Shown here one piece after another: positions 1 through 53,855 of a stretch of DNA of 53,855 bases. The stretch covers positions 1 to 53,855 of the forward strand of contig CAJXMH010000020.1 in the NCBI GenBank assembly GCA_913056345.1, written 5' to 3'. The notes beneath the pieces were generated by a model. That model had not been told where the DNA came from and searched no databases. It saw only the letters and a list, made by a program, of their open reading frames with translations. A program made the translations under genes and the position numbers. The first letter of the stretch is position 1. Every line of letters starts with the position of its first letter. Source of the DNA: an uncultured Flavobacteriales bacterium (GTDB taxonomy: Bacteria > Bacteroidota > Bacteroidia > Flavobacteriales_E > Vicingaceae).

Positions 1-3000
1 GGAACCGCGAATATTTCAGACCTATGCCCTGGTAAATATTTTGTTACCATTACAAGTAATAGAGGTTGTGTCGCAGAGGATAGTGTAGAAATTTTACCAA
101 ATGCACCTATCCTACCAAACGAGCTTAGTGCAGACGAAAGTTGCGCAGGGGCCTGTGATGGTTCAGTTTCATTGAATCCTACAGGTGGTGCCGGTGCACC
201 CTATACTTTCAACTGGTCTCCTGCTCCTCCTGAAGGCCAGGGTGTTTCATCAAGCTCTAGTTTATGCGGAGGCACTTACGACATTACAATAACAGATGTC
301 TCAGGTTGTGATACCTCGATTACTATCACCATTCAATCTGCGGGCTCTATTTCTGGTAGTATAGTAACTACAGACCAAAGCTGTGGTGGTCCATCGGCGA
401 TTTGTGATGGAACTGCATTTGCATCGGCAAGTGGTGGTAGAGCACCTTACAGTTATGCATGGTCTACAGGAACAGTAACTGGGCTACAGGGCGATAGTAT
501 TGTGAATGTGTGCGCTGGAAATGATTACACTGTGACCATCACAGACGCTAATGGTTGCAGCCTTGTGGATACTTTCAACATTCAGGCACCAACAGCCATT
601 ACAGCTAGCTTAACACCAACAAGCTCGACCTGTAATATTTGTGATGGTTCAATAAGCGCAACGGTAAGTGGAGCAATAAGTCCATTTAGCTATCAATGGC
701 TAGACCAAGGGTTGAATCCCGTAGGAACTGATAATGCAACTATTTCAAACCTTTGCGCGGGAATTTATTTTCTAGAAATTACCGATGCTAATGGATGTAT
801 CGAAAGGTTCTCTACTGCAGTGAATGATATTGGGTCTGAAACATTGAGTTCAACTTCAACAGATGAGAGCTGCTTCGGAAGCTGTGACGGAACAGCTACG
901 GTTAGCTTCAATTGTGGAGATCCAGCATGCTCAGTTGAGTGGTTTAATGCCTCTACAGGCAATGCACTCGGAGTTAGCTCAACTAACATCAGCAATTTAT
1001 GTGCAGGAAGCTATTTTGTTGAAGTAACAAATAACAGTGGCTGTAAGTCATTCGAACAGATCAACATTGGTGGACCTAGTCAATTCAACGTAACTGAAAG
1101 TATTGTAGATGCCACTTGTGCAGCAAATTGCTCAGGATCTATAAGCCTATCCGTAACTGGAGCAAGTGGCGGGTATTCTTACAATTGGGCACCTGCTCCA
1201 CTTAATGGTCAAGGAACTTCAAGCATTGGTGGTCTATGTGCAGGAACTTATTCCGTAACGATCACAGACGCTAATGCATGCGACACTGTTTTATTATACA
1301 CGCTAAGTGAACCAAGTCAGTTAAGTGCTTCTTTCACGACAGTAAGAGCAAGTTGCGGTCAGGCAGATGGTATTATTAATGCAAGTGTTAATGGCGGTAC
1401 AGTAGCTTTTGACTACACTTATCAATGGTTCGATGGAGCAAGCAACGCAATTGCAGGTGCCACTAGTCCAACTTTAAACAACGTTGCTGCAGGAATATAT
1501 TTCCTTGATGTAACAGATGATAATAATTGTCAGGAATTGTTTAGAACAACCTTAGGTTCTACTGATGGACCAACCATAAGCCTCGATTCGATAAGCAATG
1601 TAGACTGCTTTGGAGCACAAATTGGAGCAATTGATGTGACGATAAGTGGAAACAATCCTCCATTCACTTTCAATTGGCTGCCGAATGGCGAAACAACAGA
1701 AGACCTTAGAAATCTAGATGCAGGTCGATACACCCTACTTGTTACCAATAGCTTGGGCTGTGTTAGCACAGATACCTTCACTGTAAATGGGCCAAGCGAA
1801 CTATTGGCGACTATCGCAAGCAATGATGCAAATTGTGGATTATGTGATGGAGATGCTAATATTTCAGTAAGTGGTGGAACTGCACCTTATACTTATCTCT
1901 GGAGTAATGGATCTCAATCAATCAATGCAGATTCCTTATGTGCAGGATCTCATTCAGTTCAAGTTAGTGATGCTAATGGTTGCACAAAAACCTTCAACTT
2001 TAGTATAAACGCAAATAGGGGCCCGACAGATGCTTTAATAACAGCCACAGCCGCCAGTTGCGCAAGCAGTTGCGATGGTACAGCCAGCGTCCAAGCTATT
2101 GGAGGTTCAGCACCTTACACTTATTTATGGCTGCATAATGGTTCAACCGCTAATAGTCTGACAAACTTATGTGAAGGATCCTACATTGTTCAAATTACGG
2201 ACGCTAGCGGTTGTATAAGGAATGAAACGGTTGAGATCAGCAGTCCTAATCCACTTAGTCTAAATCAAACTGTAGTTGGAAGCGGCTGTAACACTTTCCC
2301 TTGTAACGGCTCCATTCAATTAGACGTAAATGGTGGTACACCTCCTTACAGCTACAGTTGGGGTGCTTCACAGCCGAACAGTAACTTCATTGCGGGGCTT
2401 TGCGCCGGTATATACAACGTGACTGTATCGGATCAAAATGGTTGCTCGATCAGCAGGTCGTTTAACGTTTCAGACGGAAATACCATCACTACAGTTCCTA
2501 CTGTTAGAGATGTTAGTTGCTTCGGAAGCTGTGATGGAGCGCTCTTCAGCAATCTAACTGCGTCTTCAAACCTTGACTTCCAATGGTTAGATGACCAAGG
2601 CAATACCATTGCAAACATTAACAGCGATGTAAACGGTGGAGTCTGCGCAGGCGATTATGTCTTGGAGTTAACAGAACTGCCTTCTGGCTGTAAATCATTT
2701 GTAAATGTTAGTGTAGAAGAACCTGATTCAATTAATGTTGGAATATCAATAGTGAACAACATTTCATGCGCAGGAGCTTGTGATGCATCCTTATTTGTTT
2801 CAACCACAGGTGGTTCATTGCTCTTTAACTACAGTTGGGATGACCCTCAACAGCAAACTGAGCTTCCTGCAAGAGGACTTTGTGCCGGCACCTACACGGT
2901 AACCGCAACAGATGCTAATGGATGTGCAGCCACTAGCTCGATTACACTAAATGATCCTCCTGCTTTAAACATAAACATCTTATCAAGCACCAATGTAGGG

Positions 3001-3939
3001 TGCAGCTCAGATTGCAATGGTACAGCAGCTGTAGATGCCTCAGGGGGAACTGCTCCCTATACCTACACCTGGAATGGTGGACAGTTAGGAAGTAATCCAA
3101 CTACGCTATGCTTCGGGCCAAACGTAGTTAGAGTTGAAGACGCTACAGGTTGCAGTATAACTGATACAGTTTTCATATCTGCTACAGATACAGTAGTTGC
3201 TCAAATCCCAAGTCAAACCATCTTCTGTGATGGTGATAGTATTCGTTTAGTTGGCAGCTCTTTAGGAAGCAATGTGATCGATGTAGCATGGTATGAAGGA
3301 AGTCCGGCTAGCCGCTTCACCAGTAATTTAGACACCACTATTTTCCGAGCAATTGGCACTTACGACTTTTTCTTGATTGCAACCGATGGCAGCTGTGCAG
3401 ATACTTCGCTTTATCAAGTTGAGGTTGTATCAAATCCATCGCTATCAATACCCTCTAGCGCACGCATTATCGATGATGAAGTCTTAAGCCTAGAAGTAAT
3501 AGGTCAAGATGTGAGCTACTTATACAATTGGAGTCCCGGAACTGATCTATCAGACAGCACCATTGCCGAACCTATAGCTAGTTTAAGGGAAAATAGAACG
3601 TACACCTTGACTGTTCAAGATACAAACGGCTGTATTTTCATTGATTCGATTGCGGTAGTATACATCCCCGAAATTGATATTCCTTCAGGTTTCTCACCAA
3701 ATGGAGATGGTGTGAATGACGTTTGGGATATCGACCTACTTGAAGAATTCCCTGAAGCTAGGGTTCAGATCTATAACAGATGGGGTAAGCTTCTATACGA
3801 GCAAAGAAATGGCTATGTCCAACCGTGGGATGGTAGATATGAAGGTCAGGCACTGCCGATTGGCACCTATTATTACATCATCGATCTAAAAGCTCCTAAT
3901 GTAGATCCTATTACAGGACCAATAACCATCTTGAAGTAA
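1..3939 (+). CDS. Giant SprB-repeat surface protein with T9SS type B C-terminal domain (5' truncated)
   Basis: The reading frame is open from base 1, so the N-terminus and signal peptide lie outside the window; about 1312 residues are visible. About 13 SprB-type repeats of 70-90 residues follow one another, each with a Cys pair before Asp-Gly (for example ESCFGSCDG, NCGLCDGD), an aromatic PYTYLW-like strand and a closing LCAG..DANGC segment. Two Ig-like segments follow, then a gliding-motility-associated type B C-terminal domain (SGFSPNGDGVNDVWDI ... IYNRWGKLLYE ... GTYYYIIDL). Such proteins are exported by the type IX secretion system and act as cell-surface adhesins; SprB drives gliding in Flavobacterium. 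The PorP/SprF gene begins 1 nt after the stop, which is the usual pairing. The repeat and CTD assignment is firm; whether it supports gliding or only adhesion cannot be told. Confidence 0.93.
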   Translation, partial: GTANISDLCPGKYFVTITSNRGCVAEDSVEILPNAPILPNELSADESCAGACDGSVSLNPTGGAGAPYTFNWSPAPPEGQGVSSSSSLCGGTYDITITDVSGCDTSITITIQSAGSISGSIVTTDQSCGGPSAICDGTAFASASGGRAPYSYAWSTGTVTGLQGDSIVNVCAGNDYTVTITDANGCSLVDTFNIQAPTAITASLTPTSSTCNICDGSISATVSGAISPFSYQWLDQGLNPVGTDNATISNLCAGIYFLEITDANGCIERFSTAVNDIGSETLSSTSTDESCFGSCDGTATVSFNCGDPACSVEWFNASTGNALGVSSTNISNLCAGSYFVEVTNNSGCKSFEQINIGGPSQFNVTESIVDATCAANCSGSISLSVTGASGGYSYNWAPAPLNGQGTSSIGGLCAGTYSVTITDANACDTVLLYTLSEPSQLSASFTTVRASCGQADGIINASVNGGTVAFDYTYQWFDGASNAIAGATSPTLNNVAAGIYFLDVTDDNNCQELFRTTLGSTDGPTISLDSISNVDCFGAQIGAIDVTISGNNPPFTFNWLPNGETTEDLRNLDAGRYTLLVTNSLGCVSTDTFTVNGPSELLATIASNDANCGLCDGDANISVSGGTAPYTYLWSNGSQSINADSLCAGSHSVQVSDANGCTKTFNFSINANRGPTDALITATAASCASSCDGTASVQAIGGSAPYTYLWLHNGSTANSLTNLCEGSYIVQITDASGCIRNETVEISSPNPLSLNQTVVGSGCNTFPCNGSIQLDVNGGTPPYSYSWGASQPNSNFIAGLCAGIYNVTVSDQNGCSISRSFNVSDGNTITTVPTVRDVSCFGSCDGALFSNLTASSNLDFQWLDDQGNTIANINSDVNGGVCAGDYVLELTELPSGCKSFVNVSVEEPDSINVGISIVNNISCAGACDASLFVSTTGGSLLFNYSWDDPQQQTELPARGLCAGTYTVTATDANGCAATSSITLNDPPALNINILSSTNVGCSSDCNGTAAVDASGGTAPYTYTWNGGQLGSNPTTLCFGPNVVRVEDATGCSITDTVFISATDTVVAQIPSQTIFCDGDSIRLVGSSLGSNVIDVAWYEGSPASRFTSNLDTTIFRAIGTYDFFLIATDGSCADTSLYQVEVVSNPSLSIPSSARIIDDEVLSLEVIGQDVSYLYNWSPGTDLSDSTIAEPIASLRENRTYTLTVQDTNGCIFIDSIAVVYIPEIDIPSGFSPNGDGVNDVWDIDLLEEFPEARVQIYNRWGKLLYEQRNGYVQPWDGRYEGQALPIGTYYYIIDLKAPNVDPITGPITILK

Positions 3940-3940
3940 T

Positions 3941-4852
3941 ATGAAACGATTTACCCTATTTTTCTTTGTCTTGGTTTGCGGCTCTTTAATGGCACAACAG
4001 CTTCCTCAGTATAGCCAATACCTGCTTAACCGATACGTGATAAACCCCGCATCAGCAGGTACTGAAAACTATTTTTTAGGGCAAACGAACTATCGAACCC
4101 AATGGGAGGGTGTGAAGGATGCGCCAAGAACATATATTATGAGTGTTAATGGACCGCTTAAAAACCAAAAAATGGGCATTGGAGGTTATGTATTTTCAGA
4201 TATAACAGGCCCTACTCGGCGGAATGGATTTAGCCTTTCCTATGCCTACCATTTGAAATTAAATGAAAGCTTAAAGCTTTCACTTGCCGTAAATGGTGGG
4301 ATGTTGCAATATTCGATTGATGGTTCAGAGATTACTTTCCAAGACGAATCAGACCAAGTGAGAAGTAATATCCAAGAAAATAACCTCTTTCCAGATGCGG
4401 GCTTCAGTTTTTATCTTTATGCAGACAATTACTATTTTGGAGCTTCAGCACCGCAGTTGATCCAAAATGAGATTGACTTTGAAGAATCTATTGCTGATCC
4501 AACTGGGAGACTTGTAAACCACTATTTTATAACAGGTGGCTACACCCATGCTCTCAATAGTCAATTTGACATAGAACCAAACTTGCTACTTAAATACGTT
4601 AGTCCTATACCGATGCAATTTGAGTTTACGCTTAGAGGAATATACCAAGATAAAGCTTGGATGGCACTATCTTATAGACAAAACGATGCTTATGTGCTTA
4701 TGGCCGGATACACACTTCAAGGAAACTTATCTGTAGGCTATTCTTATGATATAATCCAGTCTGACATCAGAAACTACAGCACCGGTTCGCACGAACTAAT
4801 GTTGTCTATCAAGTTCAATAACCCTGATGAAAACCAAATACCTGAAGAGTAA
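3941..4852 (+). CDS. PorP/SprF family type IX secretion membrane protein
   Basis: 303 residues with a signal peptide ([19 protein letters not shown]) followed by the family hallmark [20 protein letters not shown] and [17 protein letters not shown], then alternating amphipathic strands typical of an outer-membrane beta-barrel. The family (TIGR03519) provides cell-surface attachment or late secretion steps for type B CTD proteins. It starts one base after the stop of the SprB-repeat protein, so the pair is almost certainly one transcript and the barrel is probably dedicated to that adhesin. The length is normal for the family. The stop codon overlaps the thioredoxin start (TAATG). Confidence 0.92.
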
Positions 4853-5148
4853 TGGCAACCTTTTCTGAAATCATTAAAGGAGATACTCCTGTACTCGTTG
4901 ATTTTTTTGCAGAGTGGTGTGGCCCCTGCAAAATGATGCCCCCTATCTTGAAAGAAGTTAAAAGTGAATTGCAAGAAGACATCAAGATTCTAAAAGTTGA
5001 TGTAGATAAGAATCAAGCTGCTGCTCAGGCGTACCGAGTTCAAGGGGTTCCTACCCTTGTTATTTTTAAAGAAGGAAAGGTGGCTTGGCGTCAATCTGGT
5101 GTAGTTCCAGCAGCACAAATTATTCAACAGATCAGGAGCTTGGCTTAA
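4852..5148 (+). CDS. trxA: Thioredoxin
   Basis: 98-residue thioredoxin fold with the canonical redox motif WCGPC (in [15 protein letters not shown]) and the cis-Pro segment [10 protein letters not shown]. There is no signal peptide, so it is cytoplasmic and reduces protein disulfides, recycled by thioredoxin reductase. Its ATG shares one base with the PorP/SprF stop (TAATG), implying translational coupling. Its 3' end overlaps the convergent deacetylase gene by 17 bases. Whether it serves the neighbouring cysteine-rich adhesin or is simply the housekeeping enzyme is open; as a cytoplasmic protein it is unlikely to act on exported SprB repeats directly. Confidence 0.93.
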
Positions 5149-5752
5149 TAGCAGAGGCCTTGTAACCTTTTTTGGCTAAAAACAAGAGTGTCCTTTCTAA
5201 AACAGGAAGTACTTTCTCTCGGGCTTTTAGGCTATCGTGGAACACTATGATAGAACCGGCATTTAAGTTTTTTGTAGCGTAGTCTGTTACTTGATCTACA
5301 CTTACAAATGAATCATAATCTCGGCTAAGGTTGCTCCACATTACCACTTTGAAGTGATTTTTCAAAGCTTGTATTTGTGCAGGTTTCATTTTACCATAAG
5401 GAGGCCTAAATAAATTACTTTGAATATATTCCTTTGCTTTCAAGGCATCACTTAAATACTCTTTTGTGGTCGTTTTCCAACCATTCAAGTGAGAGTGCGT
5501 GTGGTTACCAACTGAATGGCCTGCTTCAAGTATGTTTTGATATAAGTCAGGATTTTGGTTCACATTCTTTCCCAAACAAAAAAAAGTAGCTTTCGCATTA
5601 TGGTCCTTTAGTAAGGATAAGACTTTGTCGGTTACCCCTGCGGTTGGACCATCGTCAAAGGTGATAAAAACCTCATTTTTATTGGTTTCCTCCATCCAAT
5701 TTAATGAAGGATACAATTTTCGGATAAAAGAAGGAGGTTGTTCAATAAGCAT
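5132..5752 (-). CDS. Polysaccharide deacetylase (NodB homology domain)
   Basis: 206 residues forming one NodB/CE4 domain. Visible motifs are FITFDDGP (catalytic Asp and metal Asp), [12 protein letters not shown] (metal His pair), RPPYGKMKP and IVFHDS. The family de-N-acetylates or de-O-acetylates peptidoglycan, chitin-like or exopolysaccharide substrates. There is no obvious signal peptide, though an N-terminal hydrophobic stretch is also lacking in many Bacteroidota homologues. It is the last gene of the panC-radA operon and its start overlaps the radA stop by one base. The substrate cannot be read from the sequence. Confidence 0.88.
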
Positions 5753-7113
5753 CAGGAAAACAATTTGTTAAACACCTCCTCTACCTTACCAACAGAAATT
5801 AACTCAATTTTGAAGTCAGTGGTCTGAATGGACTTTAGGTTATATTTTGAAATAAACATTTTTTCAAAGCCCAGCTTTTGTGCTTCTTGAATTCGCTGGT
5901 CAACTTTATTGACAGGTCTAATTTCGCCCGACAAGCCCACTTCAGCGGCAAAGCAAACTTTAGGAGCAATAGGGATATCTTCTGTTGAGGATAAAATCGC
6001 ACTTACTATTGCTAGATCCAAGGCGGGGTCTTCTACTTTAATACCACCTGCTAAGTTTAAAAATACATCTTTACTTGCTAACCTGAAACCGCACCGCTTT
6101 TCAAGCACAGCTAATAGCATATTCAATCTTCTGAGATCAAATCCAGTTGCAGAGCGCTGCGGCGTGCCGTAAGCAGCAGAACTAACCAAGGCTTGTATCT
6201 CGATCAAAATTGGCCTCATACCTTCTAAGCTTGAAGCGATAGCAGAACCACTCAATTGCTCTTTTCTATTAGAAATTAGAATTTCAGACGGATTTGCCAC
6301 TTCTTTCAGCCCAGAACCCTGCATTTCAAAAATGCCCAACTCATTAGTAGGGCCGAACCTGTTTTTAGCTGATCGGAGGATGCGATACATGTGATTTCGA
6401 TCACCTTCAAATTGCAGAACTACATCTACCATGTGTTCAAGTACTTTTGGTCCGGCTATACTACCTTCCTTATTAATATGACCAACTAAGAATACAGGGG
6501 TAGAACTTTGCTTGGCAAAACGCATTAACTCTCCGGCACATTCCCTTATTTGAGAAATACTACCGGCTGAAGACTCAATTAAACTACTGTGCAAAGTTTG
6601 GATACTATCAATTACAATCACATCAGCTGCTTCCTTTTCCAAGTGCTGAAGAATTGATTGCAAATTGGTTTCTGCAAGCAGAAAGCACTGTTTATTGGAA
6701 ATCCCAATTCGTTCAGCGCGCATTTTAATCTGTTGCTGGCTTTCTTCACCCGAAACATAAAGCACTTTTATACCTTGCCAAGCTAAACCCAATTGCAGAA
6801 GCAAAGTGGACTTCCCAATACCTGGCTCACCCCCAAAAAGGTGAAGAGCGCCAGGAACAATGCCACCACCTAATACACGGTTCAACTCCTGATTAGGCGT
6901 TCTGTAGCGCAATTGTGGCTGATTTTCTACATCTTGAACAGCAACCGGCTTACTCTTTGATTGCGAACTTTTTACGGTACTGTTGCTATTGCCTTTTTCA
7001 ATTATTTCTTCTACGTAAGTATTCCATTCTCCGCATGAAGGACATTTGCCCACCCATTTAGATGCTTGTGCTCCGCAATTTTGGCAGAAATATGCTTTTT
7101 TTAATTTGGCCAA
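5752..7113 (-). CDS. radA: DNA repair protein RadA (Sms)
   Basis: 453 residues, normal length. An N-terminal four-cysteine zinc finger (CQNCG ... CPSCGEWN) is followed by a RecA-like ATPase with Walker A GGEPGIGKST, a Walker B-like VIVIDSIQT, the RadA signature KNRFGPTNE, and a C-terminal Lon-protease-like domain with no proteolytic function expected. RadA is a DnaB-like helicase that promotes branch migration in recombinational repair. The start is TTG: the encoded N-terminus MAKLKKAYFCQNCG matches the family exactly and no ATG is available before the zinc finger. It lies 19 nt after the TPR gene. Confidence 0.95.
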   Translation of the reverse strand: MAKLKKAYFCQNCGAQASKWVGKCPSCGEWNTYVEEIIEKGNSNSTVKSSQSKSKPVAVQDVENQPQLRYRTPNQELNRVLGGGIVPGALHLFGGEPGIGKSTLLLQLGLAWQGIKVLYVSGEESQQQIKMRAERIGISNKQCFLLAETNLQSILQHLEKEAADVIVIDSIQTLHSSLIESSAGSISQIRECAGELMRFAKQSSTPVFLVGHINKEGSIAGPKVLEHMVDVVLQFEGDRNHMYRILRSAKNRFGPTNELGIFEMQGSGLKEVANPSEILISNRKEQLSGSAIASSLEGMRPILIEIQALVSSAAYGTPQRSATGFDLRRLNMLLAVLEKRCGFRLASKDVFLNLAGGIKVEDPALDLAIVSAILSSTEDIPIAPKVCFAAEVGLSGEIRPVNKVDQRIQEAQKLGFEKMFISKYNLKSIQTTDFKIELISVGKVEEVFNKLFS

Positions 7114-7132
7114 AGTTTAATCCTCTTTTAGG

Positions 7133-7981
7133 TCAAAATACAATCTCTATATCGCGCTTTTTCTTACCTGTCTCGGCATCGCAAAAGTTATTTGTATTTT
7201 CTATTGCTTGTTCATGTTTCAAATTGGCTGCTCTTCGCCAATCTGAGCAGGCTTGGTCTTTTTGTTTCAACTCGTAATAGGCTTCACCTCTATAAAAATA
7301 AGCTCTTGCTAGGTTGTCAGATCTTTCATCAATTATTTCAGTTAATCCTTCTATAGCAGCTTTATATTGCTTCATTCCTAGTTTACTAAGAGCGATATTA
7401 ATTCTACCATTTTCAAGGTCTGGCTTTTTTTCAAGGGCAAGCTCAAAGTCTTCCATCCCTGCCGCATAATTGTCTAATTCAGCTTTTGCAGCACCACGGT
7501 TGTAATATGCTTCGGCATAGTCTGGTTTTATATCTATGGCCCGGCTGTAATCTTCTACAGCATTGCGATATCGGCTTAAAGCCGCTTGTGAGTAGCCTCG
7601 GTAGTAATACAATTGAGCATGCTCAGGCTGTAGTTTTTCAGACTGATTGAAGTCCTTGATCGCCCTCCCGTATTCCTCTAAAAAAACATAAGCTATTCCC
7701 CGATTATAGTAGAGTTCAGCGTCTTCATCGTTGAGCTTTTCTGCACGATCATAAAGTTCAACTGCCTGCTTTAACTGCCCTAGCTTATGTCTGCTGTCTG
7801 CCATGCCTAAAACCGTGGCATAATTTGAAGGGTTTTCTTTCAGCTTCTCGCTGTAGGCTTCGAAAGCAGCTTCATACTGCTCATTAGCGTATAGTTTTTG
7901 TGCTTGATCTAAATTAACTTGTGAGTAAGTGTTTACTGAAAACAAACTACAAGTAAGTAAACAAAGAATCAATCGAATCAT
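7133..7981 (-). CDS. Exported tetratricopeptide-repeat protein
   Basis: 282 residues with a Sec signal peptide ([21 protein letters not shown]) and about six consecutive TPR units, visible as repeated A..YYNRG and [14 protein letters not shown] patterns between residues 25 and 255. TPR arrays bind protein partners; the periplasm is the likely location. The ATG overlaps the rfaE2 stop by 4 nt, so it is co-translated in the panC-radA operon. No enzymatic domain is seen, and the partner cannot be inferred. Confidence 0.85.
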
Positions 7982-8469
7982 GCTAATACCTTTTTTACAA
8001 TCTTAGATGTAGAGTAACCTTCTAAAAAATCAATCGTCTTAACCTCTCCTCCATTATTGATTACAAAATCAGCTCCTACTATTTGATCAATCGAATAATC
8101 GCTCCCCTTAACAAGAACCTGAGGTTTTACTTCTTTTATTAAGCGCTCAGGAGTGTCTTCTTCAAAGATCAATACCAAGTCTACAAAATGCAAAGCAGCG
8201 ATAATGAGCGCCCTGCTCTCTTGATCCTGCAAAGGTCTATTGGCTCCTTTTCCCAATTGCCTGACTGAGTCATCTGAATTAACCCCAACCACAAGGTGCT
8301 TACCTAGGTCAGAAGCCTTTGCTAAGTAGTCAATATGCCCCTGATGCAATAAATCAAAACAGCCATTAGTAAAAACGATAGACTCTTCTTTAAATCGCCA
8401 AACGTTTAATAGATTTTTGATCTCCGAACGATCCCTTACTTTAGACTTTATCAGCTGCAATGTTTTCAA
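7978..8469 (-). CDS. rfaE2: D-glycero-beta-D-manno-heptose 1-phosphate adenylyltransferase (RfaE2/HldE C-domain type)
   Basis: 163-residue nucleotidyltransferase with the HxGH motif in [16 protein letters not shown] and the C-terminal [12 protein letters not shown] (ISSTxIR-like) segment. It transfers AMP from ATP to heptose 1-phosphate, giving ADP-heptose for lipopolysaccharide core. In Bacteroidota the kinase and adenylyltransferase halves of HldE are usually separate genes, as here. The best start is TTG at 8469, giving a normal N-terminal helix before IVFTNGC; an internal TTG three codons on is possible. It overlaps the preceding membrane-protein gene by 29 nt. Confidence 0.9.
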
Positions 8470-9454
8470 CTTCTCCTTTTTTATTGATCAATCTAATTAA
8501 AACTAAACTTAGCACTCCTAAAACAATCACCATTAGCGTTTGAGAAGTCCAAATGATCCATCCCATTGCTAATGCAGAAGTTTTGGCTATTCCGTAGAGC
8601 ATTAAAGTCTCCATAATCAGGATTGGAAAAACTCCAAGCCCACCCTGAACAAATACAATACCTAAACTTCCCATAACGAAAGCAGCCATTATTCCTGCAA
8701 CTGGAACTGATGAAGTTTCAGGTAAACTGTAAAAACATGCTGCAAACATGCCAATGTACATAACCCAAATAAACAAAGTGTGCAATAAGAATGCGCCCTT
8801 GTGTTTCATTTTATAAATGGATTGAACACCCTCTAAGATTCCCCTGAGCACCTCTCTTATCTTTACAAAAAGCGGATTGGTCGATTTGGCTAGCAAAAAG
8901 AAGAAGAAAACGCCTCCTCCGATCAAAGCAAATAGCCCTAAATAAAGTAACTTTTCAACTGAAAACTTGCCTGAACTTTGCGCTAGGAAATCAAGTAACA
9001 TTTCACGCAACATATCAAGCTCGGCTAAAATAACACCAAGAATAATAAGCCCTAAAATCAATAGATCGGCCACGCGCTCTGCTACAATGGTGCCAAAAAG
9101 CTTATTAAAAGACAAGCCTTCATATTTTGCCAACATAGCCGGCCTGGTAACCTCTCCTAGCCTTGGAAGCGCTAAATTAGCCACGTAGCCTATCATTACT
9201 GTAAAAAAGCTATTCAGAAAGCCGGGAGATTTGCCCAATGGCAGAATCGTGTATTTCCATCTGATTGCTCTGCTCATATGGCTTAAGATTCCGAGAAGAA
9301 TTGAAAGGAATATGTAGAAATAATTTGCTTGAGCCATAGCCGTATAAAGCTCTTCTTTTTCCTGTGAAGTAAGATCCTTAAAGACATACCAAATCAAAAA
9401 GACGCCGAAAGCTAGAGGTAAAATAATTTTAAGTGCAGATAGGAGCTTTTTCAA
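8441..9454 (-). CDS. Lysylphosphatidylglycerol synthase TM-region family membrane protein (YbhN/AglD-like)
   Basis: 337 residues with about eight transmembrane helices and family features [33 protein letters not shown] and [14 protein letters not shown]. This PF03706 family corresponds to the flippase-like membrane half of MprF and to YbhN. There is no aminoacyl-transferase domain, so lysyl-lipid synthesis is not expected from this gene alone. The start is TTG, encoding [10 protein letters not shown], a typical N-terminus. It sits between panC (23 nt gap) and rfaE2 (29 nt overlap), suggesting an envelope role. Confidence 0.88.
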
Positions 9455-9477
9455 TTTATTTAGATTAATTCTCGAAT

Positions 9478-10317
9478 TTAGTCAATTAAGGACATATTGT
9501 CTATCAAGCGAACGGATGAAAGATAAGCTGCTACAAATACTCTTGGTTTAGCTGTATCGCTCCAGGACTGAATGGGCTTTAATGTTTCTTCATCAACAAT
9601 AGTAAAATATTCAGGCTGAAAGTCTTCTTTAAGTTTTTCAAAAGCATAAGTTGAAAGTTCCTGAGGTGTTTTTTGGTGAAGCTGTCTTTTACAATATTGC
9701 ATGAGCTTGTAAATTTCTGATGCTTGCTCAAACTCCGCTTCCTTTAAATTATAGTTTCTTGAACTCATTGCAAGGCCATTGGGAAAGCGTTCTGTCTCAC
9801 AGCCTACAATTTCTGTGTTGGAATCTTTCTGCTCCACTAGCCACTTTACGATTGCAAGTTGTTGATAATCCTTTTCCCCAAAATAAGCCCGATCAGGCTG
9901 CAAAACGTCCAAAAAGCGATCGATCACCGCAGCCACTCCTTCAAAATGACCTGGACGGTATTCCGCTTCCATGCCAACACCTAAAGATCCAAACTCAAAA
10001 TCTAAGTTTGGCGCTTTAGCATAAAGATCTTCTCTGCTAGGCGTAAAAAGATAGTCACAGTTAACTGATTCAAGCATCTTTTTATCTTGCTCCATTCGAT
10101 TTGGATAGCTCTTGAGATCTTCCTGCCGATTAAATTGAAGCGGATTAACGAATATGGAGCATACTACAAACTTGTTTTCTGCCTTAGCTCTTTTTATTAA
10201 AGCCAAGTGCCCTTGATGCAATGCCCCCATGGTTGGCACAAAGCCCACGGTGGCTGAATTCTTGCGCAATTGCTCGAGTTCAGACCGAATCGCTTTTGAA
10301 GTATTATACTGTTTCAT
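9478..10317 (-). CDS. panC: Pantoate--beta-alanine ligase
   Basis: 279 residues with the ATP-binding motif FVPTMGALHQGHLALI, the pantoate-site segment CSIFVNPLQFN and the MSSRN loop (KMSKS-like). It condenses pantoate and beta-alanine, with ATP, to pantothenate on the coenzyme A pathway. It is the first gene of the minus-strand operon and is divergent from the glycogen-synthase-like gene across a 132-nt gap. A weak -7 box (TACTTTTA) at 10328-10335 could be its promoter. panD, often next to panC in related genomes, is not in this window. Confidence 0.95.
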   Translation of the reverse strand: MKQYNTSKAIRSELEQLRKNSATVGFVPTMGALHQGHLALIKRAKAENKFVVCSIFVNPLQFNRQEDLKSYPNRMEQDKKMLESVNCDYLFTPSREDLYAKAPNLDFEFGSLGVGMEAEYRPGHFEGVAAVIDRFLDVLQPDRAYFGEKDYQQLAIVKWLVEQKDSNTEIVGCETERFPNGLAMSSRNYNLKEAEFEQASEIYKLMQYCKRQLHQKTPQELSTYAFEKLKEDFQPEYFTIVDEETLKPIQSWSDTAKPRVFVAAYLSSVRLIDNMSLID

Positions 10318-10387
10318 AAAGAGAATGTAAAAGTAAGTTTATTGCATTAAGGAATGCTTGTAATTCGAGATTCATAAAAGCTGTAAC

Positions 10388-10419
10388 TTGCATATTAGCT
10401 AAGATTTTACGTAATTTTG
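10388..10419 (+). promoter_or_regulatory. Bacteroidota-type promoter of the glycogen-synthase-like gene
   Basis: TTG at 10388-10390, a 21-nt spacer and TAATTTTG (perfect TAnnTTTG) at 10412-10419. The predicted transcription start lies near 10426, leaving a leader of about 25 nt before the ATG at 10450. Confidence 0.6.
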
Positions 10420-10449
10420 TAAAGCTTTATTAACAAATCCATCCTTTTT

Positions 10450-11262
10450 ATGAATAAGAAACGAATTCTTTATATCTCGCAAGAGATCACTCCTTACCTT
10501 CCTGAGTCTGAAATAGCAAATATGGGTAGAAACCTTCCTCAAGGCATACAAGAAAAGGGCCGTGAGATCAGAACGTTTATGCCAAAATTTGGCTGTATAA
10601 ACGAAAGGAGAAATCAATTGCATGAAGTGATTCGTTTATCAGGTATGAATTTGATCATTGATGACAATGATCATCCTTTAATTATTAAAGTTGCTTCAAT
10701 TCAGCCTGCCAGAATGCAAGTCTACTTTATTGATAATGAAGATTTTTTCCAGCGAAAAGCTGTTTTAACGGATAAAGAAGGTAAGTTTTTTGAAGACAAT
10801 GATGAACGAGCGATCTTCTTTTGCAGAGGGGTTTTAGAAACAGTAAAAAAATTGGGCTGGGCTCCTGACCTCATTCACTGCCACGGATGGATGACAAGTT
10901 TGATTCCCCTCTATTTGAAAACCTCATACAAGAATGAGCCTCTATTTGAAAACGCTAAAATTGTGACCTCAGTTTACAATGATTGCTTTAAGGGTAGCTT
11001 AGATGAAAGCTTTGCTAAAAAAGCTAAAATGGATGGAGTAAGTGATGAAGACCTTAAGGACTTTGCGGCACCTACACATGATAGTTTATGCAAGGCAGCG
11101 GCGGCGTGGTCTGACGGAGTTATCATAGGTTCAAAAGAAGCAGAAGGGATTGGTAAAGACCTCAGCACTCCCGTTCTTGAATTCCAGGGAGATGATTATT
11201 TAGATGCCTACAATCAATTTTATGATGAAGTTCTCGTTGAAGAAGAAGTGCTTGCAGAGTAA
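10450..11262 (+). CDS. Glycogen/starch synthase N-terminal domain protein (GT5-like, probably not a full synthase)
   Basis: 270 residues resembling only the N-terminal Rossmann half of GlgA: RILYISQEITPYLPESEIANMGRN, IRTFMPKFGCINERR, DLIHCHGWMTSLIPLYLK. Full synthases are about 470 residues with a second GT-B half that binds ADP-glucose; that half is missing, and the KxGGL loop that holds the substrate Lys is replaced by ESEIANMG. Such short proteins are conserved in Bacteroidota beside panC and the DUF4270 gene, as here. Catalytic activity is doubtful; a regulatory or binding role is possible. Family membership is firm, function is not. Confidence 0.82.
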   Translation: MNKKRILYISQEITPYLPESEIANMGRNLPQGIQEKGREIRTFMPKFGCINERRNQLHEVIRLSGMNLIIDDNDHPLIIKVASIQPARMQVYFIDNEDFFQRKAVLTDKEGKFFEDNDERAIFFCRGVLETVKKLGWAPDLIHCHGWMTSLIPLYLKTSYKNEPLFENAKIVTSVYNDCFKGSLDESFAKKAKMDGVSDEDLKDFAAPTHDSLCKAAAAWSDGVIIGSKEAEGIGKDLSTPVLEFQGDDYLDAYNQFYDEVLVEEEVLAE

Positions 11263-11293
11263 ATAGATGAAACAACATACACTCAGAATAAAA

Positions 11294-11327
11294 ATGCGGA
11301 AAGCGTTAATCCTTTCCGCATCTTTTT
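11294..11327 (+). terminator. Intrinsic-terminator-shaped hairpin at the DUF4270 start codon
   Basis: A perfect 10-bp stem (ATGCGGAAAG at 11294-11303 with CTTTCCGCAT at 11312-11321), an 8-nt loop, one C and then six T (11323-11328), with four A before the stem. It lies about 32 nt after the stop of the glycogen-synthase-like gene, where a terminator is expected, yet it also encodes the first codons of the next lipoprotein. Confidence 0.6.
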
Positions 11328-12619
11328 TGGCTTTTCTCACAGCTTGCAAAGATGACGGTGAAGTGAGGCCTGATTTTGCACAGAACACAAATTCTTCTGT
11401 CTATACTGATCAATTAAGCTTGGAGAGTAGAACAGAGCTTAGTGATTCTATTCTAGCTGATAAGGTTTCTACAGGCCTTGTTGGTGCCTACAAAGATTCT
11501 GTTTTTGGCAGCAGCATAGCCTCTATGCACCTTCAGCCACTGATGGCTTCAAACTTCTTGGTTTTTGGCGAAGATGATGAAATGCTGCAAACAGACTCTG
11601 TGGTGCTTAGCTTAAAGTACAATGGTATTCGGGGCGACACCATAGCTCAAACTTTTGAAGTCTTTCGTATCGATGAATTGTTGAGCGTTGACAATAACTA
11701 TTCTTCAGACTATCAAGTAGCAACTTTACCAAATGTACTTGGAAGTAGAACTTTTGTTCCAAATACGAGAGACGACATCTTCATTAAAAGTCCTGACGCC
11801 AATGGTAACATTGACTCGGTGCGTTTGCAGCCTCAATTAAGAATTCGCTTAGACAATGCATTTGGAGACGAGATCTTAGCCCAATCAGGTCAAACAGCTG
11901 TAGCAACCAATGAGGACTTTGTAAATTTCTTAAAGGGTTTTAAAATTAGCCCTCAAACTTCTAGCCTAAACGATAATGAAAAGGCAATTCTTTATTTTGC
12001 CATGACTGACCGAGACACTAAACTCACAATATATTACACTGCAACAGATCTTCAAGGCAATGCAACAAAAAAGACCGTTGATTTTCCTATTAACTCTTCA
12101 AGCGTAAGGTTTAACACCTTTAGTCACGATTTTTCGAGTGGAGCGATCAACCAAAGTTTGCAATCCAATACTTCTGATACGTTACATTCTTACGTACAAG
12201 CTATGTCGGGAGCTAGAACCGTGATCAATTTCTCGACCCTAGACTCCTTGCAACAAAGAAACATAATTGTCAACAAAGCAGAACTAGAACTACCTGTGAT
12301 CAGAGCTAGCTATGCAGATTTTGGAGTAGCAGAGAAGTTAGTTCTAGCTGCTCAAGATGCAAATGGAGAATTGCAGTTTATTCCTGATTTTTTTGAAGGG
12401 CCTTCCTACTTCGGAGGGGAATACGATGCCTTAACCCAAACTTATAAGTTTAACATTAATCGTTACGTTCAAAGTTTAATTAACGGCACTGAAGATAAAA
12501 AAGAGTTGACGGTATTGGTTTCAGGAAGCGCCGTTTCGGCTGAAAGAGCAGTTTTAGGCGCTGCTAGTAATTCAAACCGAAGAATTAAACTAAATTTATA
12601 CTACTCAAATACTCAGTAG
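11294..12619 (+). CDS. DUF4270 family lipoprotein
   Basis: About 441 residues from ATG 11294; an upstream in-frame ATG at 11267 would add nine residues. The 11294 start gives a clean lipoprotein signal (MRKALILSASFLAFLTAC, lipobox Cys18). The body matches the Bacteroidota DUF4270 family: an all-beta protein beginning DFAQNTNSSVYTDQLSLESRT and ending with a VLVSGSA..RAVLGAASNSNRRIKLNLYYS strand. It probably sits in the outer membrane; its function is unknown. It is adjacent to glmS (3-nt gap), a conserved order. The start codon lies inside a terminator-like hairpin, which may limit read-through or initiation. Confidence 0.85.
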   Translation: MRKALILSASFLAFLTACKDDGEVRPDFAQNTNSSVYTDQLSLESRTELSDSILADKVSTGLVGAYKDSVFGSSIASMHLQPLMASNFLVFGEDDEMLQTDSVVLSLKYNGIRGDTIAQTFEVFRIDELLSVDNNYSSDYQVATLPNVLGSRTFVPNTRDDIFIKSPDANGNIDSVRLQPQLRIRLDNAFGDEILAQSGQTAVATNEDFVNFLKGFKISPQTSSLNDNEKAILYFAMTDRDTKLTIYYTATDLQGNATKKTVDFPINSSSVRFNTFSHDFSSGAINQSLQSNTSDTLHSYVQAMSGARTVINFSTLDSLQQRNIIVNKAELELPVIRASYADFGVAEKLVLAAQDANGELQFIPDFFEGPSYFGGEYDALTQTYKFNINRYVQSLINGTEDKKELTVLVSGSAVSAERAVLGAASNSNRRIKLNLYYSNTQ

Positions 12620-12622
12620 ATT

Positions 12623-14464
12623 ATGTGTGGAATAGTAGCTTACGTAGGTAATAAAGAGGCCTACCCAATCATATTGAAAGGCCTTAAAAGGCTTGAATAC
12701 CGAGGCTATGATAGTGCAGGTGTAGCGCTCCTTAATCAAAAGGAGATCTTACTTTACAAAAAGAAAGGTAAGGTAAGCAAGCTTGAGGACTATGCCGCTG
12801 ATAAAGAGAAACAGTCTACCATAGGAATTGGACATACAAGATGGGCCACTCATGGGCCTCCTAATGATGTAAATGCTCATCCACATCTAAGTGGAGATGG
12901 TCGCTATGTTATTATTCACAATGGAATTATAGAAAACTATGATTCCTTGAAAAAAGAATTGATCAATCGGGGTCATGAATTTAAAAGTGATACCGACACT
13001 GAAGTATTGGTTCACCTAATAGAGGACATTTGCCAAAATGAATCCTTATCACTAGAAGATGCAGTTAGAACAGCCTTAAACGAAGTGGTTGGTGCCTATG
13101 CAATAGTGGTAATGGATCGAGAGACACCCGATCAATTAATTGCAGCTAAAAATAGCAGCCCATTGGTTATTGGTGTTGGCGACGAGGATTTCTACCTGGC
13201 ATCAGACGCTACTCCAATTATTGAATACACCAAAAATGTAGTTTACCTTGAGGACGGTCAAATTGCGGTACTGAAAAAAGGCGAAGAGATTAAATTAAGC
13301 AACATTCAAAATCAGACTGTTACTCCTTACATCCAAGAGCTAGAGATGAACCTAGAGGCTATAGAGAAGGGGGGATACGAGCATTTTATGTTGAAGGAGA
13401 TCTACGAACAGCCTCAATCTATAAGAAACAGTACTCTTGGACGATTAAACCTCAAGAATAGCCTGATCACATTAGGTGGGATTGAAGAATTTGAAAGTAA
13501 ATTCTTAAACGCTAACCGCATCATTTTTGTAGCCTGCGGTACCTCATGGCACTCAGCGCTAGTAGGTGAATATATGATAGAAGATGTAGCCAGAATACCA
13601 GTTGAAGTAGAATATGCTTCTGAATTCCGCTACAGAAACCCGATCATAAACGAAAAAGACATTGTAATTGCGATTAGTCAATCAGGAGAAACTGCTGATA
13701 CATTGGCAGCCCTAGAAATAGCGAAGAAAAAGGGGGCTACCATTTATGGTATTTGCAATGTAGTGGGAAGCAGTATAGCACGGGCTACAGATGCAGGCTC
13801 TTACACGCATGCTGGGCCTGAAATAGGAGTTGCGTCAACTAAAGCGTTTACTGCTCAGATTACTATCTTAGCCTTAATGGCTCTTTCTTTGGCTAATAAA
13901 AAAGGGAGTATTGCCAAAAGTCGCTACCACAATTTGCTTAGTCAATTAAATCAAATTCCCGAATTAGTTGAAAAAGCTTTAGAGACTAACGATCAAGTAA
14001 AATATATTGCTGACTTGTATCAAAATGCTAAAAACTTCTTGTACTTAGGAAGGGGGTACAACTTCCCTGTAGCTCTTGAAGGAGCTCTAAAGCTTAAAGA
14101 GATCTCCTATATCCACGCTGAAGGTTATCCTGCAGCAGAAATGAAACATGGGCCAATCGCCTTAATTGATGAGGAAATGCCCGTAGTTGCAATAGCCACA
14201 AGAAAAGGAAGCTACGAAAAGGTTGTAAGTAATATTCAAGAGGTTAAGGCACGTGACGGTAAGATCATCGCTATTGTAACTGAGGGCGATACCACAGTAA
14301 GAGAAATGGCAGACCATGTAATCGAAATTCCAGAAACTGATGAGTTCTTAGATCCTTTGATTACTGTTATTCCTCTGCAGCTTCTTTCTTACCATGTAGC
14401 TGTTATGAGAGACTGTAATGTAGATCAGCCACGTAACTTAGCTAAATCTGTAACCGTAGAGTAG
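12623..14464 (+). CDS. glmS: Glutamine--fructose-6-phosphate aminotransferase (isomerizing)
   Basis: 613 residues, full length. The N-terminal nucleophile Cys2 (MCGIVAYVG) belongs to the class II glutaminase domain, which also shows GHTRWATHG and HNGIIENY. Two SIS sugar-isomerase domains follow (FVACGTSWHSALVGEY, AISQSGETADTLAAL, GRGYNFPVALEGALKLKEISYIHAE), and the conserved C-terminus is DQPRNLAKSVTVE. It makes glucosamine 6-phosphate, the entry step to UDP-GlcNAc for peptidoglycan and lipid A. No glmS-ribozyme-like structure was recognised upstream. It follows the DUF4270 gene after 3 nt. Confidence 0.97.
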   Translation: MCGIVAYVGNKEAYPIILKGLKRLEYRGYDSAGVALLNQKEILLYKKKGKVSKLEDYAADKEKQSTIGIGHTRWATHGPPNDVNAHPHLSGDGRYVIIHNGIIENYDSLKKELINRGHEFKSDTDTEVLVHLIEDICQNESLSLEDAVRTALNEVVGAYAIVVMDRETPDQLIAAKNSSPLVIGVGDEDFYLASDATPIIEYTKNVVYLEDGQIAVLKKGEEIKLSNIQNQTVTPYIQELEMNLEAIEKGGYEHFMLKEIYEQPQSIRNSTLGRLNLKNSLITLGGIEEFESKFLNANRIIFVACGTSWHSALVGEYMIEDVARIPVEVEYASEFRYRNPIINEKDIVIAISQSGETADTLAALEIAKKKGATIYGICNVVGSSIARATDAGSYTHAGPEIGVASTKAFTAQITILALMALSLANKKGSIAKSRYHNLLSQLNQIPELVEKALETNDQVKYIADLYQNAKNFLYLGRGYNFPVALEGALKLKEISYIHAEGYPAAEMKHGPIALIDEEMPVVAIATRKGSYEKVVSNIQEVKARDGKIIAIVTEGDTTVREMADHVIEIPETDEFLDPLITVIPLQLLSYHVAVMRDCNVDQPRNLAKSVTVE

Positions 14465-14465
14465 A

Positions 14466-14849
14466 CTACTTCAGCCACATAAATACCCTGTTAGAATTAC
14501 GATACCGCTCTACATCAGGACTTGAGACAATTGCAATAAAATCTGCTAAAGGTAAGATCCCCAATCCTCCACCAAGAGTAAGAGAATAAATTACAGGAAC
14601 GTTGGGGCTGGTGCCTAAGTAAATTCGGTGTACTCCAAAATGACCTAGAAGAATGCTTAGTAAAGCGGCCTTCAGCTTGACTCTTTTCGGTTTCTCGGTA
14701 ACAGAATCTTGCGAAAAAGAGACTTCTATTCCACCTAGCTTTACATCTATAGTGCTAGAAAAAGAAGGGCTTGCCTGATCTTGTGCGTAAACACAATTCG
14801 AGACAAGCCCAATTATTATTAATGCTAAAATATTAAGCTTTAGCTTCAT
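14466..14849 (-). CDS. Exported TM2-domain protein
   Basis: 127 residues: a signal peptide ([23 protein letters not shown]), a short polar region, then a TM2 domain with two membrane helices and the family turn [12 protein letters not shown] ... [18 protein letters not shown]2 proteins are small membrane proteins of unknown biochemical role. The gene overlaps the end of sod by 17 nt and is probably co-transcribed with it. Its stop (TAG) lies one base from the convergent glmS stop. Confidence 0.8.
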
Positions 14850-15441
14850 TTAGCTTTTCTGATACTTTATTCCAGTCGATCACATTAAAGAAAGCTTGGA
14901 TGTAATCAGGTCTTCTATTTTGATAATTCAAGTAATAAGCATGTTCCCACACATCAATCCCTAAAATTGGTGTTCCGTCACATCCTGCAACATCCATTAG
15001 CGGATTATCTTGGTTTGGAGTTGAACAAACTTCTAATTTACCATTGGTGTAGCACAACCATGCCCAGCCAGATCCAAATTGAGTAGCAGCAGCCTTGGCA
15101 AATTCTTCTTTAAAAGCTTCAAAAGAGCCAAAAGCTTCATCAATCATGCTAGCAAGCTCACCTGATGGTAATCCACCACCGTTTGGTGACATTATTTCCC
15201 AAAAAAGACGGTGATTGTAATATCCGCCACCGTTGTTTCTGATTCCAGCTGAGTGATTTGAAATGTTTTTTAGGATAGATTCAATGCTTTCGTTTTCAAG
15301 CTCAGTTCCTTCAACTGCAGCATTTAATTTTGTAGTATACCCATTGTGATGTTTAGAATGGTGAATCTCCATGGTTCTTGCATCAATATGGGGTTCTAAA
15401 GCATTGTACTCATAATTTAATTCAGGTAATTCAAACGCCAT
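14833..15441 (-). CDS. sodA: Superoxide dismutase (Mn/Fe family)
   Basis: 202 residues, full length. The metal ligands are recognisable: His in the N-terminal [12 protein letters not shown], His in [11 protein letters not shown], and Asp/His in [20 protein letters not shown]. The Gln in TPNQDNPLM and the Gly-rich NNGGGYYNH favour the Mn (or cambialistic) subtype, but metal choice cannot be fixed from sequence. It is cytoplasmic, with no signal peptide. A perfect -7 box (TACTTTTG, minus strand) lies 35 nt upstream. Confidence 0.95.
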
Positions 15442-15476
15442 TTTGTTTGGTTTTAAAGGTTTAAAATAGATTTATT

Positions 15477-15484
15477 CAAAAGTA
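15477..15484 (-). promoter_or_regulatory. -7 promoter element of sod
   Basis: On the minus strand this reads TACTTTTG, a perfect TAnnTTTG, 35 nt upstream of the sod ATG. No TTG stands at the usual distance upstream, so only the -7 part is supported. Confidence 0.4.
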
Positions 15485-15528
15485 ATATTTCCATTACAGT
15501 TAATAAATTATACAACTAAAAGTCTCAC

Positions 15529-15562
15529 TTGTTTCAGCATTGCACATTCTTTTTTACTTTTG
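15529..15562 (+). promoter_or_regulatory. Promoter of the acidic lipoprotein gene
   Basis: TTG at 15529-15531 and TACTTTTG at 15555-15562, with a 23-nt spacer slightly longer than usual. The ATG follows at 15585. The same -7 octamer is used by the divergent sod promoter in this 143-nt gap. Confidence 0.45.
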
Positions 15563-15584
15563 GCATGAATTTAACAACAAAAAA

Positions 15585-15872
15585 ATGAAAAAACTATTTA
15601 CACTATTGGTAGTGGCAGGAATGTTCACCTTTACTGCTTGTGACCAAGCCGAAAAAAAAGAAACCAACACCGAAGCGGAGGCGCAAGAAATGATGGAAGA
15701 AATGGATGAAAAAACCGAAGAGGTTAGTGATGCTGCTGATGAAGCAGCAGACGAGGCCGCTGATGAAATGGAAGAAGCAGCTGATGAAGCTGAAGAAGCT
15801 GTTGAAGAAGCAGGTGACGCAGTTGAAGAAGCTACGGATACGCTTAAGTCAAACGCTGAAGAAGCAATGTAA
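15585..15872 (+). CDS. Small Glu/Ala-rich lipoprotein
   Basis: 95 residues from ATG 15585; the frame is open 45 nt further upstream, but this ATG gives the lipoprotein signal MKKLFTLLVVAGMFTFTAC. After the lipobox Cys the mature part is almost entirely Glu, Asp, Ala and Met in loose AADEAADE and EEAVEEAGD repeats, predicted as one long helix or coiled coil. Comparable acidic lipoproteins are common in Bacteroidota; the function is unknown. It is expressed from its own promoter and ends at a strong hairpin shared with the convergent protease gene. Confidence 0.75.
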   Translation: MKKLFTLLVVAGMFTFTACDQAEKKETNTEAEAQEMMEEMDEKTEEVSDAADEAADEAADEMEEAADEAEEAVEEAGDAVEEATDTLKSNAEEAM

Positions 15873-15889
15873 TCCAATCTTTGATATTG

Positions 15890-15923
15890 AAAAGCCCTTG
15901 ACTATTAGTTAAGGGCTTTTTTT
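15890..15923. terminator. Bidirectional intrinsic terminator
   Basis: A 10-bp stem AAAAGCCCTT (15890-15899) and AAGGGCTTTT (15911-15920) with an 11-nt loop and T-runs on both sides. It separates the acidic lipoprotein (+) from the S41 protease (-) and covers the last codons and stop of the protease. Confidence 0.8.
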
Positions 15924-17533
15924 GTATCCAACAAATTCGCCGCTTTCTGCACTATATCATCTTCCTCATTCATAACCTCAAAGAAAGTATTACTTCCAAA
16001 AAGATTTCTCCCAATTGCAGCTTTTAATCTATTGATTATAAGGCCTTCTGCTACTCTAGCTCCGTCCTTATCATAATTGATTCCCTTTTCTTCAGCATAA
16101 GCATAGAATTCTTTTAAAATTTGGGGACTAACTGTGAATTGATCTGAGAAACTCTCCTCAACAAATTGATCTATCAGGCTTTCACGGTTTCGATCAACAT
16201 AATCAAAACCAAAATAGTAAAACATACCCTGGTAATTTAACTTGCCGAAATAAACTGATGTGCTTGAAGTATCAATTGGAACAAAGTAATCAGGCATAAT
16301 TCCTCCACCTCCATAAACAACTTTACCTTGAGGGGTGAAAAACTTTAAAGAATCGGGAAAGTCTATACTGTCCAAACTCAATAGTTCACCATTTGAGTAG
16401 CGCTGGTATGCTTCACTGTTGTAAGCATCAAGCCCATCATCATAGGGTTTTTGGATACTTCTGCCGGTTGGGGTATAATAACGTGCAACGGTGAGCCTCA
16501 TGGCCGATCCATCAGGCCACTGTACTCCTTCTTGCACGAGACCTTTTCCGAAAGACCTTCTTCCAACTATATAGCCAAGGTCGTTATCTTGCAAAGCGCC
16601 AGCAACAATCTCACTAGCTGATGCAGAACCTTCATTGATCAAAACAGCAACTTCAGTATCTTCAAGCTGCCCTTTAGTTGTTGCCAAAAACTCTTTTCTT
16701 TCTCTAGATTTTCCTTTGGTGTAAACAATCAATTCACCTTCTTCCAAAAACTCATCTGCAATATCAGTAGCTGAATTCAAATAACCTCCGCCATTGTTCC
16801 TCAAATCTAAGATCAAGGCCCTCATTCCTCTATCTTTAAGATCACTGGCCGCTTCCATAAACTCTTCATGTGTATTTCTGGCAAAGCGAATAACTTTTAT
16901 ATAACCGACCTCATCATTTACCATGTAGGAAGCTTCTACAGAGTGTAAGGGTATTTCGTCACGCTTTATCTTAAAATCGAGTAGTTCGGTTTGCTGATCT
17001 CGATAGATACTCACCCTAACCTTAGATCCTTTGGGCCCTTTAAGCAATTTGACAACTCTGGTGTTATTGATAGTTTCACCAGTTATGTCTTCCCCTTCAA
17101 CTTTGACAATTCGATCGCCGGCCTGAATGCCAAGCTTTTCCGAGGGGCCACCTGCCAAAGCACGCACCACTACTACGGTATCTTCTTGAATTCTAAATTC
17201 AATACCAATGCCCTCAAAGTTTCCTTCTAAAGGGTCGTTCACTTGGTTGTACTCGCTTTTCGGAATGTAATAGGAATGAGGATCTAAGTTCTGAAGAATC
17301 TCATTAATGGTTTCTTCTACTATAATTTGCTCTTTAATAGTATCAACATAATCAGATTTAATGTAACTGATTACTTGATTGAGCTTATCATTTTCAGAGA
17401 AGGCATTTTTAGAAAAGATAACCTTGCTTGGCTTTTCTGAACCAGCCATGAACTTCCCTATTAATATTCCTGCAGCAAGCACCAAGGCTATTACCAAGGG
17501 CATTAAAATTATTACACCTCTATTCTTTCTCAT
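15905..17533 (-). CDS. C-terminal processing peptidase (S41 family)
   Basis: 542 residues: an N-terminal membrane anchor (residues 9-27), a PDZ domain (about 95-180, GIGIEFR ... GGPSEKLGIQAGDRI) and the S41 protease domain. The Ser-Lys dyad is probably Ser305 in NEGSASASEIVAGAL and Lys330 in GRRSFGKGLVQ; the spacing of 25 matches Prc/CtpA. A C-terminal extension of about 150 residues is typical of Bacteroidota members. It acts in the periplasm and trims protein C-termini. It overlaps the dCMP deaminase gene by 14 nt, so the two are co-transcribed. Confidence 0.93.
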   Translation of the reverse strand: MRKNRGVIILMPLVIALVLAAGILIGKFMAGSEKPSKVIFSKNAFSENDKLNQVISYIKSDYVDTIKEQIIVEETINEILQNLDPHSYYIPKSEYNQVNDPLEGNFEGIGIEFRIQEDTVVVVRALAGGPSEKLGIQAGDRIVKVEGEDITGETINNTRVVKLLKGPKGSKVRVSIYRDQQTELLDFKIKRDEIPLHSVEASYMVNDEVGYIKVIRFARNTHEEFMEAASDLKDRGMRALILDLRNNGGGYLNSATDIADEFLEEGELIVYTKGKSRERKEFLATTKGQLEDTEVAVLINEGSASASEIVAGALQDNDLGYIVGRRSFGKGLVQEGVQWPDGSAMRLTVARYYTPTGRSIQKPYDDGLDAYNSEAYQRYSNGELLSLDSIDFPDSLKFFTPQGKVVYGGGGIMPDYFVPIDTSSTSVYFGKLNYQGMFYYFGFDYVDRNRESLIDQFVEESFSDQFTVSPQILKEFYAYAEEKGINYDKDGARVAEGLIINRLKAAIGRNLFGSNTFFEVMNEEDDIVQKAANLLDTKKALN

Positions 17534-17972
17534 CTAAATCTGCTATTTGCTCAACCTCAACTCCGGCTTGTTTCAAAAATTTTATTCCAGAATCATCCTT
17601 GTAGGATTTTATGTATACTACCCTTTTAATTCCTGATTGCAAGACCAATTTACTACACTCTTTACAAGGAGATAATGTAATGTAAAGCGTTGCTCCATTT
17701 GAATTGTTCGTTGATTTAGCAACTTTCATAATGGCATTCGCCTCAGCATGAAGCACGTACCAAAGGGTTTTTTCATTTTCATCTTCACAGCAATTGTCAA
17801 ATCCTGTAGGTGTACCATTGTATCCGTCAGAAATAATCATGCTATCCTTTACGATTAAAGCTCCTACCTGTTTTCGCTTACAATGAGATAACCTACCCCA
17901 CTGCAAGGCCATACGCAAATAGGCTTTATCGTAGCGAAGTTGTTTGGCTTTACTTTCGTAACTAATCTTCAT
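17520..17972 (-). CDS. dCMP deaminase family protein (cytidine/deoxycytidylate deaminase zinc-binding)
   Basis: 150 residues with the zinc site HAEANAIM (His and catalytic Glu) and PCKECSKL (two Cys), plus ISDGYNGTPTGFDNCCE, which is typical of deoxycytidylate deaminases (ComEB-like). It converts dCMP to dUMP for thymidylate synthesis. The start ATG shares a base with the purN stop and the gene runs into the protease gene with overlap. ComEB-like competence roles are possible but dCMP deaminase is the simpler reading. Confidence 0.88.
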   Translation of the reverse strand: MKISYESKAKQLRYDKAYLRMALQWGRLSHCKRKQVGALIVKDSMIISDGYNGTPTGFDNCCEDENEKTLWYVLHAEANAIMKVAKSTNNSNGATLYITLSPCKECSKLVLQSGIKRVVYIKSYKDDSGIKFLKQAGVEVEQIADLDEKE

Positions 17973-18550
17973 TAGATTGCTTCTTGATTTATTTGTTGTT
18001 CAATTACTTTAGGGTAATAATGATGTTCTAGCTTTTGTATTTTTTGTCTTAAAGAAAATACATCTTCCTTTTCTTCCAAATTACAACTAAATTGGGCTAT
18101 TAACTTACCTTGGTCAAACTCTTCATTCACCAAGTGAATACTAATTCCACTTTCTGAATCTCTGTTTTCTATAACCGCCTCATGTACCCTTGATCCATAC
18201 ATGCCTTTGCCCCCATATTTCGGTAAAAGCGAAGGATGCAAATTGATAATCCTTTCAGGATAAGAACGAATCAGGCGAAGGGGTATTTTTCTCAAAAAGC
18301 CAGCTAAAACAATCCAATCTACCTTCTGCAAGAGCAGGAAGTCCAATAGTTTTGTACCATCCTGAATTTCTTGATTGCTAAAAAGCCTAAACGGCACACC
18401 ATATTCTTCCGCTACTTTCAATACACCCGCATCGGCTTGATTGCAAATCAAGCAAACAACCTTAATCCTGGTGACATTTTTATTAAAATGCTTGATTATT
18501 TTTTCTGCGTTGCTTCCTTTGCCTGAAGCAAAAATTGATAGATTGATCAT
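17972..18550 (-). CDS. purN: Phosphoribosylglycinamide formyltransferase
   Basis: 192 residues with an N-terminal ASGKGSNAEKII nucleotide loop, the catalytic Asn/His in IINLHPSLLPKYGGKGMYG and Asp in HLVNEEFDQGKLIAQ. It uses 10-formyl-tetrahydrofolate to formylate GAR, step 3 of purine synthesis. It is the first gene of the purN-dCMP deaminase-protease transcript and is divergent from acpP. Confidence 0.95.
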   Translation of the reverse strand: MINLSIFASGKGSNAEKIIKHFNKNVTRIKVVCLICNQADAGVLKVAEEYGVPFRLFSNQEIQDGTKLLDFLLLQKVDWIVLAGFLRKIPLRLIRSYPERIINLHPSLLPKYGGKGMYGSRVHEAVIENRDSESGISIHLVNEEFDQGKLIAQFSCNLEEKEDVFSLRQKIQKLEHHYYPKVIEQQINQEAI

Positions 18551-18566
18551 AATTTCAACTAGCTTT

Positions 18567-18574
18567 CAAAATTA
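18567..18574 (-). promoter_or_regulatory. -7 promoter element of purN
   Basis: The minus strand reads TAATTTTG (perfect TAnnTTTG), 16 nt upstream of the purN ATG. A TTG lies 16 nt further upstream (18591-18593), a shorter spacer than usual. Confidence 0.35.
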
Positions 18575-18670
18575 GTTTTTATTCAATATCCAATTTAAGA
18601 AGAGTTAGCTTTTACTAAATCACTTCTAATCAGAATGAGTAGTGCAATTGAAAGGAAGTGAAAATAAATT

Positions 18671-18700
18671 TTGAAATTGCGTTAATAACGATTTTCTTTG
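18671..18700 (+). promoter_or_regulatory. Promoter of the acpP-fabF-rnc transcript
   Basis: TTG at 18671-18673, a 19-nt spacer and TTTCTTTG at 18693-18700 (one mismatch to TAnnTTTG). It lies 24 nt before the acpP ATG. Confidence 0.45.
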
Positions 18701-18724
18701 CACCTTAAATCAAAATCAAAAACA

Positions 18725-18961
18725 ATGGCAGATACAGCATCAAGAGTAAAAGCAATTATCGTAGATAAATTAGGAGTAGAAGAAAGTGAAGTAACTCCTG
18801 AAGCAAGCTTTACTAATGACTTAGGAGCTGATTCATTAGATACAGTTGAGTTAATCATGGAATTCGAGAAAGAATTCAACATTGCCATCCCTGACGATCA
18901 AGCTGAAAAAATTGCTAGCGTAGGCGACGCAATTAGTTACATTGAAGAGAATACCAAGTAA
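18725..18961 (+). CDS. acpP: Acyl carrier protein
   Basis: 78 residues from ATG 18725 ([11 protein letters not shown]); nine upstream in-frame residues are rejected because the normal ACP N-terminus starts here. The phosphopantetheine serine is in [14 protein letters not shown]. The protein is small and acidic. It carries acyl chains in type II fatty acid synthesis and is followed by fabF 17 nt later. Confidence 0.97.
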
Positions 18962-18978
18962 TAAATCCTTCTCTCCGG

Positions 18979-20226
18979 ATGGAAATGAAGCGAGTAGTAG
19001 TTACCGGAATAGGCGCAATTACTCCTTTAGGTAATAATTTAAAGGAGTTTTGGGGTGCTTTAAAAGGTGGTGTGAGCGGGGCAGCTCCGATCACTCATTT
19101 TGATGCATCAAAATTTAAAACGCAATTTGCTTGCGAGGTTAAAAACTACGACCCTACAGATTATTTTGACCGAAAGGAAGCGCGCAAGCTAGACTTGTTT
19201 GCTCAGTACGCCTTAATCTCGTCTGACGAAGCTATTCAACATTCGGGTTTAGACCTAGATCAAATTAATAAAGATCGAGTTGGTGTTATTTGGGGCGCAG
19301 GAATTGGAGGTTTAAGAACCTTCCAAGAAGAGTGCATCACTTTTGGTCAAGGAGATGGTACACCACGATTTAATCCTTTCTTCATTCCAAAAATGATCGC
19401 TGATATTGCTCCGGGGCATATTTCGATCAAATATGGACTTAGAGGTCCCAATTTTACTACCGTTTCTGCATGTGCTTCAAGTACTAATGCAATAAGTGAT
19501 GCCCTAACCTACATTCGTTTGGGCAAAATGGACGCCTGCGTGTGTGGCGGATCAGAAGCTGCCGTGAGCGAAGCAGGAATTGGTGGCTTTAATGCGATGC
19601 ATGCGCTCTCCAAAAGGAATGATGAGCCGGCAAAAGCTTCTCGTCCGTTTGACAAAGACAGAGATGGCTTTGTTTTAGGTGAGGGAGGAGGAACTTTGAT
19701 CCTCGAAGAATACGAACATGCAAAGGCAAGAGGAGCAAAGATTTATGCAGAGCTAGTTGGTAGTGGACTATCGGCTGATGCTCACCACATGACAGCTCCA
19801 CACCCTGAAGGACTTGGAGCGAAAAATGTTATGCGCCTTGCATTAGAGGACGCAGGCCTTGAAGCAGAAGACATTGATTATATAAATGTACATGGAACTT
19901 CAACTCCTCTTGGCGACATTGCAGAAGCAAAAGCCATTAAAGAGGTGTTTGGTGAACATGCCTACAATTTGAACATCAGTTCAACAAAATCTATGACAGG
20001 TCATCTTCTAGGAGCTGCCGGAATAATTGAAGCCATTGCTTCGGTGATGGCAATCAATGAGGGTATCGTCCCTCCGACCATCAATCACTTTACAGATGAT
20101 GATGCGTTTGACCCTAAACTAAACTTTACCTTTAACCAAGCGCAAAAAAGAGAAGTAAAGGCAGCGCTCAGCAATACCTTTGGTTTTGGTGGTCATAATG
20201 CTTCTGTTATTTTCAAAAAATTCTAA
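18979..20226 (+). CDS. fabF: Beta-ketoacyl-ACP synthase II
   Basis: 415 residues with the Cys-His-His triad: Cys in TVSACASSTNAI, His in NVHGTSTPLGD and His in STKSMTGHLLGAAG, and the C-terminal GFGGHNASVIF. It elongates acyl-ACP with malonyl-ACP. ATG 18979 was used; a second ATG two codons later is equally possible. The stop is followed in the same reading frame, after one sense codon, by the rnc TTG start. Confidence 0.97.
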   Translation: MEMKRVVVTGIGAITPLGNNLKEFWGALKGGVSGAAPITHFDASKFKTQFACEVKNYDPTDYFDRKEARKLDLFAQYALISSDEAIQHSGLDLDQINKDRVGVIWGAGIGGLRTFQEECITFGQGDGTPRFNPFFIPKMIADIAPGHISIKYGLRGPNFTTVSACASSTNAISDALTYIRLGKMDACVCGGSEAAVSEAGIGGFNAMHALSKRNDEPAKASRPFDKDRDGFVLGEGGGTLILEEYEHAKARGAKIYAELVGSGLSADAHHMTAPHPEGLGAKNVMRLALEDAGLEAEDIDYINVHGTSTPLGDIAEAKAIKEVFGEHAYNLNISSTKSMTGHLLGAAGIIEAIASVMAINEGIVPPTINHFTDDDAFDPKLNFTFNQAQKREVKAALSNTFGFGGHNASVIFKKF

Positions 20227-20229
20227 TTT

Positions 20230-20946
20230 TTGAGTTTATTTCAGGGGATTAGATATTTTTTGCTTCCCAAGCGGAACAAAAAAAGAGCCCTGAAAACTAT
20301 TTTAGGCTTCTTCCCTGCTAACTTGCAACTGTATGAGCAAGCATTTACGCATAAGTCCATTATAAACGAAAAAGAAGATCGTTCGCAGTCTAATGAGCGT
20401 TTAGAATACTTGGGTGACGCCATTTTAAGTGCGGTAGTAGCAGAGTATTTTTTTAACCGCTTTCCCTATGAAGACGAAGGTTTTCTTACAAAAGTTAGAG
20501 CGAAGCTGGTAAGCAGAAGTTTTCTCAATAAACTTAGCGTTGAACTCGGACTTGATACTTTTCTAGAAACCTCGGCAAATCTGAAGCGCTCAAAGTCCAT
20601 TTATGGGGATGCATTTGAAGCCTTAATTGGGGCTATTTATCTTGATAAAGGGTATGAAAGCTGCAGAAGGTTTTTAATTGACCGCGTCATTAGTGACTAT
20701 ATAGATATTGACGGTTTGATTGAAAAAGAGATTGACTATAAAAGTAAGTTAGTTGAGTGGAGCCAAAAACACAATAAGAAGTTCGACTACCGCCTAGATG
20801 AACTAAACAACGGAGATCGCAAGTACTTTAAGTGCAGCCTGCTGATTGAAGGTAAGGAAGCGGGAAAAGGAGAAGCATATTCTAAAAAAAAGGCACAACA
20901 GCTAGCAGCGGAACAGTTCTTTGAAGAATATTTAGCAAAAATATAA
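20230..20946 (+). CDS. rnc: Ribonuclease III
   Basis: 238 residues: an RNase III domain with signature NERLEYLGDAILSAVVAEY (catalytic Glu and Asp), a second acidic pair in YGDAFEALIGAIYLDKG, then a double-stranded RNA-binding domain (DYKSKLVEWSQ ... KKKAQQLAAEQFF). It processes rRNA precursors and cleaves long RNA duplexes. The start is TTG: no ATG exists before the catalytic core and the encoded MSLFQGIRYFLLPKR is a normal N-terminus for the group. It is in frame with fabF, two codons after its stop. Confidence 0.95.
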   Translation: MSLFQGIRYFLLPKRNKKRALKTILGFFPANLQLYEQAFTHKSIINEKEDRSQSNERLEYLGDAILSAVVAEYFFNRFPYEDEGFLTKVRAKLVSRSFLNKLSVELGLDTFLETSANLKRSKSIYGDAFEALIGAIYLDKGYESCRRFLIDRVISDYIDIDGLIEKEIDYKSKLVEWSQKHNKKFDYRLDELNNGDRKYFKCSLLIEGKEAGKGEAYSKKKAQQLAAEQFFEEYLAKI

Positions 20947-21013
20947 CAATGCGTATTATTAGGCTGATTAAGCATTCACTACCTTTGAAAGCGCATTAAG
21001 GAAGTGCTTAAAA

Positions 21014-21427
21014 ATGGCCAAACTCGTTTTAGAATTTGAAGCAGATTACGATTTTCACCTTATTGGTATTTGCAGTCATGTTAAAGACTACAGAATCAGT
21101 TGGGAGATCAACAAATTGCTAGGGTTAGGCCTTGTGAGAGATGAAGACTATAAGCTTTTTCTCCAAAAAGAAGTGTTACCTTTCCCCTTTTTCAGTTATA
21201 TTAAAGAGGAAGAATTAAAAGAGTTTTACCTTATTGGGAATAGAAGCAAGGGGGTTAACTTAATACCAGAAGAAGCAGAAGTTGACTATTTTTTGATGTT
21301 AAAGGGATTTTTTTCTGAAACAGAAGTAAAGCATTTAGCCCAAAAAATAGGCGGTTTAAAAACTGTTCTTACCAGCTTCGCAATAGAAGTAGAAGCTCTA
21401 AAATCAAAACAAAACTTAGTTTTTTAA
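21014..21427 (+). CDS. IPExxxVDY family protein
   Basis: 137 residues with the naming motif LIPEEAEVDYFLMLKG near residue 80. This small cytoplasmic Bacteroidota family has unknown function and usually lies between rnc and pyk, exactly as here. It is 67 nt after rnc and 2 nt before pyk. Confidence 0.9.
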   Translation: MAKLVLEFEADYDFHLIGICSHVKDYRISWEINKLLGLGLVRDEDYKLFLQKEVLPFPFFSYIKEEELKEFYLIGNRSKGVNLIPEEAEVDYFLMLKGFFSETEVKHLAQKIGGLKTVLTSFAIEVEALKSKQNLVF

Positions 21428-21429
21428 AG

Positions 21430-22857
21430 ATGATGAACGAAAAGAAAACCAAAATAGTAGCCACTGTCGGTCCTGCAACTTCTGACAAAAAGACCTTAAA
21501 GCAAATCATTGCTGAAGGGGTTAATGTGATCCGTATCAACTTTTCTCATGGCAACCATGAAGATCTTGTGCCGATCATTAAATATGTGAGGGAAATCAAT
21601 AAAGAACAAGGCATTCATACTGCCATTTTAGGCGACCTTCAAGGACCTAAGATTAGAATAGGTGAGCTAAAGGGCGGAACGATCAGCATCAAAGAGGGCG
21701 ACGAAATAATTCTTACCAATACGCCCATTGAAGGAACAGCTGAGAAAGTATACATGAGTTACCAGCGCTTTGCCCGGGATGTAAAAAAGGGAGAAAGAAT
21801 TTTGATCGACGATGGCAAACTTGCGCTTGAAATAGTGTCAACAGACAAGAAAAGTGAAGTAAAAGCTAAGTTTTTAAATGGAGGTAAACTTTCCTCAAAT
21901 AAAGGAGTAAACCTACCCAATACTAAGATTTCACTGCCTAGCCTCACCGAAAAAGACCAAGAAGACTTAGAATTTGCATTAGAGCACAATTTGGAATGGA
22001 TCGGCTTATCCTTCGTTCGCTCAGCCAGAGATATAATTGAGCTCAAACACCTTGTAAACAGTCAGCATAAAAGTTCGAGGGTGATTGCTAAGATTGAAAA
22101 ACCTGAAGCAGTGGACGATATTGAAGACATTATTGAAGAGGCCGATGCGATTATGGTTGCAAGAGGTGATCTTGGGGTTGAAATACCCATGGAAAGAGTT
22201 CCGCTTTTACAGAAAAAGATCGTGCGTAAGTGTCTAAAAAGAGCAAAACCTGTAATCATTGCTACTCAGATGATGGAGAGCATGATTCAGAGTATTAGCC
22301 CAACAAGAGCCGAAGTAAATGATGTAGCTAACGCTGTGCTAGACGGAGCAGATGCGGTAATGCTCAGTGCTGAAACCTCAGTAGGAAAGTATCCAGTTGA
22401 GGTAATAAAAGCAATGACTAAGATCATCATGCAAATTGAAGAAACCGAAGAGATCTACCACCATGAGTTTCCGCCTGAATTAAACGAGGAGCGTTTCATT
22501 TCAGACTCAATTTGCTATAATGCCTGTAGATTATCTCAGAGAACTAGTGCTTCTGCAATTGTTACCATGACCCATTCAGGTTATACTGCGGCCAAAATCT
22601 CAAGTTTTAGACCTAAAGCAGGAATCTTTGCCTTTACAGGAAATCATTCTCTACTTAATAAACTCAGCCTAGTATGGGGTGTAAGAGGTTATTACTATGA
22701 TAAATACGTGAGCACCGACCACACCATAGCTGACATTAAATACCTGCTGAAAAAAGGGAAATATGTAGAAGGGAAAGACCTCATCATTAACATTGCAAGC
22801 ATGCCTATAAATGAGAAAGGACAATCGAACATGATTAAGTTAAGCTACGTCGATTAG
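21430..22857 (+). CDS. pyk: Pyruvate kinase
   Basis: 475 residues: a TIM barrel with TKIVATVGPAT, the substrate loop VIRINFSHGNHED, the active-site Lys region VIAKIEKPEAVDDIEDI and MVARGDLGVEIP, an inserted B domain and a C-terminal allosteric domain. It makes pyruvate and ATP from PEP and ADP. It overlaps functionally with the conserved rnc-IPExxxVDY neighbourhood. The start may be ATG 21430 or the adjacent ATG 21433. Confidence 0.97.
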   Translation: MMNEKKTKIVATVGPATSDKKTLKQIIAEGVNVIRINFSHGNHEDLVPIIKYVREINKEQGIHTAILGDLQGPKIRIGELKGGTISIKEGDEIILTNTPIEGTAEKVYMSYQRFARDVKKGERILIDDGKLALEIVSTDKKSEVKAKFLNGGKLSSNKGVNLPNTKISLPSLTEKDQEDLEFALEHNLEWIGLSFVRSARDIIELKHLVNSQHKSSRVIAKIEKPEAVDDIEDIIEEADAIMVARGDLGVEIPMERVPLLQKKIVRKCLKRAKPVIIATQMMESMIQSISPTRAEVNDVANAVLDGADAVMLSAETSVGKYPVEVIKAMTKIIMQIEETEEIYHHEFPPELNEERFISDSICYNACRLSQRTSASAIVTMTHSGYTAAKISSFRPKAGIFAFTGNHSLLNKLSLVWGVRGYYYDKYVSTDHTIADIKYLLKKGKYVEGKDLIINIASMPINEKGQSNMIKLSYVD

Positions 22858-22953
22858 GCTTGACATTTTCGCTATTTATCGGTGATTTTTTGCTCTTCGT
22901 ATAAGTTCACTTTATTTTAATACTGGGCTAGCAACTGCTTGACCTTGCTAAAC

Positions 22954-22961
22954 TAGATTTG
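22954..22961 (+). promoter_or_regulatory. -7 promoter-like element of the SpoIIE phosphatase gene
   Basis: TAGATTTG, perfect TAnnTTTG, 14 nt before the ATG at 22976. No TTG stands at the right distance upstream. The 118-nt gap after pyk shows no clear terminator. Confidence 0.3.
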
Positions 22962-22975
22962 ACTTTTGATCTAGT

Positions 22976-24997
22976 ATGGTGAATAGCATAAAGGGTAAGC
23001 TTCTTCTGGTTTTACTTGCTTTTATAGTATTAAGCATTATTAGTGCTTTATATACTGCATTTCACTACAATCAAAAAGAAGCCTCCTTCGCAGTAAGCGA
23101 GTTAATAGACGAAGCCGAAATAGAACTACTTAGGTGCTTTAAAGAACAAGAAAATTATTTCAATTTTGAATTAAGTCAAGATAGCTATTTCGAAACAGGC
23201 AAGAGTGAATATTTAAAAGCTTATCAGCTAAGTTTTCAAAATCTTCAAGAGAAAATTGCCCAAGTTGAAACTGAAATTGAAGAAAAAGAAGTTGAAGAAG
23301 AGCTTCACAAGCTAGAAAAACTCTTAGTTGACTTCAATTTCCTCTTTGAACAGATGCAATCAAGCATCCTAAAACGCGGATTTAGGGATTACGGAATAGA
23401 GGGTGAAATGAGGACTACGATTCACTTATTAGAAGACATTCCTGAAATACCGCTCGAAGATATTTTAATGCTAAGGCGACATGAGAAAGACTATATTCTT
23501 CGTCAGAAAGAAATCTATTTGGAAAAGCATAAAAAATTAATCTACCAAATTCTTGAAGAACTAGAAATAAAACAATTTACCTCTGCTGAAAGAAAAACCT
23601 ACATAGTTGAAAGCTTGCAGAACTATGCTCATTCTTTTTCTCAACTTGCCATGTATGAGCGTATTATTGGGCTGAAGGCAAATTCTGGATACAAGCATAA
23701 ATTAAATCAGAAAACCAATCAATTAATTCAACAAGCTAAACAGATCAAATTAAAGCATGCTGTTTACCAAAAAGCTACCTTCGAAAAATTGGAGTTTTCA
23801 TTTATCTTTTTTTGGCTGGCTTATTTATTAAGCGCTACTTGGTTAAGCCTAAAGATATCAGACCGTTTCACCAAAAGATTAACTAAACTGAGCTCTCAGA
23901 TCAACTATTTCGTAAACTCCAATTTTACTATCAAACTTGCAGAAGAGTTTAGCCAAAATAAAGATGAGATTGGAGTGCTTTGGAATAACTTCAAGAAAAT
24001 GGAAGCTGAAATAGTAGACTATATTGAACTATTCAAAGAGAAAGTTGATGAAAAAACATTTGAGCTTTTAGAAAAAACTGAAAAAATAGAAAAGCAAAAA
24101 ACTGCTCTAGAAAAACAAAAAGCCCTTGCTGAGGTCAAAAACAAAGAACTAACGGACGGCATAAAATATGGCTGGCGAATTCAGCAAGCCTTATTGCCAA
24201 AAGAAAGTCGTGTACAAAAACAAATAGAGCAAGGCTTCTTACTGTTTATGCCAAAAGATGTTGTGAGCGGCGACGTATATTGGACACATAAAATCAAATC
24301 AAAAAAGGGTAGCTCAAGTATCTTTTCCGTCATAGACTGCACAGGGCATGGGGTTCCGGGAGCGTTTATGAGCATCTTGGCTTTAAATGCAATAGAAGAT
24401 GCGGTCTTAAATAAAAAGCTACGTAGCCCAGCTGAAATCCTGCAATCGGCTAACGATTTTGTCTTTTCCTCATTAAAGTATTACAATAATGAAGGGCATG
24501 AAAATCTCTCAAAAGATGGAATGGAACTTGGTTTTTGCAGTTTAAATAGAGAGCAGAAAGAACTACTATTTTCAGCAGCTAACCGTCCTTTATACCTCGT
24601 TCGAAAAAAAGAGACTAATCAAATTGAAATCCCTGATTTAAATGTAGATACCTACAGTAAAACTGAAACAGAAGAGTACATGCTGTTTCAAATAAACCCA
24701 AGCAAGCTTACTTTAGGTACTGTAAAAAATAGCGGATCTTCTCCTTCTCAATTTACTTGTCAGTCCATAAAAGTCAAGAAGGGTGATATGATTTATTTGA
24801 GCTCTGACGGTTTTGCTGATCAATTCGGAGGTAAGCGTAATAAAAAGTTTATGACCAAAAGGTTAAAACAATTACTCATTGACATTCATCCACTTGAAGA
24901 GTCAGAGCAAAAAGCTATTTTAAAACAGCGCTTTTTAAGCTGGAAGGGCAAAGAAGAACAAATTGATGATGTTTGCCTACTAGGGGTTAGAGTTTAA
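22976..24997 (+). CDS. Membrane SpoIIE-type serine phosphatase
   Basis: 673 residues. TM1 is at about 8-28, followed by a long helical periplasmic sensor (30-270), TM2 at about 274-293 and a HAMP-like/coiled-coil linker (294-400, many Glu and Lys). The cytoplasmic PP2C/SpoIIE phosphatase domain runs from about 400 to the end, with metal-binding GDVYW, IDCTGHGVPGAFMSILALN and the C-terminal YLSSDGFADQFGG plus DDVCLLG. In this architecture a periplasmic signal controls dephosphorylation of a target such as an anti-anti-sigma factor. No STAS or anti-sigma partner gene is nearby, so the target is unknown. Confidence 0.9.
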   Translation: MVNSIKGKLLLVLLAFIVLSIISALYTAFHYNQKEASFAVSELIDEAEIELLRCFKEQENYFNFELSQDSYFETGKSEYLKAYQLSFQNLQEKIAQVETEIEEKEVEEELHKLEKLLVDFNFLFEQMQSSILKRGFRDYGIEGEMRTTIHLLEDIPEIPLEDILMLRRHEKDYILRQKEIYLEKHKKLIYQILEELEIKQFTSAERKTYIVESLQNYAHSFSQLAMYERIIGLKANSGYKHKLNQKTNQLIQQAKQIKLKHAVYQKATFEKLEFSFIFFWLAYLLSATWLSLKISDRFTKRLTKLSSQINYFVNSNFTIKLAEEFSQNKDEIGVLWNNFKKMEAEIVDYIELFKEKVDEKTFELLEKTEKIEKQKTALEKQKALAEVKNKELTDGIKYGWRIQQALLPKESRVQKQIEQGFLLFMPKDVVSGDVYWTHKIKSKKGSSSIFSVIDCTGHGVPGAFMSILALNAIEDAVLNKKLRSPAEILQSANDFVFSSLKYYNNEGHENLSKDGMELGFCSLNREQKELLFSAANRPLYLVRKKETNQIEIPDLNVDTYSKTETEEYMLFQINPSKLTLGTVKNSGSSPSQFTCQSIKVKKGDMIYLSSDGFADQFGGKRNKKFMTKRLKQLLIDIHPLEESEQKAILKQRFLSWKGKEEQIDDVCLLGVRV

Positions 24998-25047
24998 ACA
25001 ACTAACCTCCTCTTTTTACTTATTTTAGTCGCAGAATTAAATCAAAT

Positions 25048-26100
25048 ATGGAATTCAAAACACGCCTTTTAAAAGAAATTTGCGAAATAGCCGGTGCACC
25101 CGGTTATGAGCAAAGAATTAGAGAACTTGTAATCAAAGAGGTAAGTCCCTTGGTTGACGAGGTAAAAGTAAATAACATGGGTAATGTCTATGCCATTAAA
25201 AAAGGCAAAGATTCCACCAAGAAAGTTATGGTAGGAGCCCATATGGACGAAATTGGATTTATAGTAACCCATATTGACGACCAAGGTTTTGTTCGTTTTC
25301 ACACCTTGGGCGGTTTTGACCCCAAGACGCTTACTGCACAAAGAGTAATTATTCACGGTAAAGAAGACATTATTGGAGTTATGGGTAGTAAGCCCATACA
25401 CGTAATGAGTGCAGAAGAAAAGCAGAAAAACCCTAAAACAACCGACTACTTTATTGATTTAGGCAGACCGAAAGAAGAGGTAGAAAAGATTGTTTCAGTG
25501 GGTGATCCTATAACCCGTTTCAGTGAACTAATTGAGATGGGTGACTGTGTTAACTGCAAATCTATTGACAATCGGGTGTCTGTTTTTATTCTAATTGAAA
25601 CCCTTAGAGCTTTAAAGGAGCAAGAAATCCCCTACGACCTTTATGGAGTTTTTACAGTGCAGGAAGAGGTGGGTATAAGAGGAGCCAATGTTTCTGCAAT
25701 GGACATTCAACCTGACTTTGGAATTGGCTTAGACACCACCATAGCCTATGATCTACCAGGAGCTCAGGCTCATGAGCAAATCACTAAATTGGGCAAGGGA
25801 ACGGCCATAAAAATTATGGATGCTTCTACTATTTGCGATTACAGGATGGTAGACTTCATGAAAAAGCAAGCAGCCAAATTTAACATAGCGTGGCAAGCTG
25901 AAATTTTACCGGCAGGAGGAACCGACACCGCGGGAATTCAACGAATGAATGATGGAGGCTCTATTGCAGGGGCTATTTCTATTCCGACGCGACATTTGCA
26001 TCAGGTAATAGAAATGGCGCACAAAAAAGATATTCTAGCCTCCATAGAACTGCTAGAAAAGTGTGTGCTAGAAATAAATGAATACGACTGGAGCTATTAA
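25048..26100 (+). CDS. M42 family metallopeptidase (glutamyl/endoglucanase-like aminopeptidase)
   Basis: 350 residues with the two-metal site of the family: His and Asp in VGAHMDEIGF, bridging Asp in CKSIDNRVSV, catalytic Glu pair in QEEVGIRGA, Asp in GIGLDTTIA and a C-terminal His in PTRHLHQVIEM. It is a cytoplasmic co-catalytic aminopeptidase, usually a large tetrahedral oligomer, that degrades peptides. Its last 23 nt overlap the start of the following membrane protein, indicating co-expression. Confidence 0.93.
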   Translation: MEFKTRLLKEICEIAGAPGYEQRIRELVIKEVSPLVDEVKVNNMGNVYAIKKGKDSTKKVMVGAHMDEIGFIVTHIDDQGFVRFHTLGGFDPKTLTAQRVIIHGKEDIIGVMGSKPIHVMSAEEKQKNPKTTDYFIDLGRPKEEVEKIVSVGDPITRFSELIEMGDCVNCKSIDNRVSVFILIETLRALKEQEIPYDLYGVFTVQEEVGIRGANVSAMDIQPDFGIGLDTTIAYDLPGAQAHEQITKLGKGTAIKIMDASTICDYRMVDFMKKQAAKFNIAWQAEILPAGGTDTAGIQRMNDGGSIAGAISIPTRHLHQVIEMAHKKDILASIELLEKCVLEINEYDWSY

Positions 26101-27535
26101 AAATTTGAAAGCAAAAGCTGCCAAACTCCAACAATCAAAAAATAGCTTTTACTGGCTCTTCAGCTTAGGGTTGCTGTTTTTTTCTATTTTTTACATAGAC
26201 ATTTGGCACACTCCAAATCCTATATCTAGAGCTCTCCCTGTACTTACCTACCATGAAACCAATACACTTGAAATAAGCCGTTATCAAGAAATAAGCTTAG
26301 ATAAAAGTAAAATTGGCGAACGGTATTATTCAGACAAAGCACCATTACCTAGCTTGATCACTATCCCTTTTTACCAACTTTCAGCTGCCTTAGGTCAGGA
26401 TAAGTGGGATTACGACAAAAAACCATTTAGTGGAGCACCCACTTGGTATAAACGGTTGAGCTATATCATCTTTCTTGGAAGTGTCTTATGCTCTTCTATG
26501 CCTTTTGCTTTGCTAGCCTTCTTTGCTTTTCAAATTGGCAAGCAAAATTTTAATTGGAAACCCACTCTAATCACTTTAAGTGTATTTGGAACTTACCTCT
26601 TTATTTATGCGGGGACCTACTTTAATCACTTAATTTCAGGCCTTTTTTTAGCTTTTGCTACTTATTTTATAAAACAGCCAAAAAAGGTTTGGTTAAGCGG
26701 TCTATTTTGCGCTTTCGCCTTCCTATCTGAATATACCTTGGGTTTATTCGCTGCACTCTTACCGCTCTTCTTGCTGAGAAAAGAGGAGAAGTGGAAACTA
26801 ATCTTCTCTTTTGGATTAGGCTTCTTACCTGCACTGATCATTTATGCTTGGTATAATTACAGCCTAAGTGGGAACCCCTTAACCTTTGTTTTTTATTACA
26901 CCGATTATGAAACATTCAGCAAGGGAATTAAACAAAACTATGGTTTTGGTTTTCCAAGCCTTGAATCAGTTTACGGCCTTCTGCTAAGCCCATACATGGG
27001 AATTTTATGGTTTTTTACTCCTTTCGCTTTTTTCATAGCTTATTGGGTTAAAAGCGGAATTAAAGCCCACCTAACTAATCCTGTATTGATCAACAGCTTG
27101 GCTTTGTTTGCCTTGATCAGTGCTTATTTTATTTGGTGGGGAGGCTACAGTTGGGGGCCGCGTTATTTGATTCCAATGGCTTGTATCCTTGCTTTGCAAA
27201 GTGCGGCTGTGTGGAGAAACAGAGTTTTTAGAAGTATTGGGCTGATTGTTTTAAGCGTAAGCTTTCTGCTTCATTTTTCTGCAAAGTCTACCGTTTTGTT
27301 TCTTATTCCAGATCGACTTTCCAAGCAAGGTGAAGCAAGTTTTCCCTTTACAGAAGTAGTGGTAGAAGCTATAAAAGCAGGAAACTATAATTCCAATAAC
27401 TTATTTACTTGGTGGTTTGACCTCGATCCTAAATACAGCGCCATTTGCTTTCTTATTCTGTTCTTTGCTTGGCTTCTTTCAGTGGAAAAGCTTTACCGCG
27501 CTGGCTTTCTTAAAACCGCTAAAGTGCAGACTTAA
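26078..27535 (+). CDS. Multi-pass membrane protein, GT-C glycosyltransferase-like
   Basis: 485 residues with about ten hydrophobic helices, a large first extracytoplasmic loop carrying ERYYSDKAPLPSLITIPFY, and a late WWGGYSWGPRYLIPMACILAL segment. The layout resembles GT-C (mannosyltransferase/ArnT-like) proteins, but the usual acidic DD/DE motif in loop 1 is not clear, so activity is uncertain. A related layout is seen in the gene at 40888. It is coupled to the M42 gene by a 23-nt overlap. Its 3' end overlaps convergent pheS by 17 nt. Confidence 0.65.
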   Translation: MNTTGAIKNLKAKAAKLQQSKNSFYWLFSLGLLFFSIFYIDIWHTPNPISRALPVLTYHETNTLEISRYQEISLDKSKIGERYYSDKAPLPSLITIPFYQLSAALGQDKWDYDKKPFSGAPTWYKRLSYIIFLGSVLCSSMPFALLAFFAFQIGKQNFNWKPTLITLSVFGTYLFIYAGTYFNHLISGLFLAFATYFIKQPKKVWLSGLFCAFAFLSEYTLGLFAALLPLFLLRKEEKWKLIFSFGLGFLPALIIYAWYNYSLSGNPLTFVFYYTDYETFSKGIKQNYGFGFPSLESVYGLLLSPYMGILWFFTPFAFFIAYWVKSGIKAHLTNPVLINSLALFALISAYFIWWGGYSWGPRYLIPMACILALQSAAVWRNRVFRSIGLIVLSVSFLLHFSAKSTVLFLIPDRLSKQGEASFPFTEVVVEAIKAGNYNSNNLFTWWFDLDPKYSAICFLILFFAWLLSVEKLYRAGFLKTAKVQT

Positions 27536-28544
27536 ACTGATCTAGAAAGGCCTTGTCATTTTCTGAGTAGAGCCTTAAGTCATTAATGTTATATTTAAGC
27601 TGAGCAATTCTTTCTACCCCCATTCCAAAGGCAAAACCAGTATATTCTTCACTGTCTATTCCACAATTTTCAAGCACATTTGGATCAACCATTCCACAAC
27701 CTAGTATTTCTAAATAGCCTGTGTATTTGCAAACGTTACAACCCTTACCGCTACATATGCTACATGAAACGTCCATTTCAGCGCTGGGCTCAGTAAAAGG
27801 AAAATATGATGGCCTTAACCTAATTTTAGTTTCTTCCCCAAATACTTCTCTAGCAAAATAGAGAAGTGTCTGCTTTAGATCAGCAAATGAGACATTTTTA
27901 TCAATGTACAAACCTTCTACTTGATGGAAAAAACAGTGCGCACGAGCAGAGATTGCTTCGTTTCTGTAGACTCTCCCCGGGGAAATGGTTCGAATTGGTG
28001 GCTTATTGTTTTCCATCACCCTAACCTGCACTGATGAAGTGTGCGTGCGCAAAGCAAGATCAGGGTCTTTTTCTACAAAGAATGTGTCTTGCATGTCTCG
28101 GGCAGGGTGCTCAGGGGGAAAATTAAGTGCCGTAAAATTGTGCCAATCATCCTCAATTTCAGGTCCCTCAGAAACATCGAATCCAATGCGCGAAAAAATT
28201 TCAATAATCTGACTTTTCGTAATGGAAATCGGGTGTCTCGTTCCAATACTGCGGTAAGAAGCTGGTCTACTTAGGTCAATGTCCTCAAACTTTGCAGCTT
28301 TTTCTTTTGATTGGAGACTTTTCTTCAGCTCGTCTACCTTGGCTTGAGCCTCATTTTTTAGCTGATTGAGTAAAGCACCGTATTCTTTCTTGTCCTCTGC
28401 TGCAACATTTTTGAACTCAGCAAACAACTTCTTTAATTCTCCCTTACTACCAAGGATCCGAATTCTGAAAGCTTCTACTTCTTCCAAGTTTTTGGCTTCA
28501 AAATTGGCCGTTTCTTTTAATAGTTGCTTTACTGTATCTAACAT
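27519..28544 (-). CDS. pheS: Phenylalanine--tRNA ligase alpha subunit
   Basis: 341 residues, full length: an N-terminal coiled coil (1-85), then the class II catalytic core with motif 2 TISPGRVYRNEAISARAHCFFHQVEG and motif 3 GFAFGMGVERIAQLKY. A four-cysteine patch CSICSGKGCNVCKYTG lies within the core, as in many bacterial PheS proteins. It forms an alpha2beta2 enzyme with PheT, which is not in the window. Its ATG shares one base with the cyclophilin stop. Confidence 0.97.
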   Translation of the reverse strand: MLDTVKQLLKETANFEAKNLEEVEAFRIRILGSKGELKKLFAEFKNVAAEDKKEYGALLNQLKNEAQAKVDELKKSLQSKEKAAKFEDIDLSRPASYRSIGTRHPISITKSQIIEIFSRIGFDVSEGPEIEDDWHNFTALNFPPEHPARDMQDTFFVEKDPDLALRTHTSSVQVRVMENNKPPIRTISPGRVYRNEAISARAHCFFHQVEGLYIDKNVSFADLKQTLLYFAREVFGEETKIRLRPSYFPFTEPSAEMDVSCSICSGKGCNVCKYTGYLEILGCGMVDPNVLENCGIDSEEYTGFAFGMGVERIAQLKYNINDLRLYSENDKAFLDQFKSAL

Positions 28545-29194
28545 TAGTCGATTGGCTTTATTTCTACAATGTAAACATTCTGTTGAGGACGGTCTGCAGT
28601 TCCTGTTGGCATTGCAGCAATTTGGTCTAAAACCTCTAAGCCACTTAATACCTCTCCAAAAATGGTATACTGTCCGTCTAAGTGTGGAGTGCCTCCAATT
28701 TTTTGATAAGTCTCTTTTTGGCTTTCTGTATAGGGTTCTCCCCGGGCTTCCTCAAAACGACTCAAATATTGTTTGGGATAGCGTCTGCCTTGCACAATGT
28801 AAAATTGAGAACCTGAGCTTCGCCTATTGGGATTGGTGTTGTCTGGTTGTCGAGCAGCTGCAAGAACGCCTTTCTTATGAATGAATTGATTATCTATTTC
28901 AGAACTCAATGTATAGCCTGGTCCCCCATTGCCCAAACGCTTTCCTGCTGTGGCACCTTTAGAATTAGGATCACCCGCTTGAATCATAAAATCTTTGATC
29001 ACGCGATGAAATAAAGTGCTGTCATAAAATCCTTTCTTAGCTAATTTGATAAAATTATCGCGGTGCTTAGGTGTTTCATCATAAAGTTCAACCACCATAT
29101 CCCCTTTTGAAGTGCTTAACAATAAGCGTGTTTGCCCATAAATAAGCGAGCATAGGCACAAGCCACTGATGAGTAAGAAAACTCTAATGTTCAA
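28544..29194 (-). CDS. Exported cyclophilin-type peptidylprolyl isomerase
   Basis: 216 residues: a signal peptide (MNIRVFLLISGLCLCSLIYGQ) and a cyclophilin domain with FHRVIKDFMIQAGDP (catalytic Arg), SGSQFYIVQG and YTIFGEVLSG. It catalyses cis-trans isomerisation of prolyl bonds in the periplasm. The start is TTG at 29194, since no ATG lies before the signal peptide. It overlaps pheS by one base. Confidence 0.92.
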   Translation of the reverse strand: MNIRVFLLISGLCLCSLIYGQTRLLLSTSKGDMVVELYDETPKHRDNFIKLAKKGFYDSTLFHRVIKDFMIQAGDPNSKGATAGKRLGNGGPGYTLSSEIDNQFIHKKGVLAAARQPDNTNPNRRSSGSQFYIVQGRRYPKQYLSRFEEARGEPYTESQKETYQKIGGTPHLDGQYTIFGEVLSGLEVLDQIAAMPTGTADRPQQNVYIVEIKPID

Positions 29195-29202
29195 AATATA
29201 AT

Positions 29203-29210
29203 TATGTTTG
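29203..29210 (+). promoter_or_regulatory. -7 promoter-like element of the small lipoprotein gene
   Basis: TATGTTTG (perfect TAnnTTTG), 29 nt before the ATG at 29240, in the 45-nt divergent gap with the cyclophilin gene. The -33 part would fall inside the cyclophilin start. Confidence 0.3.
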
Positions 29211-29239
29211 TATTCTTGTAGCTGAAATTGAGCAAAAGT

Positions 29240-29620
29240 ATGAAAAAATTGAGGCAGGTATTGCTCCTAGCATGCTTTCTATCGTCCTTGGTAGCTTGTA
29301 AAAAAGATGTTCCTCCAACTTTGTTGGTAACAGTTGTTGATGATTTTAACAACCGCTTACCCAATGTTTGGGTTGAAGTTTCTGTTGATGGGGCAAATAA
29401 TGGAGTTTTAAATCCAAAGGTGATCGACTCAACTTTTACAGATGAGTTTGGGGTTGCAAGGTTTCCTTTTGACAATACTGTTTTAGTTGATGTTGCTATT
29501 TATGAAAACCGCAGCACGGACGTAAAGGAAGACTCCACTAGTGTTTTACTAGAAACAGCTCGAAGTATTGACGACGACAACTTGATTGAGAAAAAGCTTG
29601 TAGTTAGAAGCTTACCTTAA
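29240..29620 (+). CDS. Small lipoprotein with Ig-like/carboxypeptidase-regulatory-like fold
   Basis: 126 residues from ATG 29240 (an in-frame TTG four codons earlier is possible). Lipoprotein signal MKKLRQVLLLACFLSSLVAC. The rest looks like a small beta-sandwich: LLVTVVDDFNNRLPNVWVEV ... TDEFGVARFPFDN, similar to carboxypeptidase-regulatory or CNA-B folds. The function is unknown. Its stop overlaps the convergent stop of the next gene (shared TTAA). Confidence 0.75.
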   Translation: MKKLRQVLLLACFLSSLVACKKDVPPTLLVTVVDDFNNRLPNVWVEVSVDGANNGVLNPKVIDSTFTDEFGVARFPFDNTVLVDVAIYENRSTDVKEDSTSVLLETARSIDDDNLIEKKLVVRSLP

Positions 29621-29964
29621 ATCGCCTCCACTCCTCTTTCTTCAAAATACTCTAGAATACTTTTCTTAATCAGCGTTTCCTGTTCTTGTTGATTCAATCG
29701 TGGTAATTTTTTCATGGTTTTCCAATGCGGCCAATCATCTCGGTCTCTACCTTCATATTCATAGAACCCATAAGGCTCAAGTAAGGTACAAACCGCAATG
29801 TGCATAACGTCTAATTTTTGATCTTTAGACAACTTCTCCACGTTTAGCCCAAGCTCCTGTAAACCGATTAAAAACAAAATGGCTTGTGTGTCCATATCTT
29901 GCTCGAATCGTTTGTTAAAGAGCCGAATCATTTCGTCCCATTTTTTCTGAAATTCTATCTCCAT
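29617..29964 (-). CDS. Conserved hypothetical cytoplasmic protein
   Basis: 115 residues, no signal peptide or membrane helix. It is mostly helical and acidic, with a Trp- and Tyr-rich centre (EPYGFYEYEGRDRDDWPHW). It looks like a single-domain protein found in Bacteroidota, but I do not recognise a characterised family. It is divergent from cvpA and convergent with the small lipoprotein gene. Confidence 0.7.
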   Translation of the reverse strand: MEIEFQKKWDEMIRLFNKRFEQDMDTQAILFLIGLQELGLNVEKLSKDQKLDVMHIAVCTLLEPYGFYEYEGRDRDDWPHWKTMKKLPRLNQQEQETLIKKSILEYFEERGVEAI

Positions 29965-29996
29965 AATGACAAAATTAATGATAGATTAGCAGCTCA

Positions 29997-30497
29997 ATGA
30001 GCTTAAGTTATCTAGACCTTTTTATTTGCTTACCGCTTGCCTGGGGCTGTTATCGTGGCTTTAAGCAAGGCTTGATCTTGGAATTAGCTTCCTTAGTTGC
30101 CCTTTTTTTAGGCACCTATGGCGCTTTTAGATTCTCAGACATCACAGCAGTTTACTTGAGCCAATATGTTAGCATAGAACCCAAGTGGCTTGGTTTGGCT
30201 AGCTTTTTACTAACCTTCATTGGAATAATTGTGCTTGTACACTTATTAGCTAAAATGCTTGATAAAATGTTGAAAGCTGTAGCCTTAGGTTTAGTAAACC
30301 GCTTGCTTGGACTACTTTTTGGCTTACTGAAATACGCACTTGTAGTCAGCTTAATGTTGCTGCTTTTTAGCTTTATAAACGGCCGTTTCCAACTGGTTGA
30401 AAACAGTGTTTTGCAAGAGTCTTTACTCTACGAGCCAATCAATGGCTTTGCCGCAATCCTCTTTCCTAAAATTGTAGCCTTTTTTGAAACTTTGTAA
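29997..30497 (+). CDS. CvpA family membrane protein
   Basis: 166 residues with four transmembrane helices and family features LDLFICLPLAWGCYRGFKQGLILELASLVALFLG (shown over residues 6-39) and a Gly-rich VNRLLGLLFGLLK loop. The CvpA family is linked to colicin V production and envelope stress in other bacteria; the molecular role is unclear. Its stop is directly followed by the convergent pgk stop, with no spacer. Confidence 0.85.
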   Translation: MSLSYLDLFICLPLAWGCYRGFKQGLILELASLVALFLGTYGAFRFSDITAVYLSQYVSIEPKWLGLASFLLTFIGIIVLVHLLAKMLDKMLKAVALGLVNRLLGLLFGLLKYALVVSLMLLLFSFINGRFQLVENSVLQESLLYEPINGFAAILFPKIVAFFETL

Positions 30498-31691
30498 TTA
30501 TTGATCCTCAATGGCAGCAATACCTGGTAAGGTCTTGCCTTCGAGGTATTCTAACAAAGCGCCTCCTCCAGTTGAGATATAACTCACCTGATTTTGCAAA
30601 TCGAATTTATTTACAGCAGCAGCAGAATCACCACCCCCAATCAATGAATAAGCTCCTTCAGCTGTAGCGGCAGCTATTGCTTCAGCTATTTTTTTTGTAC
30701 CATCTTCGAAGTTGGACATTTCAAATACCCCAACAGGCCCATTCCAAAGAATAGTTTTGGAGCGCTTGATCAGTTCTGAAAAGTCCTCAATCGCTTTAGG
30801 TCCGATATCTAAACCCATAAAGCCATTGGGAATTTCCATATTGTCTGCCAATTGTGTTTGTGCTTCATTGTTAAAGTCGTCAGCCACTACAGAATCAATT
30901 GGCAAGGACAAATTCACTTCTTTCTCTTTGGCAAGGTCTAAAATAGTCCTCGCTAAATTGAGCTTATCATCTTCTACTAACGACTTTCCAACCTTGCCAC
31001 CCATTGCTTTGAAAAAGGTATAACTCATCCCTCCACCAATGATCAAGTTATCTACTTTATCGAGCATTTTTTCGATCAACATGATCTTATCTGAGATCTT
31101 GGCTCCTCCCATAATTGCAGTAAAAGGACGTTCATTATTTTGAACCACCTTATCAACCGCTGCTAGCTCTTGCTCGATCACAAATCCGAATAATTTTTCT
31201 TCCTCAAAAAATGAAGCAACTATTGCAGTTGAAGCATGCGCGCGATGGGCTGTTCCAAAAGCATCATTCACATAAACCTCTGCTAGGTTGGCCAATTTTT
31301 TTGCAAAACCCGCATCTCCTTCAGTTTCGGCTTTGTGAAAACGCAGGTTTTCTAATAATAATACCTCTCCTGCATCCAGTTGACCTGCAACTTGACTGAC
31401 TTCCTCACCAATGCAGTCGTTCACAAACTTAACCTCTTGACCTAACTTCTGACTCAATACATTCACCACATGTTTAAGGGAAAACTTACCGTTAGGCTCC
31501 CCTTTTGGTCTACCTAAATGTGACATGAGAATGGCTGCACCTCCATCATTCACAATTTTTTTAATGGTAGGAATCGCAGCATCTATGCGCGTGGTGTCTG
31601 TTACTTCAAACTGCTCGTTTAAAGGCACGTTTAAGTCTAAACGAACTAAAACACGCTTTCCTTTAAAGTTATACTGATTGATTTTTTTCAT
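30498..31691 (-). CDS. pgk: Phosphoglycerate kinase
   Basis: 397 residues, normal length: an N-terminal substrate domain ([40 protein letters not shown]) and a C-terminal nucleotide domain ([45 protein letters not shown]). It interconverts 1,3-bisphosphoglycerate and 3-phosphoglycerate with ATP formation. It is monocistronic, with a -7 box 24 nt upstream. Confidence 0.97.
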
Positions 31692-31715
31692 GCTTTAAAA
31701 ATGAGGTAAGGATCG

Positions 31716-31723
31716 CAAAAATA
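31716..31723 (-). promoter_or_regulatory. -7 promoter element of pgk
   Basis: The minus strand reads TATTTTTG (perfect TAnnTTTG), 24 nt upstream of the pgk ATG. No clear TTG at the -33 position. Confidence 0.35.
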
Positions 31724-31770
31724 GATACTCTAAAGAGAATAATAAAAGTGTAGAAAGTAATGTTTTCAAC

Positions 31771-31778
31771 TACCTTTG
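31771..31778 (+). promoter_or_regulatory. -7 promoter-like element immediately before holB
   Basis: TACCTTTG, only 4 nt before the holB ATG at 31783. If used, transcription would begin at or next to the start codon. No TTG partner is visible. Confidence 0.25.
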
Positions 31779-31782
31779 AGGT

Positions 31783-32940
31783 ATGCAATTCAAAGATGTT
31801 TGCGGACAAGCAAAGGCTAAACAGAAACTGATAGAAGGCTACAAATCGGGCAGAGTGAGCCATGCTCAATTATTTGTAGGCAAAAATGGCTTTGGTGGAT
31901 TGCCTTTGGCGTTAGCTTATGTGCAATTTATTAGTTGTGCCAATAAAAGCGAAAACGACTCATGTGGGACTTGCCCTTCTTGTGTAAAAATTCAAAAACT
32001 AGCCCATCCTGATCTGCACTTTTCTTTCCCATCCAATAAAAACGAAAACGTTACCCATAAGCATTACACCTCCGATGATTTTGTAGAGGAGTTCAGAACC
32101 TTTTTACTTGAAAAACCCTACGGTAATTTAAACGATTGGCATCAACAGATTAACCTAGAAAACAAGCAAAGTTTAATTAATGTGGACGAGAGTCAGTCTA
32201 TCATTAAAAAGTTGAACTTAAAGCCCTACGAATCCCAATACAAGTTTTTGATCATGTGGATGCCGGAACGGATGAACCCTGAAGCAGCTAATAAATTATT
32301 AAAGCTGATCGAAGAGCCTACGCCAAACACCCTAATCCTATTAGTTGCTGAAGATCAAGAGCAGCTTTTAGTAACCATTACCTCTAGAACACAAATTTTA
32401 ACCATTCCGCCTCTAGGCGAAACAGAGCTAGGCACTTATTTAGTAAATCAACATGATCTAGAGCAAGGGGAGGCAAACAGAATAGCTGCTCTGTCTGATG
32501 GGAATCTTGGTCTCGCCATCTCCCAGCTTGAAAAAAAAGAAGAGGAGGAGCAGTTTTTCAACCTCTTTAAAGATTGGATGCGAGCATGCTACAAAGCTGA
32601 TTTGGTAGAGATGAACCGTTGGGTGGAAGAAATATCAAAAAGCAGCTACGGCAGAGAAGGCAGAAAACGATTTTTAGAATATGCCTTGAAATTAATGCGA
32701 GAAAGTATTCTGAAGAACTACACCGAAAACCATTTAAGCCGCATTGTTGGCGATGAATCAGAGTTTCTTGGGAAGTTTGCACCCTTTATACATGGAGATA
32801 ACATTCTAGCCATCACGGAAGTGTTGAATGATGCACATATGCACATTAGCAGAAATGCTTATGCGAAAATCACTTTCATGGATATGTCGATGAAGTTTGC
32901 CAACTTATTGCGCGTCAAAAAACGTACATTTGTTGATTAA
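31783..32940 (+). CDS. holB: DNA polymerase III delta' subunit
   Basis: 385 residues with an N-terminal clamp-loader AAA+ fold: AQLFVGKNGFGGLPLALAYV is a degenerate P-loop lacking the Lys/Thr, as expected for delta'. A zinc module C..CGTCPSCVKI and the SRC-like region TITSRTQI follow. As part of the clamp loader it loads the beta clamp with delta and tau/gamma. It heads the holB-ricT-gldH-PBP1A run. Confidence 0.93.
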   Translation: MQFKDVCGQAKAKQKLIEGYKSGRVSHAQLFVGKNGFGGLPLALAYVQFISCANKSENDSCGTCPSCVKIQKLAHPDLHFSFPSNKNENVTHKHYTSDDFVEEFRTFLLEKPYGNLNDWHQQINLENKQSLINVDESQSIIKKLNLKPYESQYKFLIMWMPERMNPEAANKLLKLIEEPTPNTLILLVAEDQEQLLVTITSRTQILTIPPLGETELGTYLVNQHDLEQGEANRIAALSDGNLGLAISQLEKKEEEEQFFNLFKDWMRACYKADLVEMNRWVEEISKSSYGREGRKRFLEYALKLMRESILKNYTENHLSRIVGDESEFLGKFAPFIHGDNILAITEVLNDAHMHISRNAYAKITFMDMSMKFANLLRVKKRTFVD

Positions 32941-32997
32941 GCTTAACACTATTTTTTAATCATATCGGCACTTGTTGCCGTCTAAGATATATCACTT

Positions 32998-34158
32998 ATG
33001 GGCTGTTCGACTTGCACGAACAAAACGAACGGGAGCCCAGCCGGATGCCGCAGCAATGGTAGTTGTGGCAATGGGGGCTGCAATAAACTAACGGTTTTTA
33101 ATTGGCTTGCTAACATGCAAATGCCATCTAAAGCCGATCAAACTACTTACGTAGAAGTTCGTTTTAAAAACGGCAGAAAAAATTTTTACCTCAACGACAC
33201 TGATCTTGAACTGTATGATGGCGATGTAATTGCTGTTCAAGCCGAAAATGGCCACGATGTTGGGGTAGTTTGCCTTTCAGGCGAATTAGTAAAACTGCAA
33301 ATGCAGAAAAAGGGTGTTTTTCACCAAAGCAAAGAGCTTTTAAAAGTTTACCGCAAGGCCAATGAAAAAGACATTGAAGATTGGCAAAGCGGTCGAGCAA
33401 AAGAGCCCGAGGTTATGCTACGTTCAAGAGCTATTGCTAATGAACTTGACCTAAAAATGAAAATTTCAGATGTAGAATACCAAGCCGACTTAAGCAAGGC
33501 TACATTCTACTATACCGCTGATGAAAGAGTTGACTTTAGGGCCTTGATCAGAAAGCTTGCCGATGCATTTAAGGTTCGTATTGAAATGAAGCAAATTGGT
33601 ATGCGCCAAGAAGCGGGTAGAATAGGTGGCATAGGCTCCTGTGGAAGAGAGCTATGTTGCTCTACTTGGCTTACTGACTTTCGTTCCGTTTCAACTTCAG
33701 CAGCGCGTTATCAGCAACTCTCACTTAACCCAAGCAAATTGGCAGGACAATGCGGGAAATTAAAGTGTTGCTTGAATTATGAGTTGGACGTTTACCTTGA
33801 TGAGTTGAAAAAGTTTCCTGACACCAAGAAGAACTTGAAAACCAAAAAAGGCGAGGCATTCTTCCAAAAAATGGACATTTTCAGCAATAAACTCTGGTAT
33901 TCTTATAAAGAAAACCCTTCAGAGTTTATTGAATTAAGCTTAGACCGAGTAACAGAAGTGCTTGAAGTAAACAAGAAGGGGCAAGCCGTAGAAGACTTGA
34001 AAGACTTTGCTAACATTGCTCCAATTGATCAACCTGAATACGCTAATGTTGTGGGTCAAGATAGCTTAACGCGCTTTGACCGAAAAGGGAAAGGGAAAGG
34101 GAAAAGAAGAAAGAACAGAAGGAAAAACCCTTCACAGAAAAAGCAACAAAAAAAGTGA
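32998..34158 (+). CDS. PSP1 domain protein, RicT-like
   Basis: 386 residues. A Cys-rich N-terminus (MGCSTCTNKTNG ... CGNGGCNK) precedes the PSP1 domain (about 40-270) with the conserved pairs RIGGIGSCGRELCCSTWL and LAGQCGKLKCCLNYELD, and a Lys/Arg-rich tail follows. In Bacillus RicT works with RicA and RicF, binds FeS clusters and assists RNA processing. Here it is the usual Bacteroidota neighbour of holB and gldH. Its stop overlaps the gldH GTG start. A small hairpin (32966-32980) without a T-tail lies upstream. Confidence 0.9.
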   Translation: MGCSTCTNKTNGSPAGCRSNGSCGNGGCNKLTVFNWLANMQMPSKADQTTYVEVRFKNGRKNFYLNDTDLELYDGDVIAVQAENGHDVGVVCLSGELVKLQMQKKGVFHQSKELLKVYRKANEKDIEDWQSGRAKEPEVMLRSRAIANELDLKMKISDVEYQADLSKATFYYTADERVDFRALIRKLADAFKVRIEMKQIGMRQEAGRIGGIGSCGRELCCSTWLTDFRSVSTSAARYQQLSLNPSKLAGQCGKLKCCLNYELDVYLDELKKFPDTKKNLKTKKGEAFFQKMDIFSNKLWYSYKENPSEFIELSLDRVTEVLEVNKKGQAVEDLKDFANIAPIDQPEYANVVGQDSLTRFDRKGKGKGKRRKNRRKNPSQKKQQKK

Positions 34159-34640
34159 GGTCAAGGCAACTCATACCTGCAGTTACATTAGTTTTAGCAG
34201 TATTCTTTTTATCTGCCTGCAATGAGAATCTGGTTTATGAGGAAAACATCAAAATTGAAGACGCAAGCTGGGAAAGAAAGCAAGCCGCTCAATTTTCTTT
34301 CATGATCAATGAAAACCAGAGGGCCTATGACATTTACTTGAACTTTCGGCACTCTCCCAAATACCCCTTTAGCAATTTATATCTTTTCATCAGAACCCTT
34401 AAGCCGGGAAACCAAATTGCTCAAGATACTGTGCAAATGTTACTAGCCGATCAAAAGGGAAAGTGGTTGGGCAAAGGCATTGGAGATTTATACGATTATC
34501 AATTCAAATTCAAAGAAAGGGTTATCTTACCAGATACAGGGAAATATACCATTGAAATTGAACAAGCCATGAGACAGGCTTCATTGCCTTATGTAACTGA
34601 CATTGGCGTGCGTGTTGAAAAAGTTGAAAATGAGCAATAA
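34155..34640 (+). CDS. gldH: Gliding motility lipoprotein GldH
   Basis: 161 residues with lipoprotein signal MRSRQLIPAVTLVLAVFFLSAC (lipobox LSAC). The family body follows: NLVYEENIKIEDASW, YDIYLNFRHSPKYPFSNLYLF and GKWLGKGIGDLYDYQF. GldH is an outer-membrane-associated lipoprotein needed for gliding and T9SS function in Flavobacterium. It starts at GTG 34155, overlapping the ricT stop (GTGA), and overlaps the PBP1A start by 11 nt, so the three genes are translationally coupled. Confidence 0.93.
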   Translation: MRSRQLIPAVTLVLAVFFLSACNENLVYEENIKIEDASWERKQAAQFSFMINENQRAYDIYLNFRHSPKYPFSNLYLFIRTLKPGNQIAQDTVQMLLADQKGKWLGKGIGDLYDYQFKFKERVILPDTGKYTIEIEQAMRQASLPYVTDIGVRVEKVENEQ

Positions 34641-37065
34641 GAAAAAGGTAAAAAGAAACTATACCAAATTTGTGCTGCTGTTTTGGCTGGTGTTTTTTAC
34701 GGGTCTAGGCAGCTTTGTTTTTTTGTTGTACGCTTCAGCGAATGAAATGCTTGGGTTTCCACCCTTGCCAACTTTCAAGCAATTAGAAAACCCAAAGAGT
34801 AACTTAGCTACCGAGGTCTACACTTCTGACAGGCAAATCTTGGGTAAATACTTCTACCAAAACAGAGTGAACGTCAGTTATGAAAAGCTTGACAAAGACA
34901 TAGTAAATGCGCTAGTTGCCACAGAAGATGAGCGGTATTACGAACATTCTGGCATAGACCTACGGGGCTTGGCTAGAGCCATTATTAACCTGGGTAAAAG
35001 CGGAGGGGCAAGTACCATAACACAGCAATTGGCCAAAATGCTATTCTCTGACGAACCGGGCAACACCTTAGAGCGAATTAAACAAAAACTGCAAGAGTGG
35101 ATCATTGCTGCACAATTGGAAAGGAGGTACACCAAAGATGAAATTATCGCCATGTACTTTAACCGTTTCGACTTCATTAACAATGCTGTTGGCATAAAGT
35201 CGGCAGCTAGCGTTTATTTTAATAGCCAGCCTGATAGTTTGCGCATAGAGCAAGCTGCTATGTTGGTGGGTATGCTCAAAAATCCTTCCCTATTTAATCC
35301 ACTTCGCTTTGAGGATACAACCTTGCACCGCAGAAATGTAGTGCTTTTCCAAATGAAGAGAAACCAACTGCTCTCTGAGCCTGAGTTCGATAGTCTAAAA
35401 CAATTGCCTTTGGGATTAAATTATTCAAGGGTAGACCACAAAGAAGGTATAGCGCCATACTTTAGAGAAGTTCTTCGTGCTGAGCTGAAAAAAATATTTA
35501 CGGAAAAAGACGAGGATGGTAATTACATTTTAGCCAAAGAAAACGGAGAGCCTTATGATATTTATAGCGATGGTTTAAAAATTTACACTACCATCAATTA
35601 TAAAATGCAAGAGTATGCTGAATGGGCTGTTAAAGAGCACTTAAGTTACCAACTCCAAGATCAGTTTTTCAGAGATCTTAAAAGAAAGAAAAACGCCCCC
35701 TTCGATTGGAGAGTTTCGTCTACTGAAATCAATCGCATATTAAACGCTTCCAAAAGACGCAGTGAGCGCTATTTGATCATGAGTGGAAAGCAATGCGCAA
35801 ATTGTGGTAGAAGAGGTAGATTCTTAGAAGAAACAAGCCTAGAAGGAGAGCCCTATGTGCATTGTAAGGCTTCTGACTGTGAACATGATACCAAAGTATA
35901 TCCAAAAGACAGTATTGAGGCAGCCTTCGAGCGTCCTGTAAAAATGAAGGTTTTCTCATGGAAAGGAGAGATTGACACCCTAATGAGTCCTATGGATAGC
36001 ATTAAATATTACAAAAGCTTTCTGCAAGCAGGCTTAATGTCAATGGATCCACAAACAGGCTACATCAAAGCGTGGGTAGGGGGAATTGACTACAATTACT
36101 TTGCCTACGACCACGTTAGACAAGGAAGAAGACAAGTGGGCTCTACCTTTAAACCCTTCGTTTATGCAGTTGCGATTGACGAAGGTTATTCACCATGCTA
36201 CGAGGTGCCCAATGTACCATACACCTTCAAAAAAGGAGAGTTTGGCTTGTTAAAAGACTGGACTCCAACCAATGACGGTGACGAATACGGCTACAATGTC
36301 TCTTTAAAGTACGGTTTAGCCAACTCTATGAATACAGTAACTGCATGGGTAATGAAGCAATTTGGACCTGAAAGAGTGATTGAAATGGCAAGAAGCATGG
36401 GCATAACAGCCCCGCTTGATACGGTGCCTTCTTTAGCTTTAGGTGTAGCAGATGCCTCGGTTTACGAAATGACCGGTGCTTTTTCCACTTTTGCCAACAA
36501 AGGAGTGTATACAGAACCTATTTTCTTAACGCGGATAGAAGACAAGGACGGTAACATTATTAAGCAATACGTGCCGGAAACACGAGAAGCCTTAAGTGAG
36601 GAGAAAGCTTACGTAATGCTAAACTTATTGGAGGGGGTAACGTCCTACAATTACAACGAAGATTTGGATGAGAATACTGCGGGGACAGGCATAAGAATAA
36701 GGTTCTCGCCAACCGATAAACGTCCTTATGCAGGAATTGAACATCCGGTAGCAGGTAAGACCGGCACCACCCAAAACAATTCAGATGGCTGGTTTTTAGG
36801 CGCTACTCCTGACCTTGTTACTGGTGTTTGGGTTGGGGCAGAAGACCGCAGTGTACGCTTTTCAAGAACCTCAGATGGGCAGGGTGCAAATACAGGTCTG
36901 CCAATTTGGGCTTATTACATGAAAAAGGTTTATGCTGATTCAACCTTAACTATTTCTACCGAAGAGTTTGAAAAGCCTGAAGAACCGATTAGTATAGAAT
37001 TGGATTGTGAGAAGTTTAAAAAACAAAATACCTTTGGTACAGGAGAAGAAGAAAATTTTCAATAG
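34630..37065 (+). CDS. Class A penicillin-binding protein 1A with a four-cysteine insertion
   Basis: 811 residues from ATG 34630. The N-terminal TM (about 9-32) is followed by a GT51 glycosyltransferase (ATEDERYYEHSGIDLRG, catalytic Glu near 99; STITQQLAKML) and a transpeptidase with SxxK Ser505 (GSTFKPF), SxN in LANSMNTV and KTG in AGKTGTTQ. It polymerises and crosslinks peptidoglycan. An unusual segment between the two domains carries Cys389, Cys392, Cys412 and Cys417 (CANCG ... HCKASDCEHD), like a zinc ribbon or a two-disulfide knot. The gene overlaps gldH by 11 nt. Confidence 0.94.
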   Translation: MSNKKKVKRNYTKFVLLFWLVFFTGLGSFVFLLYASANEMLGFPPLPTFKQLENPKSNLATEVYTSDRQILGKYFYQNRVNVSYEKLDKDIVNALVATEDERYYEHSGIDLRGLARAIINLGKSGGASTITQQLAKMLFSDEPGNTLERIKQKLQEWIIAAQLERRYTKDEIIAMYFNRFDFINNAVGIKSAASVYFNSQPDSLRIEQAAMLVGMLKNPSLFNPLRFEDTTLHRRNVVLFQMKRNQLLSEPEFDSLKQLPLGLNYSRVDHKEGIAPYFREVLRAELKKIFTEKDEDGNYILAKENGEPYDIYSDGLKIYTTINYKMQEYAEWAVKEHLSYQLQDQFFRDLKRKKNAPFDWRVSSTEINRILNASKRRSERYLIMSGKQCANCGRRGRFLEETSLEGEPYVHCKASDCEHDTKVYPKDSIEAAFERPVKMKVFSWKGEIDTLMSPMDSIKYYKSFLQAGLMSMDPQTGYIKAWVGGIDYNYFAYDHVRQGRRQVGSTFKPFVYAVAIDEGYSPCYEVPNVPYTFKKGEFGLLKDWTPTNDGDEYGYNVSLKYGLANSMNTVTAWVMKQFGPERVIEMARSMGITAPLDTVPSLALGVADASVYEMTGAFSTFANKGVYTEPIFLTRIEDKDGNIIKQYVPETREALSEEKAYVMLNLLEGVTSYNYNEDLDENTAGTGIRIRFSPTDKRPYAGIEHPVAGKTGTTQNNSDGWFLGATPDLVTGVWVGAEDRSVRFSRTSDGQGANTGLPIWAYYMKKVYADSTLTISTEEFEKPEEPISIELDCEKFKKQNTFGTGEEENFQ

Positions 37066-37072
37066 ATAGCTT

Positions 37073-37768
37073 ATGAATAAAGTAGTTAAAGATGCAGAAG
37101 AAGCCATTCGAGGCATTCAAAGTGGCATGACCTTAATGTTAGGAGGCTTTGGCCTTTGCGGCATTCCTGAAAAATGCATTGCCGCCCTAGCCAATAAACC
37201 CGAAATTAAAGACCTCACCTGTATTTCTAACAATGCAGGAGTAGACGATTTTGGTTTAGGCTTTTTGCTGCAAAATCACCAGATCAAAAAAATGATCTCT
37301 TCCTACGTGGGCGAAAACGATGAGTTTGAACGCCAAATGCTAAGCGGCGAACTTGAAGTAGAGTTAACTCCTCAAGGAACCTTAGCAGAAAAGTGCAGAG
37401 CAGGCGGTGCGGGAATTCCGGCCTTTTTCACCCCTACCGGTTACGGAACCGAAATTGCGGAAGGAAAAGAAGTACGCGAGTACAACGGAAAAAAATACAT
37501 CTTGGAAGAAAGTTTAACCTCCGACTTTTCGATCGTGAAGGCTTGGAAAGGCGATACTAAAGGAAATTTGATCTTTAAAGCTACCGCAAGGAACTTTAAT
37601 CCGATAATGGCTATGGCAGGGAAAATAACCATTGCAGAAGTAGAGCATTTGGTTGAACCAGGCGAATTAGACCCCAATGAAATTCATACCCCGGGCATTT
37701 ATGTACACCGGATTTTTGAAGGAAAAGACTATGAAAAAAGGATTGAACAGCGAACGGTAAGGTCTTAA
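37073..37768 (+). CDS. scoA: 3-oxoacid (succinyl-CoA:acetoacetate) CoA-transferase subunit A
   Basis: 231 residues with the subunit A glycine-rich motif [29 protein letters not shown] and a C-terminal [10 protein letters not shown]. With subunit B it moves CoA from succinyl-CoA to acetoacetate or similar acids. It normally sits directly before scoB; here the two are separated by 564 nt holding a four-helix-bundle gene and octamer arrays that begin at the scoA stop codon. It is 7 nt after PBP1A. Confidence 0.93.
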
Positions 37769-37822
37769 TGTAGCAATGCTATAATGAAGTAATGCAGCAA
37801 TGAACTAATTTATTAATGGTTT
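37767..37822 (+). repeat. Left octamer array (AATGNNNN x 7)
   Basis: Seven consecutive 8-nt units beginning inside the scoA stop codon: AATGTAGC, AATGCTAT, AATGAAGT, AATGCAGC, AATGAACT, AATTTATT, AATGGTTT. All share AAT at unit positions 1-3 with exact period 8. The array is the inverted form of the right array: 37798-37812 is the perfect reverse complement of 38248-38262 and of 38296-38310 (15 bp). Confidence 0.88.
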
Positions 37823-37829
37823 TTAGTAT

Positions 37830-38180
37830 TTGAATAAGCAGAATATCATATTAGAGAAGACAATAGACTTTTCACTTGAGATTATCCAGTATTGTGATCA
37901 ATTAGAAGCAAAGAAAAAATACGTAATTGCTAGACAATTGTTGAGATCTGCTACTTCTGTAGGGGCAAATGTGCATGAAGCTCAAAACTGTGAAAGCAAA
38001 GCAGACTTCATTCATAAAATCAAGATTGCAGCAAAAGAAGCAGAAGAAACAAAGTACTGGTTAACCTTATGCGAAAAATCGGATTCATACCCTTTTGACG
38101 AAAAACTAAAACACACCATTCAAGAAATTAACCTAATCATTTACAAGATACTAAGCACCTCAATAAAAAGTAAGAAGTGA
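37830..38180 (+). CDS. Four-helix-bundle protein (23S rRNA intervening-sequence-protein-like)
   Basis: 116 residues, all helical, with family features LEKTIDFSLEIIQYC, IARQLLRSATSVGANVHEAQNC and FIHKIKIAAKEAEETKYWL. The family was first seen as the protein encoded in 23S rRNA intervening sequences and also resembles the Avd accessory protein of diversity-generating retroelements; no reverse transcriptase or variable repeat is nearby. It probably forms an oligomeric RNA- or nucleic-acid-binding ring, but its function is not established. The start is TTG 37830; no ATG is available in frame. It is flanked on both sides by octamer arrays and lies between scoA and scoB. Confidence 0.88.
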   Translation: MNKQNIILEKTIDFSLEIIQYCDQLEAKKKYVIARQLLRSATSVGANVHEAQNCESKADFIHKIKIAAKEAEETKYWLTLCEKSDSYPFDEKLKHTIQEINLIIYKILSTSIKSKK

Positions 38181-38201
38181 ACAAACAACAAAAGAACAAT
38201 C

Positions 38202-38329
38202 CATTGACTAATTGATCCATTAGTTCATTGTTTCATTGATTCATTGGTAAATTAGTTCATTGATTCATTGTTCCATTGATCCATTAGTTCATTGGTAAAT
38301 TAGTTCATTGAGTGATTGATAAATTAAAA
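38202..38329 (+). repeat. Right octamer array (NATTNNNN x 16)
   Basis: Sixteen consecutive 8-nt units with exact period, mostly CATTGATT, CATTAGTT, CATTGGTA, AATTAGTT or CATTGTTC. Longer direct repeats are offset by multiples of 8: 24 nt at 38240-38263 and 38288-38311 (offset 48), and 19 nt at 38212-38230 and 38276-38294 (offset 64). The 12-mer ATTAGTTCATTG occurs four times. The array ends 3 nt before the scoB ATG at 38333. Confidence 0.9.
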
Positions 38330-38332
38330 AAT

Positions 38333-38986
38333 ATGATTGACAAAAACGGTATAGCAAAACGAATAGCGCAAGAACTCGAAGACGGTTGGTATGTAAACCT
38401 TGGAATTGGCATTCCAACCTTGGTGGCCAATTACATTCCTGACGGTATTGATGTAACCTTGCAATCTGAAAACGGACTGCTCGGCATGGGTCCCTTTCCT
38501 ACAGAAGCAGAAGTAGATGCTGATTTGATCAACGCAGGTAAGCAAACCATCACCACCAGACCGGGTTCAGTATTCTTTCACTCAGCTGATAGCTTTGCCA
38601 TGATTCGTGGTGGTAAGGTGCAGCTAACTGTCCTTGGTGCAATGGAGGTTGATCAAAACGGAGACATTGCCAATTGGAAGATACCGGGTAAAATGGTAAA
38701 AGGTATGGGAGGAGCTATGGATCTAGTAGCTTCTGCTGAAAACATCATTGTTGCCATGATGCATACCAACAAGCGTGGGGATTCTAAACTTTTGAAAAAG
38801 TGTACCCTCCCACTTACCGGTGTAAACTGCATTACAAAAATTGTGACTAATCTCGCCGTTTTGGAGGTTGAAAATGGAGCCTTTGTTTTAAAAGAAAGAG
38901 CTCCCGGGGTGAGTGTAGAAGAAATCAAGGCTGCTACTGAAGGAGAACTAATTGTGAAGGGTGAGATTCCTGAAATGAATGTTTAA
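38333..38986 (+). CDS. scoB: 3-oxoacid (succinyl-CoA:acetoacetate) CoA-transferase subunit B
   Basis: 217 residues from ATG 38333 (MIDKNGIAKRIAQEL), the normal subunit B N-terminus; an in-frame GTG at 38312 lies inside the octamer array and is less likely. The catalytic Glu is in TLQSENGLLGMGP, followed by GMGGAMDLV. It pairs with scoA. Its leader is entirely octamer array, so its translation may depend on how that RNA folds. Confidence 0.93.
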   Translation: MIDKNGIAKRIAQELEDGWYVNLGIGIPTLVANYIPDGIDVTLQSENGLLGMGPFPTEAEVDADLINAGKQTITTRPGSVFFHSADSFAMIRGGKVQLTVLGAMEVDQNGDIANWKIPGKMVKGMGGAMDLVASAENIIVAMMHTNKRGDSKLLKKCTLPLTGVNCITKIVTNLAVLEVENGAFVLKERAPGVSVEEIKAATEGELIVKGEIPEMNV

Positions 38987-38996
38987 ATAAACAACA

Positions 38997-39392
38997 ATGA
39001 AGAATTTAATTTTAATTGCATTTGTACTACTAGGCTTTGCAGCCTGCGAAAGCCCAATTGAAAATGGGGACTTGGTTTATTTGTCTTTGAGAGAGGACAA
39101 ACACTTTTCATTGAAAGAGGACAATTTTTTCAAGTGTTCTACCAAAGAAAAACTGCCCTTAGTTTACAATGAAATTGATGATAAAACCTTCACACTTAAA
39201 ACCAAAGAAGGCTTAAATGTCTATTATAAGAACTACTTTTTAAGAGTAGGTGAAGAAGAAGCAGATATTTTTTCGAAAGAAAAAGCAGATGGTAAAGTCT
39301 ATTTAATCTCGCCTGAACTACGATATGTTGGTTGTAATGGCAATCAGGTTTATCAAGTTGATAAACCCGCAGTAACTATAAATCACTATTAA
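38997..39392 (+). CDS. Small lipoprotein of unknown function
   Basis: 131 residues with lipoprotein signal MKNLILIAFVLLGFAAC (lipobox GFAAC). The rest is polar and beta-rich, with two more Cys (about 43 and 116). I do not recognise the family. It starts 10 nt after scoB and may be on the same transcript. Confidence 0.7.
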   Translation: MKNLILIAFVLLGFAACESPIENGDLVYLSLREDKHFSLKEDNFFKCSTKEKLPLVYNEIDDKTFTLKTKEGLNVYYKNYFLRVGEEEADIFSKEKADGKVYLISPELRYVGCNGNQVYQVDKPAVTINHY

Positions 39393-39409
39393 GTCCTTTT
39401 TAAGTAAAG

Positions 39410-39442
39410 TTGGGCGTCTGAAATTCTTTCATTTAACCTTTG
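39410..39442 (+). promoter_or_regulatory. Promoter of the first arylsulfotransferase-like gene
   Basis: TTG at 39410-39412, a 22-nt spacer and AACCTTTG at 39435-39442 (one mismatch to TAnnTTTG), 26 nt before the ATG. Confidence 0.35.
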
Positions 39443-39468
39443 GTAGAGAAGTAAAATATTGAATCCTG

Positions 39469-40770
39469 ATGGTAAAAAAGATTCTAAATATATTTTCTTT
39501 TATTGTTGTATTCCTTTTCATTCTTGCCGTTTACGGATGGATGGTCAATCAAATTGGAAAGGGTAGTAAAAAATTCGGTGTTCTAACTGAGCCAATTAAA
39601 TTCATGTATTCTTTTCCTGATCTTTTTGAAGAATCGGTAGAAGAAGCGAAATCACTCCCTCCCACTTTTCTGAAAACCCCTTCTAATTTTAAACCGATCA
39701 ACCAACTGAAAAAAGATCTTATAGTTTTAGCAACTTGCACCAAAACGGCTGATGAGCGCTCTATCGTCTTAATGAACCTAAAAAACGATTCTATTCTAAA
39801 AGAATGGACAGTAGACAATCCTTGGGGAGAGACCGGCAGAATTGTGAACCCTTTGATTCATCCCGATGGTTCATTGATCTATAATTATTACTACTGGGCT
39901 AAGCCAGGCTTAACCAAATTAGACTCCAATGGAAAAGTAATCTGGCAAAATCAAGAACTTGTAGTTCATCATGGTATGAATGTAAATCATGAAGGCGATA
40001 TATGGGCTTGTACTATTCGCAAAGGTAAGTCAGGTGGGGTATATGCTCTAGGCGGAGAACGTGTCTTCTATAACGATTACAAGATCACCAAGTATGACCA
40101 TGAAACAGGTGAAATTCTCTTCGATAAGTCAATAACCAAAATCCTTAAAGAAAACAATCTGGTAAATTACCTTTTTAAATCAACCATCACAGAGGAGCCT
40201 ATACATTTAAACGATGTGCAACCAGCCCTTAAAACTTCCCCGTTTTACCAAGAAGACGATGTTTTTATTAGCCTGAGAAATATAAACCTGATTATGCATT
40301 ACAGGCCTGCCAACAATAAGCTAATTGATCTCATTGAGGGGCCCTTTGCACATCAACACGATGTAGATATTTTAAATGACAGTGTTTTGGTTTTGTTTAA
40401 CAACAACACTTACAAAACCTATGAGGGCATGAAAATTAATATGGCTAAAAAAATAAAGGATAAGTCAGAATTGGAAGATGCTGGTGCACACTTCTCTAAT
40501 ATAGTAAGTTACAATCTTAGCAGTAAAAGTTTTTCTTTTATCGGTAATTCGGTTTTTGCAAAAAATAGAATCCATACTGTTAATGAAGGCTTAATGGAGT
40601 TTATAGAGCCAAAAACTTATTTTGTTGAGGAACAAAACTCAGGTGTTCTTTGGGTTATCAAAGATGAAAAAGTTCTGTACAAGAATGTTCTAAAATCTCA
40701 ACACGTGGGTTTTCATCATTTGCCTAATTGGACTAGAATTATTCAATATGGGGATAAGGATTTCAGATAG
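39469..40770 (+). CDS. Membrane-anchored arylsulfotransferase-like protein (paralogue 1)
   Basis: 433 residues: an N-terminal TM anchor (about 5-26) followed by a beta-propeller-like domain facing the periplasm. Conserved His motifs are HHGMNVNHEGDIW (His167/168), PIHLNDVQPAL (His246) and HQHDVDILNDSVLVLFNNN (His297), resembling the ASST/Arylsulfotransf_2 families, where His residues carry the sulfuryl group. The C-terminus is LPNWTRII. Two paralogues lie at 46161 and 49029. Family assignment is by motif recall and is moderately sure; donor and acceptor are unknown. Confidence 0.72.
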   Translation: MVKKILNIFSFIVVFLFILAVYGWMVNQIGKGSKKFGVLTEPIKFMYSFPDLFEESVEEAKSLPPTFLKTPSNFKPINQLKKDLIVLATCTKTADERSIVLMNLKNDSILKEWTVDNPWGETGRIVNPLIHPDGSLIYNYYYWAKPGLTKLDSNGKVIWQNQELVVHHGMNVNHEGDIWACTIRKGKSGGVYALGGERVFYNDYKITKYDHETGEILFDKSITKILKENNLVNYLFKSTITEEPIHLNDVQPALKTSPFYQEDDVFISLRNINLIMHYRPANNKLIDLIEGPFAHQHDVDILNDSVLVLFNNNTYKTYEGMKINMAKKIKDKSELEDAGAHFSNIVSYNLSSKSFSFIGNSVFAKNRIHTVNEGLMEFIEPKTYFVEEQNSGVLWVIKDEKVLYKNVLKSQHVGFHHLPNWTRIIQYGDKDFR

Positions 40771-40823
40771 CCGCCTCACTTTAGAATATCGAGGAAGATG
40801 AAGCACAGTAAATAATCACCGAA

Positions 40824-40831
40824 TAGTTTTG
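40824..40831 (+). promoter_or_regulatory. -7 promoter-like element before the GT-C-like gene
   Basis: TAGTTTTG (perfect TAnnTTTG), 56 nt before the ATG at 40888. It overlaps a short palindrome (TTTGTTT at 40828-40834 with AAACAAA at 40836-40842). Confidence 0.3.
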
Positions 40832-40887
40832 TTTAAAACAAACTCTTCAAATGTAATTGCTAAAAATTGGTCAATCGAAAAGACTAA

Positions 40888-42255
40888 ATGGCTTGTATCA
40901 AATTAAAAAGTGGGACTACAGATTTGAAGTTGAATAGCATTTTAGTAATTGGCATCTCAATAGTTCTGTTCTCTTTATTTCAAAGATATTGGCAAGAGGA
41001 AAATAAAATATTGGTTTATGATGCCCTTTTCTACTATTCCTATATACCAGGAATACTAGAACATGAAGATGCCTCATTTGAATTTTTAGCTAATACCGAA
41101 AAAAATATTAGCAGAAAATATTTAGTTAAAGAGAGCCCCAACGGCATAAAAGTCCCCAAAGCAACTTATGGTGTAGCACTTTTTGAATTGCCCTTTTACA
41201 CCATTGCAGACCAATTTGCTAAGTTTAAAAACTATAAATCGAACAGCTTTTCAAGTCCTTATCGATTAGCTATACTAATTGCTTGTAATTTCTATTTAAT
41301 AATAGGAATCTATTTCTTACGCAAGGTGCTTTTAAAGTACTTCAGCAAGTATGCAGTAGAAATAAGCGTCATTGTAATTGTGCTTGGAACCAACCTTTTT
41401 ACTTATGTAACTTACGTTCCCGGAATGAGTCATGGATATAGCTTCTTCTGCGCATGTATCTATTTATATTCCATTGACAAGTGGCAATCTGTAGAAAAAA
41501 CCAAATATCTATATCTAAGTTGCTTTTTTTTAGGCCTTCTTATCCTACTCCGTCCAACAAATGCAAGTTTTGGTTTTTTTCTTTTGTTTTTTAGCTTCAG
41601 GTCAATAAAAGAGAATTTCCAACTTATAAAAAGAAAATTCAAGTTTTATGCAGCCGGTATAATCTTTATGATTCTCCCTTTAATACCTCAAATGGTATAT
41701 TGGAAATTACATACCGGAAATTTGCTGTTTTATACTTACGGTGAAGAAAAATTCTTTTGGAATGATCCTAAAGTGTTAGAAGGGTTGTTTAGCTTTCGAA
41801 AAGGCTGGCTAGTATACAGTCCTCTCATGCTTTTGTCTTTAACTGGAATATTCGTAAATAATCAAATCATTAAAAATAATAGGATCGTAATTCTTCTATT
41901 CCTTCTCATAAACGTATACATAACTTTTTCTTGGTGGTGCTGGTGGTACGGGGGGTCGTTTGGTCAAAGGCCCATGATTGACTTCTATCCAATTTTGGCA
42001 CTTCCTTTAGTAGCTATTTTGGAAAAAATGTTTCAAAGAAACAAGGTATTAAAGGCTTTTAGCTTATCAATAATAAGCTCTTTTTGTGCACTAAGCCTAT
42101 TCCAAAACTATCAATACCAAGTAGGCTTAATACATCATAATGCAATGTCAAAGTCATCTTATAAAATGATATTCCTGAAGACAGAAAAGCCTGAGGGCTA
42201 TAACAATACATTAATCCCCCCAATGCCTAATAAGGCAATGAAAGGCCTTAGGTAA
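40888..42255 (+). CDS. Multi-pass membrane protein, GT-C glycosyltransferase-like
   Basis: 455 residues with about ten membrane helices, a large first extracytoplasmic loop (IPGILEHEDASFEFLANT ... KATYGVALFELPFY) and a late WWCWWYGGSFGQRPMIDFYPILALPL segment. The layout matches the gene at 26078 and GT-C membrane glycosyltransferases that use lipid-linked donors, but no clear catalytic motif was found. The neighbouring GT2 gene at 43.7 kb could supply a lipid-linked sugar. The next gene begins directly after its stop. Confidence 0.65.
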   Translation: MACIKLKSGTTDLKLNSILVIGISIVLFSLFQRYWQEENKILVYDALFYYSYIPGILEHEDASFEFLANTEKNISRKYLVKESPNGIKVPKATYGVALFELPFYTIADQFAKFKNYKSNSFSSPYRLAILIACNFYLIIGIYFLRKVLLKYFSKYAVEISVIVIVLGTNLFTYVTYVPGMSHGYSFFCACIYLYSIDKWQSVEKTKYLYLSCFFLGLLILLRPTNASFGFFLLFFSFRSIKENFQLIKRKFKFYAAGIIFMILPLIPQMVYWKLHTGNLLFYTYGEEKFFWNDPKVLEGLFSFRKGWLVYSPLMLLSLTGIFVNNQIIKNNRIVILLFLLINVYITFSWWCWWYGGSFGQRPMIDFYPILALPLVAILEKMFQRNKVLKAFSLSIISSFCALSLFQNYQYQVGLIHHNAMSKSSYKMIFLKTEKPEGYNNTLIPPMPNKAMKGLR

Positions 42256-43629
42256 ATGATGTTCTATAAGATTTTTAAAAATCCGATTATTCAATTCATT
42301 CTGGCGGTAACTGTGCTCTTAAACAAAGCTGTTATTAATGGCTTTCCACTTTTACAGGCTAAGTCTGCTAGAATTATGATCGCAGCTTCAACAAGCAAAG
42401 TCCTAAACGATCTAGAAGGGTTTTATCCCTTTTTTGTTAAATATAGTAGTTTAGGTTTGTCACTATGGTTTACTGTAATCTTTCAGGCGGCTTTGCTAAT
42501 TTATGCCCTCAATGAAATTTATAAAATTCATTTAAAAGAAAATAAAGTTGTCAAGTTTGTATGTTTAATCTTCTTAGTGTTTTTATCTAATGTTGACTAC
42601 TTTGTAGCTTCTATATCTCCCCATATATTTGCTTTGCTATCCTTGTTATATGGGTATTTAATATTCAAGAAGAAGGGAAGTATTGCTCTTAATTTAGCAG
42701 TCGTGATAATTAGCATGCTTGCTGTTCCTATTCAATCTTCCATCATATTGATAGTGGGAATTATTCTCTTATTGATAAAGCGTGTTAAAAATTGGAATCT
42801 CCGCGACACCAATACAACTCTTTTAATTGCCACCTCCTTAATCTCTGCCTGTTTAGTAAGCATACTCAATAAAAAATATGAAGGAAGTTATTACTACTTA
42901 AAAAACGCCAGTATTTATGAAACAGCTAGAGCATTTGATCGTCAAATAGCAATCGATTTTTTACAAGAAAAATGCAAGGAAGGTTCCTACTATCTTGGCT
43001 CTATTAATGTTTGCAAATCCAAAAAACACCTATCCTATATTTCTGAACAAAAATTCATTTACAACAAGAAGAGTCCGCTCTTCATGGGGGAGTGTTTGAG
43101 CAAATCAAGAAAAACTTGCTGGCAAGAAAAGCGAAATCAATTTATTTTTTTAATTGAAGGCTTGAAAGAATCAGGAAAATATAAAAATAGACTTAGATTG
43201 GCTTGGCTATCTTCAGCCATTAAGCAGCTATTTTATTACGAAGTGAAGCCATTACCTAATTTTAATTTTCACAGAACAATCAAGAAACACTATCCAATAG
43301 ATGATGGTCCATATCAGAGTTCATTGCAAATGAAAGGCGAAATTCAGTTTACTTTGGACAATTTGATAGAGGCTATCTTAGTCGTTGGTTCTTTTTTATT
43401 CTTTTTAGTTCAAAGTTTTATTAAGCCCAAAAAATATTTACCTTATTTCTTTACAATTTTTGGTGTCCTTTTTATAAATGCACTTGCAGTGACTTTCTTT
43501 GAAAGCGCATCTCCACACTTTCAAGGAAGAATAGTGTCGATAGTTTGCTTGGCATTAATCATTTCCTTTTTTAAGTCTTCTTTTTTTAGCCAACTACTTA
43601 TAAAGCTTGCAGAATATCTGCGAAATTGA
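42256..43629 (+). CDS. Hypothetical multi-pass membrane protein
   Basis: 457 residues with about nine membrane helices and a large soluble loop (residues 215-370) containing Cys residues in QEKCKEG, NVCKSKK, GECLSKS and KTCWQEKR. The general look is that of a GT-C or polymerase-like membrane protein, but I recognise no family. It follows the GT-C-like gene without spacing and was probably co-transcribed with it. ATG 42256 and ATG 42259 are both possible starts. Confidence 0.6.
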   Translation: MMFYKIFKNPIIQFILAVTVLLNKAVINGFPLLQAKSARIMIAASTSKVLNDLEGFYPFFVKYSSLGLSLWFTVIFQAALLIYALNEIYKIHLKENKVVKFVCLIFLVFLSNVDYFVASISPHIFALLSLLYGYLIFKKKGSIALNLAVVIISMLAVPIQSSIILIVGIILLLIKRVKNWNLRDTNTTLLIATSLISACLVSILNKKYEGSYYYLKNASIYETARAFDRQIAIDFLQEKCKEGSYYLGSINVCKSKKHLSYISEQKFIYNKKSPLFMGECLSKSRKTCWQEKRNQFIFLIEGLKESGKYKNRLRLAWLSSAIKQLFYYEVKPLPNFNFHRTIKKHYPIDDGPYQSSLQMKGEIQFTLDNLIEAILVVGSFLFFLVQSFIKPKKYLPYFFTIFGVLFINALAVTFFESASPHFQGRIVSIVCLALIISFFKSSFFSQLLIKLAEYLRN

Positions 43630-43652
43630 AACTTTTTATAAACTTTGAATAA

Positions 43653-43660
43653 TATCTTTG
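43653..43660 (+). promoter_or_regulatory. -7 promoter-like element of the GT2 gene
   Basis: TATCTTTG (perfect TAnnTTTG), with a TTG 24 nt upstream (43626-43628), a longer spacer than usual. It lies in the 147-nt gap before the GT2 coding start. Confidence 0.3.
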
Positions 43661-43776
43661 CTAATTGATTCTTTAGCTTTTCCACAGAAATTTTGTCTAG
43701 AAAACAATTAATCTAGCAACTTCAACATGAAGTGAATTATAGCTCTATTTTTAAACTACTGAATAACCTCAACACA

Positions 43777-44484
43777 TTGAAAAAACTATCCATCTTAATT
43801 CCGGCATTCAACGAAGAAAAAACTATCCATTTGATACTTGACAGAATCAAAGCGGTTCAACTTAAAAACGAAGTTGTTAAAGAGTTGGTCATCGTGAACG
43901 ACTCATCCACAGACAATACTGAAGAAGCAATTAATCAATACATAAAAGACAATCCCGATTTAGATATTCACTATTACTCACAAAAGGTAAATCAAGGAAA
44001 AGGAGCAGCCATACACAAAGCAATAGAGCTAGCAACAGGAGATTATTTAATTGTACAAGATGCCGACTTGGAGTATGATCCTAGAGAGTATAACGACTTA
44101 TTAAAACCAATCATAGAAGGTAATGCAGATGTAGTTTACGGTTCGCGTTTTTTAGGTGGGAATCCGCATAGAATTTTATTCTTTTGGCATTCTATCGGCA
44201 ATAAATTTTTAACCTTCCTTTCTAACATGTTTACCAACCTTAACTTAACAGACATGGAAACCTGTTATAAATTAATGGATGCCAAAATTGCCAAATCACT
44301 TAAACTAAAAGAGAAGCGATTTGGGTTTGAACCTGAGTTAACTGCTAAACTAGCACGGGTTCCTAAAATTAGAATTTATGAAGTCGGGATATCTTACTAT
44401 GGCAGAACTTATGAAGAAGGGAAAAAAATAGGCTGGAAAGATGGTTTCCGCGCCATTTACTGCATTTTAAAATACAACTTATAA
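43777..44484 (+). CDS. Family 2 glycosyltransferase (polyprenyl-phosphate sugar synthase-like)
   Basis: 235 residues from TTG 43777, which gives the standard N-terminus MKKLSILIPAFNEEKTI; a GTG at 43732 would add 15 residues. It is a GT-A fold with VIVNDSSTDNT, the DxD-type QDADLEYDP, VYGSRFLGG and DMETCYKLM, as in dolichyl/undecaprenyl-phosphate mannose or glucose synthases. There is no C-terminal membrane domain. It probably makes a lipid-linked sugar for the nearby GT-C-like proteins (inference). The convergent GH-like gene meets it stop to stop. Confidence 0.88.
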   Translation: MKKLSILIPAFNEEKTIHLILDRIKAVQLKNEVVKELVIVNDSSTDNTEEAINQYIKDNPDLDIHYYSQKVNQGKGAAIHKAIELATGDYLIVQDADLEYDPREYNDLLKPIIEGNADVVYGSRFLGGNPHRILFFWHSIGNKFLTFLSNMFTNLNLTDMETCYKLMDAKIAKSLKLKEKRFGFEPELTAKLARVPKIRIYEVGISYYGRTYEEGKKIGWKDGFRAIYCILKYNL

Positions 44485-44508
44485 ATCTAACTTATCAAGT
44501 TGTATTTT
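44469..44508. terminator. Bidirectional terminator spanning two convergent stop codons
   Basis: A perfect 12-bp inverted repeat AAAATACAACTT (44469-44480) and AAGTTGTATTTT (44497-44508), extended by ATAA/TTAT inside the loop. It encodes the final residues of both genes; their stops lie side by side as TTATAA (44479-44484). Confidence 0.75.
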
Positions 44509-46152
44509 TCCTAAGGAAGCTGTTGTTTTATAGTTGGAAAATAAACTTTCGTCAAAGGTAAAAACCGATCTTCCTGCATAAGTGGAGTCTAAGTACCATT
44601 GAAAATGATTCCCATGATATTCTAGACCTACATCCTCTAGTTTAATTGTTCTCGGGTCAGGAGTGTATTCAAGCTCTTTATAAAAACTAACTCTCGAATA
44701 ACCGGGTGCTGAAATTTCGAAGTGAACGTTTTCATCATTCGAGTATAAATTAAACTCCCCCTTTTGATTTGTAAAGGTATTCATCCCGATAGTCCAATAC
44801 TCATTCCAACCCCTAATAACAGCCCCTTCGATCCCTCTACCTTGCTCATCAACAACAGTACCCTTAATCTTATAATTATTATAGCCCATCATGTTATAAT
44901 AATTTACATGGCAGTCACAATCTCCATTTTTTGACATGGGCAGTTTCGGCAGTGAAAAGGCTGCATCTTTAAACTGACCTTTGATATAAGTATTGCTGTC
45001 TAATTCAGTTCGCTCACCTATACTGATCAAAGGGGTGTAATTGTGCTCAAAAGGACCCCATTTAACGTCTTGGTATTGCCACCATCCAAACCCTATGCCT
45101 CCACAATTGATAGTTCTTTGAAGTGCTTCTTTTAGAAAAAGTACTTGGTCAGCATAAGCAATTGAATCATTATCAGCAGGCAAAGAAGTTTCAGTAATAA
45201 TCCAAGGCTTCTTGATGTATTTTGAAAACCAATAGATTTCATTAGGCACCCTTAAAGGATGATAAGTATGGATAGAAACGAAGTCGACCGGCAAGATAGA
45301 AGGATCCCATTCAAAAACCTCTATTGGCTCAGCGAAGCTAATAGTCAACAATTGATTTGGAGCATATGATTTCATTTGTTTTAGCCACTTCTCTACAAGT
45401 GCCTTAGCATTTGACTTTTCTCTAAATCTATCTTTGCTATTCTCTTGTTCTTCATTGTCGAAGTAGATTGGTTCGTTAAAGAAATCATATGCGAAAATAG
45501 TCGGTGTTTCAGAAAATGTTTTAAGAATCTTTTCTACGTATTTCTTTTTCTTAAAAGAATAATTTAAGTTCTTCATTGGTTTAGGTAGAAGAAGCATGAT
45601 CCTAAGTTCCTCCTCTCTTGCAATTTCCACCACTTTTCTAAGAGCGGCAACCAAGTCATCTGTTAGTTTTTCATTTAATTGCCGATTCCCCCTATCTCTA
45701 TTTTGAAAGACTTCTATTGATGTCTCAAAATCTGCTTCAATAAGATCTAACTGGTTTAGTCCAACCAACCTCAATGAATTAAAGCCCATTTTCTTGATTA
45801 CCTTAAAGTGAGTTCGAAGTCTTTCTTCAGATTCAATTTCCGTATTACTGTCGAAGACTGCAGGATCATCATACTCTAGAGAGGGGGACAATATGATCCT
45901 TCCATCTATCTCCCTGGGACAAATTATATAGTTCATCAATTTAGGAAAGAAAGTAGATTCTGCTAATCTAAACGAATCATTTTCAAGGTAAACAAAGCCT
46001 TCAGGCGGTTTTTGTTTCTTTTCTTCTACTTGCTTTACTTCCGTTTTACAAGCAAATAAAACAGAAGCCAAAAGTAAAACAGTGAAGCTCCTGTAAATAA
46101 AACTGCTAAGCCGTTTACGTAGTATATCGAATGCAAAACCAGAGTTTTTCAA
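44479..46152 (-). CDS. Clan GH-A (GH5-like) glycoside hydrolase lipoprotein with carboxypeptidase-regulatory-like domain
   Basis: 557 residues from TTG 46152; lipobox Cys35 (LLLASVLFAC). A (beta/alpha)8 domain spans about 60-410 with probable acid/base Glu227 (YDFFNEP) and nucleophile Glu321 (WIITETS), plus SIHTYHPL. A carboxypeptidase-regulatory-like beta domain follows (about 425-490, IKGTVVDEQGRGIEGAVIRG). It resembles beta-mannanase or cellulase-type enzymes; the substrate is unknown. It is the last gene of the minus-strand sulfotransferase run, 8 nt after paralogue 2, so it may trim the same polymer. Confidence 0.8.
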   Translation of the reverse strand: MKNSGFAFDILRKRLSSFIYRSFTVLLLASVLFACKTEVKQVEEKKQKPPEGFVYLENDSFRLAESTFFPKLMNYIICPREIDGRIILSPSLEYDDPAVFDSNTEIESEERLRTHFKVIKKMGFNSLRLVGLNQLDLIEADFETSIEVFQNRDRGNRQLNEKLTDDLVAALRKVVEIAREEELRIMLLLPKPMKNLNYSFKKKKYVEKILKTFSETPTIFAYDFFNEPIYFDNEEQENSKDRFREKSNAKALVEKWLKQMKSYAPNQLLTISFAEPIEVFEWDPSILPVDFVSIHTYHPLRVPNEIYWFSKYIKKPWIITETSLPADNDSIAYADQVLFLKEALQRTINCGGIGFGWWQYQDVKWGPFEHNYTPLISIGERTELDSNTYIKGQFKDAAFSLPKLPMSKNGDCDCHVNYYNMMGYNNYKIKGTVVDEQGRGIEGAVIRGWNEYWTIGMNTFTNQKGEFNLYSNDENVHFEISAPGYSRVSFYKELEYTPDPRTIKLEDVGLEYHGNHFQWYLDSTYAGRSVFTFDESLFSNYKTTASLGKIQLDKLDL

Positions 46153-46160
46153 AGCAATTA

Positions 46161-47426
46161 TTAATTAGAAACAACTCTTGCCCAATTCGGCAGGTCACAA
46201 TAACCTTCCTTCACAGATTCAAGCTGTTTTTTAAAAAGGACCTTATCGTTTTGAATCACCCAATAAAACCCAATGTTTTGTTCCTCAATAAAATAGGTAG
46301 AATCATTGATAAACTCATGCAAACCTTCAGTAGAAGTAAAAATTTGGTTTACTCTAAAGGTTGAATCGCCTATGAAACTGATTTTTCCTGTCTTGAAACT
46401 ATAACGTGCAATATTCGAATAAAAGTTCCCTGCCTTATTCAATTCATGTTTTGGTTTTGGCTTACTAGCTGTAGTCCATTTTATGTAAGAATTGTTATTG
46501 AAAATGGTCAATACTGAATCATTGTAAAAATCAATATCATGCTGAGCTGAAAAAGGACCTTCTATAATCTTGATGATCTGATTTGTTTCAGGGCGATAGT
46601 GAACCAAGATTGAGGACTGTTTAACGCTTAGAAAAACATCCCCTTCGTTATAATATTTTGTGGTTTTTAGGGCCGGTTGTACATCATTTAAGTGAATAGG
46701 GTCAACAGCGGTAGAGGCTTGCAGCAAATAGCCCTCTAATTTATTCTCTTTCAATATTTCAGTAACCGACTTGTGAAATAATACCTCTCCATTTTCAGCA
46801 TCTACTTTTGTAATGTAATCATCGTCGTAGTAAACTGATCTTCCATTTATTTTATACGTTCCCCAAGGGCTTCTCTTAGGCGGATTTTTTGAACACACCC
46901 AAAAATTACCCGCACTATCTACGTTTAATGCATGATGCGCCAAGAATTTATCTTGCTTCCACTTCACATTCCCTAAAGAGTCAATTCTTCTTAAACCTGT
47001 TTTATCGGTGTAAAAATAAATCAAGTCTTTATTTGGCAGCATGTAAGGATTCACGATTCGATCCCAGCGACTACCTTTTTCTTTTATATCCCATTTATAC
47101 TCAACTTGACCTGTTTTAAGGTTTTTAATCGCAACCTCTCTTGTTTGATTATTTAAGGAGTAAGAGGTCAATATCTTAAAATCAAAATCTAGTTTGTTGA
47201 TTGGCTCAACTTTCGCCCAATAATCTAAAAAAGTGGGTGAAACTTTTTTAGCTTCTTCAACAGATTTCCCAAATTGATCTAAAAAAGAATACATAAACCT
47301 TATTGGCTCATTTAAAACACCAAAGTCTTTTTTCTTTTTGGATAACTGCACACTCATCCAGCCGAAAACAGCAAGCACAAAAAGAGATAAAATGATAACG
47401 GATAATGTTGAAATGAACTTTTTCAT
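46161..47426 (-). CDS. Membrane-anchored arylsulfotransferase-like protein (paralogue 2)
   Basis: 421 residues from ATG 47426 (MKKFISTLSVIILS); an in-frame TTG three codons upstream was not used. The layout matches paralogue 1: TM anchor, then HHALNVDSAGNFW, DPIHLNDVQPAL, AQHDIDFYNDSVLTIFNNN and the C-terminal DLPNWARVV. The three His motifs are all kept, so all three copies look catalytically intact. It lies between the PAPS-type sulfotransferase (72 nt) and the GH-like gene (8 nt). Confidence 0.72.
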   Translation of the reverse strand: MKKFISTLSVIILSLFVLAVFGWMSVQLSKKKKDFGVLNEPIRFMYSFLDQFGKSVEEAKKVSPTFLDYWAKVEPINKLDFDFKILTSYSLNNQTREVAIKNLKTGQVEYKWDIKEKGSRWDRIVNPYMLPNKDLIYFYTDKTGLRRIDSLGNVKWKQDKFLAHHALNVDSAGNFWVCSKNPPKRSPWGTYKINGRSVYYDDDYITKVDAENGEVLFHKSVTEILKENKLEGYLLQASTAVDPIHLNDVQPALKTTKYYNEGDVFLSVKQSSILVHYRPETNQIIKIIEGPFSAQHDIDFYNDSVLTIFNNNSYIKWTTASKPKPKHELNKAGNFYSNIARYSFKTGKISFIGDSTFRVNQIFTSTEGLHEFINDSTYFIEEQNIGFYWVIQNDKVLFKKQLESVKEGYCDLPNWARVVSN

Positions 47427-47432
47427 GTGGTT

Positions 47433-47440
47433 CAAAAGTA
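47433..47440 (-). promoter_or_regulatory. -7 promoter-like element immediately before paralogue 2
   Basis: The minus strand reads TACTTTTG, 6 nt upstream of the ATG at 47426, inside the 72-nt gap after the sulfotransferase gene. No TTG partner was found. Confidence 0.3.
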
Positions 47441-47498
47441 AATAAGTCTACTTTATCTAAAGCATTATATTATTTGAATAAGTCCCTCCATTAAATAG

Positions 47499-48881
47499 TT
47501 AGGCTATACTTTTTAACTGATTGTATATGGAGTCGGCCTTCCGCTTGAGCTCTTCACTGTAACTGTAGTCAAGCTTTCGCTTGTTATTGAAGGGAACTAC
47601 ATCCTGGACCTTTACATCAACTTGAAGCTGTTTATATATCCGTTCAAGGATTAGCTTAGGTTCATTACAATACAGCTCATAATCCACGAAAATGACATTC
47701 TTTCGCTCTAAAGTCAATAAGTAGCAGTAGTAATTGATCCAAATCTCCAACCAATAATCAAGGCTTAATTTATCGTCTGAAAACTGATTGCTTTCTGCAG
47801 TAAATTGAAAAGGCTTTTGATGCTGTCCAAACTCATGATGACCCAGCCAATTCATATACTCTAACACGAAAGGGTCTTCTGCTTGCATAGCCGTATAATC
47901 TTTATGTTTCTCTAGAAGCGAAGCTGCATGGCTTAGTGGGTCTCGAAACATAAAAATGGCTAGAAAGTCAGGATTTAGTTTTCTGATCGATTCGTAGCGT
48001 AAGATAAAGTTGTTGTTCTTGGCCAAATAGGTTGCTTGTTCCTTATTTCTAACAACCGCTTGGTAACGCAAATAGTCCTCATACTGTGCTTCTGCAAGCG
48101 CATACTTTTTGAGTGAATCATCTCCTATGTAATGATCATGACCCAGCACTTTAAAAAAGTACTCTTCTAGAGCCTCGTTCGATTCCAGGCCAATCATTAT
48201 GCCATCTTTGTGACTGCGTTCTTTCTTTTCACTGCCTTTTGGATCGTAGAATCTCTTCCAAAGGTTAGGGGCGGTTAGAAAAGGCATATTTGAGTAATCT
48301 AAAGATGCAAAAACATTATTCTCCAGTAGGCGATTCATTAAACTAGTAGTTCCAGATCGGGCTAAACCGGTAACGATCACGAATTTGCTTTTAGTTTGAA
48401 TGCCTTTTTGGGGCAATTTTTTCGCTTCTAATTTGAATAACTTGTAAGCAACAGCATAGTTATTCAAGGCCATTCGGTGAAGAAGCTGAGAAAGTTCCGA
48501 ATAACCTTCAGTAATTTTCTTTTTTACAGGTATTAAAAACCCTACGGTAGAACCCGCCGATAATGCTAGAATTGATTGCCATGAGCTAAAATCTAACTCC
48601 TGGTACGACTGATCTTCAATTAAGCAATAGATGACAAAGGGAATGCTCCCTAAAACAATTGCTAAAAACAAGACAGCAAACATTTTGAAAAGCGAGAAGA
48701 TAAGCTTGGTATTTTGCTTTTGAACTAAAGCAACCTTTTCATCTTCGTCTATTTTAAGCAGCAGGGTATTAACCAATGCAATACTATTCTCTGCTAAAGC
48801 AAAAAAGGGAGCACTGAATAATTTTATACTGTAGACTAAGATTAAAAACCCTACAAAAACAATACTTAAATAGAGCAACAA
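47499..48881 (-). CDS. Membrane-anchored PAPS-dependent sulfotransferase
   Basis: 460 residues from TTG 48881 (a second TTG follows). Three N-terminal membrane segments (about 3-22, 62-90, 103-118) precede a cytoplasmic sulfotransferase domain with the 5'-phosphosulfate loop TGLARSGTTS at 171-180 and a 3'-phosphate-like FMFRDPLSHAASLL. Family members move sulfate from PAPS to glycans or lipids. It starts 6 nt after the 45-residue membrane protein gene and is followed by paralogue 2 of the arylsulfotransferase-like set. Confidence 0.85.
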   Translation of the reverse strand: MLLYLSIVFVGFLILVYSIKLFSAPFFALAENSIALVNTLLLKIDEDEKVALVQKQNTKLIFSLFKMFAVLFLAIVLGSIPFVIYCLIEDQSYQELDFSSWQSILALSAGSTVGFLIPVKKKITEGYSELSQLLHRMALNNYAVAYKLFKLEAKKLPQKGIQTKSKFVIVTGLARSGTTSLMNRLLENNVFASLDYSNMPFLTAPNLWKRFYDPKGSEKKERSHKDGIMIGLESNEALEEYFFKVLGHDHYIGDDSLKKYALAEAQYEDYLRYQAVVRNKEQATYLAKNNNFILRYESIRKLNPDFLAIFMFRDPLSHAASLLEKHKDYTAMQAEDPFVLEYMNWLGHHEFGQHQKPFQFTAESNQFSDDKLSLDYWLEIWINYYCYLLTLERKNVIFVDYELYCNEPKLILERIYKQLQVDVKVQDVVPFNNKRKLDYSYSEELKRKADSIYNQLKSIA

Positions 48882-48887
48882 GCCTCC

Positions 48888-49025
48888 TTACTTTTTCTTT
48901 TTGAAAAACTTCTTGACCTTATGCCAAATGATGTACCCAAAGGCAAAAAGTACTATTCCGGCTATTACGAAAACCAGAACCATAGTACCTACGCCCATCC
49001 CTGGGCCAATGTATAAAAGCTCCAT
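48888..49025 (-). CDS. 45-residue single-pass membrane protein
   Basis: ATG 49025 to TAA 48888 encodes MELLYIGPGMGVG, a hydrophobic helix (about 14-35) and a basic tail ending in KVKKFFKKKK. It lies 3 nt after the paralogue 3 stop and 6 nt before the sulfotransferase start, which is strong positional support for a real gene. The positive-inside rule puts the C-terminus in the cytoplasm. It could be a small partner or anchor for the sulfotransferase. I do not recognise a family. Confidence 0.7.
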   Translation of the reverse strand: MELLYIGPGMGVGTMVLVFVIAGIVLFAFGYIIWHKVKKFFKKKK

Positions 49026-49028
49026 ATT

Positions 49029-50300
49029 TTATTCTTTAATTATTCGATTCCAATTTGGTAGATGGTGGTATCCCTCATGTTGTGAGGGGAAAACATTCTT
49101 GTAAACAACTTCCCCATTTTGAATGACCCAAAGGTAACCCGAATTCTGCTGCTCTACAAAGTATGTAGAATCGTTGATAAACTCATGCAAGCCTTCATTT
49201 CCTGAAAAGATCCATCTTTTTCGAAACAAGTCTTCGTCAATTACAGAATACTCACCGGTACTAAGGTTGTATTGAGTAATATTTGAGAAGAAGTCTCCTG
49301 TTAATGGTATTTGATCGGCATTTTTTGGCTTCGGTTTAGAGTCCTCTGTCCAAAGGGCGTAATAGTTGTTATTAAACCAAGTAAGGGTGCTGTCATTTAA
49401 AAAATCAACATCATGCTGAGCAGAAAACGGTCCTTTAAGCGCTCTAATCACTTCATTGGTGGAAGGTCGGTATTGAAAGATCAAGGAAATTTGCTTTAGG
49501 CTGATAAACAAGTCTCCTATATTGTAATATTGGGTGGTTTTAAAAGCAGGTTGAATGTCGTTGATATGCATGGGGTCAGTGCCACTTTGGGTGTGCAGCA
49601 GGTAACTTGCCATCTGGTTTTCTTTCAAAATCTCAGCCACCGACTTGTGAAAAAGAATTTGACCATTGTTAGCATCAATTTGAGTAATGTAGTCATCTTG
49701 AAAGTAAACTTCCCGGCCATTTAATTTATACTTGCCATTGGCTTCCCAAAGAGGAGCCATAGAAGCACAGATCCAAATGTTGCCTTCAGCATCTAGATTA
49801 GTAGAGTGGTGCGAAAGCACGCTATCTTGCTTCCATAGTATATTTCCTTCAGCATCTATTCTTCTTAATCCGGTGACATGATGGATAGAATACACCAGAT
49901 CCATATTAGGGTAGAAAATAGGGTTAAGCACTCGATCATGAGGCTTAACTTTGTCCGCTAACTCCCACTCATACTCAATTGAATCGTTCTTTAAATTTCG
50001 GATTGCCACCGTACGCTGATTGTCAGAACTCGAATAAGTAGATAAGATTCTGAGGTCGTTTTTTAACTTATTAACTGAATTGTGATTTGGAGCTGTTTTC
50101 AGGAAGGTGGGTGACATTTTTTCAACTTCCTTCACGGTTTCTTTAAATTGGTCAAGAAAAGAATACATGAATTTAATAGGCTCATTAGCGAAGCCAAAGT
50201 CCTTATCCCCTTTTGAGATATGCACGCTCATCCAGCCAAAAACCGCAAGTGCAAATAGGCTGACCACCACGATTGAAAATGCATTGATTATCTTTTTCAT
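49029..50300 (-). CDS. Membrane-anchored arylsulfotransferase-like protein (paralogue 3)
   Basis: 423 residues from ATG 50300 (MKKIINAFSIVVVSLF); an upstream in-frame TTG was rejected. TM anchor, then HHSTNLDAEGNIWIC, DPMHINDIQPAF, AQHDVDFLNDSTLTWFNNN and HLPNWNRIIKE. It is the first gene of the minus-strand run paralogue 3, 45-residue protein, sulfotransferase, paralogue 2, GH-like. It is closest to paralogue 2 by eye. Confidence 0.72.
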   Translation of the reverse strand: MKKIINAFSIVVVSLFALAVFGWMSVHISKGDKDFGFANEPIKFMYSFLDQFKETVKEVEKMSPTFLKTAPNHNSVNKLKNDLRILSTYSSSDNQRTVAIRNLKNDSIEYEWELADKVKPHDRVLNPIFYPNMDLVYSIHHVTGLRRIDAEGNILWKQDSVLSHHSTNLDAEGNIWICASMAPLWEANGKYKLNGREVYFQDDYITQIDANNGQILFHKSVAEILKENQMASYLLHTQSGTDPMHINDIQPAFKTTQYYNIGDLFISLKQISLIFQYRPSTNEVIRALKGPFSAQHDVDFLNDSTLTWFNNNYYALWTEDSKPKPKNADQIPLTGDFFSNITQYNLSTGEYSVIDEDLFRKRWIFSGNEGLHEFINDSTYFVEQQNSGYLWVIQNGEVVYKNVFPSQHEGYHHLPNWNRIIKE

Positions 50301-50306
50301 AGCGGG

Positions 50307-50314
50307 CAAAATTA
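50307..50314 (-). promoter_or_regulatory. -7 promoter-like element immediately before paralogue 3
   Basis: The minus strand reads TAATTTTG, 6 nt upstream of the ATG at 50300. If active it would produce a leaderless or almost leaderless message for the sulfotransferase run. Confidence 0.3.
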
Positions 50315-50401
50315 ATACTATTCGTTAACTTGTGTATACAGTTTACAGCCGCAGCGTGAAGGAAATAACGGGTAAAGGTTTGAGTAGCCTAGTAAAGTTT
50401 T

Positions 50402-50965
50402 TTACCGCAACTTACCCACCAAGCGGAAGTAATCATACAAGCTTTTACGTAATGACTTCTTTTCTCTCTCTTTAAAAGGCATTTGCTTTTCTGCCACTAT
50501 CAGACTAATTTCTGCTTCAAGGTCTAACTTTTCAAACAGATCTGCAGCAAGCATATAATGACCAAAACTGTCTGTAGATTTCAATTGAATAATTCCGCTA
50601 CTATCGGCATGTTTCCATTCAAGTTGAAGGAGGTCCTGATCGAGTTTTACTAATCCTGATTCAAATCGGATAAAACATTGATTTTGCAGACGGTTTCTTA
50701 CAATTACTGCACTCAACTTATTTTTCGAGGAGTCTAACTCACGACTATCGATTCGGTATAATACATAGTTTCCGTCCTTGTAGCTTTCTTGATCGTAGAA
50801 ATAAGACCGAATGTTTTTGAAATAAATACTAGCTGATTCTGTGGTGGTAAACTCAACTGTTTTCAGCTTAATTTTCTTGCCCTCGGGACCAAATGCAGCA
50901 TATAGGCCGATCAATGCAATCATGCCAAGTATCCAAAAGTAGAAGATTCGCTTTAAATTCTGCAT
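50402..50965 (-). CDS. Hypothetical single-pass membrane protein
   Basis: 187 residues with an N-terminal TM (about 7-25, YFWILGMIALIGLYAAFG) and a periplasmic soluble domain rich in charged residues, ending in a basic helix (KEREKKSLRKSLYDYFRLVGKLR). I recognise no family. It is divergent from crtZ and separated from the sulfotransferase run by 101 nt, so it is probably a separate transcription unit or lies upstream of paralogue 3. Confidence 0.65.
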   Translation of the reverse strand: MQNLKRIFYFWILGMIALIGLYAAFGPEGKKIKLKTVEFTTTESASIYFKNIRSYFYDQESYKDGNYVLYRIDSRELDSSKNKLSAVIVRNRLQNQCFIRFESGLVKLDQDLLQLEWKHADSSGIIQLKSTDSFGHYMLAADLFEKLDLEAEISLIVAEKQMPFKEREKKSLRKSLYDYFRLVGKLR

Positions 50966-51009
50966 AGCTCTTTAACAATATTAGCGCTTCATTGTTAGCG
51001 ATTATAAGT

Positions 51010-51017
51010 TAATTTTG
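51010..51017 (+). promoter_or_regulatory. -7 promoter-like element immediately before crtZ
   Basis: TAATTTTG, 4 nt before the GTG start. A TTG 15 nt upstream (50992-50994) is nearer than usual. Confidence 0.3.
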
Positions 51018-51021
51018 AAAC

Positions 51022-51486
51022 GTGGAATTGATCATCAACATAGCATTAGTAATTGGTACTTTTTTAGGCATGGAGTTCATGGCTTGGTTCATGCACAAAT
51101 ATATCATGCATGGATTTCTTTGGGTTTTGCACAAAGACCATCACCAGCCAGAGAAAGGTTGGTTTGAGCGTAATGATGCTTTTTTCGTTTTTTATGCTGT
51201 AATCAGTACAGGCTTAATCATGCTTTGGTCTGAAGGTTTCTTTGACTACGGTTTTGCAATTGGATTGGGTATTCTACTTTATGGAATCGCTTATTTTGCA
51301 GTACACGATGTTTTTATTCATCAACGGTTGAATTGGTTCAAACGAACTGACAACATTTATTTTAGAGCAATTCGTAAAGCCCACAAAGTGCACCATAAGC
51401 ATTTAGGAAAAGAAGAGGGAGAATGTTTTGGTATGCTTTTAGTTCCTATGAAATATTTTAAGGAAGCAGCTAAATCAAACAGGTAA
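51022..51486 (+). CDS. crtZ: Beta-carotene hydroxylase
   Basis: 154 residues from GTG 51022. It belongs to the di-iron fatty-acid-hydroxylase/sterol-desaturase superfamily with the His clusters H25...H30 (MHKYIMH), H37..H40H41 (LHKDHH), AVHDVFIHQ and HKVHHKH, and membrane helices between. CrtZ adds 3-hydroxyls to beta-carotene rings, giving zeaxanthin. No other carotenoid genes are in the window. It is 1 nt short of meeting the convergent DUF429 gene. Confidence 0.9.
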   Translation: MELIINIALVIGTFLGMEFMAWFMHKYIMHGFLWVLHKDHHQPEKGWFERNDAFFVFYAVISTGLIMLWSEGFFDYGFAIGLGILLYGIAYFAVHDVFIHQRLNWFKRTDNIYFRAIRKAHKVHHKHLGKEEGECFGMLLVPMKYFKEAAKSNR

Positions 51487-51487
51487 A

Positions 51488-52072
51488 TTAAACAGTTATG
51501 ATTCCTTCATCAGGATTGCCGAAAACCATAGCAGCTTGCATCTCAAATCTTCTTGCCGAATAAAGGCAAAGTATAGCGTCAAAATGATGCCAAGTCTTAA
51601 CTTCATTTACATCGATTTCTAATCCACTTGCCGATTTTAGTTTTTCAACTAAAGTTGGAAGGTTTGCTTTTTCCTTTTTGTAACCATCACTTTTTAGGGA
51701 AAGCACCTCAGCCAATTTAGATGGGTAGGTTTCAACCAGTTCAACCCCACAATTTTGAGCAGCCTCTTTCAGCTGAATAGCTCTTGCGGTTAGGCCGCCA
51801 AGAAACATAGGAGACATTGCACCTGTCATTCGGTCAGCCTGGCGATAGAAGTAATCATTATTACCATTTAACCTTTTATAGGCGATAGGCAGTGAGAGAG
51901 GCGCATCAATGTAGGCAAGCCAAATATCGTTGTGTTGCTTAATAAAATCAAGTATAAAAGCATCCGCGTCTTGGTTTTTTTTTGACGCCTGCAAACTCAA
52001 TTTGCTGTCTTTTAGGCTCGCTATAACGGTAGTTCCCGCCATTTTGGCTCCATAGTCTATTCCGATAATCAT
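51488..52072 (-). CDS. DUF429 family protein (predicted RNase H-like nuclease)
   Basis: 194 residues from ATG 52072 (MIIGIDYGAKMAGTT); a longer frame reaches back into the photolyase gene but has no normal N-terminus. The RNase H-like start GIDYGAKMAG and acidic AYIDAPLSLP, YPSKLAEV and WHHFDAILCLYSARR fit DUF429. The biochemical role is unknown. It is divergent from the photolyase gene across 79 nt. Confidence 0.82.
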   Translation of the reverse strand: MIIGIDYGAKMAGTTVIASLKDSKLSLQASKKNQDADAFILDFIKQHNDIWLAYIDAPLSLPIAYKRLNGNNDYFYRQADRMTGAMSPMFLGGLTARAIQLKEAAQNCGVELVETYPSKLAEVLSLKSDGYKKEKANLPTLVEKLKSASGLEIDVNEVKTWHHFDAILCLYSARRFEMQAAMVFGNPDEGIITV

Positions 52073-52151
52073 AGTGTGTGATTTAGTTAAATAGAAACAG
52101 CACTGGGTTTTTTTTGTTTCAAGATTAAGTACTAAACCAAAACTTACCAGT

Positions 52152-53696
52152 ATGGCCAAAACCCTTCGACTTATTTTAGGTGACCAACTCAATTCTGAGC
52201 ACAGTTGGTTCAAAAAAGTCAATGATGAAAACACCTATCTGATGATGGAAATGCGCCAAGAAACAGACTACGTGGCACATCATATACAAAAAGTAGTTGC
52301 TTTTTTTGCTGCTATGCGCGCTTTCGCTAAAGAGTTGGATGATGCCGGGCATAAAGTGATCTACTTAAAGCTAAATGATAAAAATAATTCAGGAAATTTA
52401 GAAAAAAACATAAGCCAACTAATTGAAAGTGAAAACTTCAAGCGTTTTGAGTATCTCTTAGCTGATGAGTATCGTTTAGACCAGCAGCTTAAAAGTTTGT
52501 CAGAAGGACTTTCGATTGAAACAAGCCATGCAGACACAGAACATTTCTACACGAGCAGAGATGAAATGAAGGATTATTTTGAAAAAAAGAAATCCAAGCA
52601 ATGGCTGATGGAAAGCTTTTACCGCATGATGCGTAAGAAGCATCAAATTATGGTGACTGAGGACAATAAGGCAGAAGGTGGCAAGTGGAATTATGACCAA
52701 AGTAATCGAAAAAAGCTACCTAAAAATCACAAGCCCATACCTCCAAAATTATTTCAACATCAGGTCAAAGAACTTAAAGAAATGCTCGATGAGGAAGAGG
52801 TCAAAACGATTGGTAAGCTAGATGCAAAAAATTTTCCTTGGCCCATTAATAGAACTGAGAGTCTTGAGCTCTTTGATTATTTTCTAGAAGAATGTTTGCC
52901 ACTATTTGGCGACTTTCAAGATGCTATGGCAGAAGATGAATGGAGTATCTACCACTCTCGCATCTCTTTTGCCATGAATAGTAAAATGCTAAGCCCAAAA
53001 GAAGTTATTAATAAAACGATCGATTATTGGCGAGCGCATGAAAAAAACATTGATATCTCTCAGGTAGAGGGCTTTGTAAGGCAAATTCTTGGCTGGAGAG
53101 AGTACATGCGCGGAATCTATTGGGCTAAAATGCCTGAATATGAAAATGAAAATCAATTGGATCACAAGCGTAAGCTTCCTGAATTCTATTGGACAGGAAA
53201 AACCAAAATGAATTGCTTAAAACAATCTATTGACCAATCTTTGGAGTATGCTTATGCACATCACATTCAGCGACTCATGGTAACCGGAAACTTTGCTCTC
53301 CTAGCAGGGGTAAAGCCTGAGGAGGTAGACGCATGGTACCTTGGTATTTACATTGATGCCATTCAATGGGTAGAGCTTCCCAATACCCGAGGCATGAGCC
53401 AGTTTGCAGATGGCGGCCTTATTGCCACTAAACCTTACGTTTCTTCAGCCAACTACATTGATAAAATGAGCAATTATTGCGGCAATTGCCATTACAGTAA
53501 AACAAAAAAGACAGGTGATAAAGCTTGTCCATTCAATAGCTTATATTGGAACTTTATTGATCAGCATCTTGATACGTGGAGTAATAACCATAGGATGGGT
53601 ATGATGGTAGCAAACTGGAAAAAGCAAGACCCGGAAAAGAAATCTAAGGTGTTGGAGCAAGCGGAACAGTATTTAGAAAGGCTCGATACTCTCTAA
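52152..53696 (+). CDS. FeS-type bacterial cryptochrome/photolyase (PhrB-like)
   Basis: 514 residues: an N-terminal Rossmann domain (LRLILGDQLNSEHSWF), then an FAD-binding helical domain (QILGWREYMRGIYW, NTRGMSQFADGG). Cys355, Cys443, Cys446 and Cys459 have the same spacing as the FeS ligands I recall for Agrobacterium PhrB (350, 438, 441, 454), giving the class FeS-BCP. Members repair (6-4) photoproducts with light. It stands near crtZ, another light-protection gene. Confidence 0.92.
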   Translation: MAKTLRLILGDQLNSEHSWFKKVNDENTYLMMEMRQETDYVAHHIQKVVAFFAAMRAFAKELDDAGHKVIYLKLNDKNNSGNLEKNISQLIESENFKRFEYLLADEYRLDQQLKSLSEGLSIETSHADTEHFYTSRDEMKDYFEKKKSKQWLMESFYRMMRKKHQIMVTEDNKAEGGKWNYDQSNRKKLPKNHKPIPPKLFQHQVKELKEMLDEEEVKTIGKLDAKNFPWPINRTESLELFDYFLEECLPLFGDFQDAMAEDEWSIYHSRISFAMNSKMLSPKEVINKTIDYWRAHEKNIDISQVEGFVRQILGWREYMRGIYWAKMPEYENENQLDHKRKLPEFYWTGKTKMNCLKQSIDQSLEYAYAHHIQRLMVTGNFALLAGVKPEEVDAWYLGIYIDAIQWVELPNTRGMSQFADGGLIATKPYVSSANYIDKMSNYCGNCHYSKTKKTGDKACPFNSLYWNFIDQHLDTWSNNHRMGMMVANWKKQDPEKKSKVLEQAEQYLERLDTL

Positions 53697-53727
53697 GTCC
53701 TTTTTAACCTTTTGGTAACAACAAAGA

Positions 53728-53759
53728 TTTGTCCAGTGGAAATGGTTGTTCTACTTTTG
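53728..53759 (+). promoter_or_regulatory. Promoter of the last (truncated) gene
   Basis: TTTG at 53728-53731, a 20-nt spacer and TACTTTTG at 53752-53759: a near-ideal Bacteroidota promoter, 31 nt before the ATG at 53791. Confidence 0.6.
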
Positions 53760-53790
53760 GATTCATAAAAGTAAAAATCTAACAATCAAG

Positions 53791-53855
53791 ATGAAAACAT
53801 TCTACAGTCTCTTATTATCAATCATGATCAGCCATCTCACCATGGCACAAACTAC
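53791..53855 (+). CDS. Start of a secreted protein (3' truncated)
   Basis: Only 21 codons are inside the window. They encode a signal peptide (MKTFYSLLLSIMISHLTMAQ, cleavage probably after Ala-Gln or just before Gln). The product cannot be identified. It has a good promoter of its own. Confidence 0.7.
   Translation, partial: MKTFYSLLLSIMISHLTMAQT

Follow-up and report, generated by a model that had tools for sequence, protein, structure and literature searches.

The window analysed here is the whole 53,855-nucleotide stretch of DNA from an uncultured Flavobacteriales bacterium. Between positions 32998 and 40767, its open reading frames comprise PSP1, GldH, a PBP1A-type protein, scoA, an S23 gene, scoB, an orphan and an arylsulfotransferase-like protein. 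The gap between the co-directional operon genes scoA and scoB is filled by a module consisting, in order, of an inverted arm, the S23 gene and an array of octamers (Table 1).

Table 1 Features of the module and its flanking genes.
Feature	Position	Strand	Evidence
scoA, 3-oxoacid CoA-transferase subunit A	37073..37768	+	PF01144 1.5e-77, TIGR02429 3e-80
Left inverted arm, ~7 octamers AATGNNNN	37765..37818	+	period 8, 0/100 shuffles
S23 / 23S rRNA-intervening-sequence-protein gene (four helix bundle protein), 116 aa	37830..38180	+	PF05635 1e-22, TIGR02436 5.6e-26
Right arm (reported array), 16 octamers NATTNNNN, complement NNNNAATN	38202..38329	+	period 8, 0/100 shuffles
scoB, 3-oxoacid CoA-transferase subunit B	38333..38986	+	TIGR02428 1.5e-98; start set from relatives

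A sequence-only reading of the window had reported the right arm as 16 octamers in unbroken phase, with NATT fixed and NNNN semi-variable. Both descriptions hold: ATT occupies unit positions 2-4 in 16/16 units, position 1 is C in 11, A in four and G in one, position 5 is G in 11 and A in five, and position 7 is T in 13. The exact 24-nt repeat reported at offset 48 is present and in phase (38240/38288), and the repeat at offset 64, given as 19 nt, measures 20 nt (38211/38275) and is also in phase. Scanning the whole window for period 8 gave a lag-8/16/24 score of 0.73 at the array against a mean of 0.27 (s.d. 0.045), with a sole other peak at ~37753-37816 that had been overlooked. The shuffles in Table 1 preserve dinucleotides. 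No part of the window outside the two arms shows period 8. An AAAGGG tract at 34084 and arrays at 15716-15839 proved unrelated, being inside open reading frames or having other periods.

The same reading had also passed over the S23 gene and, to its left, the second arm with its inverted orientation. The S23 gene, listed with an uncertain TTG start, scores 80.8 bits against PF05635 (curated cut-off 33.8) and also passes TIGR02436, placing its product in the family; it has a solved relative in PDB 2rld (1.2e-21, five chains). The left arm reads AATGTAGC AATGCTAT AATGAAGT AATGCAGC AATGAACT AATTTATT AATGG, its first unit overlapping the scoA stop codon. Its units are the inverted complement of the right array's CATTNNNN units, and the two arms have an inverted-complement score of 16, compared with a mean of about 8-9 for mismatched arms. 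The reported array forms the 3′ arm of this module, in which an inverted matched pair flanks the S23 gene. Searching Rfam produced no match over the gathering score, just a chance-level snoRNA match.

We surveyed the 150-nt flanks of S23 genes for periods 5-13 at 200 loci, which came from relatives (set 1, 74 loci), from a phylum-wide collection made via Pfam (set 2, 50 loci) and from the S23 clade to which the window's gene belongs (set 3, 76 named loci, picked by protein similarity alone). Across the pooled loci, significant left arms had period 8 in 73/110 cases and period 7 in 37/110, with no other period. Significant right arms had period 8 in 78 cases, period 7 in 36 and period 12 in three, which we kept as exceptions (114/117 are 7 or 8). 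Where both arms were significant, 47 loci were (8,8), 24 were (7,7), one was (8,12) and none was (7,8), although the surveyed loci are related and a few are perhaps one genome in two sets, so that counts throughout the survey do not represent independent events. The inverted complementarity of a locus's own arms averaged 14.7, 12.5 and 16.2 in the three sets, versus 8.35, 7.65 and 10.1 for arms from different loci; own arms in direct orientation also scored lower (10.1, 8.7 and 8.7). At scoA-scoB loci in particular, period 8 was found in 40/42 significant arms from 38 loci in many genera (a few possibly one genome counted twice), which supports the earlier suggestion to the extent that the spacing is kept. 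In most loci, both neighbours were in tandem with the S23 gene (58/74, 36/50, 41/51 and 23/25), and the gene upstream of it was almost always co-directional.

We sampled 200 kb of the window's own genome. In a control of its other intergenic gaps, six of 65 were significant; two of these were the window arms and the others had scattered periods of 6, 11, 9 and 7, so that S23 flanks are enriched for such arrays. S23 genes are almost certainly associated, in the statistical sense, with paired 7- or 8-nt arrays. The same genome holds eight S23 copies by profile and six by direct search. One (L002) has period-7 arms, TGAATAA TGTAAAA / TTCATTT TACATTA; another, on contig C12 (L173), has period-7 arms with the unit GAGTATT; and three more (L003, L005 and L006) have arms with other units. 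The sequence-only reading had named an abundance of unrelated AT-rich arrays of differing period as grounds against its interpretation. These grounds apply in part: the genome does have other arrays, but they lie mostly at S23 genes or have periods 7 or 8.

The association also occurs in other phyla. At 12 plasmid S23 loci, from Dolichospermum, Planktothrix, several Nostoc, Euhalothece, Treponema saccharophilum, Candidatus Chlorohelix and Bernardetia, period-7 arms occurred on at least one side in 11 and on both sides in ten. Most of these arms, in cyanobacteria, a spirochaete, Chloroflexota and Bernardetia, form inverted pairs such as TAATTCG/CGAATTA. S23 genes with paired arrays of 7- or 8-base units span at least four bacterial phyla. 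Two of the plasmid modules sit in defence operons, one between cas2 and cas1 in Nostoc sp. TCL26-01 (L296 889-1245) and one between drmD and pglX in Planktothrix (L292 880-1239), both with heptamer arms. In the literature searched, which was mostly open-access, we found no published reports linking S23 genes to such arrays.

We then compared array period with S23 phylogeny. For 74 S23 proteins, the tree required six changes of period versus 18.5 with shuffled labels, and for 196 proteins it required nine versus 41.6; in each case 0/500 shuffles were as low. On the 74-protein tree, the clade containing the window's S23 (25 proteins, 99% support) had period 8 wherever a period was callable, and among significant arms in set 3, period 8 was found in 41/41 on the left and 53/55 on the right. 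The residues at which the period classes differ most are K65, Q52, N53, Y87, Y21, A68 and H49. Within this clade, the motif RATKTGNN is common to both arms. Left arms and reverse-complemented right arms, fitted separately, both yielded [A/G]AT[T/G][T/A]GNN, with motif-fit scores of 4.29 and 4.25 versus 3.16 for a column-shuffled control. The window's arms deviate from the clade consensus RATKTG, carrying AATGTAGC and AATGAACT instead. That period follows the protein branch suggests reading of the array by the protein. Of the two roles first proposed, protein binding and a zipper-like RNA duplex, we prefer the former because each S23 clade appears to have a single motif and a single period. Period and motif could nevertheless track the protein merely through shared descent of arms and gene, and slippage combined with template switching can homogenise arms without any protein.

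For decades, S23/IVP proteins have been familiar from insertions in 23S rRNA. Several copies are present in many Bacteroidota genomes, with no annotation beyond 'four helix bundle protein'. To our knowledge, they have no established function. Paired inverted arrays whose period and motif track the clade are a concrete candidate substrate for S23 that can be tested. Our best explanation, to which we assign a probability of about 50% from these sequence comparisons, is that the arms are multi-copy tandem sites read by an S23 oligomer whose clade determines both spacing and motif, and that the module is an intercistronic element resembling the intervening sequences (IVSs) of 23S rRNA. Each 7- or 8-nt unit of the array would take one subunit of the oligomer, or one face of a subunit, and the binding surface of each clade would fix the spacing as well as the motif. 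The arms would serve the upkeep or movement of the element, whose mobility we infer, and not sco regulation; duplex DNA, hairpin DNA and RNA are all candidates for the bound form.

More tentatively, S23 proteins outside rRNA genes may generally be array-binding proteins with a clade-specific motif at 7- or 8-nt spacing. The gene, its inverted arrays and S23-less derivatives might then make up a kind of intercistronic element that is widespread across several phyla and that would account for part of the heptamer repeats of cyanobacteria and Xanthomonas. The finding that S23 genes lie inside paired inverted arrays with clade-dependent period and motif ties together two puzzles that had stood apart: the S23 family, and an excess of heptamer repeats, still unexplained, in the intergenic DNA of bacteria. 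The heptamers of Xanthomonas and Nostoc (GGGAATC and GGGGA(C/T)T) and the cyanobacterial STRRs are intergenic short-unit arrays, and each of two Xanthomonas genomes has 70-75 convergent inverted heptamer pairs (PMC4692102). In contrast to the S23 arms, no S23 link, octamer clade or protein-clade dependence was described for the Xanthomonas and Nostoc heptamers (PMC4692102). The TAACTGA repeats of marine Beggiatoaceae, Cyanobacteria and some Bacteroidetes, found just upstream of start codons as short direct heptamers (PMC4679880), also differ from S23 arms in having one fixed unit, direct repeats and no described S23 gene.

Arrays are not exclusive to S23 genes. Arrays of the strict octamer motif occur in 23/148 genomes of the phylum, far above a reversed-pattern control, but 29 of 30 fetched loci had no S23 gene within ~1.5 kb. 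With S23 nearby in 1/30, the strict motif fails as an S23 marker, and the predominance of arrays lacking S23 indicates that they spread or persist without an adjoining gene. At the genome level, octamer arrays do co-occur with octamer-clade S23 genes (4/6 versus 19/142, p = 0.0055). At one locus (L314 1500-1580), an S23-less inverted octamer pair lies in intergenic DNA with a spacer of ~16 nt and looks like a non-autonomous derivative; the genome concerned has 43 octamer matches and also carries an octamer-clade S23 gene. The window's own genome also has S23-less arrays. One region (L138 1666-1984) contains intergenic purine-rich arrays of periods 7 and 8 with no S23 open reading frame, and orphan heptamer arrays of GAGTATT/GAGTAGT type (L009 5470-5565 and G000:C27:33800-33874) match the arm units of the S23 copy on contig C12.

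These arrangements recall RAYT-REPIN systems, in which a vertically kept protein gene accompanies short inverted sequences that adjoin it and are dispersed in trans. A comparable partnership between a long-lived S23 gene and short S23-less inverted arrays in trans would extend our best explanation and does not exclude it. The mini-element at L314, the genome-level association and the orphan heptamers sharing a unit with an S23 copy all fit. We nonetheless regard it as doubtful: no movement was seen, no orphan copies of the window's own sco motif were found, and one genome (G182) has 21 octamer matches without a strong octamer-clade S23 hit. S23 modules differ from RAYT-REPIN systems in their protein family, in lacking a tyrosine transposase and in having arrays instead of REP hairpins.

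The chief rival to S23 binding is mutational: slippage would grow 7- or 8-nt arrays, template switching would equalise the arms, and S23 would be an ordinary gene lying within such a region, with the arms as its passengers. An intergenic heptamer excess exists in some bacteria, for which a polymerase-footprint explanation has been proposed (PMC4692102), and orphan arrays do exist. In addition, arm-to-arm mismatches of G.U and A.C type are equally common (183 v 195 and 119 v 132), as would suit a process acting on DNA. What a mutational origin leaves unexplained is the near-uniform period 8 of one S23 clade, the motif common to unrelated loci of that clade and the presence of S23 inside such pairs in distant phyla. 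We consider it unlikely. The earlier view that the array is non-coding and more than simple slippage is supported.

Less probable still is an RNA element of the kind found in 23S rRNA, in which the arms would form a long stem in the sco transcript, closed by a loop that contains the S23 gene, and cutting of the stem by RNase III would separate the scoA and scoB messages. The 23S rRNA IVSs of Coxiella burnetii and Leptospira have an S23-family open reading frame and complementary borders, are part of a transcribed unit and are vertically kept (PMC4990558). The window's module shares the S23/IVP-family protein and the complementary borders, S23 genes nearly always follow a gene of the same direction, and in the minimum-energy fold the arms are paired. 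The earlier suggestion of a zipper-like RNA duplex is half right, in that the partner strand it would need exists across the S23 gene. However, selection for an RNA stem should make G.U mismatches commoner than A.C mismatches; they are not, which leaves no sign of a selected RNA duplex, and the whole element folds no more stably than shuffled sequences (z = -0.86). The mismatch symmetry lends an RNA stem no support, though RNA remains compatible with it. The module also differs from 23S rRNA IVSs in lying between the protein genes scoA and scoB instead of in a 23S rRNA gene, in having tandem 7- or 8-nt arrays as borders where the IVS has one 28-bp stem, and in the strong purifying selection on its S23 gene described below. 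The Avd protein of diversity-generating retroelements has a fold homologous to PF05635 (PMC10053308), and we found no reverse transcriptase or TR/VR among the neighbouring open reading frames (32998-40767).

That the array serves the sco operon alone, for example by spacing a regulator of scoB translation or transcription, would suit a last octamer ending 3 nt before the scoB ATG but is very improbable, given that like arms flank S23 beside many other operons and that in ~25 relatives scoA and scoB are separated by a short gap devoid of both S23 and array.

S23 occupies the scoA-scoB gap in 14 genomes including the window's, with one copy degraded. Across 37 sco-linked loci, S23 distances correlate with scoB distances (Mantel r = 0.59, 0/2000 permutations), which argues for mostly vertical descent with losses. 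Between close orthologue pairs, dN/dS of S23 is mostly 0.04-0.11, indicating strong purifying selection; two low-divergence pairs gave 0.18 and 0.23, values based on very few changes. Comparing occupied and empty gaps by eye, we recognised no target-site duplication or clean empty site, the gaps being too divergent. One relative (G006) has a lone TTAATGTAGCAAT in the gap, without S23, and in another (G012, L046, ~1410-1503) the gap has a hairpin, CGTCATTGCGAGGAACGAAGCAATCTC..., of a different repeat type. Five relatives have ~1.8 kb between scoA and scoB without an S23 match (L081, L091, L092, L093 and L094). Decayed S23 modules, with frame breaks or a stop codon, occur both at sco and elsewhere (L026/L070 in G026 and L334 in G155).
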